Source: an uncultured Pelagibacteraceae bacterium (GTDB taxonomy: Bacteria; Pseudomonadota; Alphaproteobacteria; Pelagibacterales; AG-422-B15). Taken from it: 64,000 nucleotides of DNA. A program made the translations under genes and the position numbers. Shown in pieces: positions 1-64,000 of the stretch. The notes beneath the pieces are model-generated. The model made no database searches. It saw nothing but the letters and a program-made list of their open reading frames with translations, and had not been told where the DNA came from. Numbering within the stretch: the stretch's first letter is position 1; each line of letters starts with the position of its first letter. The stretch is taken from the NCBI GenBank assembly GCA_902524285.1, contig CABZCR010000005.1, positions 19,988-83,987 on the forward strand, given 5' to 3'.

Positions 1-1
1 T

Positions 2-775
2 CGTACATACGGAGAAGCAATATTTGAGCGATCAAAGATGATAATGCGCATGATGAATATTGCTGACTTTGATGAAACAAGTATTGAAATTATTGGGGAT
101 AACAGTCAATACAGCAAGCAATCATCAAATGAAAACAATCGCGAAGTGGTTCTAAAATTTGCAGCTAAACATCAAGATATCAGAGCGGTAGGTATTATGC
201 TTAAAGAGTCTGTTGGCTTAGGCCTTGCAACTCCTCCAGGATTGTCTGGTTTTGTTGGAGGACGGCCAAAACCATCACCAATTGTAAGGCTGTTCTCATT
301 TTTAATTGATAAGGATCAAGTGAACGTAAGAATTGATAATGGTTCTTCAAAGAATGAAATAAAGATACCACCATCTGATGAATTTGACTTGAACAGTATT
401 GAACAAACAACAGCTCCTGATTTTGAAGATGCAAATGAAAAGTTTGTTGATGTGCCACTTATTAAAGTTGCGTACGGGCGAAGTGGCGATAAAGGCAATA
501 AAGCGAACATTGGTATAATTTCACGTGATCCTAAGTTTTATCCAGCAATATGCAATTTTCTTGACGAAAAAGTTGTCAAAGATTGCTTTGCCGACTTTCT
601 TGAAGGTTCTGTTGAGAGATACTTTTTACCAGGATCAAATTCTATAAACTTTATTTTAAATGATGTTCTAGGCGGTGGCGGGCCAGCAAGTCTTAGAAAC
701 GACCCTCAAGGCAAAGCTTATGCGCAAATACTTCTTGATCAGATGATACCAATACCTGAAAAGTTATTGAGTTAA
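2..775 (+). CDS. AtuA-like (DUF1446) protein, C-terminal part, cut by window edge
   Basis: The reading frame is open to the left edge, so only the last 257 residues are visible; the first ATG at 38 is internal. The C-terminal segment has the hallmark KVAYGRSGDKG-NKANIG stretch and a GGGG-containing end typical of the acyclic terpene utilisation AtuA / DUF1446 family. In Pseudomonas, AtuA belongs to a cluster degrading citronellol-type terpenes, but its biochemical role is unproven and many homologues sit in acyl-CoA catabolic loci. It is followed after 52 bp by livF and an acyl-CoA synthetase, consistent with carboxylic acid or branched-chain catabolism. Family assignment is fairly secure; substrate is not. 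Confidence 0.8.
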   Translation, partial: RTYGEAIFERSKMIMRMMNIADFDETSIEIIGDNSQYSKQSSNENNREVVLKFAAKHQDIRAVGIMLKESVGLGLATPPGLSGFVGGRPKPSPIVRLFSFLIDKDQVNVRIDNGSSKNEIKIPPSDEFDLNSIEQTTAPDFEDANEKFVDVPLIKVAYGRSGDKGNKANIGIISRDPKFYPAICNFLDEKVVKDCFADFLEGSVERYFLPGSNSINFILNDVLGGGGPASLRNDPQGKAYAQILLDQMIPIPEKLLS

Positions 776-827
776 AAAATTGAATAATTTAATTAACATA
801 ATTGTCGGTAAGATATAAAAGTAAATT

Positions 828-1601
828 ATGTCAAATCCTTTATTAAGTGTTGAAAATATTGAAACTTATTATGGGCCAATCATGGCTATTAGAGGTATCA
901 GCTTTAAAGTTAACCAAGGTTCAATTGTAACAATCCTTGGATCTAATGGAGCAGGGAAAACAACAATTCTCAAAACTATATCAGGAGCAATTGATCCTAG
1001 AAAAGGAAAAGTTTATTTAAATGGAAGTGAAATTCAAAAAAAAGATCCCGATAAAATATTAAGACTAGGAATGAGTCATGCTCCTGAAGGTAGAGAAGTA
1101 TTTCCTTATTGTTCCGTGATTGAGAATCTTCAAATGGGTGCTTACACACGATCAGATAAGAAAGAAATAAATAGAGATATTGAACAAGTTTTTGAATATT
1201 TTCCAATACTAAAAGAAAGGATGAACCAACCAGCTGGTTTATTGTCTGGTGGAGAGCAGCAAATGTTATGCATCAGTCGAGCTCTTATGAGCAAGCCAGA
1301 AATTATGCTTTTAGATGAGCCGTCATTAGGGTTATCGCCTAAGCTAGTTAAGGAAATATTTGAAATTATAATTCGAATAAATAAAGAATTAAAAACTACA
1401 ATACTTTTAGTTGAGCAAAACGCTAATATTGCACTTAGTAACTCCGACTTTGGTTATGTGTTGGAACTTGGTCGAATTGTAATGGAAGGAAACAGTAAAG
1501 AGCTTTTAGAAAAAGAAGATATAAAAGAATTTTATCTTGGACAGCAAGATGAAGGTATAAGAGGAGAGAGGCGTTGGAAAAAGAAAAAAATGTGGAGATA
1601 A
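828..1601 (+). CDS. livF: Branched-chain amino acid-type ABC transporter ATPase LivF
   Basis: 257-residue cytoplasmic ABC ATPase of the hydrophobic amino acid transporter (HAAT) type. Walker A GSNGAGKTT at residues 38-46, signature LSGGEQQ at 139-145 and Walker B IMLLDEP at 159-165. The SHAPEGREVFP segment (83-93) is characteristic of LivF rather than LivG. The C-terminus is an unusual basic tail (RRWKKKKMWR) encoded where the gene overlaps the next start. Its permease and LivG partners are not adjacent but lie at 18692-21404 on the other strand. The exported-substrate partner is unknown: such systems import branched-chain amino acids, amides, urea or other small acids. Confidence 0.9.
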   Translation: MSNPLLSVENIETYYGPIMAIRGISFKVNQGSIVTILGSNGAGKTTILKTISGAIDPRKGKVYLNGSEIQKKDPDKILRLGMSHAPEGREVFPYCSVIENLQMGAYTRSDKKEINRDIEQVFEYFPILKERMNQPAGLLSGGEQQMLCISRALMSKPEIMLLDEPSLGLSPKLVKEIFEIIIRINKELKTTILLVEQNANIALSNSDFGYVLELGRIVMEGNSKELLEKEDIKEFYLGQQDEGIRGERRWKKKKMWR

Positions 1602-3397
1602 ATACAATTCCAAGACTTTTTTGGGACTCGGTTAAATCTCGTGGAGAAAAAGTTGCCATGAGAGAAAAAGATCTTGGTATTTGGCAAGAAATCTCATGGT
1701 CTCACTATGGAGAAAAGGCAAAACTAACTGGTCTTGCTCTTCACGCTCTAGGACTAGAAAAAGGTAATGTGGTTTCAATTGCAAGTGAAGGAAATCCTGA
1801 GTGGCTTTATACTGATATGGGGACAATCGGTGCGGGAGGAATTTCTAGTGGAGTGTATACAACAGACTCGGCTGCACAGGTTAAGTATCTAGTAAATGAT
1901 AGTGCTACAAAATTTTATTTTGCTGAAAATGAAGAACAGCTTGATAAAATTTTAGAAGTAAGAGGTGAGTGTCCTTCATTAAAACAAATTATTGTCTTCG
2001 ATATGGAAGGGTTAAATGACTTTCATGATGATCAAGTTCTTAGCTATGAAGAGTTTTTAAAAATTGGTGAAAAAACTGATCAAGAAAACCCCAATCTTTG
2101 GGAAAGTTTAGTAAATAATGTAAGTCCAGATGACATTGCAATTTTAGTTTACACATCAGGTACAACAGGGCCTTCAAAGGGTGCGATGATTAATCACACA
2201 AACTTACTTTATTCTATAAATACTGGATATGACATCTTTGATGTTATGGAACACGAGGAGCAATTATCGTTTCTTCCGTTATGTCATATATTGGAGCGGT
2301 CAGTTTCAGTTATGATCCCTTTAAAAACAGGCGCAGTAGTTAATTTTGCAGAAAGTATTGATACAGTTCCTGAAAATATTCGAGAAGTTTCTCCCACAGT
2401 GTTTATTGCAGTCCCAAGGATTTGGGAAAAGTTTTATTCATCGATTACAATATTAATGAAAGATGCAACTTTCGTTGGCAAGTTCTTCTATCAATTTTCA
2501 ATAAATGTTGGCTCTAAATATAAAGAGTACTTTATTGATGGAAAAGAACCTCCTTTATCATTGAAATTATCTTATTGGATATGTAATCAACTGGTTTTAA
2601 AAAATATAAAAAAACTTCTCGGTTTGAATAACTGTCGTTACGCACTAAGTGGCGCTGCGCCTATATCACCTGATCTCATAAATTGGTATCTCTCACTTGG
2701 TATAGATATGAGAGAAGGATGGGGAATGACAGAAACTGCTGGAGTTGGAACTGCATTTTATTCCAGAGAAATAAAACTAGGACATGTTGGACGAGCCGTT
2801 AATGATTCTGAAGTAAGGATTGCGCAGGATGGAGAGATTTTATTTAGAGGTCCAGGCGTGTTTTGTGGTTATTTAAATAAACCTGAACAAACAAAAGAAA
2901 CTCTGATTGATGGATGGCTGCATACAGGAGATGTCGGTGAGATTGATAATTACGGAAATTTAAAAATTACAGATAGAAAAAAAGACATAATCATTACAGC
3001 TGGCGGAAAAAATATATCTCCATCTGAAATAGAAAATGAATTAAAATTTAGTCCATTTATATCAGATGCTGTTGTAATTGGTGATAAAAGAAAGTTTTTG
3101 TCATGTCTAATAATGATAGATGAGGAGAATGTGATGAAACACGCTCAGGATAATGACATACCGTTTTCTAATTTTGAAAGTCTTTGTAAATCAGAGGAAA
3201 TAGTTTCCTTGATCGATGATGAAGTCAATAAAGTAAATAAAAAATTTGCCTCTGTAGAACAAGTAAAAAAATTCTCATTAATTGATATACAATTAACAGC
3301 TGAAGACGATGAGCTCACTCCGACCATGAAGCTGAAACGCAAATTCATAAATCAAAAATACGGTGATATCATTGAAAGCATGTATCAATCTGCTTGA
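1574..3397 (+). CDS. Long-chain acyl-CoA synthetase (AMP-forming)
   Basis: 607-residue adenylate-forming enzyme that would activate a carboxylic acid to its CoA thioester. The phosphate-binding P-loop YTSGTTGPSKGA lies at residues 193-204; a GWGMTETAG motif and the DGWLHTGDVG and DRKKDIIITAGGKNISP hinge motifs follow. Start is a TTG at 1574 preceded by a purine-rich GGAGAGAGG, overlapping livF by 28 nt, so translation is probably coupled. FadD-like synthetases are frequently embedded in Liv-type transporter operons, suggesting that the imported solute may be a carboxylate. Substrate chain length cannot be judged. Confidence 0.9.
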   Translation: MEKEKNVEINTIPRLFWDSVKSRGEKVAMREKDLGIWQEISWSHYGEKAKLTGLALHALGLEKGNVVSIASEGNPEWLYTDMGTIGAGGISSGVYTTDSAAQVKYLVNDSATKFYFAENEEQLDKILEVRGECPSLKQIIVFDMEGLNDFHDDQVLSYEEFLKIGEKTDQENPNLWESLVNNVSPDDIAILVYTSGTTGPSKGAMINHTNLLYSINTGYDIFDVMEHEEQLSFLPLCHILERSVSVMIPLKTGAVVNFAESIDTVPENIREVSPTVFIAVPRIWEKFYSSITILMKDATFVGKFFYQFSINVGSKYKEYFIDGKEPPLSLKLSYWICNQLVLKNIKKLLGLNNCRYALSGAAPISPDLINWYLSLGIDMREGWGMTETAGVGTAFYSREIKLGHVGRAVNDSEVRIAQDGEILFRGPGVFCGYLNKPEQTKETLIDGWLHTGDVGEIDNYGNLKITDRKKDIIITAGGKNISPSEIENELKFSPFISDAVVIGDKRKFLSCLIMIDEENVMKHAQDNDIPFSNFESLCKSEEIVSLIDDEVNKVNKKFASVEQVKKFSLIDIQLTAEDDELTPTMKLKRKFINQKYGDIIESMYQSA

Positions 3398-3448
3398 TTT
3401 TCCTCTGTGAAATAATAAGATTTCCTTTTAAATTCATGAGGACAAACG

Positions 3449-4621
3449 ATGATAAGTAAGCGATTTTCAATTTTTTCGATTTTTTTGACACTATTTTTAA
3501 CTATTGGCTACAATTCTTATTCTCAAGGTGTATCAGACGATGAAATCATTCTTGGCATGCATACAGATATAAGTGGGCCTGTTTCCTCATTTGGAAAATA
3601 TTCCGTTGAAGGTGTTCAAATGAGAATTGATGAAATTAATAAAGCAGGAGGTATTCATGGAAGAATGCTTAAAATAATTGCAGAAGATCATCAATACCAA
3701 GTTCCTCGCGCAGTCCAGGCAGCAAATAAGCTTCTAAATAAAGATAAGATATTTCTTATGGTTGCAAGTTTAGGAACGCCAATGAACAATGCTGTGTTTG
3801 AAGCTCAAGAGAAAAAAGATATACCAAATTTATTTCCTCTTTCATCAGCAAGATCAATGACTGATCCTTTGCATCGTTTAAAATTTGGAGCTCTTTCAAG
3901 TTATTATGATCAAATTAGAGCTGGTGTTAAGTGGGCAATCAATGAGAGAGGAAAAAATAAAATATGCGTTCTTTATCAAGACAATGATTTTGGACAAGAA
4001 ACATACGAAGCCACTGTAGACCAACTAAATGAAATGGGTTTAGAGTTGCATGAAAAAGCAACTAATAAGCCAACTGATACAGATTTAACCTCTCAAATTA
4101 CAAAATTAAAAAATGCAGGCTGTGAAGCTGTTGCAATGGGTACAATTGTTAAAGATACAATTCTTGGATATACAAAAGCTAGGCAGATGAAATGGGATGC
4201 ATTATTTTTTGGCCAAGTTGCAAGTTTTCATCCTGTTATAGCATCACAACCTGATGGAGTTACAGATGGATTTTATACATTTGCTCAATTTGATACTCCA
4301 AGTAAAGCAAATTGTTCACCGAAGATTTGTGATTGGATTGATACTTATGAGTCAACTTTTGGAAACTTACCAAATATAGGTTCAGCTTATGGTTATATGT
4401 ATATGGATATAACTGCTAGAGCACTAGAAATTGCTGGTCGTGACTTAACAACAGATAGTTTCCTAAATGCTTTAGAAAGCATAAATGATTATAAAATACC
4501 TTTTGGTGATACAGTACTTTCTTGGTCCCCAGAAAAACATTTAGGTGCAAATGTTGCTTATTTATTTGAAGTTCAAAATGGAACTTTTATTCAAACGGAT
4601 AATAAAGAATATACATACTAA
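3449..4621 (+). CDS. Periplasmic branched-chain-type substrate-binding protein (copy 1)
   Basis: 390 residues with an N-terminal signal peptide (cleavage around residue 25, before QGVSDDE). The start of the mature domain, IILGMHTDISGPVSS-FGK, and the later DDFGQETY-like segment fit Peripla_BP_6 (LivK-type) binding proteins. It should deliver solute to LivH/LivM. It ends with TAA immediately before the ATG of a clear paralogue, giving two tandem binding proteins. An SD-like GAGG stands 9 nt before the ATG. The ligand is not predictable from sequence alone. Confidence 0.88.
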   Translation: MISKRFSIFSIFLTLFLTIGYNSYSQGVSDDEIILGMHTDISGPVSSFGKYSVEGVQMRIDEINKAGGIHGRMLKIIAEDHQYQVPRAVQAANKLLNKDKIFLMVASLGTPMNNAVFEAQEKKDIPNLFPLSSARSMTDPLHRLKFGALSSYYDQIRAGVKWAINERGKNKICVLYQDNDFGQETYEATVDQLNEMGLELHEKATNKPTDTDLTSQITKLKNAGCEAVAMGTIVKDTILGYTKARQMKWDALFFGQVASFHPVIASQPDGVTDGFYTFAQFDTPSKANCSPKICDWIDTYESTFGNLPNIGSAYGYMYMDITARALEIAGRDLTTDSFLNALESINDYKIPFGDTVLSWSPEKHLGANVAYLFEVQNGTFIQTDNKEYTY

Positions 4622-5779
4622 ATGAAAATTTTTGTTTATTTATTTCTTTCGTTATTTATTTCTAGCTTATCGTTTGCTGACCAAGGCATTACAGAAGATA
4701 AGATCTTAATTGGAATGCATACTGATCTAAGTGGACCTGCCTCTATGATTGGAAAACAAAGTGTTGACGGTGTAAATATGCGAATTGATGAATTTAATCA
4801 AGCGGGGGGAGTTCATGGCAGAACAATAAAATTTATCGTTGAAGACCATCAATACACCGTCCCAAGAGCGGTGCAAGCGGCCAATAAACTGTTAAGAAAA
4901 GATAAAATTGGATTTATGTTGGGCTCTCTTGGTACGCCAATGAATAATGCAGTGATGTCTGATCAACTATCAATGAATATTCCTAGTTTATTTCCTCTTA
5001 CAGCTGCACGATCAATGTTTGACCCCTATGATCGTTTGAAGTTTACATCAGGCTCAACATATTATGATCAGATCAGAACAGGATTGAAATATCTTATTGA
5101 AAATAACAATCGAAAGTCAGTATGTGTTTTGTATGAAGATACTGATTTTGGACAGGAAATTGTTGATGCTGTGGATGATCAACTTACAGCAATGAACATG
5201 ACATTAGTTGAGAGTGCGTCAGCAAAGCCTACAGATACTGACTTTACTGCTCAAATAAAAAAACTTAATAATGCAGGATGTGATTTAGTAGCCATGGGGA
5301 CAATTGTTCGAACAACTATATTACCATTTATGAAAGCAAAGGAAATAAATTGGACAGATGTTGATTTTGTAACAACTTCAGCAAGTTATTATACAGTTGT
5401 GGCAGAGCAGCCGAATGGAGTAATGAATGGACTGTACTGTTTAAATTCTGTTGTATTCCCGTATTACGATACAGCTAATGAAATTGAAAAAAAATGGTGG
5501 GATAAGTTTAAATCTATTTATGCAACAGACCCTAATACTGGAGCCATATATGGATATATTTTTGCAGATATAGTTGTTGAAGCTATCAAAAGAGCTGGAA
5601 AAGATTTAACAGTTGATAGCTTTGTTGAGGCAATGGAAACTCTTAAAGATTATGAGGATCCACTAAAACTTGGCTCGGTTACATTTAATCCAGATCAAAG
5701 ACAAGGAAGTAATATTTCTTATTTCTTTCAAGTTCAAAATGAAAGATTTGAAGTAATTTCTGGACCAATTAATTACTAA
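4622..5779 (+). CDS. Periplasmic branched-chain-type substrate-binding protein (copy 2)
   Basis: 385-residue paralogue of the preceding gene, starting directly after its stop codon with no spacer. A signal peptide ends around residue 19 (SLSFA-DQG). The mature protein repeats the same order of blocks as copy 1: GMHTDLSGPAS, VPRAVQAANKLL, GTPMNNAV, SARSM/AARSM, DFGQE and TDTDFTAQI. The two copies probably extend the ligand range of one transporter. Family is secure, ligand unknown. Confidence 0.88.
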   Translation: MKIFVYLFLSLFISSLSFADQGITEDKILIGMHTDLSGPASMIGKQSVDGVNMRIDEFNQAGGVHGRTIKFIVEDHQYTVPRAVQAANKLLRKDKIGFMLGSLGTPMNNAVMSDQLSMNIPSLFPLTAARSMFDPYDRLKFTSGSTYYDQIRTGLKYLIENNNRKSVCVLYEDTDFGQEIVDAVDDQLTAMNMTLVESASAKPTDTDFTAQIKKLNNAGCDLVAMGTIVRTTILPFMKAKEINWTDVDFVTTSASYYTVVAEQPNGVMNGLYCLNSVVFPYYDTANEIEKKWWDKFKSIYATDPNTGAIYGYIFADIVVEAIKRAGKDLTVDSFVEAMETLKDYEDPLKLGSVTFNPDQRQGSNISYFFQVQNERFEVISGPINY

Positions 5780-5792
5780 TTACGGTATAAAC

Positions 5793-6404
5793 TTGATAAA
5801 GAGCGCTGTCTTAATTGCAAACGGAAATGTTTCAAAAACAAATTACGTTAAAAAGGTAATAGATAGTAACGATTACTTTATTAGTATTGATGCTAAATCA
5901 GAAAATTTAAAAGAATTAGGAGTTCAACCTAATCTAATTTTAGGTGATCTTGACTCCGCGTCAATTGATGATCTTGATAGTAAAATAGAAGTTGTTGAAT
6001 TATCCGATCAGAACAAAACTGATTTAGAAAAATCGTTAGATTATTGTAAGGAGAATAGTATTAAAAAAGTCGTGATATTAGGAAGTAGCGGTTTAAGGGA
6101 AGATCATTCAATGGCAAATGTTCTAATAGCCAGCACTTACTCAGATATTTTGCAAATTGAACTAATAACAAATTATTATCGAATAATCTTTGTGAGAGAA
6201 AATACAAAAATAAATGCTCATAATGTGCCGGTATCTATTATTTCATTGTCGTCAGATAACAAAATTACAACAAGAGGATTAAAATATGATTTGAATAACG
6301 AAAAATTGAAATCTTTTTCTCATGGCATAAGTAACGAAGTAAATGGAGATAGCTTTACAGTGAAAGCTGAAAGTGTAATTGTTGTTTTTATAGGAATTAA
6401 GTAG
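5793..6404 (+). CDS. thiN: Thiamine pyrophosphokinase
   Basis: 203 residues, TTG start. Predicted to transfer pyrophosphate from ATP to thiamine. The substrate-binding GDLDS motif is at residues 51-55, followed by NKTDLEKSLDY and an SSGLREDHSMAN block that matches the G-GGR-DH-LAN signature of the family. The usual DGG near the N-terminus is relaxed to SIDAKS (31-36). It lies 13 nt after the binding proteins and overlaps the next GTG by one base. The window shows no thiamine biosynthesis genes, so it may serve salvage. A TPP riboswitch was not seen. Confidence 0.85.
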   Translation: MIKSAVLIANGNVSKTNYVKKVIDSNDYFISIDAKSENLKELGVQPNLILGDLDSASIDDLDSKIEVVELSDQNKTDLEKSLDYCKENSIKKVVILGSSGLREDHSMANVLIASTYSDILQIELITNYYRIIFVRENTKINAHNVPVSIISLSSDNKITTRGLKYDLNNEKLKSFSHGISNEVNGDSFTVKAESVIVVFIGIK

Positions 6405-7534
6405 TGAAAAAAATTGGTATAATTGGCGGAGGCATATCTGGTCTTACTTTAGGCTGTGTTCTAAAGGGATCTGGAAAAGAATGTGTAATTTTTGAAAGAT
6501 CAAGCGCACTAAGTGAACATGGCGCAGGCATATCATTAACTCCCAATGCTTGTAAAATACTCAATGAAATAGATATTTTGGATGCTGTCAGAGCAGAGTC
6601 TTGTTCTCCATTAGATATTGCTTGGAGAGATGATCAGGGAAATGTAATTAAAAAAATTAATATTAATGAATTTGGAGAAGTAATTACATCAAACAGAAAA
6701 GTCCTAATTAATAAACTGTATGAAAAATTTAAAAATCTTGGTGGAGAAATAAAATTTAATCATGAGTTGTTAGATATAATAAAAGAAAAAGAATTAGTTT
6801 TCAAAAATCAAGAAAATATAAGTGTCGACTACATAGCAGGCTGCGATGGGATAAAATCACTAATTAGAACAAATAAAATCAAAAAGGATAAAATTACTTT
6901 TTCAGGTTATACCGCGTGGAGAGGTATTGGTTCGTCCGATAGCAAAAGGATAAATATATACCTAGGTAAAAATAGCCATATCGTCTGTTACCCTGTTAAT
7001 GAAAAACTCGAAACAAGTTTTATTGCAATAAAAAAAAGCAAAATAAAAAATAATGAAAGTTGGAGAGAGGAGGGAAGGCATGAGGATTTATTAGAGGATT
7101 TCTCATCCTATGGAAGTTTCATTAAATCATTATTTCAATCTTCAAAAAAAGTTTATAAATGGGGTTTATTTGATCGAAAGTCACTTAATTCTTTTTCCAA
7201 TGGTAACATAACTTTATTAGGAGATTCGGCGCACCCGATGATGCCGTTTTTGGGTCAAGGCGGCGCTATGGCACTGGAAGATGCATACATATTTGGAAAT
7301 TTAGCAAACAAATATGACGATTTTAATTTCATAAGAAATAATTATGAGAAATTGAGGGTGGGTAGGACTAATGCAATTAAAAGATCTTCAAGATATCAGG
7401 GATATATAAATCATTTAGGAAACCCAATTTTAAAATCACTAAGAAATTTTATGTTAAAAAATACAGATATTGCTATGCGAAGAACTAAGAATATTTATAA
7501 TTACGAACCATTGAAAATTATTAACAATTTATAA
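6404..7534 (+). CDS. FAD-dependent monooxygenase (UbiH / salicylate hydroxylase-like)
   Basis: 376 residues, GTG start overlapping the previous stop. The N-terminal Rossmann motif GIIGGGISGLTLG (residues 4-16) binds FAD, and the second FAD motif LLGDSAHPMMPFLGQGG is present near residue 275. This arrangement places it in the aromatic-ring hydroxylase / FAD_binding_3 superfamily. Substrate is unknown. Neighbouring enoyl-CoA hydratase and acyl-CoA synthetase suggest carbon catabolism. It may alternatively act in a tailoring or ubiquinone-type hydroxylation, but no ubi genes are nearby. Confidence 0.82.
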   Translation: MKKIGIIGGGISGLTLGCVLKGSGKECVIFERSSALSEHGAGISLTPNACKILNEIDILDAVRAESCSPLDIAWRDDQGNVIKKININEFGEVITSNRKVLINKLYEKFKNLGGEIKFNHELLDIIKEKELVFKNQENISVDYIAGCDGIKSLIRTNKIKKDKITFSGYTAWRGIGSSDSKRINIYLGKNSHIVCYPVNEKLETSFIAIKKSKIKNNESWREEGRHEDLLEDFSSYGSFIKSLFQSSKKVYKWGLFDRKSLNSFSNGNITLLGDSAHPMMPFLGQGGAMALEDAYIFGNLANKYDDFNFIRNNYEKLRVGRTNAIKRSSRYQGYINHLGNPILKSLRNFMLKNTDIAMRRTKNIYNYEPLKIINNL

Positions 7535-7536
7535 GT

Positions 7537-8343
7537 ATGACAACATTGCCAGAAACAAAAGCCTGTAAGGTAAATATAGAAAATGAATGGTTAACTATTT
7601 CATTCAATCAACCAGAAAAAAGAAATGCATTAACTAGTGAATTAACTGATGATATTAAAAATATTTTTGATGCAGCGCGTGATGACTTAGGCGTGAGAGG
7701 CGTTACCATGAGAGGAGAAGGGGGAATATTTTGTGCGGGTGGAGATTTAAAAATGTTTAAAACTGGTTTTCAAGGTGGAGAACAGGGCATGAAAGACGTA
7801 GAAGAGGCCAGTGCTTTAACAGGTGCGTTTTTTGATATGATAAACTCTTATCCAAAGCCAGTTGTTATGTTAGCTGAAGGTGCGGCGATGGCTGGCGGTC
7901 TTGGAATGCTTTGTGCTGGAGATATTGTGGTAGTGACTGAAGATTGTAAATTTGCCTTAACTGAAACTACACTGGGAATACCCCCTGCTCAAATTGCTCC
8001 CTTTGTCGCACAAAGAATAGGTTTAGCTAAAGCAAGACGCATCATGCTTACAGCAGCAAGGTTCACAGGTAAAGAAGCATTTGAAATGGGATTAGCAGAT
8101 TTTATAGCAAAGGATGCTAATGATTTAAAAAATATTGAGTCTGAAATAATAAAAGGAGTTATGAATTGTGCTCCTGGAGCAAATGCAATTACAAAAGAAA
8201 TTGTCCTAGCGACAAGACACTTAGAGAGAAGCGAAATGATCAATTTTGCTGCAAAAGGTTTTGCTGAACGCATGTTAAGTGATGAAGGCAGAGAAGGCAT
8301 TGCATCTTTTATTGAGAAACGTAAACCGAAATGGTCAAAATGA
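7537..8343 (+). CDS. Enoyl-CoA hydratase/isomerase family protein
   Basis: 268-residue crotonase-fold protein, likely acting on a CoA thioester in beta-oxidation or a related route. The first oxyanion-hole segment is GIFCAGGDLKMF and the second AEGAAMAGGLGMLCAGDI, with the ETTLGIPPAQIAPF stretch where the second catalytic acid usually lies. It begins 2 bp after the monooxygenase stop and overlaps the next gene in an ATGA junction, so the four genes from the kinase onward look like one operon. Confidence 0.87.
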   Translation: MTTLPETKACKVNIENEWLTISFNQPEKRNALTSELTDDIKNIFDAARDDLGVRGVTMRGEGGIFCAGGDLKMFKTGFQGGEQGMKDVEEASALTGAFFDMINSYPKPVVMLAEGAAMAGGLGMLCAGDIVVVTEDCKFALTETTLGIPPAQIAPFVAQRIGLAKARRIMLTAARFTGKEAFEMGLADFIAKDANDLKNIESEIIKGVMNCAPGANAITKEIVLATRHLERSEMINFAAKGFAERMLSDEGREGIASFIEKRKPKWSK

Positions 8344-9167
8344 CAGATCAAAATTTAGAATTGCAACAAGCTTATGATTTTTGTAATGAAAGCAACGCAG
8401 TATACAAATTATTATCATCCTTAAGTGATAGTGATTATGAGGAAAAAACTCAATTCAAAGGTTGGAACTTCAATAATGTTATTGGCCACCTTCATGTATG
8501 GAATTATGCCGCAGATTTATCTCTTCAAGACGGTGATGATTGGAAAAACTTTGCCAACAGCGCTCTTGAAATGCTTGGGAAAGGTTCAACGATGAATCAG
8601 TTTGAGGAAACTATAACTAAAGGAATTAAAGGGATAGAATTACTAGATACTTGGAAATCATATTATGAGAAAATGACCGAACGATTTGCTGCTGCTGATC
8701 CAAAAAAGAGAGTTAAATGGATGGGTCCAGACATGAGCGCAAGATCTTCAATAAGCGCAAGACACATGGAGACATGGGCGCATGCTCAGGAGTTATATGA
8801 TACACTTGGTATTGATAGAATTAACGAGGATCGTATTAAAAACATAGTTATTATTGGAAATAACACATTTAAATATTGTTTTACAATAAACAAGAGAGAG
8901 CTTCCTGAAGAAACTCCAAGATTAGAATTAACTGCACCATCTGGTGAGGTTTGGGAGTTTAATAATCCGACAAATGAAAACAAAATAACAGGAAAGGCAG
9001 AAGAGTTCTGTCAAGTTGTTACGCAGGTAAGAAATATTGAAGACGTTAATCTCAATGTATCTGGCGATATAGCAAATGATTGGATGTCAATTGCTCAATG
9101 TTTTGCTGGTGGTGCAGAAACTCCACCCAGGCCCGGTACAAGAAAAAAAGTTAATCGAAAAAATTAA
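8340..9167 (+). CDS. TIGR03084-type protein (DinB-like / maleylpyruvate isomerase N-terminal fold)
   Basis: 275 residues from the ATG at 8340, which overlaps the upstream TGA (ATGA); an in-frame ATG at 8331 is less likely. The early WNFNNVIGHLHVWNYAADLSL segment and the later SARHMETWAHAQELYD carry the three histidines (H-x-n, H, H) expected of metal-binding DinB_2/MDMPI proteins. Members of TIGR03084 often accompany CoA-metabolism genes but have no proven reaction. It ends convergently with a minus-strand membrane protein, overlapping it by 17 bp. Confidence 0.72.
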   Translation: MTDQNLELQQAYDFCNESNAVYKLLSSLSDSDYEEKTQFKGWNFNNVIGHLHVWNYAADLSLQDGDDWKNFANSALEMLGKGSTMNQFEETITKGIKGIELLDTWKSYYEKMTERFAAADPKKRVKWMGPDMSARSSISARHMETWAHAQELYDTLGIDRINEDRIKNIVIIGNNTFKYCFTINKRELPEETPRLELTAPSGEVWEFNNPTNENKITGKAEEFCQVVTQVRNIEDVNLNVSGDIANDWMSIAQCFAGGAETPPRPGTRKKVNRKN

Positions 9168-9480
9168 TTAATCTCAGCAAAAAAATAATTGACCCAAAAA
9201 GCATTTCAATATTTATTCCATTAATTAAAGAACTCGTCCCGAAGGCAATATTTGCATAAATTATAATTCCAATAATAATTAAGCAAAAAATTATTCCTAA
9301 AGTTTTCTGATAAATACTTGGATTTAATATTGACTCTCTTAATCCGTATCCAGAAAAATATGCAAGTATGCAAGATGCGGTAAATACCAGCGCATTAAGA
9401 AAATTACTTAAATAAGAAATATAAATTGATAAAAATATGATTAAGCCGAATAAAAAAATTTTACTATAGTTAATAATCAT
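9151..9480 (-). CDS. Small membrane protein of unknown function
   Basis: 109 residues with about three hydrophobic segments (residues 1-20, 25-45, 60-80 and a shorter one near 90), no recognisable motif and AT-rich codons like its neighbours. It directly follows the MarR-like regulator gene (next base after that stop), so the two are probably cotranscribed. I do not recognise the family. Confidence 0.6.
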   Translation of the reverse strand: MIINYSKIFLFGLIIFLSIYISYLSNFLNALVFTASCILAYFSGYGLRESILNPSIYQKTLGIIFCLIIIGIIIYANIAFGTSSLINGINIEMLFGSIIFLLRLINFFD

Positions 9481-9891
9481 TTATTTTGGTGTTTTCATGG
9501 CAACTCCGTTTAAAGGTCCAAACGTCTCAGCATCTGCCTTGATCCAATTTTCATAATCCTTAAAAGCAGTCGATGTTAATTTTAAACTTTTTATACGCTT
9601 ATCTTTTGGAAGGGCAGTTTTTTTAATAAACCCTTTTTGTATTCCAGCCTCAATAATGGATTGTATTGAAGATTTAGAGCCTGTTTTAGGTGAAATAGAC
9701 TGGCATAAATGCTGAAAAGAAGTTGTATAATTGGGATCAAAAGTTGCCAATGCAATTATTGTCATCACATTCCAATGTAAAGGAGATTGGAAAATAAAGT
9801 TTGTAAGAGGTAAATTAAGTTCATATTCTTCGTAAAATCTTAGAGCAGACTCTATTGTTTTAACAATTTCTTGATGATACTTGCTATTCAT
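9481..9891 (-). CDS. MarR-like winged-helix transcriptional regulator
   Basis: 136 residues. The middle (about residues 60-110) reads as a winged helix: SPKTGSKSSIQSIIEAGIQKGFIKK as the recognition region followed by a basic wing LPKDKRIKSLKLT, the arrangement of MarR proteins. N-terminal and C-terminal helices would dimerise. It lies downstream of a nitronate monooxygenase gene on the same strand, separated by 76 bp that contain an inverted repeat at 9927-9945. Effector and targets are unknown. Confidence 0.65.
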   Translation of the reverse strand: MNSKYHQEIVKTIESALRFYEEYELNLPLTNFIFQSPLHWNVMTIIALATFDPNYTTSFQHLCQSISPKTGSKSSIQSIIEAGIQKGFIKKTALPKDKRIKSLKLTSTAFKDYENWIKADAETFGPLNGVAMKTPK

Positions 9892-9926
9892 TGATAAGGA
9901 ATACTATTAGACTCCCATAATAAATA

Positions 9927-9945
9927 ATTACCTATGTTTGGTAAT
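9927..9945. promoter_or_regulatory. Inverted repeat upstream of the MarR-like gene
   Basis: Six-base arms ATTACC and GGTAAT separated by 7 nt, between the nitronate monooxygenase stop and the regulator start. It could be an autoregulatory operator for the MarR-like protein or a weak terminator hairpin of the upstream gene. The stem is short and AT-rich, so this is tentative. Confidence 0.3.
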
Positions 9946-9967
9946 AGTTTTTAAATATTATTTTTAT

Positions 9968-10945
9968 TTAAACAGCAATTTTAGAGAGTCTTGATGCGAT
10001 AATTTCTTCAGCTTCAGCAACAACTCTATCAATTAATTCTTTACAAGTTGGTATATCATGAATAAGTCCAGCTACCATACCACAACTCCATGCGCCTGCA
10101 TCCATTGCACCTTCTTGCATAATTTTTGGGTAAACACCTGCTACCTCTCCAAAGATATCTTGTATTTGGATCTCATCTCCTAAAGATTTTTCTTTTTCGA
10201 GTATTTTTGTAACTGCATCATTTTTTAATACTCTTTCTGTATTTCTTAATGGTCGCATAATTAGTTCGGTATCGAGTTCGCTTGCATTGACTAGGGCCTC
10301 TTTTACATTTTGATGCACAGGAGCCTCTTTTGTTGCAATAAAGCGTGTCCCCATGTTTACACCCTCAGCACCCATGGCTAGAGCAGCTACAAGTTGTTGG
10401 CCGTTACCCATGCCACCAGAAGCAATAAAAGGAATTTTTAATTCTTCAAAAGCACGAGGTAAAAGTATCATATTTGGAATATCGTCTTCACCAGGATGAC
10501 CACCACATTCAAAACCGTCAACACTCGCCGCGTCGCATCCAATTTTTTCTGCTTTTAGAGCGTGTCTAACAGACGTACACTTATGTATTACTTTTATTCC
10601 AGCATCCTTAAGAAGTGGCATAAATTTTTCAGGGCTTCTTCCGGCAGTCTCTACAATTTTAACACCACCTTTTACAATTGACTCTATATAGCCAGGATAA
10701 TCTGGGTTTGCAAAACCTGGAAGGAAAGTCAAATTAACACCAATTGGCTTGTCAGTCATATCTTTGCAACGAGCTATTTCGTTTGAAAGATCTTTTGGAC
10801 TGGCTTGAGTAAGTCCGGTTATGATTCCTAAGCCTCCTGCATTAGAAACTGCAGCAGCCATTTCAGCAAAGCCAACGTAATGCATACCGCCTTGTACAAT
10901 TGGATGGTCAATTTCGAACATTTCTGTAATTTTTGTTTTAATCAT
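9968..10945 (-). CDS. Nitronate monooxygenase (2-nitropropane dioxygenase family)
   Basis: 325-residue FMN enzyme of the NMO/NPD family, which oxidises alkyl nitronates to carbonyl compounds. The N-terminal EIDHPIVQGGMHYVG block, FIASGGMGNGQQLVAALAMGAEGVNMGTRF near residues 173-203, and the EKIGCDAASVDGFECGGHPGED segment match the family's FMN-phosphate and active-site regions (the GGHPG motif). Related proteins also act as enoyl reductases, so the native substrate is open. It is transcribed divergently from the small membrane protein at 11041. Confidence 0.88.
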   Translation of the reverse strand: MIKTKITEMFEIDHPIVQGGMHYVGFAEMAAAVSNAGGLGIITGLTQASPKDLSNEIARCKDMTDKPIGVNLTFLPGFANPDYPGYIESIVKGGVKIVETAGRSPEKFMPLLKDAGIKVIHKCTSVRHALKAEKIGCDAASVDGFECGGHPGEDDIPNMILLPRAFEELKIPFIASGGMGNGQQLVAALAMGAEGVNMGTRFIATKEAPVHQNVKEALVNASELDTELIMRPLRNTERVLKNDAVTKILEKEKSLGDEIQIQDIFGEVAGVYPKIMQEGAMDAGAWSCGMVAGLIHDIPTCKELIDRVVAEAEEIIASRLSKIAV

Positions 10946-11040
10946 TGTTTTTCCCAGATTTATAAATAATTTGGATATTAGACTTTATCGAGCTTTTTAA
11001 ATCAAGCAGATTTTTCAGCTATTTATTTGAAAGGATTATT

Positions 11041-11256
11041 ATGATTAATCGACTTAAGTGGGCTAGTACTTTTTTTATCTTGGTTGGTATTTTGCTGACT
11101 AATTTAAATATTTATCCCTTAAATATATTTGTTCATGGAACGGGTGCAATTGGATGGACAATGGTAGGATATATGATGGCAGATCGCGCCATATTAACAA
11201 ATTTTGGACTTCAAATTCCCTTGTTTATAATTGGTAATATATATCTTTTGGTATAA
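11041..11256 (+). CDS. Small two-helix membrane protein
   Basis: 71 residues with two or three hydrophobic segments (about 8-25, 27-47 and 52-71), an SD-like AAAGGA 8 nt before the ATG, and a short 9-bp gap to the DUF2237 gene. No catalytic motif is visible. The clear start signal and operon position support a real gene; function is not recognised. Confidence 0.6.
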   Translation: MINRLKWASTFFILVGILLTNLNIYPLNIFVHGTGAIGWTMVGYMMADRAILTNFGLQIPLFIIGNIYLLV

Positions 11257-11265
11257 GTAATTTGA

Positions 11266-11649
11266 ATGTCTGAAAAAGAGATAGTAATTAATATATTCGG
11301 TGATGAGATTGAAGCTTGCTGCTATGACCCAATGACTGGTTATTTTAGAGATGGTTTCTGTAACACTGACGAACACGATTATGGAAGTCACGTGGTTTGC
11401 GCAGTAATGACAGATGATTTTCTTGAATTTAGTAAATCTAAAGGAAATGATCTCTCAACGCCAAGACCAGAATTTAATTTTCCTGGATTAAAAGAAGGTG
11501 ATCGCTGGTGCCTTTGCGCTTTGAGATGGAAAGAGGCATATGACGCAGGTGTAGCACCAAAAGTACACCTTGAAAGTTGTCATTTAAATTCTTTAAACTT
11601 TGTTACAAAAGAGCAATTAGAAGAGCACGCGGTAAATAGATTAAACTAA
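11266..11649 (+). CDS. DUF2237 family protein
   Basis: 127 residues covering essentially the whole DUF2237 domain. Diagnostic blocks are CCYDPMTGYFRDGFC near the N-terminus, a D-G-H-VC segment, PRPEFNFPGLKEGDRWCLCALRW and the C-terminal HLESCHLNSL. Several conserved cysteines and histidines suggest metal binding, but no activity is established for the family. It lies between a small membrane protein and a sugar dehydrogenase on the same strand. Confidence 0.85.
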   Translation: MSEKEIVINIFGDEIEACCYDPMTGYFRDGFCNTDEHDYGSHVVCAVMTDDFLEFSKSKGNDLSTPRPEFNFPGLKEGDRWCLCALRWKEAYDAGVAPKVHLESCHLNSLNFVTKEQLEEHAVNRLN

Positions 11650-11654
11650 TAACA

Positions 11655-12725
11655 ATGAAATTTTTTACCTCAATAATCTTTTTTTTACTCACCTTTAATT
11701 TAAATGCATCAGAATACAAATTAGAAAAAGTAATCTCTGGCCTTAATAAGCCATGGGGCATGAGTTTTATCAACGATAATGAATTATTTCTTACACAAAA
11801 ATCAGGTGAAATTTTAAAAATTAATTTAATAACAAAAGAAGTAAAAAATTATCCTCATAATTTAAAAGTTGTTCAACCGCACTGGCAAGCTGGAATGCTC
11901 GATGTAATTTATGAAGATGGTGAGATTTTTGTAAGTTATACAGAAGACAGAGGAGATGATAAAACCAGCACGTCAATAGCTCGAGGTTTTATTGAAAACG
12001 ATAGTTTCAGCAAATTAGAAAATATTTTCCAATCAGGTTCTTCATGGAACAACATTCACTGGGGATCAAGGCTAATGTTTAAAGATGGTTTATTGTATGC
12101 AAGTATTGGTGAGCGCGGTTATGGAAGTGTTGCACAAAATCCAACAAGTTACTTTGGAAAAATGATACGAATTAATAAAGATGGGTCAGCACCTAAGGAT
12201 AATCCATATTCAATGAACGAAGACTGGTTACCTGAGATCTATCAAATAGGACTTAGAAATCCTCAAGGCATAATGCTCTATCCAAATGATAGTGAAATAT
12301 ATATTACAAATCACGGGCCTAGAGGTGGTGATTTTTTTGGTAAAGTAGAGGCAGGAACTAACTACGGTTGGGCGGATGTTGCATGGGGTGGAATTGATTA
12401 TGATGGCTCAATTATTGGTGACGGAAGTGCATGGAAAGAAGGACTTTTAAAACCAATTTATACATGGGTCCCATCAATTGCGGTCAGTGACATGACGTTT
12501 TATGGAGGAGACTTGTTTCCTGAATTAAAAAATAAAATTTTGGTGACCAGTTTAAAAGCACAAAGATTAATTTCACTCGAATTTGACGGTAAAAAAGCAA
12601 GAAATGAAACTACGTTATTTGAGAAAGTTGGTCGAGTACGCGATGTAGAAACAAATAGTGCTGGTGAAATTTATGTTATTATTGATAACGAAGATAGTGG
12701 AATTTGGAAGTTAGTAAATAAATAA
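11655..12725 (+). CDS. PQQ-dependent aldose sugar dehydrogenase-like protein
   Basis: 356 residues with a cleavable signal peptide (to about residue 18, LNAS-EYK) followed by a six-bladed GSDH-type beta-propeller. Recognisable family elements are PWGMSFINDNELFLTQKSGEI, NNIHWGSRLMF with GERGYG, the R-containing QIGLRNPQGIMLYP and NHGPRGGDFF, and VPSIAVSDMTFYGG. Homologues oxidise aldose sugars in the periplasm with PQQ; PQQ synthesis genes are not in this window. The gene ends with a one-base overlap with the next gene. Confidence 0.85.
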   Translation: MKFFTSIIFFLLTFNLNASEYKLEKVISGLNKPWGMSFINDNELFLTQKSGEILKINLITKEVKNYPHNLKVVQPHWQAGMLDVIYEDGEIFVSYTEDRGDDKTSTSIARGFIENDSFSKLENIFQSGSSWNNIHWGSRLMFKDGLLYASIGERGYGSVAQNPTSYFGKMIRINKDGSAPKDNPYSMNEDWLPEIYQIGLRNPQGIMLYPNDSEIYITNHGPRGGDFFGKVEAGTNYGWADVAWGGIDYDGSIIGDGSAWKEGLLKPIYTWVPSIAVSDMTFYGGDLFPELKNKILVTSLKAQRLISLEFDGKKARNETTLFEKVGRVRDVETNSAGEIYVIIDNEDSGIWKLVNK

Positions 12726-13261
12726 TGTTTTATATTTACTTAACAATAAAAATAATAGCCTATTACTCACTTCCTTATTATTTATTTCATCAAAGAAAAT
12801 CGCACAACAAACTATTAAGCTTTCAATCTTTTTTTCTTATATTTTGGCTTCTTTATTTAGCATATTTATCTTATTTGCCTTTTATAGACTACTACTACAC
12901 AAACGAACTAAATGTTCAGTTTATTATACCTAATTATGCGTCATACATTTTGGTAGTCATGTTTGCTCCAGTGCCTACGTTATTTTATTTATTTTTTATA
13001 CCATTAGTATCTAAATTTAGAATTTTAAGCATAGGTGTTGGGATTTTATATCTATTAGTCAGCTCGATTATAATTTTTGGAATTGAGACATTTAACTATC
13101 AAAAAAGAGTCCCATTAGAGAAAATATGTTACAATTTTCATAGTGATACAGATGAAAAACTTTCATGCTGTCTTAAAGCAGGTTATATTTGGCAGGAAGG
13201 GTTTAGTTATTTTGAAGATGTACCTACGGGCTGTAAAAAGTATATGAATTGGAACGATTAA
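12725..13261 (+). CDS. Membrane protein of unknown function
   Basis: 178 residues with about four transmembrane segments in the first 130 residues and a C-terminal soluble tail carrying several cysteines (a CYNF segment and SCCLKAGYIWQEG). The start overlaps the dehydrogenase stop by one base, and the next gene starts 1 bp after its stop, so it is part of a tight operon with a DoxX protein. I do not recognise the family. Confidence 0.65.
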   Translation: MFYIYLTIKIIAYYSLPYYLFHQRKSHNKLLSFQSFFLIFWLLYLAYLSYLPFIDYYYTNELNVQFIIPNYASYILVVMFAPVPTLFYLFFIPLVSKFRILSIGVGILYLLVSSIIIFGIETFNYQKRVPLEKICYNFHSDTDEKLSCCLKAGYIWQEGFSYFEDVPTGCKKYMNWND

Positions 13262-13262
13262 T

Positions 13263-13655
13263 ATGAGTAATGTTAATTTACTTTTAGGAAGAATAATAAT
13301 TGGAATTTATTTTTTAGTTTTTGGAGCAATATTCAAATTATTTAATTATGAATTTACTCTTAATTATATGTTTGATCATCAAGTGCCGTATACAGAAATA
13401 TCTTTAATAATAACAATAATTTTACAAAGTGTATGTTCAATTTCAATTTTAGTAGGCTATTATTCAAAATTATCTGCCTTTGTATTAGCGCTTCTGACAA
13501 TACTAATAAATTATTATATGCATGATTTTTGGAATATGAGTGAAGGTTTGGAGCAGAGGCATGAACTTCAAAATTTTGTTAAAAATACAGGAATAATCGC
13601 GGGTTTATTAATTTTATCAGCTGTTCACCCAGGCAAATACAAATTAGCACATTAG
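13263..13655 (+). CDS. DoxX family membrane protein
   Basis: 130 residues, four predicted transmembrane helices. The opening LLLGRIIIGIYFLVFGAIFKL and the later MHDFWNM segment after a helix pair match DoxX/DoxD-type proteins of about 130 residues. DoxX proteins are linked to redox functions in some bacteria, but the role here is unclear. Sits within the sugar-dehydrogenase operon. Confidence 0.78.
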   Translation: MSNVNLLLGRIIIGIYFLVFGAIFKLFNYEFTLNYMFDHQVPYTEISLIITIILQSVCSISILVGYYSKLSAFVLALLTILINYYMHDFWNMSEGLEQRHELQNFVKNTGIIAGLLILSAVHPGKYKLAH

Positions 13656-14432
13656 ATGTACAAATATTTCCTACAAGGACTCAGAATAGGTGTCATTTCT
13701 AATTTATTTCTACTTTGGGCCTCTTTAACAATAGCAAACATTAGCAATGACTTATTCCTTGTTGTTCCTGCTATAATTTTAATATCAGTTTCTGCATTTA
13801 GATGTTTGTTTCCTGTAAATTATGCTTCTAAATCAGTGATTATTGACACAGTTCTTTCTTCAGTATTTGTGACACGATTTTTAGTAACCATCGTTGAGGT
13901 GACATATATCTATATGTTTAGTTATGTGCTCAGGGTTATTAATTCTGATCAATATATGCTTGTTGATTTAATTTCTTGGTTAATGGTTATCCAAGTAATT
14001 ATTTCACAGTTTTTTTGTTGGGGTGCAATACTTTTAAAATACGAACGTTTTTACTTTTATGAAGAGTTTGGATGGTTTGTAATTTTTTTAATTAATACGA
14101 TTTTAAGCATAGCCATGCTTAGCTTAGATCTATCAAATGCTCATCATTCACTTATTATTATTAACATAGTTTTTGGAGCTTTATATCTACCATGGCAAGT
14201 GCTGCATTTAAAATCTATAACAAAAAGAATAAATGATAATCCTGAAATTAAGGCTCAAGAATTCAAAGTGGATTTATCAAAAGTTAAAGTGGAATTAAAA
14301 AGCTCAATTAATGATCGAAAATTATCTTTTGAGAGTAACGATTGGGGCGGAGTAGTCGGGATGATGTGGATGTATGGGTATTGGATATTATTTATTCCAA
14401 TATGGATTTTCTATATTATTTTAATTATTTAA
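13656..14432 (+). CDS. Polytopic membrane protein of unknown function
   Basis: 258 residues with seven to eight hydrophobic segments, a soluble basic loop near residues 185-220, and a hydrophobic C-terminus. It begins on the base after the DoxX stop. The last gene of this operon: immediately afterwards the first 142-bp repeat begins. No family is recognised. Confidence 0.62.
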   Translation: MYKYFLQGLRIGVISNLFLLWASLTIANISNDLFLVVPAIILISVSAFRCLFPVNYASKSVIIDTVLSSVFVTRFLVTIVEVTYIYMFSYVLRVINSDQYMLVDLISWLMVIQVIISQFFCWGAILLKYERFYFYEEFGWFVIFLINTILSIAMLSLDLSNAHHSLIIINIVFGALYLPWQVLHLKSITKRINDNPEIKAQEFKVDLSKVKVELKSSINDRKLSFESNDWGGVVGMMWMYGYWILFIPIWIFYIILII

Positions 14433-14434
14433 CT

Positions 14435-14576
14435 ATTCCCCCATATACGCCTAACTCATACATTAGGATACGACATCAAACAGAGGTATAGCAATAAAAT
14501 TATCTATACTTGCATACATACACGTACTGCCTTGTACAGGGTCGTGCAGTAGAGTACGTACACGAAGTAGGCCCGA
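14435..14576. repeat. 142-bp dispersed repeat, copy A (degenerate)
   Basis: Ungapped alignment by eye with copy B at 16014-16155 gives about 20 mismatches in 142 positions. The best blocks are a 28-bp perfect match (within 14541-14568) and a 20-bp perfect match (near 14496-14515). Read on the minus strand the copy resembles the tail of a protein ending AYMGE-stop, but has two further in-frame stops before it, so it would be a decayed copy. It starts 3 bp after the stop of the membrane protein gene. Confidence 0.75.
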
Positions 14577-14624
14577 CCAATGTTCTTTCGCAACACAAAA
14601 TAATTTAATTAATCTCACAAAGTA

Positions 14625-15887
14625 TTAATCATGTGAAAAAGTGCCATCAGGATAAATTTTCTGAGCTTTGTAAAGTATTCTATGATCTTGGCTTAAAGAC
14701 TCTTTTGCACCAATATCTAAAACAACTTCTCCATTTGAGTTTATTTCAAGTAAATGACTTCCAGTAACAACCATAAAATTACCATTTTTCAATTTATCAA
14801 CGTCCCTTATTGTTCCGTATGCCTTACTCTTAGGGGCTCGCCATTGCCAAACGATTTTATCTGTCTCAGGATTAAACTCAATAGCTCTATCGGGATTCCT
14901 TAAACCAACTACTATATTGCCATTTTGAAGTTGTTGAGGCTCGTGAGGATTGCATCCTCTTATCTCTCCAGAGGTCAAAAGAGCTCTTTTTTTCTTGTTA
15001 CAATTAAAAATATATTTTTTTATTATCTCAGCCTCTCTATTAATCCAAATAATTTCTTGAAAATCACGCATGGAGATTAAAAAAGTATCATCTGCAAGCG
15101 CAGTCACACCATTATTGTGTATCCAAGTTTTACCTGAACCAGTAGTTTTTGAATCCGACGCATATGCATCTGCAAATGGAGCAATGTTATGAGTCTTCAT
15201 GCCATCCCAACTCCACACAACGTTTTTATTGTTATCAACTTCGATGATTTTTTTACTTCCTTTAGGACCCCATGCGTAATTTATAAGGACATTTTCGTTC
15301 GATAACTTATCAACATCATGACTTACTTTAGTTTTGTAAGACCAAATTACTTTGCCTTCTCTATCTATCTCATAAACCCCTTTTTCAGCGGCGATTAAAA
15401 TTGTGTTTTTATTTGTGAATTTAGCATCATCTAATCTTCCAAATGAGCTATCCCCATTGTATTGCCAAACGATTTCAGCATTATTAGTAATTTCCACTAC
15501 TCGACCGTGTGAATTTTTTTGAGGGACAACTAGTAAAAATGTTCCTTCCTGAATTTTATTAGCTTCATATACTAATAATTGCAGATCTTTACCAAAAGGG
15601 GAGGTTTTAAAAATCTGAGGATCTTGTTCACTGCTAGCAACATTATTTCCATTTTTCTTCCATATTTTTTTACATGATTGAATAACCTCTTTTGCTTTTT
15701 TTCTTAATGGTTTTTCGTCTGGTCGACCGTTTTCTAAGAATTTGATTTCACTTTCTTCTAAACCATTACTTTTAAAGCATTTCAGAACTTCTTCATTTGG
15801 ATTAGAAAAAATATCCCATTTGCTAGCCTGACTAGGACCAGAATAGAGAATAAAAATAATTGTGATTATTAATTTACAAAATTTCAT
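14625..15887 (-). CDS. Secreted arylsulfotransferase (ASST)-like beta-propeller protein
   Basis: 420 residues with a signal peptide ending about residue 21 (SQAS-KWD). From about residue 100 it shows propeller blades of the ASST/PQQ-like type: repeated GRVVEI-NAEIVWQY, GVYEIDREGKVIWSY, KKIIEVDNNKNVVWSW, RAIEFNPETDKIVWQW and HLLEINSNGEVVLD. HNNGV and CNPHEPQQLQNGN contain histidines at places where ASST proteins carry catalytic ones, but sulfotransferase activity is only an inference. N-terminal 100 residues are a separate charged helical region. It sits alone between the two repeat copies. Confidence 0.68.
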   Translation of the reverse strand: MKFCKLIITIIFILYSGPSQASKWDIFSNPNEEVLKCFKSNGLEESEIKFLENGRPDEKPLRKKAKEVIQSCKKIWKKNGNNVASSEQDPQIFKTSPFGKDLQLLVYEANKIQEGTFLLVVPQKNSHGRVVEITNNAEIVWQYNGDSSFGRLDDAKFTNKNTILIAAEKGVYEIDREGKVIWSYKTKVSHDVDKLSNENVLINYAWGPKGSKKIIEVDNNKNVVWSWDGMKTHNIAPFADAYASDSKTTGSGKTWIHNNGVTALADDTFLISMRDFQEIIWINREAEIIKKYIFNCNKKKRALLTSGEIRGCNPHEPQQLQNGNIVVGLRNPDRAIEFNPETDKIVWQWRAPKSKAYGTIRDVDKLKNGNFMVVTGSHLLEINSNGEVVLDIGAKESLSQDHRILYKAQKIYPDGTFSHD

Positions 15888-16013
15888 ATAAATAACTTTA
15901 TTTATAAATTGTTAAGAATTTATTGCATTTTAGTATCATAAAACTATTTGTAAAAAAAAATTTAACAAAGTGGGAGTTAAAAGTTGCAGCTAATTCGTTG
16001 AATAGAAGAATTT

Positions 16014-16155
16014 ACTCCCCCATATACGCCTGAGTCATACGTTGCTGTACAACGTCGAACTTAGGTTTAGCAACAAAATTATCTATACTTGCATTCATAC
16101 ACGTACAGCCTTGTTAAGGGTCGTGCAGTAGAGTACGTACACGAACTAGGCCCGA
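16014..16155. repeat. 142-bp dispersed repeat, copy B with livG-tail similarity
   Basis: Homologous to copy A (about 86 percent by eye). On the minus strand it contains an open stretch ending QAYMGE-stop at 16012-16014, the same last six residues and same stop position as the genuine livG at 18692. Similarity to livG continues past the stop: 18 of 20 bases match between 15967-15986 and 18647-18666. A 15-bp segment (16143-16157) recurs exactly at 18585-18599. No start codon or full gene is present in the repeat. Confidence 0.75.
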
Positions 16156-16176
16156 ATATTACCTTTCTACGTATGA

Positions 16177-16563
16177 TTATTTACAGATACCTCTATCAAC
16201 TATTTGGCTTTCTGCACCAAGTTCCTTTAACATAATTGATACTTCGTACTCTTTTGATTTATTATCAATTTTCATAAAGAAATAAGATAATTTCTCCTCA
16301 ATTGACAAAGCCCAAAAGTCTCCGACCTTGGGACCGTGATATTCTAAATAGTTAACTTTCTCACCATCAATACTTGAATTGTGGTCACTGACTCCAAGTA
16401 ACGCCCTGTAAGAACCTTCCTCTATGGGAATATAAGCTGGATCTAAAATCACAAGGTATTTTGAATCACTATCATCAGAAATACAAAATAATTCCTTTTC
16501 AAAACTTGCATTAGCTACAGTCGTAAAACCTAATATGATTAATATGGAGAGTAGGTGTTTCAT
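16177..16563 (-). CDS. Small secreted protein, paralogous signal peptide
   Basis: 128 residues starting at the ATG whose product begins MKHLLSILIILG; an upstream in-frame ATG at 16587 would add eight residues before the signal peptide and is not preferred. Cleavage is expected after ANA near residue 20. The mature part is small and acidic, with two cysteines (C near 26 and the second near the C-terminus, GICK). It is last of a three-gene minus-strand unit. Its first 13 codons are nearly identical to those of the upstream gene although the mature parts differ. Function unknown. Confidence 0.6.
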   Translation of the reverse strand: MKHLLSILIILGFTTVANASFEKELFCISDDSDSKYLVILDPAYIPIEEGSYRALLGVSDHNSSIDGEKVNYLEYHGPKVGDFWALSIEEKLSYFFMKIDNKSKEYEVSIMLKELGAESQIVDRGICK

Positions 16564-16567
16564 TCTT

Positions 16568-17152
16568 CTATAAGCCAGTTTCGTCAACTAGACATCCATT
16601 GTCATACTTTTTTGATCTATAAGATATTCGAATAGACTGGATATCTTCTTTATTATCGTAATCTAAACTACCACTTAAAAAAATATTATATTTTTCATAA
16701 TCAATACTAAGAGATCTAATTAAATGTTCATCTACATATTCGTCACTTTTAATATTTCCTAGGTCACCATATTTTTCAATTAGCTTAGAAGCCAGATTAT
16801 TATAAACTTCATTTAAATTTATTAATATTTCTGCAGACTCTTCCCCATTGGTGCTACTCGCTGAAACACTTTCAATTCTTCCATCATTACAGGCAGTTGT
16901 AATCGAATACTGGATAAAATGTTTGTTTGGTTCAGGCGGGCTTACTTCAAACACCATTCGATTCATTTTATCGGGATATTCGTCTTCTAACTTACTAAAT
17001 CCAAATTTATTTCCATCTTCATCTTGATAGTGGTAAATTAGATCATTTAATGTAATGCCAAATGGCGTTAAAATAATATTTGCTTTAGGCGCATCCGAGA
17101 TTGCAGCTGTCATCAGACCTAACAAGATTAATATGGAGAGTAGGTGTTTCAT
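16568..17152 (-). CDS. Small secreted protein of unknown function
   Basis: 194 residues with signal peptide MKHLLSILILLGLMTAA and cleavage near residue 19. The mature domain has mixed alpha/beta composition with two cysteines (TTACNDG and NGCLVDE). Its ATG overlaps the stop of the upstream coiled-coil membrane protein in an ATGA junction, so translational coupling is likely. No family is recognised. The nearly identical first codons and upstream bases of the next gene indicate a partial duplication. Confidence 0.6.
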   Translation of the reverse strand: MKHLLSILILLGLMTAAISDAPKANIILTPFGITLNDLIYHYQDEDGNKFGFSKLEDEYPDKMNRMVFEVSPPEPNKHFIQYSITTACNDGRIESVSASSTNGEESAEILINLNEVYNNLASKLIEKYGDLGNIKSDEYVDEHLIRSLSIDYEKYNIFLSGSLDYDNKEDIQSIRISYRSKKYDNGCLVDETGL

Positions 17153-17415
17153 TCTTTTTCATACTTACGTTTAATGACTTCAATATCTGATTTAATGGCG
17201 TCTAAATCGTTTTTTATATCAACAACATCTTCGCCGCTAATACTTTTAGATATCTCTTCCAATCGATCTGATTGATACATCATCATTGCCGTATGTCGAT
17301 CATCAGCGGTAATGATTGCGGCTCTCGTAGTAAGCAAGAACCATATAACCACAACCATAAAAATAATTATGATCAATTCAAAATAGTTGGAAATAAAGTC
17401 CATAATAAATTCCAT
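17149..17415 (-). CDS. Small membrane protein with C-terminal coiled coil
   Basis: 88 residues: one strongly hydrophobic helix at about 12-30, then a charged, heptad-like region from about residue 45 to the end (SDRLEEISKS, DIKNDLDAIKSDIEVIKRKY). First gene of the minus-strand arm of the divergent cassette. The layout (one helix plus coiled coil) is mirrored by the 79-residue protein at 17816 in the opposite arm. A second in-frame ATG at 17403 is a possible start. Function unknown. Confidence 0.6.
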   Translation of the reverse strand: MEFIMDFISNYFELIIIIFMVVVIWFLLTTRAAIITADDRHTAMMMYQSDRLEEISKSISGEDVVDIKNDLDAIKSDIEVIKRKYEKE

Positions 17416-17428
17416 TTCAAAATCTTAC

Positions 17429-17533
17429 AGCACATAGTTTAAAAGGCAATTTCGTTTACAACCCCCCTATATATACAGTTAACCCCCGTATTTTAGATTG
17501 ATGGGTTAGGTTGTTCAAAACCCCCTATGTGCT
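17429..17533. promoter_or_regulatory. Divergent control region with inverted and direct repeats
   Basis: The gap between the two divergent small-gene arms contains a perfect 9-bp inverted repeat (AGCACATAG at 17429-17437 and CTATGTGCT at 17525-17533) placed symmetrically near the two starts. Three C-tract direct repeats (AACCCCC followed by a TAT-like end) lie at 17460-17470, 17481-17491 and 17519-17528. Such C-tracts stand out in this AT-rich background. They may be operators for shared control of both arms. No regulator gene is seen in the cassette. Confidence 0.5.
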
Positions 17534-17544
17534 AATATTTCAAT

Positions 17545-17823
17545 ATGAAGAATGTAAAGTGGGAAAATACCAAGACAGTTATAGCATTAGTAATCTTTGT
17601 ATTGATAATCATTGCAATTGGTCTTTCTCTTTACCCTGATACAAACGAAGGTAGAAATGACCTTCAACAAATAGGTACTGCCATTGCTGAATACTCGATA
17701 GGTGATGTTATAAAGTTGGTATGGAATTTTCCAATGAGTATCATCCTCCTAACTTTTTTGGCTTGGTATTTACTTTGGCCTAGGGGTTTATTTAGATTTA
17801 AGAAGGAGAGTAAAAATGACTGA
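17545..17823 (+). CDS. Small two-helix membrane protein
   Basis: 92 residues with hydrophobic helices at about 12-30 and 58-78, the second ending in a WYLLWPRGLFRFKK basic stop-transfer. First gene of the plus-strand arm, starting 12 bp after the right inverted-repeat arm. It overlaps the next gene by 8 bp. Not recognised. Confidence 0.6.
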   Translation: MKNVKWENTKTVIALVIFVLIIIAIGLSLYPDTNEGRNDLQQIGTAIAEYSIGDVIKLVWNFPMSIILLTFLAWYLLWPRGLFRFKKESKND

Positions 17824-18055
17824 CTTAGTTTTGGTAGGTTTTATCGTTATCTCAATTATTTTGATTGCTGGTATATATCTTATACGTGATGCAATCGGAC
17901 AAGTTGTTGAAAATCAAGTTCCAATAACACAAAACCAACTAATTTTAATAGGTAAACTTAAAAGGATTGAAGACTCTATTTACAGCGTACAAAGCAATAT
18001 CAAGGAAATAAAAAGTCTTACAGATGATATTGAGCGTAATCAAAGAAGTTTGTAA
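17816..18055 (+). CDS. Small membrane protein with C-terminal coiled coil
   Basis: 79 residues: N-terminal transmembrane helix (about 3-24) followed by a heptad-like region (LKRIEDSIYSVQSNIKEIKS, then LTDDIERNQ). The start is fixed by a GAAGGAG at 17802-17808, 7 nt before the ATG. Its architecture matches that of the first gene in the opposite arm. Possibly membrane-anchored oligomers; function unknown. Confidence 0.62.
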   Translation: MTDLVLVGFIVISIILIAGIYLIRDAIGQVVENQVPITQNQLILIGKLKRIEDSIYSVQSNIKEIKSLTDDIERNQRSL

Positions 18056-18064
18056 AGTAACGTT

Positions 18065-18262
18065 ATGAAAACATTTTTGTTCAGACTATCTAGACTAATA
18101 AGCGTGATTATGTTTCTACTAATATTATTAATATTTATTGGATTTATTAACAAAGGGATTACTCTTTTTGGTGTTTTTACTATTAGTTTAATACTCTTGC
18201 TGCCAATATTAATCTTTAATTGGGTTTGTTTTGGCAAAATATCAATTTGGATTAACAAATGA
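18065..18262 (+). CDS. Very small hydrophobic membrane protein
   Basis: 65 residues, almost entirely two transmembrane helices (about 10-30 and 32-52) with basic ends. Starts 9 bp after the preceding stop and overlaps the next gene in an ATGA junction, which supports its reality in spite of its size. Not recognised. Confidence 0.55.
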   Translation: MKTFLFRLSRLISVIMFLLILLIFIGFINKGITLFGVFTISLILLLPILIFNWVCFGKISIWINK

Positions 18263-18507
18263 GCTTTAAAGAAATATTCGATGCTATTGGTAACGCGTTC
18301 AGAGAAGTGGGAGAGTTAATAAGTCTTTTGGGAAGTTTTTTATGGAACTCACCGTGGTACTTTACAGCTTTATTTATTTTGACAGTGATATTTGGGACAG
18401 CATTATTTACCTCTAGTGATGAACATTGGTCGACTAGACTATTAATAGCTGTTTTCTTTTTAGCTTCAGGTTATGGAACTATTAGTTATTGGCCTTCAGT
18501 ATCATAG
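18259..18507 (+). CDS. Small membrane protein
   Basis: 82 residues; start ATG overlaps the upstream TGA. An amphipathic N-terminus (FKEIFDAIGNAFREVGEL) is followed by two helices near 30-50 and 58-75. Last gene of the plus-strand arm. The N-terminal amphipathic helix plus hairpin is reminiscent of pore-forming or stress membrane peptides, but this is only a shape resemblance. Confidence 0.55.
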   Translation: MSFKEIFDAIGNAFREVGELISLLGSFLWNSPWYFTALFILTVIFGTALFTSSDEHWSTRLLIAVFFLASGYGTISYWPSVS

Positions 18508-18584
18508 TCAAGTGTCACAACTGCCATATAATCTTACTTAACTTATATAACTGAAAAATTGAATTTATTTGACGTTTAGGACCC

Positions 18585-18691
18585 GAACTAGGCCCGAATT
18601 AAATAATAAGTAATTGATATTATTTACAAAATTAAAAAAGACACAAAAAGTAGGGGTTAAAAGTTGAGTCTTATCAATGGGTTAGAGGATT
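18585..18691. repeat. Third repeat relic adjoining livG
   Basis: Starts with 15 bp identical to 16143-16157 (GAACTAGGCCCGAAT) and, from 18647, carries the post-livG sequence that is also found beside copy B. The order of the two blocks is reversed relative to copy B, as expected if the small-protein cassette had been inserted between copies. No gene is seen in 18508-18691. Confidence 0.6.
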
Positions 18692-19450
18692 TTACTCCCC
18701 CATGTAAGCTTGCTTAACATCAGCGTTATTTTTAATTTCCTCAGGTAGACCAGATGCAAGTATCTTACCGTAATTAAGCGCAAGTATACGATCTGAAACT
18801 TTATTTACAAAACTCATGTCGTGTTCAATCATAATTATGGTAATTCCTAATAAAGATTGAATATCCTTTATCCAAAAGCCAAGATCAATTGTTTCCTCAT
18901 TTGTTAATCCTGATGACGGTTCATCTAATAGAAGTAATTTTGGATCAGTGCAAAGAGCTCTTGCAAGCTCAACATTTTTGCGAACACCGTAGGGAAGGCC
19001 GTTTATAAGAGTATCTCGGTAATGCTGAAGGTCTAGGAAGTCAATTACTTCTTCAACTTTGAGCCTGTATTCATGTTCTTGCTTGCGGGCACTGGGTGTA
19101 AAAAATACCTCAGATAAAATATTCGTTTTTTTATAAATGTGTCGTCCAAGAAGTAAATTCTGTAGAACAGTTGCATTTTCAAATAATTCTAAATTTTGAA
19201 ACGTTCTTGCTATTCCAAGCTTTGATATATTGTGAGGCTTAGTTTTTGAGATGTTTTGATTTTCAAAATATATCTCACCTTTGCTTGGCTCATAGATTCT
19301 GCTTATGACATTGAAGAGTGTTGATTTACCTGCTCCGTTAGGACCAATTATTGTAAATATTTCACCTTTATCGACACCAAACGATACATCATTAAGGGCT
19401 TTTACTCCTCCAAATGCTACAGTGATATTTTTTACTTCAAACAAACTCAT
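18692..19450 (-). CDS. livG: Branched-chain-type ABC transporter ATPase LivG
   Basis: 252-residue ABC ATPase with Walker A GPNGAGKST (about 35-43), the LivG-typical long insert between Walker A and signature, GIARTFQN block, and Walker B LLLLDEPSSGL. The usual LSGG signature is replaced by a LPYGVRKNVELARAL version, which is common in LivG-type proteins (YG-RK/QR). Last gene of the livH-livM-livG minus-strand unit, beginning at the base where livM ends. Works with LivF at 828. Confidence 0.9.
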   Translation of the reverse strand: MSLFEVKNITVAFGGVKALNDVSFGVDKGEIFTIIGPNGAGKSTLFNVISRIYEPSKGEIYFENQNISKTKPHNISKLGIARTFQNLELFENATVLQNLLLGRHIYKKTNILSEVFFTPSARKQEHEYRLKVEEVIDFLDLQHYRDTLINGLPYGVRKNVELARALCTDPKLLLLDEPSSGLTNEETIDLGFWIKDIQSLLGITIIMIEHDMSFVNKVSDRILALNYGKILASGLPEEIKNNADVKQAYMGE

Positions 19451-20523
19451 TATACTCGGTCCGATTTAGTAAATACTTTTTGTTTTTTAAATGTTTGTCT
19501 TTTGTAAGTAGGAAACAGTTCAAAGAATAATTTTATTTTCATCCATCTTCCATAAATCCCAAGTGGTTCATATAAAATGAAGAATACAAGTATTAATCCA
19601 AACAACATTGGCTCAAGACCTGGCTGTGAGCCAATAGAACTTGGTAAATAGTCACGACAGATGGCAATTAATTGCGGTAAGAAGCCAACGAATATCGCTC
19701 CAAACACTGTTCCATGTAAACTTCCCATACCACCAACAACGATAAGTAAAAGTAACGTTAAAGATAAAAAGATATTAAATATATCTGGAGCTAAGTAACC
19801 AATGTAATGAGCAAGTAATGCACCTGCTAATCCAGTAAAAGCACCAGAAATAGCAAATGATAAAGCTTTATAGAGACCTAAGTTAACGCCTAAACTTTGT
19901 GCTGCAATTTCACTGTCTCGAATAGCAACAAACGCTCTCCCAGTTGGAGATCTGAGTATATTGATTGCCGCAAACATCGCTGCAATAAGAAAGACAAGGC
20001 AGACATAATAAAAGAAAACACTGTCATAGAAGCTCATACCCAAGAATTCTGGTTGAGGCACAGGCAACCCTCTGTTGCCACCTGTAAAGTGTTCCCATTT
20101 TATAAAAACATGTTCCGCAATAAAGCCTAAGGCTAATGTTGCGATAGCTAAATACATCCCTGTTAAGCGTAGGATTGGTATTCCAATTGCTGCACCTACT
20201 AGAAATGAAACAACTATTACGATAGGAATTGAAGCATAAAAAGGTATTCCATTCGTAAGTAAGAAGGCATGAGTATAAGCGCCAACTCCTAAAAACGCGG
20301 CATGACCTAAGGATGCAAGACCTGTGTATCCAGATAATATCATTAAACCAATACCAGCAATGGATAGAATGCAAATATATGAGATTTCACCTAAGTAAAA
20401 ATCATTTAATACAAGCGGTAACGCGACCATGATTAATATAAGCAGTGAATACCAAAAACGATCACCGTTATGTTTTGCAATATTTATATCTTGCGAATAT
20501 TTAGTTTTAAAAATAAATCTCAT
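19450..20523 (-). CDS. livM: Branched-chain-type ABC transporter permease LivM
   Basis: 357-residue polytopic inner-membrane protein with the LivM hallmarks GYTGLASLGHAAFLGVGAYTHA and the cytoplasmic coupling segment SPTGRAFVAIRDSEIAAQSLGVN, and GGMGSLHGTVFGAIFVG. Overlaps livH and livG by one base each. The C-terminal 30 residues are a basic cytoplasmic tail. Confidence 0.92.
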   Translation of the reverse strand: MRFIFKTKYSQDINIAKHNGDRFWYSLLILIMVALPLVLNDFYLGEISYICILSIAGIGLMILSGYTGLASLGHAAFLGVGAYTHAFLLTNGIPFYASIPIVIVVSFLVGAAIGIPILRLTGMYLAIATLALGFIAEHVFIKWEHFTGGNRGLPVPQPEFLGMSFYDSVFFYYVCLVFLIAAMFAAINILRSPTGRAFVAIRDSEIAAQSLGVNLGLYKALSFAISGAFTGLAGALLAHYIGYLAPDIFNIFLSLTLLLLIVVGGMGSLHGTVFGAIFVGFLPQLIAICRDYLPSSIGSQPGLEPMLFGLILVFFILYEPLGIYGRWMKIKLFFELFPTYKRQTFKKQKVFTKSDRV

Positions 20524-21404
20524 TAAACTTTTTTGACCTCAGCTTTATCTGAGAACAAACCTCTTGGATAAATAATTAATGTTAGGATAAGAACGAGGTA
20601 AGCAGATATTTCTCTCACTCCCTCAAACAAATAATTTTCGTAAGTTCCACATAATTGTTCGACAATACCTATTATAATGCCTCCAACAATTGCTCCAGGT
20701 ATTGATCCAAATCCTCCTAGAACAGCTGCAGCAAAAGCTTTTAAACCAATCAATGATATTGATGTGTCAACCAAAGTAATTGGTGCGAGAAGCACACCCG
20801 CGACTGCGGCAACTCCTGCAGAAATTGACCATATTAATGAAAATATAAATTTAACCGGTATTCCCATATAGTAAGCCGCTAATTGGTTTTCAGAAGATGC
20901 CCTCATTGCCACACCAATTTTTGAAAATGTAAAAAAGAAATAAAGTGCAGACATTAAAACTGCAGTTCCGACAATTATAGAGAGGTTTACATATGAAATT
21001 ATAAGACCGTTAAACTCAGTTATCTTTCCAGAGAAGGGAGTACTGAATGAAAATATATCAGTTCCCCAATAAATTGATGCAAAGCCTCTAAAAATAAAAC
21101 CTAAGCCGATAGTTAGCATCACAGTTGCGAACGCAGGCTGTCCAATAATCTGCCTTACTACAACGGCATCAAGGAAAAATCCAAAAACAGCAATTATTAA
21201 AACTGTAAGAGCAAAACCTGTGAGGTAATCCATGCCTAAAATACCAATGAGTGAGTATGCAACAAAGGCACCAAGCATAAGAATATCGCCTTGAGCAAAA
21301 TTAATGGTTTCTGTTGCTTTGTAAATTAATACAAATCCTAAAGCTACTAAGCCATAGATGCAGCCGGACGCGATTCCATCAATTAATAATTGAATCAATT
21401 GCAT
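20523..21404 (-). CDS. livH: Branched-chain-type ABC transporter permease LivH
   Basis: 293 residues, about eight transmembrane helices. Diagnostic stretches are GIASGCIYGLVALGFVLIYKATETINFAQGD at the N-terminus, GVAMRASSENQLAAYYMGI as coupling region, and AAVLGGFGSIPGAIVGGIIIG. First gene of the minus-strand unit; its promoter should be in the 170 bp between it and the divergent gene at 21575. Confidence 0.92.
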   Translation of the reverse strand: MQLIQLLIDGIASGCIYGLVALGFVLIYKATETINFAQGDILMLGAFVAYSLIGILGMDYLTGFALTVLIIAVFGFFLDAVVVRQIIGQPAFATVMLTIGLGFIFRGFASIYWGTDIFSFSTPFSGKITEFNGLIISYVNLSIIVGTAVLMSALYFFFTFSKIGVAMRASSENQLAAYYMGIPVKFIFSLIWSISAGVAAVAGVLLAPITLVDTSISLIGLKAFAAAVLGGFGSIPGAIVGGIIIGIVEQLCGTYENYLFEGVREISAYLVLILTLIIYPRGLFSDKAEVKKV

Positions 21405-21574
21405 ATATTATTTTCCTCAACCAATACTTTAATTATAAAGTTTGCGATTATGAAATATACATTAAATTAGAAGAAGAAGTTATAAAAATTATCCTGTTTT
21501 TTCTTAAAATTTAACTTTCTTTTCATGCATCACGTTTTAGAGTTTCTGAAGTTTAAAATTTAAAGGGGATTTTT

Positions 21575-22390
21575 ATGTTTAAAACTGATGACAGGTTAGT
21601 CCAAATTTGTCTTGGGATTTGTTATTTTATTGCGGCCATGTATGCCATGATAAATTTCTTTAATCCTGATTACTTAATAGACAGATATGGAACTCTTGAT
21701 GCCACTGATACTAATAGGTTTTTCTTAGGTTGGTATGGCATGATGAACTTCGGATTTGTGGCCGGATTAATTTATATGGGTTATAAAGGATTGGATCGAG
21801 CATTCTTCACTTACGCAGTACCTTTAGCAATACTTTTCCTTATTTGGGGTGTCAGTGGCCAAATGGCTGCCGATGAAAGTGATCAAAATTACACTGCAGT
21901 AGGATTTTTTGTAATTCAATTGATCGCGATTATTGTTGCGAGAGCTAGAGCATTTGGAATGAATTTTGATTTCACCAAAGCTGATAACATGTGGGGAACT
22001 AGCGATAAATTGTGTCAAACGATCTTATGGCTTGGTCTGGCAACACAAGCATTTTTTGTAGTGGGATATTTTATCAATCCATCACAATTAATTACTGATA
22101 CACCAGGATTAGAACTAAATGAAGTTTCTCAGAGGTTTGCTACTGGTGTTATGTATTTCTCTATAGCATGGACAATTGCCTTATTGTACCAGTTAAGGAC
22201 GGGTTACAGCATGAGTTTAATTGTAACTGGATTAATTACTTCAATAATGTTCTTTGCCGTCTTTTTAAATTTTGCTGCTGCTGGATTAACATCAGCGGGT
22301 GGAGAAATGAATACACTACTTGTGTCAGCAATAATCGGTAACTTTGTCGGATCGTTAATTTTATTTTTCCGACTACAAGGAAATCATTAG
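21575..22390 (+). CDS. Membrane protein with internal duplication
   Basis: 271 residues, eight predicted helices in two similar halves. N-half block (residues 8-66: LVQICLGICYFIAAMYAMINFFNP...R-F) and C-half block (residues 146-205: LCQTILWLGLATQAFFVVGYFINP...RFA) align in order: a first helix, an NP motif, an acidic loop, an R-F and a second helix. A GGGGAT lies 7 nt before the ATG. Followed 8 bp later by a shorter protein of similar pattern. Family not recognised. Confidence 0.68.
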   Translation: MFKTDDRLVQICLGICYFIAAMYAMINFFNPDYLIDRYGTLDATDTNRFFLGWYGMMNFGFVAGLIYMGYKGLDRAFFTYAVPLAILFLIWGVSGQMAADESDQNYTAVGFFVIQLIAIIVARARAFGMNFDFTKADNMWGTSDKLCQTILWLGLATQAFFVVGYFINPSQLITDTPGLELNEVSQRFATGVMYFSIAWTIALLYQLRTGYSMSLIVTGLITSIMFFAVFLNFAAAGLTSAGGEMNTLLVSAIIGNFVGSLILFFRLQGNH

Positions 22391-22398
22391 GAGGTTTT

Positions 22399-22821
22399 AT
22401 GATAAAATTAGAAGATAGACCATCAGTAATTATACTTAGCATAATAACTTTTATTGCAATCTTTTATGCTTTTATGTTTTTAGGTGATAACACCGCAAGT
22501 GCATTTATGGAAAGAACAGGTGGATCAACGCCTAACGAGGGAACCATGTTCTTTATGGGAACTGTTGGCTTTATTTATATTGGTATTGCTATTGGCAATG
22601 TAATGGCCATGATGGCTCCCGCTAGTCAATCGATGGTATTTTTCAGAGCAATGGCACTTGTTTCATTTATTGCTGCCCTTAGAGCAATAGGAAATACAAT
22701 TATTGCCGACGAGATACTTACCTATGCCCCTCTAATAGCGACAATACTTGTCTATGTTGGATATGCAGTTGTAATGTCGAGGTGCAAAGCCCGCATTGGA
22801 ACTCATTTTGGTTGGCTATAA
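22399..22821 (+). CDS. Four-helix membrane protein related to its upstream neighbour
   Basis: 140 residues, four helices. The first 65 residues follow the same pattern as each half of the 271-residue protein upstream: helix, acidic loop with TxNxG, aromatic helix. An AGGAGG SD lies 6 nt before the ATG. A strong hairpin follows at 22833-22860, ending the two-gene unit. Function unknown. Confidence 0.65.
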   Translation: MIKLEDRPSVIILSIITFIAIFYAFMFLGDNTASAFMERTGGSTPNEGTMFFMGTVGFIYIGIAIGNVMAMMAPASQSMVFFRAMALVSFIAALRAIGNTIIADEILTYAPLIATILVYVGYAVVMSRCKARIGTHFGWL

Positions 22822-22832
22822 TTCTCTTTGAA

Positions 22833-22860
22833 GAGAGGGCTTCTTAACGGAAGCTCTCTC
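22833..22860 (+). terminator. Hairpin terminator after the two membrane protein genes
   Basis: An 11-bp stem with one G-U pair (GAGAGGGCTTC against GAAGCTCTCTC) and a 6-nt loop, 11 bp after the stop. No strong T run follows, so it may rely partly on other factors. Confidence 0.65.
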
Positions 22861-23187
22861 CGAAAAACATCTTTATTTTCCATAAGCTTCTTAGTTTAAA
22901 CAATTCATATCTATGAATTTTTTTTATTTCATTTAACTTAATATACAAATTACCCTAATTGAAATAAGAGAAGAACTTCCCCATTTATATTTGGAAGGGT
23001 GGAGGATTAAATGAGGAAGCTCAGTCTTCTGTCTAGTTACTCAATGGTTAAATTATAATTTTTAATTTTGTCATAAAAATTACAAGAATATTAAAATTTT
23101 ATGACAGATTTCTAGAAAGTATGGCTTAACAAATCTTTCATAAATTATTGGTAATGTAATGAAGATTGATTCTTTTTTACCAAATTT
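22861..23187. other. Intergenic region before plcP with Pho-box-like sites and a mini-ORF
   Basis: AT-rich gap of about 330 bp. It holds a 15-codon ORF at 23011-23058 behind a GGAGG, three half-sites at exact 11-bp spacing read on the minus strand (CTGTCAT, TTTTAAT, TTGTAAT over 23079-23107), and a weaker forward pair GCTTAAC/CTTTCAT at 23124-23141. The latter is better placed and oriented for plcP. No other gene is seen. Confidence 0.5.
23011..23058 (+). CDS. Possible 15-residue leader peptide
   Basis: ATG at 23011 behind GGTGGAGGATTAA (GGAGG 6 nt upstream) reads MRKLSLLSSYSMVKL and stops. In a genome where many genes lack a clear SD this is a strong initiation site. It may be a regulatory leader upstream of plcP. 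With only 15 codons it could easily be chance. Confidence 0.25.
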   Translation: MRKLSLLSSYSMVKL

Positions 23188-24006
23188 ATGGTCAACGAAA
23201 AAAATAATGTTATTCCTCTCTTAAAATATCGTTCCATATTTATTTCAGATATTCATTTAGGGTCAAAAGGCTGTCAAGCTGAACAGTTACTTGAGTTTTT
23301 AAAAAATACCAGATCAGATTACTTGTATTTAGTTGGAGATATTATAGATGGATGGCGACTTAAAAATAGATGGCACTGGCCACAAAGCCACAGTGATGTA
23401 ATACAAAAAATTCTAAGAAAAGCACGACATGGAACTAAAGTGTTTTATGTATCGGGAAATCACGATGAGCTTGTTAGAAAATTTGTGCCCATAACACTAG
23501 GCGATATTAGGGTAGTTAATGAAATCAAACATAGGACAGTAGATGGATCTGAATATCTTGTACTGCATGGAGATAAATTTGACTCGATTATTAATATTGC
23601 ACCATGGTTAGCCCATCTTGGCGCTAGCGCATACGATTTAGCGTTATGGCTAAATAGAAGATTTAATCAGTTAAGATTATTGTTTGGTTTGAAATATTGG
23701 TCGCTTTCAAAGTATCTGAAATTAAAAGTAAAAAATGCTGTTTCTTATATTAATAAGTACGAAGAAATAGTTGCAGGTTATGCAAAAAAGAAAGATCTAA
23801 AAGGAGTTATTTGTGGACATATTCATCACGCTTCACATCGAATAATAAATGGAGTTCATTACTATAATGATGGTGACTGGGTAGAAAACTGTTCTTTTAT
23901 GGTAGAAAATTTTGATGGAACGATGGATATTCTTTTTTGGAAAGATATCGTTGAAAAGTATGAAATTTTGAACAAACATAAGGACTCCGTAAAGGTATTA
24001 AGTTAA
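23188..24006 (+). CDS. plcP: PlcP-like metallophosphoesterase (phospholipid remodelling)
   Basis: 272-residue calcineurin-like phosphoesterase. Metal-site motifs: SDIHLGS (D21, H23), VGDIIDGW (D51), GNHDEL (N91, H92), LHGDKFD and CGHIHHA. It resembles UDP-2,3-diacylglucosamine hydrolase-like proteins, but next to a glycosyltransferase it matches the known PlcP-Agt pair of phosphate-starved marine bacteria. There PlcP removes the head group of phospholipids to leave diacylglycerol. The position at the head of a phosphate cluster supports this. No strong SD precedes the ATG. Confidence 0.82.
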   Translation: MVNEKNNVIPLLKYRSIFISDIHLGSKGCQAEQLLEFLKNTRSDYLYLVGDIIDGWRLKNRWHWPQSHSDVIQKILRKARHGTKVFYVSGNHDELVRKFVPITLGDIRVVNEIKHRTVDGSEYLVLHGDKFDSIINIAPWLAHLGASAYDLALWLNRRFNQLRLLFGLKYWSLSKYLKLKVKNAVSYINKYEEIVAGYAKKKDLKGVICGHIHHASHRIINGVHYYNDGDWVENCSFMVENFDGTMDILFWKDIVEKYEILNKHKDSVKVLS

Positions 24007-25014
24007 TTGAAAATACTCATCGCATCAGACGCATGGCTCCCTCAAATAAATGGTGTTGTTAGAACTTATCAAACACTTGGTGATAAACTTACAAGTCAAG
24101 GACATGAGGTTAGGTACATAACTCCAGATAAATTTATTACAATTCCACTGATTATTTATCCTGAAATAAAACTTGCGATTAATCATTGGTTCAAAATTGG
24201 CGTGATCATTGAGAAGTTTAAGCCTGACTTTATACACGTTGCTACAGAGGGGCCTATTGGTTTAGCTGTTAGGAATTATTGTTCAAAGAATAATTATGCG
24301 TTTACAACCTCGTATTGTACAAAATTTCCTGAATATATAAATACGATGGCTAAGATACCTGTATCTTTTACATATAAAATTTTGAAATGGTTTCACAAAA
24401 ATTCTAGCGCAGTAATGGTATCTTCTAATTCAATTATAGATGAACTTAATTCACATGGAATTAAAAGGACAGTTAAATGGTCCAGGGGCGTTGATATAAA
24501 AGCTTTTAATCCGAAGAACAAGATTGATCTCAATTTAGAAAAACCAATTTATTTATATGTAGGAAGAATATCTAAGGAAAAATCATTAGAAGATTTTCTT
24601 AAATTAAATTTAAAAGGCACAAAATTACTTGTAGGTGATGGACCCTCTAAGAAAAAACTAGAAAAAAAATATACTGATGCAGTTTTTGTAGGGGCGAAGA
24701 AAGGAAATGAACTGGCCCAGTACTATGCATCTTCAGATATTTTTGTATTTCCAAGTAAAACAGATACGTTTGGAATGGTCATGATCGAGGCTCTCGCCAG
24801 TGGACTTCCTGTGGCCGCATATCCTGTTCCAGGTCCAATTGATGTTTTTGATAATTTTAAACATAATTGTCTTGATCATAATTTAATTAATTCAATTGAT
24901 AAGGCGAGAAAAGTGAGTCGTACAGATTGTATAAATTATAGTAAAAAGTTTGATTGGCAGGAGGTTTCTAAGCTGTTTTTGTCACATCAAACTGTATCAC
25001 GCGTTGCAAAATAA
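24007..25014 (+). CDS. agt: Family 4 glycosyltransferase, Agt-like (glycolipid synthesis)
   Basis: 335 residues, TTG start one base after the plcP stop. The N-terminal half opens with SDAWLPQINGVVRTYQTLG, and the C-terminal half has YVGRISKEKSLEDFL, VGDGP, and the GT4 donor-site E-x7-E region FPSKTDTFGMVMIEALASGLPVAAYP. This is the architecture of diacylglycerol glucosyl- or glucuronosyltransferases. Adjacent to plcP it would convert released diacylglycerol to a non-phosphorus glycolipid. The exact sugar donor cannot be told. Confidence 0.82.
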   Translation: MKILIASDAWLPQINGVVRTYQTLGDKLTSQGHEVRYITPDKFITIPLIIYPEIKLAINHWFKIGVIIEKFKPDFIHVATEGPIGLAVRNYCSKNNYAFTTSYCTKFPEYINTMAKIPVSFTYKILKWFHKNSSAVMVSSNSIIDELNSHGIKRTVKWSRGVDIKAFNPKNKIDLNLEKPIYLYVGRISKEKSLEDFLKLNLKGTKLLVGDGPSKKKLEKKYTDAVFVGAKKGNELAQYYASSDIFVFPSKTDTFGMVMIEALASGLPVAAYPVPGPIDVFDNFKHNCLDHNLINSIDKARKVSRTDCINYSKKFDWQEVSKLFLSHQTVSRVAK

Positions 25015-25295
25015 CAACACTTCGAAAAAAATTTTTTTATACAGTATTCATCTTAATGAATTTTAAATAAAAAATTAATAATAAGAAATTATATTTAAAT
25101 AATTTTGAAATAAAAAAAACACGTTTAAACATATAAAAAAATAAACTGTTATATAATCTTAACAAAATTGAAATAATATTAATTTAGCTGTAACAAAATT
25201 TTAATAGACCTTAATAATTGTTAATATTTACTTAACTAAAATTTTATGAAATCTCATGTATGACTTCATTTATTAATTAATTAATGGAGTAATTT
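25015..25295 (+). promoter_or_regulatory. Porin promoter region with two Pho-box-like clusters
   Basis: A 281-bp, very AT-rich gap. Half-sites at 11-bp steps are CTGTTAT (25146), TCTTAAC (25157) and TTGAAAT (25168), and separately CTGTAAC (25188) and TTTTAAT (25199). These agree with the CTGTAAC/CTGTTAT pattern before pstS. The duplication suggests strong PhoB control of the porin. No gene is seen in the gap. Confidence 0.55.
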
Positions 25296-26246
25296 ATGAA
25301 TAATAAAATTTTAAGTGCAACGACTGCGCTTGCTGGCATAATGGCTCTTTCAAGTGCGCAAGCAGATGTATCTGTTGGCGGTACTTTTAATGGCTTGTGG
25401 GGAGATGGAGATTCTTACGCGTCTCAGCAAAGAATATCAGTTACAGAATCAGCATACGTGACTTACACAGATACATTAGACAATGGTATCGGCATAGAAG
25501 GTACGATGGCTTACGAGTCTGGTGCAGGTGCTGGAACAGATAATGCTGGTGATTTCGATATTTCATTCATTTCTGACATGGGCACAGTTTCTTTTGGTAA
25601 TGGTCTCTCAGGCGGCCCCGTTGATAGTATGGATAGCCACCCTGTAAAATCATCATTTGCAAGCTCGAGAAAATTACCTCAAGGCTTAAGCGCTGATTAT
25701 GAAGATGGTGACGGCGTTACTGGTGCAGCAGGTTTTGATGATAACAACCAAATTGTCTACACATCACCTAAGATAAATGGATTTACTGTTAAAGCGGGTA
25801 TCGGATTTGGAACAACGGCTGGTTATGACGACATAATGGCTTATTCAATATCTGGAAAGATTGCCGGTTTTTCAGTCAAAGGAGGCATTGTCGATGAAGG
25901 CAACACGGACTCTAGAACTGGGGATGAAAACTATATGATTGGTATTAAAGCACCCAAACTTGCAGGTTACACAATCGGTTATGGTCTATACGACTCGGAT
26001 AGTGGTGACAGCTATACAGTAGTAGGTGTTAAAACACCAAAGATTCCTGGATTGGGTGCAACATTTCAATATGAATATTTTGATGTTGATAATCCTGGCT
26101 CAACGGCTGATGACGATGGCTCTATTGCTTCCTTGCAAAAGTCATTCGGTGGAGGCGTAAAAGCTTCATTTGAATATCATTTTGCTTCCGTGGGTTCAAA
26201 TGAGGATGTTGAAAACTTCTTCATTGGCTACAAAATTGGCTTTTAA
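25296..26246 (+). CDS. Outer-membrane porin
   Basis: 316 residues with signal peptide cleaved after SSAQA (about residue 23). The mature protein has alternating beta-strand pattern, VSFGNGLSGGPVDSMDSH as loop-3-like constriction region, many acidic turns, and an aromatic C-terminal residue (FFIGYKIGF) as required for outer-membrane assembly. Gram-negative porin family. An SD-like GGAG lies 9 nt before the ATG. Pho-type sites upstream suggest that it is an outer-membrane pore for phosphate or other anions under phosphate limitation; selectivity is an inference. A strong terminator follows. Confidence 0.85.
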   Translation: MNNKILSATTALAGIMALSSAQADVSVGGTFNGLWGDGDSYASQQRISVTESAYVTYTDTLDNGIGIEGTMAYESGAGAGTDNAGDFDISFISDMGTVSFGNGLSGGPVDSMDSHPVKSSFASSRKLPQGLSADYEDGDGVTGAAGFDDNNQIVYTSPKINGFTVKAGIGFGTTAGYDDIMAYSISGKIAGFSVKGGIVDEGNTDSRTGDENYMIGIKAPKLAGYTIGYGLYDSDSGDSYTVVGVKTPKIPGLGATFQYEYFDVDNPGSTADDDGSIASLQKSFGGGVKASFEYHFASVGSNEDVENFFIGYKIGF

Positions 26247-26284
26247 TTAACTTTTTTTAATCCTTTCAAGTTAATTGATCATGA

Positions 26285-26315
26285 TAACCAGAGTGCAAAT
26301 AATGCACTCTGGTTA
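26285..26315 (+). terminator. Strong hairpin terminator after the porin gene
   Basis: Perfect 13-bp stem (TAACCAGAGTGCA against TGCACTCTGGTTA), 5-nt loop, followed by a T-rich tract. It isolates the porin as a single-gene transcript. Confidence 0.85.
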
Positions 26316-26355
26316 TTTTAATAAACATGTAACAATCTTGTAATATTAATAAGTA

Positions 26356-26853
26356 ATGAAAGCATATTTTTTCTTCATTTTTATTTTAGTCGCTCTCACC
26401 AACTGCGCTCAACTTCCATTAAGTATAGAAAGGGCAGACTCTGGCCATATTAGAGGAGAAGACGCAGCAGATCCTAACTCAAGGGGTATAAGCCTTAATA
26501 AATGGATAAACGATGAAATAAGTAAATCACTCTCAATCAATAATGATAATTTAATCAATAATAAAGAAAAGCTATGGAAGGCTTCACTTGCAAAGTTGTC
26601 ATTCATGCCGGTGTTGGAAGCCAGCAAAGAAGACTACTTTATATTGACTGATTGGTTTTCAATTGAAAAAGATATAAACAGCCGTATTAAAATTGATGTT
26701 TATATTGTTGGTGATGATTTAACGAAAGATTCCTTAGACATTAGAATATTCATTCAAGAATTAAAAAATAATAATTGGATAAAATCATCCTCCGATAACG
26801 ATGTATTAATAAAAATTCAAAATAGCATAATTGATTACGCCGCTTCAATATAA
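26356..26853 (+). CDS. DUF3576 family lipoprotein
   Basis: 165 residues with an N-terminal signal and a cysteine at 17 (LTNC-AQLP), a lipobox with Asn at -1, which is unusual. The conserved core KLWKASLAKLSFMPVLEA, DYFILTDWF and the KIDVYIVGDDL strand match DUF3576, a family of alphaproteobacterial lipoproteins. Probably attached to the outer membrane, function unknown. Convergent with sixA, with only one base between them. Confidence 0.75.
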   Translation: MKAYFFFIFILVALTNCAQLPLSIERADSGHIRGEDAADPNSRGISLNKWINDEISKSLSINNDNLINNKEKLWKASLAKLSFMPVLEASKEDYFILTDWFSIEKDINSRIKIDVYIVGDDLTKDSLDIRIFIQELKNNNWIKSSSDNDVLIKIQNSIIDYAASI

Positions 26854-26854
26854 T

Positions 26855-27370
26855 CTATAAGAATCTAGGTCGAACAAAATCTGTAACTTTAAATGAATTA
26901 TATTTTAATTCACTCCAATCTTTTAAATCAGATTTTAGTATTGCAAGACTTCCTGTAGGAAATTTATTTTTAATATTTAAATATTTTTCATCTTGAGAGG
27001 GCGCACTTAAATCAATTGTTAAATTTCGAATTGTCGGTTCATGATTAACAATTAAAATATTTGAATAATTATTTTCAGTGTTTTTGATTAAGTCAAAAAG
27101 GTAGATTTCGTCACATAAATATAATTTCTTGCTAAAAACAACCTTCGAGCTTGTCCTTAGTGTTTTTCCAAGAACTAAATTAAATGTGTCGACAGTTCTT
27201 CTTGCAGATGAAACATAGGAAATATCAGGTATTATTTTTTTTTGTGAAAGAAATGTTTCAATTTTGTTACAATTGTTTTTTCCTCTTTTTGAAAGAGGTC
27301 TCTCAAAATCAGTTAAACTAGGATCATCCCAACTTGATTTAGCGTGTCTCAATAGATATAAATGCTTCAT
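26855..27370 (-). CDS. sixA: Phosphohistidine phosphatase SixA
   Basis: 171 residues from the ATG at 27370 (MKHLYLLRHAKSSW); an in-frame ATG further upstream at 27409 would overlap ppk. The RHAKSSWDD motif (residues 8-16) is the RHG phosphohistidine site of the histidine phosphatase superfamily, and NHEPTIRNL carries the second catalytic histidine. SixA dephosphorylates phosphotransfer proteins. It is divergent to ppk with only 10 bp between the start codons, so each promoter must lie inside the opposite gene. Confidence 0.85.
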   Translation of the reverse strand: MKHLYLLRHAKSSWDDPSLTDFERPLSKRGKNNCNKIETFLSQKKIIPDISYVSSARRTVDTFNLVLGKTLRTSSKVVFSKKLYLCDEIYLFDLIKNTENNYSNILIVNHEPTIRNLTIDLSAPSQDEKYLNIKNKFPTGSLAILKSDLKDWSELKYNSFKVTDFVRPRFL

Positions 27371-27380
27371 CACTTTAATA

Positions 27381-29510
27381 ATGATAAGAAAAAATACAAA
27401 TTCAGACAATAAGTTCTTAAACAGAGAATTATCATGGCTTCTTTTTAACCAAAGAGTTTTAGATGAGGCTAATAATATTAAAGTGCCGATAATCGAAAGA
27501 GTTAATTTTCTCTCAATTTCTGCAAGTAATCTGGACGAATTTTATATGGTTAGAATACCAAGCCTTTTTGATGAAATAGAAAATAATCCAAACAAAATAA
27601 GCCATGACGGCATGACTGGACATCAACAATTAAAAGCAGCACAAAATGCATCTGCAAAAATATTTAAGGATCAGGACGCTACTTTTAGAAAACTTGTTAG
27701 AGAATTAAATACAGAAAAAATAATTCATATTACGCCTAATAAATTAAATATAAGATTGAAAAAAAATCTAAAAAAACTTTTTAATGAAGAAATACTGCCT
27801 ATATTAACGCCAATTTCAATTGACCCAGTGCATCCATTTCCATTTATTCCAAATGAAGGATTGTGTATTTCATTGAGTTTAGTTGCAGGAGGTTCAAATA
27901 AACCGTTTAATTCGGTAATCATTGTTCCGCGAGCATTAAACAGACTTGTGTTTATTCAAGAGGGTAAAAAAGAATACTATTTATTTGTTGAAGATATTAT
28001 TAGATATTTTTTTAAAGATCTATTCCCAAATTCTAAATTGTTGGATAGTGCTATATTCAGGGTTATAAGAGACAGTGATATCGATTACGAATATGAAGAC
28101 GATGAAGATGTTATTAAATACTTTGAAAAAGCATTAACAAAAAGAAAAAGAGGGGAAATAGTAAGGCTAGAAATTTTAAAAAATATATCATCTAAAAAGA
28201 AAAACTTTTTAAAAAAAAATTTGAATCTTAAAGATGCGCAAGTCATTGCTCTATCAAAGCATGTTGGTTTACAAGATTTATCGCAGATTCATAATTTAAA
28301 TAGACCAAAATTAAAATTTAAAAAATTTATTTCAAGACCTGTTGAAAGGTTAAAGCAATTTGATAATAATTGTTTTGCTGCCATCAGATCAAAAGATTTT
28401 GTTGTCCATCATCCATATGAAACTTTTGATGTTGTAGTTGATTATTTAAATCAGGCTGCTATAGATCCAAAAGTAGTAGCTATTAAACAAACGATTTACA
28501 GAACCACTGCTGATAGTCCTATTATAAAAGCCCTTACAAAAGCAGCAGATAACGGCAAGAGTGTTACAGCTGTTGTTGAAATCAAAGCAAGATTTGATGA
28601 GGAATCTAATTTAGCTCTTGCCAATCAAATGGAGAAATCAGGAGTTCAAATTGTATATGGTTTCGCTCAATTGAAGACGCATGCAAAGGCAAGTCTAATT
28701 ATCAGAAGAGAAGCAGGCAAATTAAAAAGCTATGTACATGTAGGCACAGGAAACTATCATCCAAAAAATGCTAAAACTTATGAAGACCTGTCATTATTTA
28801 CGGCAGATGAAAAAATCTGCAAAGACATTGAGAGAATCTTTAATTACATGACTGGGTATGCTTCTCCAATGAAATTAAATGATATAGTGCTCTCTCCACC
28901 CGCAATGCGAAATCAAATTAATGCAATGATTGATAATGAAATTAAAAATGCAAAGAAAAGTAAACCATCTGGTATCTGGCTTAAAATGAACTCTTTGGTT
29001 GACCCTCAAATGATCTCCAAGCTTTATGAGGCTTCTGCAGCGGGAGTAAAAATTGAATTATTCATTAGAGGAATTTGCTGCTTAAGACCAGGAGTTAAAA
29101 AACTTTCTGAAAATATTGTTGTTAAAAGTATCATTGGCCGGTATTTAGAGCATGCTAGAATCTTCTGTTTTGCAAACGAATCTAATATACCATCAAAAAA
29201 TAACACCGTTTTAATTGGATCAGCTGATCTTATGCCTAGAAATCTGGATAGAAGAGTTGAAATATTAACCCCCATAAAGAACTCTACTGTCCATGAACAA
29301 ATACTGAATCAAATAATGGTTGCCAATTTTCTAGACAATGAGCAAACGTGGATGATGAACGATGATGGCACATACAAAAGAGTTAAACAAAAAGGTAAGA
29401 CGTTTAATGCACATAAATACTTCATGTCAAATCCAAGTTTATCAGGTAGAGGAAAATTAAAAGGAAATAGAAAGCCGAAGAAACTACTCTCTCTGATGCG
29501 TTATGAATAA
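27381..29510 (+). CDS. ppk: Polyphosphate kinase 1
   Basis: 709 residues from the ATG at 27381 (MIRKNTNSDNKFLNRELSWL); the open frame extends upstream to 27264 but only as antisense to sixA. The NRELSWL-FN-RVL start, EIKARFDEESN, LKTHAK (autophosphorylated histidine region), HVGTGNYHPKNAKTYEDL and FIRGICCLRPG are standard PPK1 motifs in order. It reversibly polymerises ATP gamma-phosphate. It overlaps the ppx gene by 8 bp. A basic C-terminal tail (GRGKLKGNRKPKK) is present. Confidence 0.95.
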   Translation: MIRKNTNSDNKFLNRELSWLLFNQRVLDEANNIKVPIIERVNFLSISASNLDEFYMVRIPSLFDEIENNPNKISHDGMTGHQQLKAAQNASAKIFKDQDATFRKLVRELNTEKIIHITPNKLNIRLKKNLKKLFNEEILPILTPISIDPVHPFPFIPNEGLCISLSLVAGGSNKPFNSVIIVPRALNRLVFIQEGKKEYYLFVEDIIRYFFKDLFPNSKLLDSAIFRVIRDSDIDYEYEDDEDVIKYFEKALTKRKRGEIVRLEILKNISSKKKNFLKKNLNLKDAQVIALSKHVGLQDLSQIHNLNRPKLKFKKFISRPVERLKQFDNNCFAAIRSKDFVVHHPYETFDVVVDYLNQAAIDPKVVAIKQTIYRTTADSPIIKALTKAADNGKSVTAVVEIKARFDEESNLALANQMEKSGVQIVYGFAQLKTHAKASLIIRREAGKLKSYVHVGTGNYHPKNAKTYEDLSLFTADEKICKDIERIFNYMTGYASPMKLNDIVLSPPAMRNQINAMIDNEIKNAKKSKPSGIWLKMNSLVDPQMISKLYEASAAGVKIELFIRGICCLRPGVKKLSENIVVKSIIGRYLEHARIFCFANESNIPSKNNTVLIGSADLMPRNLDRRVEILTPIKNSTVHEQILNQIMVANFLDNEQTWMMNDDGTYKRVKQKGKTFNAHKYFMSNPSLSGRGKLKGNRKPKKLLSLMRYE

Positions 29511-30996
29511 TTTAATTCCCAAAAAAAAATTATTTTTTAAAGACGAACGTATTGCAATAATCGATATTGGCTCTGATACAGTTCGTTTTCAAATTTTTGA
29601 AAACTTTAGGTATAATCAGATAGCTATTTTTAATAAAAAAATTTCATGTGGGTTAGGTAAAGATCTAATTAAAAACAATAAGCTTAATAAAGACTCTATA
29701 AAAAGAGCAATGAATGCGTTCTATTATATAAAGGAATTGATAGACTCATCAAATATTAAAAATTTTGAAATTTTTGCAACAGAAGCTGTCCGTGTTGCTA
29801 AAAATAGAGAATCATTTGTTGCTGATGTAGAAAATATTTTTAAAAAGAAAATACATGTATTAACTGGCGATGAAGAAGCAAAATTTTCTGCCATGGGATG
29901 TATTGTTGGTCTAAAAAAATCAAGTGGTCTCGTTGCCGATCTCGGCGGTGGCAGCTTAGAACTCGCAGAAGTTAAAAAGAAAGAAATAATGAATACATTG
30001 TCTTTGCCTCTAGGTGTTCACAGAGCAAAAACTAAAAATAAAAAAATAATAGAAAAATTCAAAAACTCTCTACGGCATACTGAATGGCTTAATGAAAATA
30101 AGTTTAAAAGGGTAATCCTTACAGGCGGCACGTGGAGAGCTTTAGTTAAATTATATTTTGATAAGTACAGCTATCCTCTCAAAGTCATTCATCATTTCAA
30201 ACCTGATTTTGATAACTTTGTATCGATGCTTGAAGAAGTTTCAAATTTTAAAAAAAAGGATTTGCAACAATATTCATTAATTACAAAAGATAAAACACCA
30301 TTTATACGATACGCAGCCAAGGTCGCGATGGAAATAATAAATAAGGCCTCTGCTAAGCAAGTAGTTATTTCATACACAGCTATCAGAGAAGGTTATATTT
30401 CTCATAAAATAAACTTAAGCTCAAATAGCGATCCGCTTGAATATCAATCATTAAAGGTAGCTGCAATTTCTAACGAATTAAATCCTAGTGCCGTAAACTA
30501 TGAGAATGTAAAATTATTCACTAATAATTTTTTTAAAAGAAAATCCTATTTAAATAAAAGAATAAGAGTGTCCTCTATAAGCTATTTGTCAACGGGAGAC
30601 AGTATAGCTCGTGACGAGAGGGGATTGTTTGTATTTAAACAAATATTAAAATCAGAAATATTAAAGTTTAGCCATTCTGACAGAGTTACACTCGCTACTG
30701 TTATTTATGTTTTTCACAATGGAATAGATCTAAATGAGATAAAAGATTATAGAAAAATTATAAATAAAAATAAATTATTAAGCAGTATTGAGCTTGGATT
30801 ATTCTTAAGAATTGTATATGAAATTGGAAAATTATCTAATTTTAATTACAGCAATATCAGTATTTATGTAAAAGATTCAAATTTGATATTTTCTATCCCA
30901 AAAAACTATTCAGAACTTTTAAACAGTAGATTTAATAAATTTATTTTAATGCTTTCAAAGCACAAAAAATTATCACAAAAGATTATATTTGTTTAA
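29503..30996 (+). CDS. ppx: Exopolyphosphatase (Ppx/GppA family)
   Basis: 497 residues of the actin-like ATPase superfamily. IAIIDIGSDTVRFQIF (residues 17-32) is phosphate loop 1, EAVRVAKNRESFV is the TxAxRxAxN-type motif, and GLVADLGGGSLELAEV is phosphate loop 2. An HD-like C-terminal domain follows. Overlap with ppk makes a polyphosphate synthesis/hydrolysis pair. Hydrolysis of guanosine pentaphosphate is an alternative activity for this family. Confidence 0.9.
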   Translation: MNNLIPKKKLFFKDERIAIIDIGSDTVRFQIFENFRYNQIAIFNKKISCGLGKDLIKNNKLNKDSIKRAMNAFYYIKELIDSSNIKNFEIFATEAVRVAKNRESFVADVENIFKKKIHVLTGDEEAKFSAMGCIVGLKKSSGLVADLGGGSLELAEVKKKEIMNTLSLPLGVHRAKTKNKKIIEKFKNSLRHTEWLNENKFKRVILTGGTWRALVKLYFDKYSYPLKVIHHFKPDFDNFVSMLEEVSNFKKKDLQQYSLITKDKTPFIRYAAKVAMEIINKASAKQVVISYTAIREGYISHKINLSSNSDPLEYQSLKVAAISNELNPSAVNYENVKLFTNNFFKRKSYLNKRIRVSSISYLSTGDSIARDERGLFVFKQILKSEILKFSHSDRVTLATVIYVFHNGIDLNEIKDYRKIINKNKLLSSIELGLFLRIVYEIGKLSNFNYSNISIYVKDSNLIFSIPKNYSELLNSRFNKFILMLSKHKKLSQKIIFV

Positions 30997-30999
30997 TCA

Positions 31000-32094
31000 A
31001 TGGAAAATATCAGTTTTATTCTTAATAAGCTAGAAGATGCAATAATCGTTCTTGATTCCGATCAAAAAATTGTTTTTCAAAATTCCCATTCAATAGATTT
31101 ATTTGAAAATAATTATACTGGTCAAAATATAACAAACTTAATTAGAAGCCCAATAGTTTTAGAGGCATTAGAAAATGTATATAAAAATAAAGAAACAGAA
31201 ATAATTGAATTTAATAGCGAGTACGGAAGTTTATCACCTAGATCAACAAATTTTTACAATGTGGAGATTAGTTATGAGAAAAATCATCTCCAATTAACTA
31301 ACACAAGAGACAATTATGTTATTCTCATGAAAAATATAACTCCTTTAAAAAATATTGAAAGAGTACGCTCTTCTTTCATTGCAAACGTAAGTCATGAGCT
31401 AAAAACACCTCTTGCTACAATCATGGGTTTTTTGGAGACTATAAGAGGTCCAGCAAAAGATGATCAAAAATCTATGTCTAAGTTTCTTGGTATTATGGAT
31501 AAAGAAACAATTCGCATGAAAAGACTGATAGATGATTTAATTGTCGTATCTAAAATAGAGTCTGATGAGCATATTCATCCAACCAAAAAAGTTAATTTAT
31601 TGAAAACAATAGATAATGTGGCTGAAAGTCTTAAAGAATACGCATTGACAAAGAATATTAAAATAAGAGTCAACCATCAACTTAGTGAGGGTTTATTTGT
31701 ATTGGGAAATGAAGATGAGTTGGTGCAGGTCTTTACAAATATTATAGATAATTCGATTAAATATGGAAAACTAAACAGCTCAATAGATATATTGGCAGAA
31801 AAAATCAAAAAGCAAACTGATTATAGTGATAATAAAAAACTGTTTCCACAACTTGTATCAAAAATCAGCGTTAAAGATGAAAGCGAAGGCATTCATCCTA
31901 AACATCTAGCAAGATTAACTGAACGTTTTTACCGTGTAGATGCAGCAAGATCAAAAGAAATCGGTGGAACGGGTTTAGGGTTAACCATAGTTAAACATAT
32001 TTTAAATAAGCACAGAGGACATTTAGATATAAAAAGTGAAATAAATCAAGGCAGTACATTTTCAGTAGAATTGCCTATTGCACCCATTTCATAA
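31000..32094 (+). CDS. phoR: Phosphate-regulon sensor kinase PhoR, without transmembrane anchor
   Basis: 364 residues: PAS-like domain (about 5-110), HisKA with ANVSHELKTPLATIMGF (phosphoacceptor H132), HATPase with NIIDNSIKYG and the G1/G2 boxes KDESEGI and RSKEIGGTGLGL. Order and the location just before pst and phoB identify it as the partner of PhoB. Unlike enterobacterial PhoR, no transmembrane helix precedes the PAS domain, and the ORF starts directly at it. Begins 3 bp after ppx, so it is in the polyphosphate operon. Confidence 0.85.
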   Translation: MENISFILNKLEDAIIVLDSDQKIVFQNSHSIDLFENNYTGQNITNLIRSPIVLEALENVYKNKETEIIEFNSEYGSLSPRSTNFYNVEISYEKNHLQLTNTRDNYVILMKNITPLKNIERVRSSFIANVSHELKTPLATIMGFLETIRGPAKDDQKSMSKFLGIMDKETIRMKRLIDDLIVVSKIESDEHIHPTKKVNLLKTIDNVAESLKEYALTKNIKIRVNHQLSEGLFVLGNEDELVQVFTNIIDNSIKYGKLNSSIDILAEKIKKQTDYSDNKKLFPQLVSKISVKDESEGIHPKHLARLTERFYRVDAARSKEIGGTGLGLTIVKHILNKHRGHLDIKSEINQGSTFSVELPIAPIS

Positions 32095-32134
32095 GGTGCA
32101 ATAATAGTTTAACAAATCTTGGTTAAAATAAGAT

Positions 32135-32857
32135 ATGGCGACTCAATTTGTTTTGTTTGGTTATCATCATTTGGCAACAATTTTCACAATTGTGACTATT
32201 TCAATTTTATTTCCTTTCTTTGTTCGATTTATAAATAATAAAAATGTAACTAGATCAATTTTTTTGTTAATTGGTTTTATATTAATTTCTCATGAGATAA
32301 TAAAGCCATTTTATCGAGTGATATTTTATGATCATTCTATTTACGAAGTATTGCCATTGCACATTTGCCATATAGCTGCAATATCAATAGGATTATATGT
32401 GTATACAAAGATTAAATTTTTTTTCGAAGTGGGTTATTTTTTTGGATTAAGTGGAAATTTCCTTGCAATCATTACACCAGATTTGGATTTCTCATTTCCT
32501 GATGCAGAGTATATTACTTATTATTTCGGTCATGGTTTATTACTGCTTGGTGTAATATATGCCTGTGTATGTACGAAGGTTCAATTAACCTGGTGGTCAG
32601 TTTTACGAGTTCTTTTGTTTGCCGTTTGTTTATTACCTATAATTTATGGACTAAATATTTATATTTCTCAATTCTTTAAAGGTGTAAATTATTGGTATTT
32701 AATGATAACGCCTGCCGCGAACACACTTTTAGATATATTTCCATCTCCTCCAATGCACATTCCTTATTTGGCTGTGTTAACAGTTATTATATTCACATTA
32801 ATTTATCTTCCCTTTAAATATCTTAATAAAAACAGTTATTTAAACTATCAACAATAA
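32135..32857 (+). CDS. TIGR02206 (YwaF-like) membrane protein
   Basis: 240 residues, about six to seven helices. The LPLHICHIAAISIG, YYFGHGLLLLGVIYA and NYWYLMITPAANTLLDIFPSPP blocks are those of the TIGR02206/YwaF family of integral membrane proteins with unknown function. Placed between phoR and pstS, 40 bp after phoR, so it may be cotranscribed with the sensor. Confidence 0.78.
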   Translation: MATQFVLFGYHHLATIFTIVTISILFPFFVRFINNKNVTRSIFLLIGFILISHEIIKPFYRVIFYDHSIYEVLPLHICHIAAISIGLYVYTKIKFFFEVGYFFGLSGNFLAIITPDLDFSFPDAEYITYYFGHGLLLLGVIYACVCTKVQLTWWSVLRVLLFAVCLLPIIYGLNIYISQFFKGVNYWYLMITPAANTLLDIFPSPPMHIPYLAVLTVIIFTLIYLPFKYLNKNSYLNYQQ

Positions 32858-32873
32858 ACTGACATTCATAAAA

Positions 32874-32902
32874 CTGTAATAAAACTGTTATAAACATGTA
32901 AC
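32874..32902 (+). promoter_or_regulatory. Pho box before pstS
   Basis: Three PhoB half-sites at exact 11-bp steps: CTGTAAT (32874), CTGTTAT (32885) and ATGTAAC (32896), separated by AAAA and AAAC. It lies about 50-75 bp before the pstS start, the right place for PhoB activation. Confidence 0.75.
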
Positions 32903-32950
32903 CAAGTCAAAATAATTTATTGACGATTCTAAACCTTAATGGAGAAAATA

Positions 32951-34012
32951 ATGAGATTAATCAAAATAATGATTATTGCAGTTTTCGCTTCATCAATTTT
33001 TACATTCAGTTCTCAAGCTAGAGATACTATAAAAATCGTTGGTTCGTCGACTGTATACCCTTATGCAACCGTAGTTGCTGAGAGATTTGGTAAGACTGGA
33101 TTTAATACACCAGTGATTGAGAGTACTGGTACGGGCGGTGGAATGAAATTATTCTGTGCTGGAGTTGGTACCGATCACCCCGATATTACCAATGCGTCTC
33201 GTAAAATTAAAAGTAAAGAAAAGGCATTATGCGCTAAAAATGGCGTTACTGATATAATTGAAATTACAATTGGTAATGACGGCTTGACGCTTGCTCATAG
33301 CTTAGATGCTGCCGATGCAGACTTTACGCAAGAGCATTTATTTTTAGCAATTGCAGAAAAAGTACCCGCTAATGTTGCAAAAGATGGCGAGGGTAATGTC
33401 ATTGCTGGAAATTTAATTGATAACCCATATGAAAAATGGTCTGACATTGATGCTTCATTACCTGATCATAAAATTGAAATCCTAGTTGCACCACCTACAT
33501 CTGGTACAAGAGATGCTTGGAATTCACTTATTATGAAAAAAGGCTGTAAAGCAGCAGGTGCATATAAATTATGGGAAAATGCTGGTGAAAAAGCAAAGAA
33601 AAAATGTGCAGTAGTGCGAGAAGATGGAAGAGTTATTGAAGCTGGTGAAAATGATACTTTAATAGTTCAAAAATTATCTGAGGATCCAGAAAGATTTGGT
33701 TACTTTGGTTACAGCTATCTTTTAGCTAACGAAGATAAAATTAAATCTGCTTCGATCACTGGAATTCAGCCAACGCTTGCTGGTATCCAGGATTATTCTT
33801 ACCCAATTGCACGACCATTACAGTTCTATGTGAAAAAAGCTCACGTAGGTGTTGTGCCAGGAATTGAAGAGTTTCTTGAAGCTTTCACAAGTCCTGATGC
33901 AATGGGTGAAGATGGATATCTAACTGATATCGGTTTAGTTGCATTATCTGATGGTGATGCATCTGATATAAGATCAAGAGTTGCTAACTTAGAAACACTC
34001 GATCTGGACTAA
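32951..34012 (+). CDS. pstS: Phosphate-binding protein PstS
   Basis: 353 residues from the ATG at 32951, chosen because GGAGA stands 5 nt before it; the ATG at 32939 precedes this SD. Signal peptide ends about residue 24 (SSQA-RDT). Phosphate-site segments: VGSSTVYPYATVVAE, STGTGGGMKLF, ASRKIKSKE and PTSGTRDAW. Delivers phosphate to PstCA in the periplasm. Followed by a hairpin that probably lowers read-through into pstC. Confidence 0.95.
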   Translation: MRLIKIMIIAVFASSIFTFSSQARDTIKIVGSSTVYPYATVVAERFGKTGFNTPVIESTGTGGGMKLFCAGVGTDHPDITNASRKIKSKEKALCAKNGVTDIIEITIGNDGLTLAHSLDAADADFTQEHLFLAIAEKVPANVAKDGEGNVIAGNLIDNPYEKWSDIDASLPDHKIEILVAPPTSGTRDAWNSLIMKKGCKAAGAYKLWENAGEKAKKKCAVVREDGRVIEAGENDTLIVQKLSEDPERFGYFGYSYLLANEDKIKSASITGIQPTLAGIQDYSYPIARPLQFYVKKAHVGVVPGIEEFLEAFTSPDAMGEDGYLTDIGLVALSDGDASDIRSRVANLETLDLD

Positions 34013-34028
34013 AAGACTTGATTAATCC

Positions 34029-34061
34029 ACAACTGAGGCAAGTTATGCTTGTCTCAGTTGT
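34029..34061 (+). terminator. Attenuating hairpin between pstS and pstC
   Basis: 14-bp stem (arms 34029-34042 and 34048-34061, one G-U pair), 5-nt loop and no following T run. It probably stabilises or partly terminates the abundant pstS message. Confidence 0.65.
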
Positions 34062-34083
34062 TGAATAAGCATTATGGTGAAGC

Positions 34084-35475
34084 ATGGGATTTATATTAAT
34101 TTCTCTAATTATTCTAATTGGTATCGCCAGCTATTTTCTAGGAAATTTAAGAGCAAAAAATCTTAGGACTTCAAATCAAAAAAATCTTAAATCACTTAGT
34201 CATTATTATGGGTACTACGTAGCTCTATGGGCTGTTGTGCCGGCGTTATTGATACTGTTGATGATTACTTCGTTTAAACCATTTTTTATTGAGCAATATG
34301 TATTAAGTGATTTCATAGCACTTGGCAGTTATACAGAAACAGAACTAAGTTTATTATTTACCCAAATCGAAAACACTGCATTGGGCATAAAACTTTTTGA
34401 TGAAAATACTATTCTTATAAATGGTGCCGTAAATAAATTAAATTATATTAATAAGACGAGTGAAAACTTAACTTATGTTACAGTTCTTGGGTTGTCAGGT
34501 TTACTGGTTCTTTACTCATTATTTAATATTAATAACAAACTTAATTCTAGAAAGATTGTCGAGAAATTTTTACTAGTCTTGTATTTTACATGCTCACTTG
34601 TCGCTATAATGACTACTGTTGGAATAATTTTTTCTTTATTATATGAAACGTTGCGTTTTTTTTCTCAAGTTCCAATAACCGATTTTTTATTTGGATTAAA
34701 TTGGAGTCCTCAAAGAGTTTTTGTAAGAGAAGCTGGAGATCTTGATACAAGAGACTTGGCCAATGCATTTGGCGCTGTTCCATTATTTGCTGGAACATTT
34801 CTTATTGCATTAATTGCAATGTGTGTCTCAGTCCCAGTTGGTTTACTCACAGCCATTTATATGTCTGAATACGCTTCTCCAAAAGTCAGAGATTGGGCTA
34901 AGCCAATTATTGAAATTCTTGCTGGTATCCCAACGGTTGTATACGGATTTTTTGCAGCGTTAACAGTTGCACCTTTAGTGAGAGATATCGGTCAGGGTGC
35001 TGGACTAACTGTTTCTTCTGAAAGCGCTCTAGCTGCGGGATTTGTTATGGGAATAATGATAATACCATTTATTTCATCACTTTCTGATGATGTAATAAAA
35101 TCTGTACCTCAAAGTTTAAGAGAAGGCTCTTATGCCATGGGAGCAACCAAAAGGGAAACAATTGTTAAAGTATTATTGCCAGCTGCGTTGCCAGGTATTG
35201 TAGGTTCTTTTTTATTAGCTGTCTCAAGAGCGATTGGGGAGACAATGATTGTTGTTATGGCTGCAGGATTAAATGCAAAATTAACAGCTAATCCGCTTGA
35301 TGCCGCAACTACAATTACTACTCAGATTGTTGTTATTTTAATTGGTGATCAAGAATTTGATAGCCCAAAAACACAGTCAGCTTTTGCTTTGGGTTTAACC
35401 TTGTTCGTTGTTACTTTGGCTCTAAATTTTATAGCTTTACAGGTCGTAAAAAAATATACGGAGAGATATGACTGA
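34084..35475 (+). CDS. pstC: Phosphate ABC transporter permease PstC
   Basis: 463 residues, longer than the roughly 320 of E. coli PstC because of an N-terminal part with three extra helices and a loop of about 75 residues (70-130). The permease core from about residue 240 has the VPVGLLTAIYMSEYASPKVRDW, EILAGIPTVVYGFFA and SLREGSYAMGATKRETIVKVLLPAALPGI coupling motif. Overlaps pstA by 8 bp. Extended PstC forms are common in marine alphaproteobacteria. Confidence 0.92.
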   Translation: MGFILISLIILIGIASYFLGNLRAKNLRTSNQKNLKSLSHYYGYYVALWAVVPALLILLMITSFKPFFIEQYVLSDFIALGSYTETELSLLFTQIENTALGIKLFDENTILINGAVNKLNYINKTSENLTYVTVLGLSGLLVLYSLFNINNKLNSRKIVEKFLLVLYFTCSLVAIMTTVGIIFSLLYETLRFFSQVPITDFLFGLNWSPQRVFVREAGDLDTRDLANAFGAVPLFAGTFLIALIAMCVSVPVGLLTAIYMSEYASPKVRDWAKPIIEILAGIPTVVYGFFAALTVAPLVRDIGQGAGLTVSSESALAAGFVMGIMIIPFISSLSDDVIKSVPQSLREGSYAMGATKRETIVKVLLPAALPGIVGSFLLAVSRAIGETMIVVMAAGLNAKLTANPLDAATTITTQIVVILIGDQEFDSPKTQSAFALGLTLFVVTLALNFIALQVVKKYTERYD

Positions 35476-36751
35476 TAGAATAGAACAAAGAATAAATAGT
35501 TTAAATAAAAGGCTCAATTCAGAGAAAAGATTTAGGATTTATTGTATTGGTGCAATGAGCTTTGCGCTTGCATGGGTGCTTATTTTATTTCTAAATATAT
35601 TTTCATCTGGTTATTCAGCATTTTATAGAACTGTTATCCAGGTAGATGTACCTTTTTTAAATCTTATTGAAGACACGACACAATTTTCTGAAATGAGTTC
35701 AGAGGATATTAACAACCTGTCAATGTATTCTTTTTCCAAAAAGGCTATTTATGGACTTTTCCCAGATATTGAAGAGAAAAAAGATAAGAAAATGTTGATA
35801 CGATTATTCAGTATTGAATTTGAGCAAGAAATAAGAGAATTTTTAAAATCGAATAAGTCAAATATAAATGAAACAGAAACAATATATTTAACTGCCTCCG
35901 ACGATGTAGATCAGGTTAATAAAGGAAACTACCCAAGGGACTTAGATGAAGACAAAAGAAGAATTAAAGATATTCAACTTTTATTTTTTGATGACCTTGT
36001 AGATAGGGGACTTGTCAGCTATGAATTCAATCTACCATTTTTAATGAGAGGTGATAGCCGAGAACCTGAACTGGCAGGAGTAGGAGGTTCAATAGTAGGT
36101 TCTTTATTCACAATTTTGGTAGTTTTGATTTTGTCTTTTCCTATTGGAATTTTTGCAGCTATTTATCTTGAGGAATTTGCACCAAAAAATAGAGTTACCG
36201 ATTTTATTGAAATTAATATTAATAATTTAGCAGCGGTACCTTCTATTGTATTTGGCTTATTGGGGCTTGGTATTATTTTAAATACATTTGGATTGCCAAG
36301 GTCAACACCTCTGGTTGGAGGCATAGTCTTATCTTTAATGACCTTACCAACAATAATTATTGCAACTAGAGCCTCATTAAGGGCGGTGCCGCCATCAATA
36401 AGAGAAGGAGCATTAGCAGTCGGAGCAACCAAAATGCAAGCAGTAATGCATCATGTAGTTCCTGTAGCAATGCCTGGTGCATTAACAGGTACAATTATAG
36501 GCCTTGCTCAAGCACTTGGAGAAACTGCGCCATTATTATTAATTGGTATGGTGGCATTTGTTGTAGATGTTCCACAAACACCGCTGGACGCTTCTGCCTC
36601 TTTGCCAGTCCAGGTTTATTTATGGTCAGAAAGCGCAGAAAGAGGTTATGTTGAAAAAACTTCAGCTACAATTATGATGTTGCTTGGATTTTTAATTTTA
36701 ATGAATTTAGCTGCAGTATTAATTAGAAGAAAATTTGAAACAAAATGGTAA
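35468..36751 (+). CDS. pstA: Phosphate ABC transporter permease PstA
   Basis: 427 residues with a periplasmic insertion of about 150 residues after the first helix. The conserved core has FPIGIFAAIYLEEFAPKNR, NNLAAVPSIVFGLLGL, and SIREGALAVGATKMQAVMHHVVPVAMPGALTGTIIGLAQALGETAPLLL. Partner of PstC. Ends 8 bp before pstB. Confidence 0.92.
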   Translation: MTDRIEQRINSLNKRLNSEKRFRIYCIGAMSFALAWVLILFLNIFSSGYSAFYRTVIQVDVPFLNLIEDTTQFSEMSSEDINNLSMYSFSKKAIYGLFPDIEEKKDKKMLIRLFSIEFEQEIREFLKSNKSNINETETIYLTASDDVDQVNKGNYPRDLDEDKRRIKDIQLLFFDDLVDRGLVSYEFNLPFLMRGDSREPELAGVGGSIVGSLFTILVVLILSFPIGIFAAIYLEEFAPKNRVTDFIEININNLAAVPSIVFGLLGLGIILNTFGLPRSTPLVGGIVLSLMTLPTIIIATRASLRAVPPSIREGALAVGATKMQAVMHHVVPVAMPGALTGTIIGLAQALGETAPLLLIGMVAFVVDVPQTPLDASASLPVQVYLWSESAERGYVEKTSATIMMLLGFLILMNLAAVLIRRKFETKW

Positions 36752-36759
36752 AATAGAAT

Positions 36760-37521
36760 ATGAAAAGTATAAAAATAAAAGCAGACAACTTGAATGTTTA
36801 TTATGGAGAGAAACAGGCACTCTTCGATGTTTCCATGTACATGGAAGAAAAACAAGTCACTGCTTTAATAGGTCCATCAGGTTGTGGTAAATCAACCTTT
36901 ATTAGATGCTTAAATAGAATGAATGATGTTATCGATATATGTAAAGTACAAGGAAAAATAGAAATCGATGGCAACAATATTTATGCACCAAGCATGCAAG
37001 TTGAACAACTAAGAGAACGCGTGGGCATGGTTTTTCAAAAGCCGAACCCCTTTCCAAAATCTATTTTTGAAAATGTAGCTTATGGTCCAAGAATACATGG
37101 AATAGCTGAAAATAAATCTGATTTAGAAGAAATTGTTGTTAACAGTCTAAAAAAAGCAGCTCTCTTTGATGAGGTTAAAGATAGATTAAACGATGCGGGA
37201 ACAGGCCTCTCGGGGGGACAGCAACAAAGATTGTGTATTGCAAGAGCTATATCCGTAAATCCAGATATTATTCTAATGGATGAACCTTGCTCAGCCTTAG
37301 ACCCAATAGCTACGGCTAGAATTGAAGAATTAATGGGAGAACTTAAAACAGAATATACAATAATTATTGTCACGCACTCGATGCAGCAAGCCGCTAGAGT
37401 TTCATCAAGGACAGGTTTTTTTCATTTAGGTAAATTAGTTGAAGTTGATAAGACTGAAACAATCTTTTCAAATCCATCAGATCAGAGAACGCAAGATTAT
37501 ATAACAGGGAGGTTTGGTTAA
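36760..37521 (+). CDS. pstB: Phosphate ABC transporter ATPase PstB
   Basis: 253 residues. Walker [10 protein letters not shown] at 38-46, [10 protein letters not shown], the [17 protein letters not shown] block unique to PstB, signature [14 protein letters not shown] and Walker [14 protein letters not shown]. Overlaps phoU by one base. Couples ATP hydrolysis to phosphate uptake and relays pho signalling with PhoU. Confidence 0.96.
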
Positions 37522-38213
37522 TGAGTGAACACATAGTTTCATCTTATGATGAGCAATTAGATTTAATAAATAGTACATTAATTAAAATGGGAGGATTGGT
37601 TGAAACACAGCTTCACAATTCTCTTGTTGCTTTGGGTGATAAAGATACTGCTTTTGCAGAAGAAATTTTAAGAGATGATAATAAAATAGATGCCTTAGAA
37701 AAGGAAATTGATGCTTTAACATACAAAGTAATTGCAATGAGGCAACCGCTTGCTAATGATTTAAGAACCGTACTTTCGGCACTAAGCATTGCAAACGATC
37801 TCGAGAGAATGGGTGATCACGCTACCAATATTGCTAAAAGAGTTGCAAATGTAAAAATAAATATGCCCGACACGCCGGTTTCAGAAATTGTCAATATGGG
37901 TGAGAACGTTCAAAGAATGATAAAAAATGTTTTAGATGCCTTCGTTCAAAAATCAGATACGCTAGCAATTAATGCTTGGGATTTAGACGGCGATATTGAT
38001 GAATTGTATTTATCAATTTACAGGGATCTTCTTAAGACGATGGCAGAAGACCCAGATACAATTACAGGCTGTTCACACTTATTGTCGATTGCTAAAAACA
38101 TAGAGAGAATAGGAGATTATGTTCAAAATATTGCTGAAGACATTCACTTCATTACAACTGGTCAAGCCTTAGAACGTAAGTCGGAAAAAAGAATTAAGTG
38201 GGAAAAGGTGTAA
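37521..38213 (+). CDS. phoU: Phosphate signalling protein PhoU
   Basis: 230 residues with two three-helix repeats, each with the E-D-x3-D-x-E-like metal motif (DDNKIDALEKEIDAL and AWDLDGDIDELYLSI) and the ERMGDHATNIAKRV / ERIGDYVQNIAEDI pair. Negative regulator linking Pst activity to PhoR. Its TAA overlaps the phoB ATG (TAATG). Confidence 0.95.
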   Translation: MSEHIVSSYDEQLDLINSTLIKMGGLVETQLHNSLVALGDKDTAFAEEILRDDNKIDALEKEIDALTYKVIAMRQPLANDLRTVLSALSIANDLERMGDHATNIAKRVANVKINMPDTPVSEIVNMGENVQRMIKNVLDAFVQKSDTLAINAWDLDGDIDELYLSIYRDLLKTMAEDPDTITGCSHLLSIAKNIERIGDYVQNIAEDIHFITTGQALERKSEKRIKWEKV

Positions 38214-38899
38214 TGAAACCTAAAATCCTAGTAATTGAGGATGAAGTCTCAATAGTTGAATTATTAAAATACAATCTCACAGCTAGTGGATTTGATGTAG
38301 ACGTATGCTTTGATGGCGATAGCGCATTGGATAGTATATTTGGTGATATTAAATACGATCTCATAATCGTTGACTGGATGCTCCCAAATATTTCTGGGTT
38401 AGAATTGTGTAGACGAGTACGTAAAGATAAAACTACAAAGAACATTCCTTTAATTATGCTCACAGCTAAAGGAGAAGAAGAAGATAAATTAAGAGCATTT
38501 GAAACTGAAATTGATGACTACATAACAAAACCATTTTCAGTCAATGAGTTAGTAGCAAGAATTAAAGCAGTACTTAAACGCTTAAGACCTATTTTTTATA
38601 ATGAAGTTCTTACTTATAAGGGAATTCAATTAGATGTTTCAACGCATCGTGTCACCAGGGATAAAACAGAAATAAGTCTTGGACCTACGGAATTTAATTT
38701 ATTGCGTTTTTTAATGGAAAATCAAGGTAAAGTATTTTCAAGACAACAATTATTAGATTATGTATGGACTACAAGTCCATATGTCGAGCCTAGAACAGTT
38801 GATGTTCATATCAGAAGATTAAGAAAAGCATTAAACGAAGGATTTGAATACGACCCAATTAGAACAATTAGATCTGCTGGATATTCTCTTGGTATATGA
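38213..38899 (+). CDS. phoB: Phosphate regulon response regulator PhoB
   Basis: 228 residues from the ATG at 38213 (MKPKILVIEDE), behind AAGG; an upstream GTG at 38198 is inside phoU. Receiver domain with D10 and D54 phosphoacceptor, T and K switch residues (LTAKGEEED and KPFS), and OmpR-type winged helix ending DVHIRRLRKALN and RTIRSAGYSL. Expected to bind the Pho boxes noted in this window. Overlaps the next gene by 4 bp. Confidence 0.95.
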   Translation: MKPKILVIEDEVSIVELLKYNLTASGFDVDVCFDGDSALDSIFGDIKYDLIIVDWMLPNISGLELCRRVRKDKTTKNIPLIMLTAKGEEEDKLRAFETEIDDYITKPFSVNELVARIKAVLKRLRPIFYNEVLTYKGIQLDVSTHRVTRDKTEISLGPTEFNLLRFLMENQGKVFSRQQLLDYVWTTSPYVEPRTVDVHIRRLRKALNEGFEYDPIRTIRSAGYSLGI

Positions 38900-39324
38900 G
38901 CATTAAAAATGTTTTATATTTATGTACGCAAAATTCAGCCAGAAGCATTATAGCTGAGGCAATTACCAATTATAAATATAGTGAAAGTCTGAAAGGCTAT
39001 AGCGCTGGTAGCACACCTTCAGGAATAATAAATCCTAAAACACTCGATTTATTAGATGATATGAAAATACCGACTGAGAAACTCTATAGTAAAAGTTGGG
39101 ACGTATTTGGTGAGCCCAACTCTCCCTCTATGGATTATGTCGTTACTGTGTGTGGAAATGCCGCTAAAGAAACATGTCCGATCTGGCCGGGTGCTCCAAA
39201 AACATTTCATTTCAATATTGAAGACCCCGTTAAACAGAACTTAAACGAAGTCGATCACAAAAAGTTTTTTAGATCTACATTTGATTATATTGATCAATTA
39301 ATAAAAGAAAATTTGCTTAAATAA
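38896..39324 (+). CDS. arsC: Arsenate reductase, LMW-phosphatase type
   Basis: 142 residues. The phosphatase loop CTQNSARS (C10-x5-R16) plus two further cysteines in VTVCGNAAKETCPIWPG (C86, C94) make the thioredoxin-type ArsC triad rather than a plain LMW tyrosine phosphatase. It would reduce arsenate entering through the phosphate system. Overlaps phoB in an ATGA junction, so it is part of the pst-phoB operon. Confidence 0.87.
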   Translation: MSIKNVLYLCTQNSARSIIAEAITNYKYSESLKGYSAGSTPSGIINPKTLDLLDDMKIPTEKLYSKSWDVFGEPNSPSMDYVVTVCGNAAKETCPIWPGAPKTFHFNIEDPVKQNLNEVDHKKFFRSTFDYIDQLIKENLLK

Positions 39325-39963
39325 ATGCCTAAAAAAATACTTTCTGAATATCTGGGTACACTCTTACTTGTTTTCTCGGTAGTAGGATCAGGGATAATGG
39401 CCGAAAATCTATCTCCTACAAATGAAGGTGTTGTATTGCTTGCTAATGCAATAGCAACAGGAGCAATGCTTTACGTGATAATATCAATATTTGGTCCTAT
39501 ATCTGGAGCTCATTTTAATCCAGTTGTTACACTTTATTTTAGATTTAAATCAGATATTAATAACGTAACGATGATATTATTTATCATTTTTCAACTAGTG
39601 GGTGGCACTTCTGGAGTCATTTTAGCAAATTATATTTTTGATGATTTATTTATTGAATTTTCAACTAAAGAAAGAACAGGAATTAATATTCATGTCTCTG
39701 AAGTGGTTGCAACAATAGGCTTATTAATTACAATTGTGCTCACACTAAAGGCAAAAAGAGATCCAGCAATAGCGGTGGCTTTATATATAACTGGGGCTTA
39801 TTGGTTCACATCTTCAACGTCATTTGCCAATCCAGCTGTCACGATCAGTAGATCATTCACCAACACATTTACCGGTATAGATCCACAGCACGTGTTGATG
39901 TTTATTTTTATGCAATTAATTGGACTCTTAATTGCATATTTTATTCTTCGATTTTACGATTAA
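39325..39963 (+). CDS. Aquaglyceroporin-type channel, probably arsenite efflux (AqpS-like)
   Basis: 212-residue MIP-family channel with six helices and two pore loops: HFNPVVTL (NPV at 65-67, a change from NPA) and FANPAVTISRSF (NPA at 169-171). Begins on the base after arsC. Aquaglyceroporins next to arsC in rhizobia (AqpS) export arsenite down its gradient; by analogy this completes arsenate detoxification. Its direct substrate is inferred from context. Confidence 0.85.
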   Translation: MPKKILSEYLGTLLLVFSVVGSGIMAENLSPTNEGVVLLANAIATGAMLYVIISIFGPISGAHFNPVVTLYFRFKSDINNVTMILFIIFQLVGGTSGVILANYIFDDLFIEFSTKERTGINIHVSEVVATIGLLITIVLTLKAKRDPAIAVALYITGAYWFTSSTSFANPAVTISRSFTNTFTGIDPQHVLMFIFMQLIGLLIAYFILRFYD

Positions 39964-41107
39964 TTATATCGCTTGTCCAGATACCCATACTTTTTTTACT
40001 ATTGGTAAATTGTTATAAATACTGAAACTAACTAGGTCCGCCTTCATGCCGCACTGTATGCTACCTCGGTCTAGAAGCTGTGTAGCTATTGCTGGGTTTC
40101 TTGAAATAGAGGCAATTGCTTTTGGCATATTACCGGACTCTAAACCCCATTTGACAGCTGAAGAAAGTAGGGATGACGGGATATAGTCAGAGCTAAAAAT
40201 ATCAAGGCAATTTTCGTCTATGAGTTCTTGAGCTGAAATATTTCCAGAATGTGACCCACCTCTCATTAAATTTGGCGAACCCATGATAATTTTCATGTCT
40301 TCTTTTTGCGACTCTTTTGCTGCTTCGATTGTGGTTGGAAATTCTGCTATTGAAACTCCTAGATTTTTTGAACTTAATACATCTTCTATAGTAGTGTCAT
40401 CATGACTCGCAAGAACACATTGAAATCTCATTTGTGCTTCAGATATTTTCTTTATATGTATTTCACTATTTTTTTGACTGCAGTGCTTTTAATTTAGAGA
40501 AGTGATTTTCCATTTCTTCATCAGATAGTTGATATTTACCCGCTAAATATTCCTTATATTTATCTGTATTTCTAAATTGTCTTTGTCCCGGTGTATGGTC
40601 CATAATGCTTATCATTTTAACGTTGCTTGATTCATCAAACTCATCAAGTTCACTTGCTAACGTTTCAGATGCGGTTTCTGCACGCAAGTGAATATAATGG
40701 TCAATTTTAAAAAGTTTATTTTTTTTTAAAGTTGAAATTTGGTCAGCTGTTGCTTTAGCATATTTTTTATATTCACCTTGAAGGTTCCCTTTTGGTATCG
40801 ATCCAACTCTAAGTGCATCAAATACCGTGGTTATACCGACGGAAGACAATTCTCTATCATGAGCTAGCAATGCGTTTATAATTGGCCATTCTACTTTTGG
40901 CCTGGGTGTTAAATGTCTTTCGATATTATCTGTATGAAGTTCGATTAAACCAGGAATTAAGAAATCCTTGTTTAAATCGAAAGCAGAATTTCCTGTATAA
41001 TTTCCTTTACTTAAATCCTTTATTATACCGTTTGCAATGTAAACATGGCCCATAAAAGATTCGTCCGGACAAACAATATGGGCATTTTTTATTACAAATT
41101 CATTCAT
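39964..41107 (-). pseudogene. phnM: PhnM, alpha-D-ribose 1-methylphosphonate 5-triphosphate diphosphatase, split by a frameshift
   Basis: Two open pieces in different frames: N-part 40466-41107 (213 codons; HTDNIERHLTPRP metal motif and MDHTPGQRQF) and C-part 39964-40431 (LASHDD metal motif, AEFPTT, GMKADLV end). They join without loss if one A is removed from a run of seven (T run at 40469-40475 on the plus strand); the repaired gene has 380 codons, the normal PhnM length. All conserved amidohydrolase motifs are intact, which argues for a recent change, a sequencing error or slippage rather than old decay. Alone on the minus strand, divergent from the DUF1045 gene. Confidence 0.85.
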
Positions 41108-41156
41108 ATTTATTTAACAAGATATTACTAATTTATTAGATTATTGTTAAAGTATT

Positions 41157-41873
41157 ATGACTAATTACAAAAGAGTGGCAATTTACTTTTTGCCTAAAAA
41201 AAACTCGAGTTTAGAAAACTTCGGAAAAAACCTTTTAGGTAGAGATATCAATAAAAAGAAAAAAATATCACTAACAAGACGTCAAAAATATTTTATTAGT
41301 AGAGGTTTTACATTCTTTGATGAACTTAAAGACTATTGTGAACAGCCTGCAAAGTATGGGTTTCACGCAACATTAAAGGCACCATTTAGACTTAAAAGAA
41401 ATGTTAAAACAAAAAATTTTTATGATGTTATTAGCCATATAGCAGCACAACATAGTAGATTTAAGATACAAGGTTTAAAAATTGTTTATAGTAAAAAATT
41501 TACTTTCATAACTAGCAGAAAACCAAACAAATTATTAATAAACCTTGAGAATGATCTTGTTAAACATCTAGATACTTTTAGGGCAGAGCTAAATAAAACA
41601 GAAATAAAAAAAAGGATCCCTGATTCTTTAACTATTAAGCAAAACAAATATTTAAAAGAGTGGGGATATCCATTCGTCTTTGATCAGTTTAAATTTCATA
41701 TGACGCTAATGAACCAAAATAACAATAAATTATCTAACAAACAAAAATTAGAACTAGAAAAATTAATTTACAAAATATCAAATAATGTAATTGAATTTAA
41801 TGAAATTAGTTTACTTGGTGAAAATAAAAATGGCCATTTTGAGGAAATAAAAAGGTTTAAATTAAACTTTTAA
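41157..41873 (+). CDS. DUF1045 phosphonate-associated protein (2H phosphoesterase-like)
   Basis: 238 residues. Matches the DUF1045/TIGR03223 family found in alphaproteobacterial C-P lyase loci. Two H-x-T motifs, H70-A-T72 (GFHATLKAPFRL) and H181-M-T183 (FKFHMTLM), are the signature of 2H phosphoesterases. A role on a cyclic ribose phosphate is plausible: no PhnP, which opens ribosyl 1,2-cyclic phosphate, is seen here. Ends by overlapping the convergent phnN by 17 bp. Confidence 0.82.
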   Translation: MTNYKRVAIYFLPKKNSSLENFGKNLLGRDINKKKKISLTRRQKYFISRGFTFFDELKDYCEQPAKYGFHATLKAPFRLKRNVKTKNFYDVISHIAAQHSRFKIQGLKIVYSKKFTFITSRKPNKLLINLENDLVKHLDTFRAELNKTEIKKRIPDSLTIKQNKYLKEWGYPFVFDQFKFHMTLMNQNNNKLSNKQKLELEKLIYKISNNVIEFNEISLLGENKNGHFEEIKRFKLNF

Positions 41874-42408
41874 TTAATGCAGTTAAATTCATAATACCTT
41901 GATTAATACTGCTATTATTTTCTACAAATTTTGTACTTGTTGGTAAATTATAATTTTCTCTTTTTATTCGAGAGTTGATTTCGAATTCGTTCTCTCTTTT
42001 TCTATCAAAAATTCGTTGACTCAATAAATTGCTAGTAGCATTTATGTGTATAACGATAGAAGAGGATATATCATATAATATATTATTTATATATTCTCTA
42101 GATCCAGCAAATATTATGTTTTTCCCATCTTTAAGATCGTCAATTGCATCTTTGTGAATACCATAATTGCAATTATTTGCATTCCATGTTGTACAAAATA
42201 AATTTTCACTCTTCATTTGTGTAAATATTTTTTCATCAATAGGGTTATAGTCTTCATTAATATCTATTTTAGTTCTTGTAATGTATCTTTTGATCGCCTT
42301 TAGATTATCGATATTTTTACAGGCTCCATTTATAAGGGTATTTTTACCAGATCCTGATGGACCTAAGACGATAAAAGCCTTGCCGTTTCTTTTAATGCTT
42401 TGTTTCAA
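41857..42408 (-). CDS. phnN: Ribose 1,5-bisphosphate phosphokinase PhnN
   Basis: 183 residues, guanylate-kinase-like P-loop protein with Walker A GPSGSGKNT near residues 17-25 and the RYITRTKI segment. Converts ribose 1,5-bisphosphate to PRPP, the last step of the C-P lyase pathway. The start overlaps phnL by 17 bp; it ends the phnGHIJKLN run. Confidence 0.85.
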   Translation of the reverse strand: MKQSIKRNGKAFIVLGPSGSGKNTLINGACKNIDNLKAIKRYITRTKIDINEDYNPIDEKIFTQMKSENLFCTTWNANNCNYGIHKDAIDDLKDGKNIIFAGSREYINNILYDISSSIVIHINATSNLLSQRIFDRKRENEFEINSRIKRENYNLPTSTKFVENNSSINQGIMNLTALIKSLI

Positions 42409-43066
42409 TGTTTAGATCAATCTCTCTTACATTCAACTTTTTTCGAGAATATTCGTCATGAAAGATCCCAATAATTGATACGCCTCTATTAGATTTCGCT
42501 TTAATTAAATTGATAATTATATCACGATTTCTACTGTCAAGACTTGCAGTTGGCTCATCGAGTAACAAGTAAGGAAGGTCTTTTATAAAACCTCGTGCGA
42601 TATTAATTCTCTGTTGCTCGCCCCCAGAAAAAGTTAGCGGAGATAAGTGCCACAAATTCTTCTCAATATTTAAGTCCTTTAAAAGTTTTATCGATTTTTT
42701 ATAAGCATTATTTTTATTATCACCTGAATTTAATAATGGTTCCATTATTACATCTAAAGCAGAAATACGGGGTATCACTTTTAAAAATTGGCTCACATAC
42801 CCAATTGAAGTTTTTCTAAGTTTAAGTATTTCCTGAGCCGATAGAGTGGCAATATTTTTATTATTTATAATTATAGCACCCTTATCAATTATATAACTTC
42901 CATAAATCATCTTTAAAATACTTGATTTACCTATGCCTGATGGTCCTTTAAGGGCTACAATTTCACCTGGATTAACCTCAAAATTTAAATTTTTAAAAAC
43001 TGTTATCTTCGCGTTATTTTGGTTAAATAAAGTAAACGATTTATTAACTTTTTTTACCTCAATCAT
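42392..43066 (-). CDS. phnL: C-P lyase complex ATP-binding protein PhnL
   Basis: 224 residues, ABC-type ATPase with Walker A GPSGIGKSS (about 39-47), signature TFSGGEQQRINIARG and LLLDEPTASLD. PhnL has the LSPLTFSGGEQQ version typical of the family. Needed in vivo with PhnGHIJK, precise role unclear. One base separates it from phnK. Confidence 0.9.
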   Translation of the reverse strand: MIEVKKVNKSFTLFNQNNAKITVFKNLNFEVNPGEIVALKGPSGIGKSSILKMIYGSYIIDKGAIIINNKNIATLSAQEILKLRKTSIGYVSQFLKVIPRISALDVIMEPLLNSGDNKNNAYKKSIKLLKDLNIEKNLWHLSPLTFSGGEQQRINIARGFIKDLPYLLLDEPTASLDSRNRDIIINLIKAKSNRGVSIIGIFHDEYSRKKLNVREIDLNIETKH

Positions 43067-43067
43067 A

Positions 43068-43838
43068 TTAAACGTGTAACACCGAACTTACTAATAGCTG
43101 TGTATATTCTTGCTGAGGATCTTCAAGTACCTGATCGCTTAAACCAGACTCAATTACAGTACCGTTTTTCATGACAATCATTTTATCTGCAAGTAATCTG
43201 ATAACGGCTAAATCATGTGATACAATAATTACTGTAAGGTTCAACTCATTAACAAGTGATCTTATCAAATCAAGAACACGAGCTTGAACTGAAACATCTA
43301 GCCCACCAGTTGGTTCATCCATAAAAATAACATTTGGGCTTGTTATTAGATTTTTTGCTATTTGAAGTCTTTGAAGCATTCCACCTGAGAAAGTAATGGG
43401 TAGATCATCAATTCTACTTTTGTCTATTTCAACTTTATTAATCCATTTTGTTGCTAAGCTTCTTATATTTCCATAATGTCTATAGCCAACAGACATTAAT
43501 TTTTCGCCTATATTACCACCTGCTGATACATTTAATCTTAATCCGTCACGTGGGTTTTGATGAACAAAAGCTAAATCTGTTCTAATAAATTTTCTTTTCT
43601 CTGACTCTGATATATTTAAAAAGTCGGTTTCTTTGTTGTTAATATTGAAAATTATTTTTCCTCTATCAGGCTCAAGATTGCCGGATAAGCAGTTAATTAA
43701 GGTTGTTTTACCGGAACCAGACTCACCGACAATGCCCAATACTTCACCTGGATATAGTGACATTGAAATATTTTTACATCCAACAATATTATCATAAGAT
43801 TTGCTTAAATTTGTAACGTTTAAAAGAGGGATTATCAT
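43068..43838 (-). CDS. phnK: C-P lyase complex ATP-binding protein PhnK
   Basis: 256 residues, ABC-type ATPase resembling oligopeptide ATPases; Walker A GESGSGKTT, FVHQNPRDGLRLNVSAGGN (PhnK hallmark), signature TFSGGMLQRLQIAKNL and Walker B VIFMDEPTGGLDVSVQ. PhnK docks onto the PhnJ subunits of the core complex. Overlaps phnJ by 4 bp. Confidence 0.92.
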   Translation of the reverse strand: MIIPLLNVTNLSKSYDNIVGCKNISMSLYPGEVLGIVGESGSGKTTLINCLSGNLEPDRGKIIFNINNKETDFLNISESEKRKFIRTDLAFVHQNPRDGLRLNVSAGGNIGEKLMSVGYRHYGNIRSLATKWINKVEIDKSRIDDLPITFSGGMLQRLQIAKNLITSPNVIFMDEPTGGLDVSVQARVLDLIRSLVNELNLTVIIVSHDLAVIRLLADKMIVMKNGTVIESGLSDQVLEDPQQEYTQLLVSSVLHV

Positions 43839-44725
43839 TTATTTTTTCTTTTATTACAAAAATCTGTATCTGAGCAAATAAAAGATTTATTTCCCGCATC
43901 ATCAACAATAATTTCATCTAAATATGTATTCTTTGATCCACAAATATCACACGCGTGTTCAGCTTTAAATGGGTCAAATGGGTAGTCTTCAAAATCGAGA
44001 CTTTTAACTTTTGTATATGGTGGAATAGCATAAATTCTTTGTTCTCTTCCAGCACCAAATAGCTGTATCGCTGGTGAGTTATTCATTTTAGGATTATCAA
44101 ATTTTGGTATTGGGGATGGATCCATTATATAACGATCATTAGTTTTTACTGGATAAGCGTAAGCGGTTTCTATATGCCCATTTTTTGATATATCTTCATA
44201 GAGCTTTACGTGCATTGCGCCATATTCGGAAAGAGAGTGCATTTTTATTGTTTCAGATACTTTAGGTTCTAGAAAGGCCAAGGGTTCAGGGATGGGTACC
44301 TGATAAACAAATATTTGTTTCTTTTTTAATGGTGTTTCAGGAATTCTATGTCTAGTTTGTATCAGTGTTGCTTTTTCAGTAATTTCAGTAGTTTTAATAT
44401 TTGAAGTTTTTTTGAAAAAATTTCTTATTGATACAGCGTTGGTAGTATCGTCAGCTCCCTGATCTATTATTTTTAAAGTGTCTCTTTTTGTTAAGCAGCT
44501 CGCAGTAACTTGGACTCCACCTGTTCCCCATCCATATGGCATAGGCATTTCTCTAGAGGCAAAAGGAACCTGATAACCTGGAATACATAAAGCTTTTATT
44601 ATTGCACGTCTTATCATTTTTTTTGTATTCTCATCTAAATACGCAAAATTATATTCTTGATCAAAAGGTAGACCTTTGTCTACTTTGAAATCTTTAATCT
44701 TAATTACGTTATTTGTTTTTCTCAT
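43835..44725 (-). CDS. phnJ: C-P lyase radical-SAM subunit PhnJ
   Basis: 296 residues from the ATG at 44725 (MRKTNNVIKIKDF), which overlaps phnI slightly; a frame-start at 44776 would add residues not found in PhnJ. The cysteines C259, C262, C284 and C290 have exactly the 3-22-6 spacing of E. coli C241, C244, C266 and C272, which are needed for the iron-sulfur cluster and catalysis. YNFAYLDE, PMPYGWGTGGVQ and LFGAGREQRIYAIPPYT are further hallmarks. It cleaves the C-P bond of ribosyl phosphonate. Confidence 0.95.
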   Translation of the reverse strand: MRKTNNVIKIKDFKVDKGLPFDQEYNFAYLDENTKKMIRRAIIKALCIPGYQVPFASREMPMPYGWGTGGVQVTASCLTKRDTLKIIDQGADDTTNAVSIRNFFKKTSNIKTTEITEKATLIQTRHRIPETPLKKKQIFVYQVPIPEPLAFLEPKVSETIKMHSLSEYGAMHVKLYEDISKNGHIETAYAYPVKTNDRYIMDPSPIPKFDNPKMNNSPAIQLFGAGREQRIYAIPPYTKVKSLDFEDYPFDPFKAEHACDICGSKNTYLDEIIVDDAGNKSFICSDTDFCNKRKNK

Positions 44726-45779
44726 ACTCTTTACGAATTCTTCTAACCAATTCCAGCTCTGATTGAAAATCAACATAATGGGGTAACTTTAAATGTTCCA
44801 AAAACCCAGTTGCCTGTATATTATCACAATGTGACAATACAAACTCTTCATCCTGAGCAGGTGCTCCGACAAACTCTTCACCAATTTCTTTCCACCTTAA
44901 TGCCCTATCGACTAGGGCCATTGATACTGCCTTTCTTTCTAATTGACCAAATGTCAAACCATATCCTCGTGTAAATTGTGCGGGTGTTTTTTTGCTTCCT
45001 TGAAATTGATTTACACTCTCGCACTCAGTAACAATTATTTCTGCAATATCGATCTCAATGTCTAATTCTGGAATGTTGTACTTAACTTTTACATAACCAA
45101 TTCTTAATTCACCTACAAAAGCATGATTTCTAGCGTAGCCTCTTTGAGTTGAATAAGCTAAAGCAAGAAGAAATCCTTCATCGGCTCTAGAAAGTGATTG
45201 TAACCTCTCACTTCTATTAGCTGGAAACTCAAGTGGATTTCTTGTGATGTCTTTTGGCTGATAATTATTATTTTTTTCTTTTTGAATAAGGCCTTCTTTA
45301 TTTAAAAATCTCAGTACGTGAGGTATTTTTTCCTTTAATACTTTTCGTTTTTCTGCCTTAGGTATATTGCCTTCAGCCAGTAAACTAAAGTCTAAAAGTC
45401 TGTGTGTATAATCAAATGTAGGCCCCAATTTTTGTTTTCCAGGAATATCTTTATAAGTTGCTGAGATTCTTCTCATGCATACCATATCTTCTGTTTTAAT
45501 AGGGGGGGATGTTCCAAATCTTGGTAGAGTTGTACGATAGGCCCTGATTAAGAAGATGGCTTCAATAAGGTCACCTCTTGATTGTTTTATGGCGAGAGCT
45601 GCTAGATCAGTATCATATAATGATCCTTCTGACATGACCCTTTCAACAGACAATGTCAACTGTTCTTTAATTTGATCAATTTCGAGGTTGGGAACATTAA
45701 CATCACCTCTCCTTATTTCTGAAAGCCAATTATGAGCATTTTCAATTGCTTTTTCACCACCTTTAACAGCTACATACAT
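44709..45779 (-). CDS. phnI: C-P lyase complex subunit PhnI
   Basis: 356 residues; MYVAVKGGEKAIENAHNWL at the N-terminus, RGYARNHAFVGELRIG, LTFGQLERKAVSMALVDRAL and SHCDNIQATGFLEHLKLPHYVDFQSELELVRRIR are PhnI hallmarks. With PhnG, H and L it makes the ribosyl phosphonate triphosphate. Starts 5 bp after phnH. Confidence 0.95.
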   Translation of the reverse strand: MYVAVKGGEKAIENAHNWLSEIRRGDVNVPNLEIDQIKEQLTLSVERVMSEGSLYDTDLAALAIKQSRGDLIEAIFLIRAYRTTLPRFGTSPPIKTEDMVCMRRISATYKDIPGKQKLGPTFDYTHRLLDFSLLAEGNIPKAEKRKVLKEKIPHVLRFLNKEGLIQKEKNNNYQPKDITRNPLEFPANRSERLQSLSRADEGFLLALAYSTQRGYARNHAFVGELRIGYVKVKYNIPELDIEIDIAEIIVTECESVNQFQGSKKTPAQFTRGYGLTFGQLERKAVSMALVDRALRWKEIGEEFVGAPAQDEEFVLSHCDNIQATGFLEHLKLPHYVDFQSELELVRRIRKEYEKNK

Positions 45780-45784
45780 AGAAA

Positions 45785-46351
45785 CTATCCTTTCTTTTTA
45801 ATTTTTATTGATCTTGGAATGCAAAAAAAATTGCTTTTATTGGTAAAATAGAAATCTATACCAAGGGGGAAGGAGTTATTTACATCACTTATTTTATTCG
45901 CATGTGGTAAGTAGATATCTTTGCTACCTTTGATACCGGGCCCCGAAATACTTACATTGTCTGATTTAAAGGGTGTCTCAATTATTAATGTACATGATCT
46001 ATCCGGAAACTCGTCTGATCCTCTAGAGAACTCTGTAAGGGGCAACATGTCATGGAAAGTACCAATTGCAAAATTTGCAAATTTTTTATCTACTATTTTA
46101 GAGTTTGTATGAAAGGCTACCCAATCTCTTAAGGATTTAGTGTCTAATGATTTTCCAATATAAATGGTGCTGGTGTGATCGCACATAGTGGACAAAATAG
46201 AAGCTGAAGATGTAGAAATTTGTTTAGGTTTATTTATCTCTAAAAACTTTTCAATTGATCCAGGATAAGAAGTTGCAAACAATATAGCTCTGAATGCATC
46301 GGCTTTTATAATAGACTCGTTTTCATTTGTATTAATCATTTCAAGTTTCAC
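45785..46351 (-). CDS. phnH: C-P lyase complex subunit PhnH
   Basis: 188 residues. FRAILFATSYPGSIE, LSTMCDHTST, LTEFSRGSDEFPDRSCTLIIE and GPGIKGSKDIYLP lead to the LGIDFYFTNKSNFFCIPRS end, all as in PhnH. Overlaps phnG by 11 bp; a start at 46339 is also possible. Confidence 0.92.
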   Translation of the reverse strand: MKLEMINTNENESIIKADAFRAILFATSYPGSIEKFLEINKPKQISTSSASILSTMCDHTSTIYIGKSLDTKSLRDWVAFHTNSKIVDKKFANFAIGTFHDMLPLTEFSRGSDEFPDRSCTLIIETPFKSDNVSISGPGIKGSKDIYLPHANKISDVNNSFPLGIDFYFTNKSNFFCIPRSIKIKKKG

Positions 46352-46772
46352 CTCGCACCAATGTAAAGAAATCGACAGCTGTTGACTCTGATTTTGACAT
46401 TACATCTTTTTTTAAATTTTTATCGCTTACAACTAGAGGGCGTATTATATTTTTGATTAAAAAATCTCTTTTATTTGTTTGCAGTAAAGCATCGCATATA
46501 GCAACAATTTCAGCCTTATGTTTATTTCTTCCTTGCACATATCCGTGACCAATTTTTCCTTGTGAGGTTTTCAATTGACAACGGGTAATAGTAACTTCAC
46601 CAAAATTGAAATTATTTCCTGTTACTCCAATTTTTCCTTGACACATTATACTGCCTATTTCCGGTTTTCTAAGCCATGTGAAATTTACCTCAATACCAAA
46701 TTTTTCCCAAAGAGAAGTTAGGTGGGCATCATTACATGTAGCCAATGTACTAAGCCAAAATTTTCTTTCCAT
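46341..46772 (-). CDS. phnG: C-P lyase complex subunit PhnG
   Basis: 143 residues; LRKPEIGSIMCQGKIGVTGNNFNFGEVTITRCQLK and GHGYVQGRNKHKAEIVAICDALLQ are the PhnG core. First gene of the phnGHIJKLN operon, divergent from phnF across a short 87-bp region with operator-like and Pho-like sites. Confidence 0.92.
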   Translation of the reverse strand: MERKFWLSTLATCNDAHLTSLWEKFGIEVNFTWLRKPEIGSIMCQGKIGVTGNNFNFGEVTITRCQLKTSQGKIGHGYVQGRNKHKAEIVAICDALLQTNKRDFLIKNIIRPLVVSDKNLKKDVMSKSESTAVDFFTLVRGET

Positions 46773-46778
46773 ATTAAT

Positions 46779-46804
46779 CTATACAACTATACAAGTATAC
46801 TATA
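46779..46804. promoter_or_regulatory. Probable PhnF operator
   Basis: CTATACAA occurs twice in tandem followed by GTATAC, making overlapping inverted repeats (TATAC-AA-GTATA). The GT-TA-AC core is typical of GntR-family operators. It lies 7 bp before phnG and within the phnF-phnG gap, so PhnF probably represses phnG and maybe itself. Confidence 0.55.
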
Positions 46805-46834
46805 TTAATTATGCCGATTCTTTTCAATTTATTT

Positions 46835-46852
46835 ATTAAAATTATGTTACAA
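46835..46852 (-). promoter_or_regulatory. Pho-box-like site before phnG
   Basis: On the minus strand TTGTAAC and TTTTAAT half-sites at 11-bp spacing, about 60 bp before the phnG start. Compatible with PhoB activation of the C-P lyase operon; only two half-sites, so moderate support. Confidence 0.5.
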
Positions 46853-46859
46853 TAACTAA

Positions 46860-47561
46860 ATGTTTGCCTGGGAAGAAATAAGGGACTCAATAAAAAAAGA
46901 TATTATTGATCGTAAGCTTCGATTAGGGGAAAAAATCTATTCTGAAAACTATTATGCTAAGCTTTTTAAGGTGAATAGGCATACAGTTAGACGTGGAATC
47001 GAGGCCCTTAAAAAAGAAAATATCATTTATTCGAGAAGAGGTTTAGGATATTTTCTTAACTCTAAGAAAATAAATTATAAAATCGGAAAAACAGTAAGGG
47101 CATCACAGAATTTAAATCAAGAGACTACTGATATTGCTGTAGATATTATTTCTATAGATAAGAGAAAAGGGTACAGCAATGAAATAAGAGAATTTAATTT
47201 AAAAAAAAATGATTCAGTTTTCTATATTTATACAATCTCTAAAGCTAATGGTATTCCACTTATTTTAACAGAAAGATTAGTCCCAGAAAAAAGATTTAAA
47301 AATTTTGATTTATTTTTTCGTAAAACTGGCTCTATGACATTGTCCTTTAATAAATATGGATTAAAAAAAATATATAGAAAAAAAACAACAGTATCAGCAG
47401 AGAGTGCGAATAATGTACAATCCAAATATTTAAAAATAAATATCGGAGACCCGTTAATACATACAAAAGCAATAAATACAGATATTAATAACAAACCAAT
47501 TGAGATAAGTGATAGTTATTTCGTTGGAAGTAAAATTCAATTAGAAGTAAGCAAATTATAA
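46860..47561 (+). CDS. phnF: GntR-family phosphonate operon regulator PhnF
   Basis: 233 residues: N-terminal winged helix (about 8-67, with LFKVNRHTVRRGIEALKKENIIYSRRGLGYFL) and a C-terminal UTRA ligand domain (about 90-230, ending IEISDSYFVGSKIQLEV). Divergent to phnG, as in many C-P lyase loci, where PhnF acts as repressor. No SD is seen before its ATG, so it may be leaderless or weakly translated. Confidence 0.88.
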   Translation: MFAWEEIRDSIKKDIIDRKLRLGEKIYSENYYAKLFKVNRHTVRRGIEALKKENIIYSRRGLGYFLNSKKINYKIGKTVRASQNLNQETTDIAVDIISIDKRKGYSNEIREFNLKKNDSVFYIYTISKANGIPLILTERLVPEKRFKNFDLFFRKTGSMTLSFNKYGLKKIYRKKTTVSAESANNVQSKYLKINIGDPLIHTKAINTDINNKPIEISDSYFVGSKIQLEVSKL

Positions 47562-48773
47562 TTATTTGTGCATTTGATTTGTAGGTTTCTCGAAAATTAT
47601 TAGTGAGAAAGAAAACGCTGATAGGATTGCAGTTATTACAATCGTAATCGTAAATAAGTTTAAATTATACGCAAAAAGAAGTGCACCTAATGCTGGACCT
47701 ACGGCAAAGCTAATGCTCCTTGAAAGGGCCATCCACCCTTTAGCTTGGCCATAAATTTGTGACTCAAAATACATATTGGTGACATAACCATATGTTATTG
47801 TTAAAACACCGTGACCCATTCCGAAAAAAGCCATACTAATTGCGGCAACAAAAATATTATTTGTAAATTGAGCTGTAAAAATTGAAAAAATAACAAACAA
47901 AAAGGCTATTAAGCCTGTATATCTTGCGTCGTAATGCTTTCCAATTTTCATTTCCAAGTATCTTCCTACAAGTTGAAACGGGCCATATATACTCGCAAGT
48001 ACAACCGCGATACTAATGTCATTAAATGTTTCTGTAAAAAAATTTACTAATGCAAGGGTAAATGCTACAAAAAAAAAATTTTGTAAAGAAGAGGATATTG
48101 TAATATAAAAAAATGATCTCTTTTGTGTCTTCTTTAGCTCATTCCAATTAAATAATAACTTACTTTCATTTAAGTATTCTATATTTGATTTGTATTTCAT
48201 TTCCTTTGAGGACACAAGTACATAGCCAATTAATAAAATAATTGAAGTAAATAAACACGTATAGAATAAACCTACATTGTATATAAGTGGATAAATTGAA
48301 AGCCAGGTAATAGTGCTTGCTACCGCTCCATAAAAAGTAATTATTGAAATATTTTTTCTAGAATTAATTTCATCCATTTGGACTGCCGCATTAAACGCTA
48401 CCTCATAGGTTGACATACCAAGCCCCAAGGTAATTAGAAACATAGAAATAAACACCCACAATACATTTTTGAAAATAAATAAATCAATCTCTGTTATTCC
48501 AATAAAAATTGAGCCTATCATACCTAATAACAGGCCGTATTTAATTACGATTAGGCTTCCATGATGGTCTGACCATTTTCCAATCCGAGGCGCTAATAGG
48601 GCTTGAAATAACAGTGCTAAACTAAACATTGTGAGAATTAATTCCTCACTTAAATTGGTGTGCAGTGAGATATACTCTTTTAATGGGGCAATAGTATAGA
48701 ATAAAAATCCGTAACCAATGATTGTTACAATTCCAATAGTATGAACAGGAAATAAACTATTATTTTCTTTCAA
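47562..48773 (-). CDS. MFS transporter, possibly for a phosphorus compound
   Basis: 403 residues with twelve predicted helices. The cytoplasmic loop after helix 2 (APRIGKWSDHHGSLIVIK) follows the MFS motif A pattern (G-x3-D-R/H-x-G). Convergent with phnF, with no spacer. The place between phnF and the phn transport genes and a Pho-like site in its upstream region suggest a phosphorus-linked solute, but the substrate cannot be read from sequence. Confidence 0.75.
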   Translation of the reverse strand: MKENNSLFPVHTIGIVTIIGYGFLFYTIAPLKEYISLHTNLSEELILTMFSLALLFQALLAPRIGKWSDHHGSLIVIKYGLLLGMIGSIFIGITEIDLFIFKNVLWVFISMFLITLGLGMSTYEVAFNAAVQMDEINSRKNISIITFYGAVASTITWLSIYPLIYNVGLFYTCLFTSIILLIGYVLVSSKEMKYKSNIEYLNESKLLFNWNELKKTQKRSFFYITISSSLQNFFFVAFTLALVNFFTETFNDISIAVVLASIYGPFQLVGRYLEMKIGKHYDARYTGLIAFLFVIFSIFTAQFTNNIFVAAISMAFFGMGHGVLTITYGYVTNMYFESQIYGQAKGWMALSRSISFAVGPALGALLFAYNLNLFTITIVITAILSAFSFSLIIFEKPTNQMHK

Positions 48774-48868
48774 CTTGATGCCTGTTTAGTATTTATTTTT
48801 ATAAGTCATTGAATAAATTTGTTATTTTTACAATAGTTAAAAAATAGATTGTTTACCAATTTTTAAAT

Positions 48869-48897
48869 ATTACAAAAATGTTAAGAAATATTACAAT
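48869..48897 (-). promoter_or_regulatory. Pho-box-like site before the MFS gene
   Basis: On the minus strand three half-sites at 11-bp steps: ATTGTAA, TCTTAAC and TTGTAAT. They lie about 100 bp before the MFS start. The TCTTAAC element is also present before the porin. The site touches the divergent gene at 48906, so which gene it serves is open. Confidence 0.4.
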
Positions 48898-48905
48898 AAT
48901 ATTAC

Positions 48906-49250
48906 ATGAAACGATTCGTGCTTTTAATGTTCATTTTTAAAATTCTGCTGAGCACAAACATCTATGCTGACGACTTTAAGAGTTGTATAGCTTATTTTCA
49001 AAACACTTCATCTCTAGAAATAGGGTACGATGAGACAATAATTAATTGTGAAATATATTTTAATACTCATCCTAGCAGTAACTTCAATGAGTATAGTCTT
49101 TGTATGTTGCAGAATATTAAATCAGCTAAAAATATTGATGATTATTTTTATGAGTCAGACCAATGTGTGATTAATCACTGTTCTTCTAATTTAGAAACTT
49201 TTTTTAATGGTAGTGATCCTGGCTTTTGTACGTTATTAGAAGAGGTGTAG
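48906..49250 (+). CDS. Small secreted cysteine-rich protein
   Basis: 114 residues with a signal peptide (to about residue 21, NIYA-DDF). The mature part contains seven cysteines (for example DDFKSC, INCEIYF, LCMLQ, QCVINHC and FCTLL), a pattern suggesting several disulfides in the periplasm. Convergent with the next gene, with no spacer. Not recognised. Confidence 0.6.
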   Translation: MKRFVLLMFIFKILLSTNIYADDFKSCIAYFQNTSSLEIGYDETIINCEIYFNTHPSSNFNEYSLCMLQNIKSAKNIDDYFYESDQCVINHCSSNLETFFNGSDPGFCTLLEEV

Positions 49251-49688
49251 TTAAAAAATCTGCCACCATGACTTTTCTTTTTCATTTTCTGTCTCTTCTT
49301 GCAGTTCGTCTGACTCATTAACAATTCCAATTCTCATATCTTGTCCGGCAACATTGCCTTCTCTCGCTATAGTTTGAGCCTCTTTCAATTTCATTTTTGC
49401 AAGGACGTTTTGATTTTTATTACACAATTCCATTCCTTCAAGCATTAAATTATGTGCTTTCGTTGCTGAATCTGGGTCAGCTCGCTGTATATCGTTTTTA
49501 ACTGATCCACGGAGCGTTAATACACTTAAATCTTCACAGTTTCCTATATTGCTCTCGTATGTACTTTCAGTATTGGTAGAATAGTCACTTCCAGCTTGCC
49601 CAATTGTATTGTCTTCATGACTGTCTGCAAGAGCAAGAGATGATAACATGTACGACGTTATTAAAAAGAATTGAATAAATTTGGTCAT
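49251..49688 (-). CDS. Small secreted protein of unknown function
   Basis: 145 residues with a signal peptide ending near residue 21 (LALA-DSH), an acidic Ser/Thr/Asn-rich linker and a helical region (about 60-115, RADPDSATKAHNLMLEGMELCNKNQNVLAKMKLKEAQTIA) that resembles a TPR-like hairpin. Ends in an acidic tail with SWWQIF. Lies 53 bp downstream of phnE2 on the same strand. Function unknown. Confidence 0.6.
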   Translation of the reverse strand: MTKFIQFFLITSYMLSSLALADSHEDNTIGQAGSDYSTNTESTYESNIGNCEDLSVLTLRGSVKNDIQRADPDSATKAHNLMLEGMELCNKNQNVLAKMKLKEAQTIAREGNVAGQDMRIGIVNESDELQEETENEKEKSWWQIF

Positions 49689-49741
49689 AATTAATGATAC
49701 AAATAGATTGTTAAAAAAATATTAAGATCTCAAAAAAAAAA

Positions 49742-51151
49742 TTATTTTTTTGCCATTTTTGCCAATTGTAATTCTGCTCCTAGCGTTTCATCACCAATCA
49801 AAGCTCTTCTTACTTTTGCGGACATTGTATCCATGAAAATAACAACTCCTAAAATCAATAATGACATATACATAACATTTTCCCAACTGGTACCCGTATT
49901 TATTGCTCCAAGTAATTGTAAACCTATGCCGCCTGCGCCCATGGCACCTATAATAACAGCTCCTCTCGTGTTTGATTCTAAGTAGTAAAGAGTTTGGGAA
50001 ATAAAAATAGGAAGTATTTGAGGTATAATTCCAAATCTGTGTTGAAGAGTTTTATTCGCTCCCGTAGACTCTACACCTTCTTGTTGCTTTTCTTCAGTGT
50101 TTTCTATTGCTTCAGACATTAATTTTCCAAGAGTTCCTGTATCTGTAATTGCAATAGCAAATATTCCAGTAAATGGTCCTGGTCCGAAGGCTCTTAAAAA
50201 AATTAAGCTCCAAATCAAAAAATCGATGCCTCTTAATGTATCAAATAACCGTCTTAATATCGTTCGAACAAATTTAAAAGGCGTTACATTGTAAGCTGCA
50301 AAAAATGCCAGAGGAAAACCCAGAAGAGCTGCTAGTAGGGTGCCCAATAGAGCCATAAAAATTGTCTCTAATAAAGCCCACAATATTTGTCCATGATGCC
50401 ACATATCATTATTTAGAAATTCTTGAATTAGAAGCGAAAAATTTGAAATATTGGGGTCAACTCTATCGCCTGAGAATGAAAGTGAAATAGCATTCCAAAT
50501 TCCATATGGTTCTAAAGGACTGTCAAAGTCAAACCAGAAATAGTTCCAACCAAGATTGTACCTATGTACTTCAACTTTTTTTGAATAAACTTGAACTCTT
50601 TCGTAAAGAGATGGTCTAACCTCTATTTTATTTTCCGTTACCCTTATCCATTTTGGGAGATTATCTACATTTTCAACGTAAGGCTTACCTTGTGCATCAA
50701 GACGAAAAACAAGTGTTTCTTTGGTGTCTGGCCAGTTTTCTATTGTAACTTTATCATCGTATAGATTTGCAAACCCTCCATTTTTAAAACTTATTTTTGT
50801 TTCACCTTCTGGACCTATGGAAGTCCATTCAGGATACCTTTCTGGAAGACCGTCACTTTTTTGATAGGGGCCAACATACTGAGACCACCTGCTTCCTTCA
50901 AAGGATATAATTATATCATCTGGTTCACTCCATTTCATTGTGACATGGTCTTTATGTGCATATGTGTCGAGGGCAAACAATGAAGCTCTTTCAGGACTCC
51001 ATTTTTTATGAATCTGCAATATGTCGAGGCTTAAAATTGCTATGATTAAATACACTATAATCCCGAGCACTAAAAAAGTTGACCACATTTTAGATGAAAA
51101 TTTAGTAACTACTATATCTGAATAATTTTTAATAATTTCAGACCTGTTCAT
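49742..51151 (-). CDS. phnE2: Phosphonate ABC transporter permease PhnE (second, extended)
   Basis: 469 residues from the ATG at 51151, which overlaps the phnE1 stop (ATGA). After one N-terminal helix (about 22-45) comes an extracytoplasmic region of about 190 residues, then a permease core with GTLLAALLGFPLAFFAAYN, LRGIDFLIWSLIFLRAFGPGPFTGIFAI and the EAA-like loop ESTGANKTLQHRFGIIPQILP. The core is PhnE-like; the insertion is unusual against the roughly 260-residue E. coli PhnE, though long second PhnE copies occur in rhizobia. Pairs with phnE1. Confidence 0.88.
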   Translation of the reverse strand: MNRSEIIKNYSDIVVTKFSSKMWSTFLVLGIIVYLIIAILSLDILQIHKKWSPERASLFALDTYAHKDHVTMKWSEPDDIIISFEGSRWSQYVGPYQKSDGLPERYPEWTSIGPEGETKISFKNGGFANLYDDKVTIENWPDTKETLVFRLDAQGKPYVENVDNLPKWIRVTENKIEVRPSLYERVQVYSKKVEVHRYNLGWNYFWFDFDSPLEPYGIWNAISLSFSGDRVDPNISNFSLLIQEFLNNDMWHHGQILWALLETIFMALLGTLLAALLGFPLAFFAAYNVTPFKFVRTILRRLFDTLRGIDFLIWSLIFLRAFGPGPFTGIFAIAITDTGTLGKLMSEAIENTEEKQQEGVESTGANKTLQHRFGIIPQILPIFISQTLYYLESNTRGAVIIGAMGAGGIGLQLLGAINTGTSWENVMYMSLLILGVVIFMDTMSAKVRRALIGDETLGAELQLAKMAKK

Positions 51152-52014
51152 GATTTCAATCCTATTAATGATTTTCGCCAATAACTTGATAAGTAATCCA
51201 ATGCAATGATCGTAGACACAAGTAAAAACATTATTGCAATAGTGTCAGCTTCATATTTCCACTGTATATTAGTGTAAAGTTGCTCACCGATACCTCCAGC
51301 GCCAACAAATCCCAAAATAGTTGAAGCCCTTATATTAATCTCAAATCTTAAAATTGTGTAAGTTAGAAATAGAGGGAGTGCCTGAGTTACCACACCAAAT
51401 CTTATTCTGGTAAACCATGAAGCTCCACAGGACTCAAGACCTTCAATTGGATTTTTGTCGACATTCTCAATAGCTTCTGAAAACAGTTTGCCAAGAGCTC
51501 CTGCGGTATGAATTATGATGGCAATTACAGCAGGCAGTGCTGACTTTCCCAGTAGATACAACAAAACAAGCGCAATAACTAATTCTGGAAACGATCTGCA
51601 TATATCCATGATGCGTCGAAATATTAATACAGTAGTTTTACTTTTGATTAGATTACGACTTGAAAAAATACTTAAAAAAAAGGCTAGCAACGTACCCATT
51701 GCTGTTGAAAATAGAGCCATATTAATAGTGCTTATTAAATCTGGAAGGTATTCAAGTAACAATAAATTCCATCTATAGCCGTATTCCCATGACCCAACAA
51801 ATAGATCAACTGGGTAATCGAAAAATTTAGGTAATCCAACCCAGATGCTAGTCGCATTTCCTGTTTCTGCTACAATTAAACCCGAATAAATAACTGCTAT
51901 CAATGCCGCAATTGAGAGAAAAGAATAAATTGATCTTGTTCTTGTAAGAGATTTTAAATTATTTTCAATTTTAATTAAATTTTCTGGCAATGATGATTGC
52001 ACTGTTTCCTCCAA
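51148..52014 (-). CDS. phnE1: Phosphonate ABC transporter permease PhnE
   Basis: 288 residues, about six helices. GTLLAFFLSIFSSRNLIKS, CRSFPELVIALVLLYLLG and the coupling loop GLESCGASWFTRIRFGVVTQALPLFLTY, then RASTILGFVGAGGIGEQL, are PhnE hallmarks. Preceded by a strong hairpin that separates it from phnD. Confidence 0.92.
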   Translation of the reverse strand: MEETVQSSLPENLIKIENNLKSLTRTRSIYSFLSIAALIAVIYSGLIVAETGNATSIWVGLPKFFDYPVDLFVGSWEYGYRWNLLLLEYLPDLISTINMALFSTAMGTLLAFFLSIFSSRNLIKSKTTVLIFRRIMDICRSFPELVIALVLLYLLGKSALPAVIAIIIHTAGALGKLFSEAIENVDKNPIEGLESCGASWFTRIRFGVVTQALPLFLTYTILRFEINIRASTILGFVGAGGIGEQLYTNIQWKYEADTIAIMFLLVSTIIALDYLSSYWRKSLIGLKS

Positions 52015-52022
52015 ATAAACAA

Positions 52023-52061
52023 CTAACTAAGAGGATGGGGCATGCCATCCTCTTAAGTTAG
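52023..52061 (-). terminator. Attenuating hairpin between phnD and phnE
   Basis: Long stem (CCATCCTCTTAGTTAG pairing with CTAACTTAAGAGGATGG with one bulge) and a 6-nt loop, in the 64-bp gap. No strong T run follows on the minus strand, so it probably boosts phnD over phnE rather than ending transcription. Confidence 0.7.
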
Positions 52062-52078
52062 CAAACAACTACCGAAAT

Positions 52079-53038
52079 TTATTCGGCTTTTTTAGCTTCA
52101 ATTTTAGCTTTACGAGCAGCTACAATAGTTTCATAGAAACTATGGTCGACTGGCACCCAAGCTTTAACAACTCCATTTGCAACATTCTCGCTGCATTGTG
52201 GGTCATTTTCATGGATCCACTGCTTCATGCCTACCATGACCTGATGCGCTCTCACAGGCATATTAGTTGGCATTACAATCGGTCCATTTGGTATCAAAGC
52301 AGATGACCAAATCTGTTTGATGTCATCCATATTTAATAGTCCTTTATCAACCATTTTTCTCAGATTTCCAGAAGAGTAACCTTCGCTCCATTCACCAACT
52401 CCAGATACCCATGTCACACCTGCATCGATATCACCATTAAGAACTGCCAAAACGTTATTTTCATGACCACCTGAAAATTGTGTAGAGCCAAAGTATGAGT
52501 CTGGATCCATTCCTGCAGCTTTTAATTCGATTGATGGTATTAGATAACCAGATGTTGAATTAGGATCAGCCCATCCAAAAGATTTACCTTTTAAATCATC
52601 AAGTGAATTGATACCCGAGTCTGATCTTGTAACCATGACTGAATAATAGCCCATATCTCCTGTTGGCTGCATTCTGGTTAAAATTGGTACAGTAGCGGTA
52701 GGATCTTCTAGATATATACCCGCATATCCTGATGAGCCAAACCAAGCATAATCTAAGCTGCCACCAAGCATTGACTCCATTGTTCCTGCATAATCTTTAA
52801 AAGTATAAATTTTAGCTGGTACTCCATATGCAACTTCCGCATATTCCTTTAGACATGCATTATTCTTAATAATGTCTTGAGCTGATTCATCGCCTAAAAA
52901 TCCAAGTCTCATTTCAGGTTGATATTTACTCAAGTCCATTGTTGGCCCTTTATAGCCAGATACATCCCATGCGTATGCATTTGCAGACACAAATAGGAAT
53001 GAACAAGCAATAATAGACCTTACTAAATTTTTAATCAT
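52079..53038 (-). CDS. phnD: Phosphonate-binding protein PhnD
   Basis: 319 residues, signal peptide ending near residue 23 (NAYA-WDV). MRLGFLGDESAQDIIKNN, LDYAWFGSSGYAGIYL, FGWADPNSTSGYLIPSIE and FSGGHENNVLAVLNGDIDAGVTW match PhnD. Start supported by AAGGAGA 9 nt upstream. Delivers phosphonates or phosphate esters to PhnE1/E2; the exact ligand is unknown. Confidence 0.92.
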   Translation of the reverse strand: MIKNLVRSIIACSFLFVSANAYAWDVSGYKGPTMDLSKYQPEMRLGFLGDESAQDIIKNNACLKEYAEVAYGVPAKIYTFKDYAGTMESMLGGSLDYAWFGSSGYAGIYLEDPTATVPILTRMQPTGDMGYYSVMVTRSDSGINSLDDLKGKSFGWADPNSTSGYLIPSIELKAAGMDPDSYFGSTQFSGGHENNVLAVLNGDIDAGVTWVSGVGEWSEGYSSGNLRKMVDKGLLNMDDIKQIWSSALIPNGPIVMPTNMPVRAHQVMVGMKQWIHENDPQCSENVANGVVKAWVPVDHSFYETIVAARKAKIEAKKAE

Positions 53039-53090
53039 TTTTAGTATATCTCCTTGTTAGTTGTTAAGTTTTTTTTTGAAAAGGCTAACA

Positions 53091-53894
53091 TTATCCTGCC
53101 TCTGCAAACTGTTCGTCACCAAGTGAAGTTGAAGTAACTGTTGGTTCAAATGCTTCTTCAGCTTCAGCGCCATAAATTTCTCTTGCAACATCATCTTTTA
53201 AACTTGAAGGTACATCATCAAAAACAATTTCCCCAAGTCTCATGCCAATGACTCTGTCACAATAATTTTTAGCGGTATCAAGAGTATGAAGATTTGCAAG
53301 AACAGTAATCTGCTTTTCTCTATGAATATTTCTAAGTGATTCCATTACAAGTCGGGCATTAAGAGGGTCTAGCGATGCAATAGGCTCGTCGGCTAAAATC
53401 ATTTTTGGTTGCTGCATCATAGCTCTACAAATTGCAACCCTTTGTTGCTGTCCACCAGATAAAGTCTCTGCTCTTTGCAGCGCGGTTTCAGCCATTCCCA
53501 ATTTATCCAGAGCCATCAATGCATCAACGCGTTCATCTTTAGTGAAAAGTTTTAAGCTTGATCGTAAAGTGCCTTGAATATTTGATCTTCCAAGAATTAC
53601 ATTTGTTAAAACATCTAAACGGGGCACAAGATTGAATTGCTGAAATATCATGGCACAATCTTTTTGCCATGCTCGTTTGTCTTTCTTTGTTAATGAAAGT
53701 ATATTTCTGCCTTCAATAAAAATAGATCCACTAGTTGCGTCGGTTAGACGATTCATTATTCTCAGTAATGTTGACTTTCCAGCACCAGATCTGCCAATGA
53801 TACCAATCATTTCAGGTTTATTAATTTCAAATGTGACATCGTTTACTGCACGGTTGTCACCAAAATACTTATTTAATTTCTCTACTTTGATCAT
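53091..53894 (-). CDS. phnC: Phosphonate ABC transporter ATPase PhnC
   Basis: 267 residues from the ATG at 53894 ([12 protein letters not shown]); an in-frame ATG at 53918 would add eight hydrophobic residues not found in PhnC. Walker [32 protein letters not shown], signature [15 protein letters not shown] and [12 protein letters not shown] identify PhnC. First gene of phnCDE1E2 behind a Pho-like control region. An acidic C-terminal tail (EAEEAFEPT) is present. Confidence 0.93.
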
Positions 53895-53933
53895 TAGTAT
53901 GAATAAAAAGTAATACAAAAAAATTAAATCAAA

Positions 53934-53983
53934 GTTGCATTTTTATTACAGATATTTTGCAATTTATTACACTAATGTTACAG
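53934..53983 (-). promoter_or_regulatory. Pho-box-like array between phnC and the HD gene
   Basis: On the minus strand CTGTAAC (53983-53977) and GTGTAAT (53972-53966) at 11-bp spacing, then CTGTAAT (53951-53945) and ATGCAAC (53940-53934), again 11 bp apart. The array is about 40-90 bp before phnC. The divergent HD gene may share it. Confidence 0.6.
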
Positions 53984-54028
53984 CTCAAATTATTGACATT
54001 AAAAAAAATATAATTAATCATTTAAGTC

Positions 54029-54628
54029 ATGCAATTAGATAAAATCCAATCTCTAGAAAATAAATTAAATTCAGCTTCAATTATTGAGCGTACCAATGTT
54101 TTATGTGAAATTATTGATCAAAGAGGTTCGTGCAGTTTTTATGACGAAGAGATTACTCAATTACAACATGCTCTTCAGTGCGCAACCTTAGCTAAAGAAA
54201 ATAATGAAAGTGATAAATTTATTACTGCTTCATTATTTCACGATTTAGGGCATATGTTGACTGGCGAAGATGTAAATAGCCATGATTTTTTAAACAATGA
54301 CAAGTATCATGAAAACGTTGCTGCATCTTTTTTATCCAAGTATTTCCCTGAAGAAGTTACTTATCCAATTAAAATGCACGTTATTGCAAAGAGATATCTA
54401 TGTTCCGTTCAATCAGATTATTATGACGGTCTTTCAGATGGCTCCAAAAGAAGTTTTAAACTTCAAGGCGGATATTTAAACAAAGATGCTATTCGAAAAC
54501 TGGAAAGTCATAAATATTTTGAAGATGCAGTAAGACTTCGAAAGTATGATGACAATGCAAAAATTAGGGGAAAGAAAACTGAAGCTATTTCATTCTTTCA
54601 TCCTTTTATTAAAAAGTCCTATATTTGA
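54029..54628 (+). CDS. phnZ: PhnZ-like HD-domain phosphonate oxygenase
   Basis: 199 residues. Predicted iron ligands H47, H71-D72 (SLFHDLGH), H94 (KYHENVA), H117 (IKMHVIAKRYLC) and D174 lie at nearly the same spacings as H34, H58-D59, H80, H104 and D161 of characterised PhnZ. The FYDEEITQLQHALQCA stretch contains the counterpart of the gating Tyr/Glu pair. PhnZ cleaves hydroxy-aminoethylphosphonate to glycine and phosphate and needs the dioxygenase PhnY, which I do not see in this window. Divergent from phnC. Confidence 0.82.
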   Translation: MQLDKIQSLENKLNSASIIERTNVLCEIIDQRGSCSFYDEEITQLQHALQCATLAKENNESDKFITASLFHDLGHMLTGEDVNSHDFLNNDKYHENVAASFLSKYFPEEVTYPIKMHVIAKRYLCSVQSDYYDGLSDGSKRSFKLQGGYLNKDAIRKLESHKYFEDAVRLRKYDDNAKIRGKKTEAISFFHPFIKKSYI

Positions 54629-55140
54629 ACTTTACTAAAATAAAGCTTTCGAAAATTGTTAAAGCAAAAAAAAATCTTGGTAATTTGGTTATATCCAGTT
54701 GTCCAGGTATCAGTAATTCTAGATTTGATAAATTTACTTATAAAAAAGATTTAACCATTATCATCGACTTAAATATATCACTCGTTGTTTCATTGATAGA
54801 ACTTAATGAAATTAGAAATTTTGAAATTAATCAGTTCCATAAAGATCTAGAGGAGAAGAATGTTAGGGCCTACAGCATGCCCATAAAAAACTATGGTATT
54901 CCAGCTCAGATTAAAAAAAATGAATATAGTCAAATTATCAGAGATTGTGTTACTCAGTTAGAACTCAATAAAAATGTTTACCTGCATTGTTATGCTGGAT
55001 TAGGTAGATCTGGAATGTTTGCTTCACTTATTTTGAAGGCACTAGGACTAGATTCAAAGCAATGCATAAATCATGTAAGGAATTGCCGGCCAGGTACAAT
55101 TGAAACAGAGGAACAAGAAAAATTTGTAATCAACTTTTAA
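54625..55140 (+). CDS. Dual-specificity / tyrosine phosphatase-like protein
   Basis: 171 residues with TTG start overlapping the upstream TGA. Active-site loop HCYAGLGRSG (C122-x5-R128), the CX5R motif of cysteine phosphatases, preceded by the YSMPIKNYGIP general-acid region. DSP-like proteins of this kind are often in phn loci next to PhnZ-type genes. Convergent with phnX, overlapping it by 4 bp. Substrate unknown. Confidence 0.75.
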   Translation: MNFTKIKLSKIVKAKKNLGNLVISSCPGISNSRFDKFTYKKDLTIIIDLNISLVVSLIELNEIRNFEINQFHKDLEEKNVRAYSMPIKNYGIPAQIKKNEYSQIIRDCVTQLELNKNVYLHCYAGLGRSGMFASLILKALGLDSKQCINHVRNCRPGTIETEEQEKFVINF

Positions 55141-55973
55141 GGCCCTTCACCACGTGAAAGCCTTTTGTTAATATCATCAATAACGGCCTCGATATCTGCA
55201 ATAGTTTCTATTACGTAATGCGCACCTGCTTTATAAAGCAGATCTTTTGCATATCCTTGTTTCATATCAATTTCTTCTTTACTCAGTTCATCAGCTTCTT
55301 CTAAGGAATTTATATTCATATAATTCGAATATCGCGTTACACCAACACCCCAACAACCAGCATTAATTGCTTCTCCAATTCCTGAAACAGTATCATCAAC
55401 TTTTATAACTGATTGAATGGATTCTATATTCATTATATCTAAATTTTTATATAACATGTGGGGAAGGGGCCGAACGCCATTTTTAACATCATCACCTGCA
55501 ACTGACGCATCAGGGACATATCCCTGTTTTGCTGATTCTTCCTCTAAAATATTAACCATTGACCGCACAAAACCAGTTGTGCAACCAACTTTTATACCGC
55601 TATTTTGAACCCGTTTAATTACTTCTGCTGTTCCGGGTAATAATTTTGAGTATTGTTTTAAGCATTTAAGCTGCAGTGGAACAAAATCTGCGTACATATT
55701 TTCAACATCAGACATTTGTGGGTCTTTACCATGTACTATGTTCCAGCGCTTTCTTATTTCAGCGTTCTCTGTGAGTGCTTTTATATGTAAATCTTTTCGT
55801 AAACCCATGGGTTCTCTTGCCTCCTCCATGGAGATTACAACCTTTTGTTTCTTAAAAACCTCAACAAACACTATAGTTGGAGCAATCACGTATGCGTCAG
55901 CAGTAGTTCCACTCCAGTCTAATACCAAACCTTTTATCTCTCCTTTATATCTATTTTCTGACAAATATTTCAA
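55137..55973 (-). CDS. phnX: Phosphonoacetaldehyde hydrolase PhnX
   Basis: 278 residues, HAD superfamily. Nucleophile D19 in LDWSGTTAD, Schiff-base lysine K60 in EAREPMGLRKDLHIKAL, GCTTGFVRSM and VKVDDTVSGIGEAINAGCWGVGV are the PhnX motifs. It hydrolyses phosphonoacetaldehyde, the product of 2-aminoethylphosphonate transamination by PhnW. No PhnW or PalA-type partner is in the window. Its start is at a MKYLSENRYKGEIKGLVLDW N-terminus. Confidence 0.92.
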   Translation of the reverse strand: MKYLSENRYKGEIKGLVLDWSGTTADAYVIAPTIVFVEVFKKQKVVISMEEAREPMGLRKDLHIKALTENAEIRKRWNIVHGKDPQMSDVENMYADFVPLQLKCLKQYSKLLPGTAEVIKRVQNSGIKVGCTTGFVRSMVNILEEESAKQGYVPDASVAGDDVKNGVRPLPHMLYKNLDIMNIESIQSVIKVDDTVSGIGEAINAGCWGVGVTRYSNYMNINSLEEADELSKEEIDMKQGYAKDLLYKAGAHYVIETIADIEAVIDDINKRLSRGEGP

Positions 55974-56009
55974 AACTATTTAACCTTTTCTTGCTTTATT
56001 TAGACACTA

Positions 56010-56636
56010 TTATGGCGTAAGCCATTCCTTGTTTAAACTGCCATTTGTGGATGTAAACAATGCTCGGCGATGACCTTGACGATGCAAATAAAGCCACTCA
56101 ATCGAGTGAATTTGAATTTCCACTAAAGTAAAGTTGTTGTAACCGTTTTGTAAAAGATCATCGTCCGGTAGTTCGTTTTCATGCTCTGGTAAGTACCCTG
56201 AAGTTGGTTCATCCGATGGAGTTCCAGGTGCCTTTTCAACAACATAACATTTCTTGCTAAATGACCTTGAGTTATCCCAGGCTAATTTTGCTTTATCATT
56301 TTTATGATTGATTTCAGCTTTTCCTGAAACTTTGATTTGTATCTTTTTGCCATGATCATAAAACAGCATGGTTACAGCATTATTTTTTTTGATTTCATCA
56401 ATTTTACTGGATCGGTTATCCGTATGAAAACTTATGGTATTATTTTTCTTATCAACATGCCTTAAGACAACTGTTCTAACCGATGGAAATGACTCATTGA
56501 ATGTTGAAATATACCCTTGATGTAATTCAGATTTTGATTTTGATTTACCAATTATGAGTTGATCCCAAATATTTTCATAAGTCTTATCAAGATCATTATA
56601 GAAATCAGGCTTATCGTGTGTATGATCTTTTACCAT
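56010..56636 (-). CDS. Pyridoxamine 5'-phosphate oxidase-like FMN-binding protein
   Basis: 208 residues of the PNPOx-like split barrel: SVRTVVLRHVDKKNNTISFHTDNRSSK (residues about 51-77) and the SGKAEINHKNDKAKLAWDNS segment, with an EIQIHSIEWLYLHRQGHRRALF C-terminus. It resembles the Alr4036/heme-utilisation-type flavoprotein group rather than true PdxH. It overlaps the SDR gene by 7 bp. Activity unknown. Confidence 0.75.
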   Translation of the reverse strand: MVKDHTHDKPDFYNDLDKTYENIWDQLIIGKSKSKSELHQGYISTFNESFPSVRTVVLRHVDKKNNTISFHTDNRSSKIDEIKKNNAVTMLFYDHGKKIQIKVSGKAEINHKNDKAKLAWDNSRSFSKKCYVVEKAPGTPSDEPTSGYLPEHENELPDDDLLQNGYNNFTLVEIQIHSIEWLYLHRQGHRRALFTSTNGSLNKEWLTP

Positions 56637-57307
56637 TCAAGCTTTTTTCCTTCATAATTTAAAAATGAGCCAGAGTTATCAAGATTTAGTTCATTTATAA
56701 CATTGATCATTCTGGTAATGCTCTCAGATACCTCTAATTTCGCACTTGTGCCACCCATATCGGTTTTTACCCATCCTGGGTGCAAAATAAGGACAGATAT
56801 ACCATCTTCTTTCCAATCTATTGATAAGCTTCTTGCTGCAGAATTAAGAGCTGATTTTGATGAGCGATAAAAATAAAATCTACCAGAGTAATTGTCATCA
56901 ATGCTTCCCATTTGACTGGATATAAAAACGACTTTCTTATCAGATCCCATTTTTAAGTTGTTCTTTAATTTTCGTGCAAGAATTATGGGTATCACAGCAT
57001 TAATTCTCATTTCATTCATCCAGGCATCTGTATCAAGATCTTCTTTTAATTGCTCATCACTAAAAATACCTGCGTTGTGAATGAGTATGTCAATTTTTCG
57101 AGACTCGATACTTGTTACAAAATTATTTACGCTTGCGTCAGAAGTTAAGTCAAGTTCAGCGATATCGATATTATTAATTTCATTCAACTCTTTTGAGCTA
57201 TCTTTATTTCGAGTGGTTGCAATGATGTTATGGTTTGTATTGCTGTATTGCTTTACAAACTCAAGCCCAAGACCTCGATTGGCTCCTATGATTAATATAT
57301 TGCTCAT
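56630..57307 (-). CDS. Short-chain dehydrogenase/reductase
   Basis: 225 residues. NAD(P)-site IGANRGLGLEFVKQY (residues 6-20), NNIDIAELDLTSD, HNAGIF and active site YFYRSSKSALN (YxxxK) as expected for a classical SDR. Close to carbonyl-reductase-like C-factor proteins. It is the first of a two-gene minus-strand unit with the flavoprotein. Substrate unknown. Confidence 0.82.
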   Translation of the reverse strand: MSNILIIGANRGLGLEFVKQYSNTNHNIIATTRNKDSSKELNEINNIDIAELDLTSDASVNNFVTSIESRKIDILIHNAGIFSDEQLKEDLDTDAWMNEMRINAVIPIILARKLKNNLKMGSDKKVVFISSQMGSIDDNYSGRFYFYRSSKSALNSAARSLSIDWKEDGISVLILHPGWVKTDMGGTSAKLEVSESITRMINVINELNLDNSGSFLNYEGKKLEW

Positions 57308-57333
57308 TTTATATATAAACTTATAGTACGTTC

Positions 57334-57696
57334 ATGAGCATTTTAGCAAATCCTCTTCGACTAATCTTCTTTTTTTATTTATTTTATCTTTATTACTCAT
57401 ATGTGCGACCTGTGCCTTCTGACTCTACAGTAAGAGAGGTAGCAAATTTAATTACTGATTATGGAATACACTTTATCTCATTTTTCATACTTGGCGCCTT
57501 GGCACAATTGGCTAATAATAAAAACAATGATTTTGTATTTGGTATCAGCTTAGCCCTGATCACAAGTGTTTTTATTGAGTTTATACATTTTTTTATACCG
57601 TTTCGTGATTTTGAAATAATGGAAGGTTTTGCAAATATAGTTGGTTGTGTATCAGCTATTTATCTAATAAGTTATTTAAGAAAAAAAAATGAGTAA
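57334..57696 (+). CDS. VanZ-like membrane protein
   Basis: 120 residues with four helices. HFISFFILGALAQLA and FIEFIHFFIPFRDFEIMEGFANIVGC match the VanZ-like pattern (E-x-x-Q/H...R-x-x-x-x-x-D-x-x-x-N). Overlaps the next gene by 8 bp. Function of such single-domain proteins is not known. Confidence 0.7.
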   Translation: MSILANPLRLIFFFYLFYLYYSYVRPVPSDSTVREVANLITDYGIHFISFFILGALAQLANNKNNDFVFGISLALITSVFIEFIHFFIPFRDFEIMEGFANIVGCVSAIYLISYLRKKNE

Positions 57697-58057
57697 ACTT
57701 TTAATTAGAAATATATGTCAACCACCGGATAGCAATCCTTACGGTACAGCTCATGGAGCTTGGATCGTGAAGCAAATGGCCCATGGAGGCATTTATATGA
57801 CTCAGCTTGTTTCAAAAGGAAATGCCGTATTAGTGGAATCTAAAGTTAAATATAAAAATCCAATGCATGTTGGTAAATTCATCAATGTTTACGGATCAAT
57901 TGTATCTGTAAAGCAGTCGAAAATGATATTCAAAATTACCGCAATGCGTTCTGAAATGAATCAAAAGGAAGTTGAAGTGGCGGTAGGGGAGTTTTCCTAC
58001 GTTGCTATCAATGACAAAAATAAAACAAGAAAATTTAAACCAAATTTAAAGATCTAA
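57689..58057 (+). CDS. Acyl-CoA thioesterase, hotdog fold (YciA-like)
   Basis: 122 residues. PPDSNPYGTAHGAWIVKQMAHGGI corresponds to the N-P-x-G-x-x-x-G-G-W motif of YciA/ACOT proteins, followed by VESKVKYKNPMHVGKFINVYGSIVSV. Predicted to hydrolyse acyl-CoA esters in the cytoplasm. The central Asp of the usual MD-A motif is replaced here by AH, which should be checked. Confidence 0.78.
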   Translation: MSKLLIRNICQPPDSNPYGTAHGAWIVKQMAHGGIYMTQLVSKGNAVLVESKVKYKNPMHVGKFINVYGSIVSVKQSKMIFKITAMRSEMNQKEVEVAVGEFSYVAINDKNKTRKFKPNLKI

Positions 58058-58061
58058 AAAA

Positions 58062-58085
58062 AAGCCCCCAAACTAATGGGGGCTT
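58062..58085 (-). terminator. Intrinsic terminator for the minus-strand mini-gene
   Basis: Perfect 8-bp GC-rich stem AAGCCCCC / GGGGGCTT with an 8-nt loop. On the minus strand it is followed by eight T residues (58056-58063), a textbook terminator. On the plus strand no T run follows, so it serves the small ORF at 58093-58191, although it may also stabilise the thioesterase message. Confidence 0.85.
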
Positions 58086-58092
58086 AATGTAG

Positions 58093-58191
58093 TTAAAACG
58101 GAGCTCCACTCAAAAAGTGGAGGTTTCCACATCTACAATCACATGGAATTTCACTACTCGAGCAAAGCTCCTCTATACTACCTATAGACAT
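58093..58191 (-). CDS. 32-residue cysteine-containing peptide with strong expression signals
   Basis: Minus-strand ATG at 58191 with a perfect AGGAGG (58203-58198) 6 nt upstream; the ORF runs 32 codons to a TAA at 58095-58093 and is followed 8 bp later by an intrinsic terminator. The product begins MSIGSIEELC and contains C10, C17, C19 and C21, the last three as C-D-C-R-C, and ends SGAPF. The RNA can form a hairpin CTCCACT / AGTGGAG inside the ORF, and ACCTCC inside it can instead pair with the SD. It may be a metal-binding or modified peptide, or a regulatory RNA with a coding part. No known family is recognised. Confidence 0.5.
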   Translation of the reverse strand: MSIGSIEELCSSSEIPCDCRCGNLHFLSGAPF

Positions 58192-58276
58192 AGACCACCT
58201 CCTTTCATTAAATATGGTTAAAACTGTATTAGTATATATAATTTACTGGATTCTTATTTCAATCAAGGAGTTTATT

Positions 58277-58714
58277 ATGCAACCCGAATTAATTTTTGAG
58301 CCAGTCATCAATATGCTGTGGCTTTCTTTGGCTGTTTTTGCCTTTGGGACAGTACTTAGACTAAAGGCCATTGTCATCGATAAGAAGAATACAGAAGATG
58401 ATTTTAAAATACCCACATTTGAAAACGGCAGCGAATTAATTCAAAATAGTCAGCGAAATTTGACAAATTTGTTCGAATTTCCAATCTTCTTTTACGCTGT
58501 TTGCATTATGATTTATGTAACGGGAACAGTTGATGAGTATTTTATGTTGTTAGCAACATGGTTCTTTTGGTTAAGAGTTCTACACTCAATCGTTCATATA
58601 TTTTACAATAAAATCATACCTGGTGTTGCCTTACCAGTTAGAACGCTATTTTGGTTACCGTCTACGATTATCCTAGCATGGATGGCTTATCGAGCCTGCT
58701 CTTTAATGATCTGA
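58277..58714 (+). CDS. MAPEG family membrane protein (first of two)
   Basis: 145 residues from the ATG at 58277, selected because AAGGAG stands 7 nt before it; the frame is open from 58214. Four helices; the RNLTNLFEFPIFFYAV and RVLHSIVHIFYN blocks are the MAPEG signature (E-x-P-x...R-x-x-H-S-x-x-H). The family includes glutathione-dependent enzymes of eicosanoid metabolism; bacterial members are mostly uncharacterised. Stop overlaps the next ATG (TGATG). Confidence 0.82.
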   Translation: MQPELIFEPVINMLWLSLAVFAFGTVLRLKAIVIDKKNTEDDFKIPTFENGSELIQNSQRNLTNLFEFPIFFYAVCIMIYVTGTVDEYFMLLATWFFWLRVLHSIVHIFYNKIIPGVALPVRTLFWLPSTIILAWMAYRACSLMI

Positions 58715-59136
58715 TGTTAACTAATATTTTAGTTCCAGCACTTGGGCTTATTTTATTAACTTTTGTTATTGGATTAATTCATACAATCGCATCAGTTAAT
58801 CTAATGGGTAAAGGCAAGGACTGGGAGGAAAGTGGAATTCCTATTGAGCCTTATAAAGATGCACCGCTATATTTAAAAATTATAAAAAATAATATTTCAA
58901 ATATATTTGAGTTTTCAGTAATTTTTTATTTTCTGATTGGGGTTATCGTTTTTATTGAAATCGAAAGTACTTTTTTGCTAATTTGCGCATGGTTATATTT
59001 ATTATTTAGAGTGATCCATTCTATTGTGCATATCTGTTTCAATAACACTGCAGCAAGAGGCGCCATCTGGATTTTTTCACAAACTGCTTTGTTGTTATTG
59101 TTTCTTGGAACTGCGTATTATGTTTTAAGTAGCTGA
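58714..59136 (+). CDS. MAPEG family membrane protein (second of two)
   Basis: 140 residues, start ATG at 58714 overlapping the stop of the first MAPEG gene. NNISNIFEFSVIFYFLIG and LLFRVIHSIVHICFNN repeat the same signature. The two are paralogues and may form a mixed oligomer. Tail-to-tail overlap of 12 bp with the Mpo1-like gene. Confidence 0.8.
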   Translation: MLTNILVPALGLILLTFVIGLIHTIASVNLMGKGKDWEESGIPIEPYKDAPLYLKIIKNNISNIFEFSVIFYFLIGVIVFIEIESTFLLICAWLYLLFRVIHSIVHICFNNTAARGAIWIFSQTALLLLFLGTAYYVLSS

Positions 59137-59466
59137 TACCCCGGCATCAGATAATTTTTTCTTAAGTTTACCTGTAAGCATTAAATAAGCCATATGATGA
59201 TCACCAATGAGTGACCATAAAGGATATTTAAACGTAGCGGGTTTATTTTTTTCTATAAAGAAATGTCCAATCCATGCAGGACCATAACCTGCAAGTAAGA
59301 TTAAAGGCAGGAATAAGTAATTTTGAGTTAGCAGCAGGGACCAAAATAGAACTTGGTAACCAATCGTACCAAAATAATGCAGCATCCTTGTGCTTTTTTT
59401 GCTGTGTTCCCTTAAATAGAAAGGAAAAAAATCTTTGTAATTTGTATATCTAGCTGGATTTTCCAT
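59125..59466 (-). CDS. Mpo1-like (DUF962) membrane protein
   Basis: 113 residues. FYLREHSKKSTRMLHYFGTIG, AGYGPAWIGHFFIEKNKPATFKYPLWSLIGD and HMAYLMLTGKL match the DUF962/Mpo1-like family with its conserved histidines. Yeast Mpo1 is an Fe-dependent dioxygenase acting on 2-hydroxy fatty acids; bacterial roles are unproven. Confidence 0.85.
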   Translation of the reverse strand: MENPARYTNYKDFFPFYLREHSKKSTRMLHYFGTIGYQVLFWSLLLTQNYLFLPLILLAGYGPAWIGHFFIEKNKPATFKYPLWSLIGDHHMAYLMLTGKLKKKLSDAGVSAT

Positions 59467-59489
59467 AGAATAAACATTATATTTCGATC

Positions 59490-59570
59490 ATGAATCTAGA
59501 CAACAAAATAATGTACATAATGGTTGCTGCTTTTGTGGTCTTTATACTGATATCCAGCTTCAGCGCATAA
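59490..59570 (+). CDS. Possible 26-residue single-helix membrane protein
   Basis: ATG at 59490 to TAA at 59568-59570, encoding a polar start MNLDNKIMY followed by a continuous hydrophobic helix (about residues 8-24). It lies in the 108-bp gap between divergent genes. No clear SD, so it may be chance; the clean membrane pattern is the only positive sign. Confidence 0.35.
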   Translation: MNLDNKIMYIMVAAFVVFILISSFSA

Positions 59571-59574
59571 TTTC

Positions 59575-60285
59575 ATGACAAATTTTGGCTATATTCCTGT
59601 ATATGCGCTTAGATTCATGATTGCATATTTTATTGTAACGAATGCCGCGGCTATGATTTTATTTCCTGGAGGAACTTTATTTAATCCAGATTTAAATTCT
59701 TACTCTTTTAGTGGAAATTTTTTTAGTGACTTGGGAATCACATTTACTCGCGATGGCACTCAGAACTTTCTCTCAAGCTTTTTATTTAACAGCTCTTTGT
59801 TGATAATGGGACTATGCGCTGTCTCTCACGTATTTGTACCAAATTTATTTAGAGAGAATAAGAAAACTTATGTGATTTCAGTCATTGCATCAATTTTATT
59901 AGTTATTTCTGGAATATCTTTCATTGGCGTTGGTTTAACACCAGCTGATATTTATTTTGAAGAGCATGTTTGGTTTGTTATTTTAGCTTTTAACGCTCAA
60001 ACTGTTGGTATTTTTTTTATGACAATCGCATTTTTACTGAGCAAAATAAGTAATAGATATACTATTGTTGCTTTTATCTATTTTATAAATGTCGCTCTTT
60101 ATACAATCTTTGAAACAAGTGAGCCTCCACCTGACTTCAATCCATTTGAATTGGAAAATGTTGAAGAGTTCATAGATTACAACCGATTCACGATATCAGT
60201 TGTTTGGCAAAAAATAATTACAGTTATTTCTATGATCAGTATTCTGATCTTTACATTTGGTTACAAGAAACTTTTAAATGACTAG
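59575..60285 (+). CDS. DUF998-like membrane protein, tandem copy 1
   Basis: 236 residues, six to seven helices. The loop after helix 1 carries YSFSGNFFSDLGITFTRDGTQNFLSSFLFN, matching the NFxSDLG motif of DUF998-like proteins; GVGLTPADIYFEEHVWFVI is the second conserved block. First of three paralogues overlapping end to start (8 bp). Confidence 0.72.
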   Translation: MTNFGYIPVYALRFMIAYFIVTNAAAMILFPGGTLFNPDLNSYSFSGNFFSDLGITFTRDGTQNFLSSFLFNSSLLIMGLCAVSHVFVPNLFRENKKTYVISVIASILLVISGISFIGVGLTPADIYFEEHVWFVILAFNAQTVGIFFMTIAFLLSKISNRYTIVAFIYFINVALYTIFETSEPPPDFNPFELENVEEFIDYNRFTISVVWQKIITVISMISILIFTFGYKKLLND

Positions 60286-60994
60286 ATTCTGGTGTGTACA
60301 TATCCCAAGAATTGCATCTGCTTATTATATTTTTGCGGTAATCATTGCTATGCTTCTATACCCTGGCGGTAATCATATAGAACTAGATCAAGTAGGTTAT
60401 TCATTTCATAAAAATTTTCTTAGTGAGCTTGGTTTTCATAAAACAATGTCTGGAGATTTAAATTTTTTTTCATCGTTTTTCTGGAATACTGCAATGTACA
60501 TGCTCTTATTACAAGGCATAGCTTTTTTGTTTATTCCGAGTTTATTTAGGGTAAATCGTTACTCGTTTATATTTGCTTGTTTAGGAACATTATTTATGTT
60601 TCCGGCTTGTGTTTTTTTTGTAGGAGTTGCCTTAACACCAGGTGATATTTACTTTGATGCGCATCTATTTACTACAACTATGGCATTTAATTTATACTCT
60701 GTAGCAATTCTCTTTTATGTTCTTGCTTTTTTATTTAGTCCTTTATCAAACTATTATGCGTCAGGAGGCGTGCTACTTTTTATTGCAGTAGGAGTTTATG
60801 CCTATTATCTTGGTGACTTTCAACCGATTGATGCAATAAATGACCGTGTTCGTTTTTTAGAAACGTACACAATGGATTTCTTGATATTTAATGTAGTGTT
60901 ACAGAAGGTGATGATTATTCTAATGATTACAACAATTATCATGTTTACGTTTGGCCTCGATAAGTTAATAGGAAAAAAAAATGCAAATGACTAA
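60278..60994 (+). CDS. DUF998-like membrane protein, tandem copy 2
   Basis: 238 residues, same helix layout as copy 1. Conserved YSFHKNFLSELGFHKTMSGDLNFFSSFFWN and GVALTPGDIYFDAHLFTTTMAFN. Overlaps both neighbours (8 and 14 bp). Function unknown. Confidence 0.72.
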   Translation: MTRFWCVHIPRIASAYYIFAVIIAMLLYPGGNHIELDQVGYSFHKNFLSELGFHKTMSGDLNFFSSFFWNTAMYMLLLQGIAFLFIPSLFRVNRYSFIFACLGTLFMFPACVFFVGVALTPGDIYFDAHLFTTTMAFNLYSVAILFYVLAFLFSPLSNYYASGGVLLFIAVGVYAYYLGDFQPIDAINDRVRFLETYTMDFLIFNVVLQKVMIILMITTIIMFTFGLDKLIGKKNAND

Positions 60995-61664
60995 ATTTTG
61001 GACAGTCTATATCATTCGATTTGTATCAATTTTTTTTGTTGTCTCAGTAATTATTGCTTCATATTTTTTTCCAGGAGGAAACATACATAATCCTGATCAA
61101 ATTGGTTATTCATTTAGTCATAATTTTTTAAGTGAACTGGGTGGGTATATTACATTTGCGGGAGATATTAACAGTATTTCATCATTTTTTTTTAACTCTG
61201 CACTTTTTTGTTTTTTATTGGTCGGAATATCAAGTTTTTTCATTCCATCATTATTTACAGAAAATAAAGTTTCGTATTTTTGTGCGTGCATAGCAGCAGT
61301 ACTTTTTTTCATTGGAATGGTATTTTTTGCTGGAGTAGCCCTAACGCCGCACGATTTATATAGAGATGCACATGTATTTTTTGCAATAAATGCATTTCGT
61401 TGGTTAGTACCAGCATCATTATTCTTTGTAATAGCCTTTTTTCTAAGTAATGCGGACAATAAGTATACTGTTGTGAATATTATTTTTCTTATATCAACCG
61501 TAATCTATGTAATTTATCAAATATACTCTGGTGATCCAAGATTGAATGAAGAACTATTAGTGCAAAATGTATTAATGCAAAAATCTATAGCAATAATCCA
61601 TATTATCAGTATTTTTTCTCTTACCTTCTGCTTCAACAGCCAAATAAAGAATAAAAATTTATAA
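60981..61664 (+). CDS. DUF998-like membrane protein, tandem copy 3
   Basis: 227 residues, same layout: YSFSHNFLSELGGYITFAGDINSISSFFFN and GVALTPHDLYRDAHVFFAINAF. Ends by overlapping the convergent amidase gene by 6 bp. All three copies share the acidic D/E-L-G and D-x-Y-x-D/E-x-H positions, suggesting a common membrane active or binding site. Confidence 0.72.
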   Translation: MQMTKFWTVYIIRFVSIFFVVSVIIASYFFPGGNIHNPDQIGYSFSHNFLSELGGYITFAGDINSISSFFFNSALFCFLLVGISSFFIPSLFTENKVSYFCACIAAVLFFIGMVFFAGVALTPHDLYRDAHVFFAINAFRWLVPASLFFVIAFFLSNADNKYTVVNIIFLISTVIYVIYQIYSGDPRLNEELLVQNVLMQKSIAIIHIISIFSLTFCFNSQIKNKNL

Positions 61665-63161
61665 ATTTGGAGTTTTGTTAATCCAAGGAGATATTTCCTC
61701 TAATTGTGCAGCCAGAGAGATTAATGTTTCTTCATCTGCATATCTTGATGCAAATTGTACGCCCAAAGGTAAATTATCACTAGTCCAATATGTTGGTAAT
61801 GAAATTGATGGCTGCCCAGTAATGTTTTGAAGCATTGCATCAGGCGAGTACCATAAACTCTCAGGCGCTAAGTTGTTAAGAATAGAGTCTCTAATTGATT
61901 GAATACGAAATACCCAACCCAATTTTAAAGTCATGATAATTTCACTTAAAATACTTGCTTGTTTGTTTGGTCTAATTTCACCAATGAAAGGAGGTTTCTG
62001 AGATATGATAGGAGTCAAGACTACATCATACTTATCAGTTTCTTCCATTGCTGATCGAGCAATCTTTTGCATAGTATAACGTGCCCAAGTGTAGTCACTT
62101 GCTCTGAAACTTTTTCCCAAGTAATTAAATAGTCTAGTTGCCGTTTCAACTTCATTTTTCTTAAATCCTCTTCCAACAATATCTTTCAATTCATTAAACA
62201 TCTGGGTTACATGAGACGATATAGTTATTGTAAATGCTCTTGCTGCGAGAAGTCCGTCATAACTGAAATTTATTTCTTCAACATCGTGACCTAAGTCTTC
62301 ACATAATTTGGCGTTGAATTTAATCGCTTCAATTGCATCAGAGGAAGGTTCAATTCCAACAGGACTTCTAAGATTAAATCCAATCTTAAGTTTATTTTTT
62401 TTACTCAGAGCTTCAACAAGAGAACCTTTTTTGTATGGAATTCCATAAGGATCACCCACAACATTTCCAAACAAACAATCATACATATAAGCTGTGTCTC
62501 TGACTGTTCGAGAAACAATACCGGAGTGGGTAAGACCTCCCCATTTATCACCGTGAGAAGGCGCGAATGATGTTCTTGCTCTATTAGGCTTTAATCCAAC
62601 TAGACCGCATGATGCTGCGGGAATTCGAATTGATCCACCTCCATCACTTGCATGTGCAATGGGAACTATTCGACTTGAAACTGCTGAAGCTGCACCACCA
62701 CTAGATCCACCTGTTGTTCTATTGGTATCCCAAGGATTTCTTGTTGGGCCAAATTCAGTTGGCTCAGTTGTAACCATAAGACCGTATTCAGGTGTTGCAG
62801 ATTTTCCACATATAACAGCGCCAGTTTCTCTAAATTGTCTTGTGAGGTGATTGTCGTAAGGCATTTTAGTGTTTTTTAAATACTTACTGCCTTGCATCAT
62901 GTGATAGTTAGCTAAAGAACTATCCATATCTTTCATAAGAAATGGAACTCCAATAAAAGTTCCATTTAATTCTTTGTTTCTGTTTATTGACTCGAATGCA
63001 TAGTGATACATTGTGCGATGCACTGCATTTAATTTAGGGTTCAGCTTTTCAATTAGATCAATGGCACTATCAAGAGGATCAATAGGGGATATTTCTTTAT
63101 TTCTAATTAATTCGGCTATGCCCAAACCATCATAATTTGTATATTCTTTGAAAATAGCCAT
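61659..63161 (-). CDS. Amidase (amidase signature family)
   Basis: 500 residues. Catalytic Lys in GVPFLMKDMD (K77), RNPWDTNRTTGGSSGGAASAVSS with cis-Ser S154, and nucleophile S177 in ASDGGGSIRIPAA make the Ser-cisSer-Lys triad. The C-terminal QNITGQPSISLPTYWTSDNLPLGVQFASRYADEETLISLAAQLE is also typical. Substrate unknown: GatA is unlikely because no gatB/C is adjacent. Confidence 0.9.
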   Translation of the reverse strand: MAIFKEYTNYDGLGIAELIRNKEISPIDPLDSAIDLIEKLNPKLNAVHRTMYHYAFESINRNKELNGTFIGVPFLMKDMDSSLANYHMMQGSKYLKNTKMPYDNHLTRQFRETGAVICGKSATPEYGLMVTTEPTEFGPTRNPWDTNRTTGGSSGGAASAVSSRIVPIAHASDGGGSIRIPAASCGLVGLKPNRARTSFAPSHGDKWGGLTHSGIVSRTVRDTAYMYDCLFGNVVGDPYGIPYKKGSLVEALSKKNKLKIGFNLRSPVGIEPSSDAIEAIKFNAKLCEDLGHDVEEINFSYDGLLAARAFTITISSHVTQMFNELKDIVGRGFKKNEVETATRLFNYLGKSFRASDYTWARYTMQKIARSAMEETDKYDVVLTPIISQKPPFIGEIRPNKQASILSEIIMTLKLGWVFRIQSIRDSILNNLAPESLWYSPDAMLQNITGQPSISLPTYWTSDNLPLGVQFASRYADEETLISLAAQLEEISPWINKTPNL

Positions 63162-63235
63162 TATTAATTATATTAACCCTAAAAATATGATAATCTCTTT
63201 AAAATTTTTTTAATGATTCAGTCTATTTAAAACCT

Positions 63236-63874
63236 ATGGCAGATGCAAATAAGAAAAAAGGAAACCCAGTCATTAATTTTATTAAAAGGTACTTTTTTAC
63301 AGGTCTTTTAATATCGGCGCCAATTGGAGCGACGATTTACATTACAATATTTATTGTCGAATTTATTGCTGGACTGGTTCCAGACAGATTTAACCCAAAT
63401 GGGCTGCTACCCGAGATTATTGGCTATAAAATTCCTGGCCTTGAATTAATTATAGCATTTCTATCTTTTATCTTAATTGGTCTAATATTTTCAACTTTAT
63501 TTGGAAAAGCCATACTCGGTTATTTTGACAATCTTATTACACGTATTCCATTAGCGGGCAATGTCTATAAAGCTATCAAACAAATCACTGAGACATTCTC
63601 AAATACTGATTCAGCATATCAAAAAGTTGTTCTCATCGAGTATCCAAGAAAAGATATATATGCAATTGGCTTTATGACAGGTGAGACAAAAGGTGAAATT
63701 AAGGAAAGACAGAAAATAGAAATGGTCAATGTATTTGTTCCAACCACACCAAATCCTACCTCAGGGTTTTTACTCTTCATACCTAAAGATGATATCGTTG
63801 AACTTGATATGTCTGTTGAAGATGCGATTAAATTGGTTGTATCAGCAGGCATGGTGGTACCACCAAGGAAATAA
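63236..63874 (+). CDS. DUF502 family membrane protein
   Basis: 212 residues with two helices (about 17-45 and 68-95). Signature blocks are GLLISAPIGATIYITIF, IPLAGNVYKAIKQITETF, KVVLIEYPRKDIYAIGFMTGET and VFVPTTPNPTSGFLLFIPKDD. DUF502 next to recG is a conserved alphaproteobacterial order. Function unknown. Confidence 0.9.
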   Translation: MADANKKKGNPVINFIKRYFFTGLLISAPIGATIYITIFIVEFIAGLVPDRFNPNGLLPEIIGYKIPGLELIIAFLSFILIGLIFSTLFGKAILGYFDNLITRIPLAGNVYKAIKQITETFSNTDSAYQKVVLIEYPRKDIYAIGFMTGETKGEIKERQKIEMVNVFVPTTPNPTSGFLLFIPKDDIVELDMSVEDAIKLVVSAGMVVPPRK

Positions 63875-64000
63875 TTAGCCAGTTTTTAAATAATCGATTG
63901 CAACTTGATTCCTAAATAGATGCAAAAGTGTCCTTTGTGCTTTGCCCGCAGATTTTTTCAAATCCGGATCTTCTTTAACGATATCCATGGCAACGCCTCT
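63875..64000 (-). CDS. recG: C-terminal end of ATP-dependent DNA helicase RecG, cut by window edge
   Basis: On the minus strand the frame is open from the right edge to a TAA at 63877-63875, giving the last 41 residues. Their pattern (acidic-Asp-rich helix, then AQRTLLHLFRNQVAIDYLKTG) matches the RecG C-terminus ending in L-x-L-F-x-R-x-x-A-x-x-x-L-x-x-G. Stop codons of DUF502 and this gene abut tail to tail. Identification rests on a short piece and on gene order. Confidence 0.65.
   Translation of the reverse strand, partial: RGVAMDIVKEDPDLKKSAGKAQRTLLHLFRNQVAIDYLKTG

Follow-up and report, generated by a model that had tools for sequence, protein, structure and literature searches.

A conserved mini-gene of one SAR11 family: a short reading frame inside an RNA hairpin, preceded by a Shine-Dalgarno sequence complementary to the whole 16S rRNA tail

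The minus-strand mini-gene described here is a real conserved feature and not a chance arrangement of signals, because 40 of the 53 genomes of one SAR11 family have the whole unit in conserved form. Three constraints act on one short sequence, and comparison of the copies gives the conservation, the pairing within the RNA, the complementarity to the 16S rRNA tail and the unbroken reading frame. We propose that the unit could be a dual-function small RNA, both coding and structured, with its own translation opening and closing the structure. From the sequence comparison we give this reading about even chances. The coordinates within the window, i.e. the whole 64,000-nucleotide stretch of DNA that was analysed, are collected in Table 1.

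Table 1. Parts of the mini-gene and its adjoining genes, in coordinates of the window.
Feature	Position	Strand	Remark
AGGAGG core of the Shine-Dalgarno sequence (SD)	58203-58198	minus	6-nt spacer to the ATG
Extended SD, GAAAGGAGGTGGTC	58206-58193	minus	complements the single-stranded 3' tail of 16S rRNA; 16 contiguous pairs if the two bases that follow are included
ORF, MSIGSIEELCSSSEIPCDCRCGNLHFLSGAPF, 32 aa and TAA	58093..58191	minus	ATG 58191-58189; TAA 58095-58093; frame and TAA kept in all copies
Hairpin 5' arm, GGAGC and variable arm	58129..58171	minus	sequence drifts, pairing with the 3' arm kept
Hairpin 3' arm, GGAAACCTCCACTTTTTGAGTGGAGCTCC	58100..58128	minus	near-invariant; encodes GNLHFLSGAP; own hairpin when alone
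Outer stem, 5' strand GUAGU	58177..58181	minus	partner is 58093-58089
Outer stem, 3' strand ACUAC	58089..58093	minus	shares the final base of the TAA
Intrinsic terminator	58056..58085	minus	stem-loop 58085-58062, then T run
Putative sigma-70-like promoter	58235..58262	minus	TTGAAA 58262-58257, 16-nt spacer, TATATA 58240-58235; conserved as CTTGnTTGAnnnnAGAATCnnnnnnATTATAT in all lineages
4HBT thioesterase gene	57689-58057	plus	convergent to the mini-gene
MAPEG gene	58277-58714	plus	divergent from the mini-gene

An earlier note on this DNA had described the SD, the ATG, a 32-codon ORF and an intrinsic terminator on the minus strand, opposite to both neighbouring genes, and all of these are where it had placed them. 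It had called them a complete transcription and translation unit, which agrees with the conservation of frame, SD, stop and terminator in the 40 genomes. The terminator has nine pairs, six of them G-C, and begins 7 nt past the stop codon; its stem carries compensatory changes between lineages, from G-C to A-U and from C-G to U-A or the reverse. In two genomes (L031 and L070) the terminator loop reads as the reverse complement of the loop in close relatives (CATTAACTTG versus CAAGTTAATG), as though an inversion had flipped the short stem-loop. The putative promoter of the mini-gene did not score in a simple promoter scan. Read on the plus strand, the conserved AT box is TATAAT (58237-58242) and possibly the -10 element of the divergent MAPEG gene. 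The block 58237-58270 then reads TATAAT and GATTCTnnnnTCAAnCAAGGAG, and may represent a promoter shared in both directions together with the ribosome-binding site of the MAPEG gene.

The window belongs to SAR11 (Pelagibacterales), and related records, AG-422-B15 among them, go under Pelagibacteraceae or Candidatus Pelagibacterales bacteria. All four genera of the family are represented among the 40 genomes, in which the unit was recognized as DNA or as peptide. Searching a sample of 397 SAR11 genomes with a peptide profile returned these 40 only and none of the 344 genomes outside the family. A scan of 84,980 prokaryote species for the pattern GNLHFxSGAP, covering every possible coding with x as a codon with T in the middle, found 39 places, all in SAR11 records of the same kind. 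The mini-gene was absent from the viral contigs and phages searched, and there is no second copy in the genome of the window. Matches of a covariance model outside the family were not counted; their printed alignments were carried mostly by the terminator. Within the genomes covered the mini-gene is restricted to one SAR11 family, and the comparison rests on a small number of independent lineages, about four. Both the thioesterase and the MAPEG gene occur in the same 40 family genomes and are missing from the same 13 that are without the unit, many of which are incomplete.

In frame 0 no copy contains an internal stop, and in frames +1 and +2 there are one to five. The 5' arm lies at a constant distance from the ATG and the TAA at a constant distance from the 3' arm; between the arms, the copies differ in length by exactly 3, and the same TAA is preceded by six different codons. 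If the test is matched for the type of change, 17 of 38 changes in frame 0 are synonymous compared to 10.3 expected (P=0.012; P=0.058 with the other choice of pairs), and no excess occurs in frames 1 and 2. A pooled Fisher test of synonymous and nonsynonymous changes (P=1e-4) overstates the coding signal because the type of change is ignored. The chance of a stop-free variable arm is approximately 0.28-0.49 per lineage. RNA constraints alone could explain the invariant end of the ORF, because its degenerate third positions are mostly fixed as well. We regard the coding evidence for frame 0, taken from these comparisons, as moderate, and the ORF is quite probably translated.

Thirteen distinct peptides were read, ranging from MSIGSIEELCSSSEIPCDCRCGNLHFLSGAPF in the group of the window to, e.g., MSISSIMEPAILIEGNQNHVDIGNLHFMSGAPN in genus g2, with a length of 32-33 residues across the family. 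Conserved are M1, S2, S5 and E8 at the beginning and G-N-L-H-F and S-G-A-P at the end (MS..S..E and GNLHFxSGAP); the middle is poorly conserved. The 32 codons in the window include Cys at positions 10, 17, 19 and 21, and the earlier note had seen in the Cys-x-Cys-x-Cys core a candidate metal-binding or modified peptide. This has to be abandoned, as the cysteines are not conserved among relatives: C17, C19 and C21 vary within the genus of the window, where Cys21 is replaced by Tyr in many genomes, the genome G020 retains Cys10 alone, and Cys is absent altogether from the peptides of genera g2 and g4. Of the two signs to be sought in relatives according to that note, conserved cysteines are missing and a synonymous excess is found, modest and in frame 0 only. 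A maturation enzyme, which it had not recognized nearby either, does not occur in the conserved neighbourhood. No significant profile match of the peptide was obtained in Pfam, NCBIfam or PDB. We also rejected a type I toxin mRNA, as the peptides, judged by reading the sequences, are without a long hydrophobic stretch.

A further constraint arises from the secondary structure of the RNA. The ORF alone folds 2.6 to 5.9 standard deviations below dinucleotide shuffles in all 13 sequences, and in 11 out of 11 the fold of the minus strand is better than that of the plus strand. We kept the conserved GGAGC and the 3' arm unchanged and shuffled the 5' arm: in every one of 11 sequences the real 5' arm gave better pairing than at least 99.3% of the nucleotide-shuffled and at least 98.2% of the codon-shuffled arms. 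Compared pair by pair, the 5' arm changes between lineages and its pairing is preserved: position 16 of the 3' arm forms U-A in g1 and g3, G-C in g4 and A-U in g2, position 9 forms C-G or U-A, and at positions 21-23 G.U is swapped for G-C or A-U. The sole varying residue in the conserved end of the peptide (L/V/M) changes jointly with its pairing partner. The RNAalifold consensus on a MAFFT alignment gives little covariation (-1.09) because the variable arm misaligns in MAFFT; the claim of pairing rests on the folds of single sequences with the 3' arm fixed. Judged from these folds, the long hairpin covering the ORF, which the earlier note missed, is under selection. That note had set a conserved RNA structure with frame-breaking changes against a peptide; the structure is indeed conserved, and frame-breaking changes were not seen in any copy, so that its refuting condition gives a mixed outcome.

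The 3' arm can also fold on itself, with -10.7 to -14.0 kcal/mol, and this hairpin is identical in all lineages tested. If two alternative folds had the 3' arm in common, this would account for its being fixed while the 5' arm drifts. A constraint on the peptide would also explain a fixed 3' arm, but not its fixed degenerate third positions. When an elongating ribosome was simulated on the 5' arm, the 3' arm became free in four of six sequences; in the remaining two, L061 and L066, it is paired to the SD. These results bear on the idea of a plain small-protein gene, with the peptide and its GNLHFxSGAP end as the sole functional product and the hairpin as a side effect of the conserved ends. 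Conservation of the frame and of the peptide end as well as the strong SD are in agreement with it. We consider it unlikely, since the pairing of the variable 5' arm surpasses the shuffles, codon shuffles included, and since the L/V/M residue covaries with its partner.

The SD itself goes far beyond what translation of other genes in the window makes use of. This genome has GGTTGGATCACCTCCTTTCT as the 3' end of its 16S rRNA (read in L116), and the duplex of the SD with this tail comprises 16 contiguous pairs (14 Watson-Crick and 2 G.U) with -26.9 kcal/mol. Among 67 other genes of the window the runs are 4 to 8 pairs long, with a median of -3.9 and a best value of -13.5 kcal/mol. The perfect SD of the earlier note is present and was understated, as it complements the whole 16S tail. 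A single occurrence of GAAAGGAGGTGRTC followed by ATG within 1-6 bases was found in each of the 40 genomes with the unit; the other genomes of the 397 have none. Where the SD varies (GATC for GGTC, TCC for TCT) pairing with the tail is preserved.

This abundance of tail pairs could be the function as such. The unit would then be a ribosome-directed regulatory RNA, whose 5' region pairs with the whole anti-SD tail and so holds or counts free 30S subunits, with the ORF being a by-product or part of the trap. The number of tail pairs, far above that of the other genes in the window, its uniqueness among the SAR11 genomes, and the fact that both variable positions remain pairable argue for it. We think it improbable all the same, as the 6-nt spacer to the AUG, the conservation of frame and stop, and the excess of synonymous changes in frame 0 alone point to real translation, and as the strong SD may simply offset the downstream hairpin. 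A new kind of ribosome-directed RNA, which docks the 30S subunit by the entire anti-SD tail, flips a two-state hairpin by translation of its tiny ORF, and in this way reports or buffers free ribosomes, has in our estimate little probability. The same small weight is given to a noncoding small RNA with an accidental ORF. The strong structure, the poorly conserved middle of the peptide and a probability of lacking stops that is not small would fit such an RNA; the SD, the AUG, length changes by 3 nt only, the in-frame TAA in varied context and the frame-specific excess of synonymous changes would not.

At all 15 loci with flanks read, the unit lies between the thioesterase on one side and MAPEG genes on the other. 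The conserved neighbours encode VanZ-like, 4HBT thioesterase, MAPEG, Mpo1-like, DUF998, SDR and PNPOx proteins, and the order SDR-VanZ-thioesterase is kept in most relatives. A control of the minus-strand SDR and PNPOx genes, about 750 bp downstream across the opposite-strand VanZ and thioesterase genes, by read-through of the terminator can hardly be correct: leader ORF, hairpin and terminator do follow each other in the order of an attenuator, and the gene order is conserved, but no same-strand gene occurs for 750 bp, in the folds the C-run of the terminator arm has no antiterminator partner, and in L061 the SDR is missing and the unit intact.

Several observations concern the neighbourhood itself. 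In G020 a gene for 455 amino acids (L069, 3265-4629) replaces one MAPEG gene and is unmatched among the proteins of the window. The VanZ-like gene (57334-57696) is 70% identical to its counterpart in L073 (4099-4458), though the adjoining thioesterase is 99% identical, which is a hint of local allele exchange. Three tandem, related membrane genes are found at 59575-61664, the first of them matching DUF998; their copy number varies by genus, with two in g2 and g4 and one in G020. Proteins encoded at approximately 52082-55973, with counterparts at L063 7683-10001 and L065 3-2518 (HD-like, phosphatase, PhnX-like HAD and others), share 94-99.6% identity with those of other genera (G050 of g4, G046 of g2), and adjoining genes are only 57-68% identical. 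This sharp boundary of identity left of the mini-gene locus suggests a recent transfer between genera.

With regard to the mechanism of the proposed dual-function RNA, we infer transcription, translation, a ribosome-driven refolding and any downstream effect as follows. A stand-alone gene would give rise to an RNA of about 165 nt, small and structured, serving both as messenger and as structure. The 30S subunit would dock via an SD able to pair with the entire single-stranded 16S tail and start at the AUG, and the peptide of 32-33 residues would be read through the long hairpin, which begins about 20 nt past the AUG. Translation would end at the stop codon just past the hairpin and just ahead of the terminator. 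In the absence of a ribosome the long hairpin would shut in the ORF; once a ribosome had entered the 5' arm, the 3' arm would be freed and could fold on itself.

Dual-function small RNAs of bacteria include SR1/SR1P and RNAIII. A further one is SgrS/SgrT (PMC4021124). The mini-gene shares with this kind a terminator of its own, the stable structure and the short ORF with an SD, and would share the short independent transcript. It differs in that the hairpin covers the ORF itself rather than lying beside it, and in the complementarity of its SD to the whole 16S tail. By analogy the mini-gene seems to work like a dual-function small RNA, which is the nearest kind; we do not claim membership. In length (about 30 codons, a size dropped by annotation cut-offs) it resembles unannotated bacterial small ORFs, but it differs from these by selection on pairing within the ORF. 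No Rfam family reaches its gathering cut-off in the window, and the best sub-threshold matches at the locus remain far below theirs. Meyer et al. 2009 found conserved structured RNAs in intergenic gaps of SAR11 starting from HTCC1062, some of them possibly separate transcripts (PMC2704228). Their abstract and section on further motifs describe no motif with an ORF or with the gene context of the mini-gene. The searches of SAR11 genomes outside the family did not turn up the mini-gene.

The mini-gene represents a clear case of joint constraints by a peptide, an RNA structure and the 16S tail on one short sequence. It also offers a neat test of the purpose of a far-too-strong Shine-Dalgarno sequence. 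SAR11 genomes contain few transcriptional regulators and little noncoding DNA, and a 165-nt unit that is kept across four genera should therefore matter to the cell.
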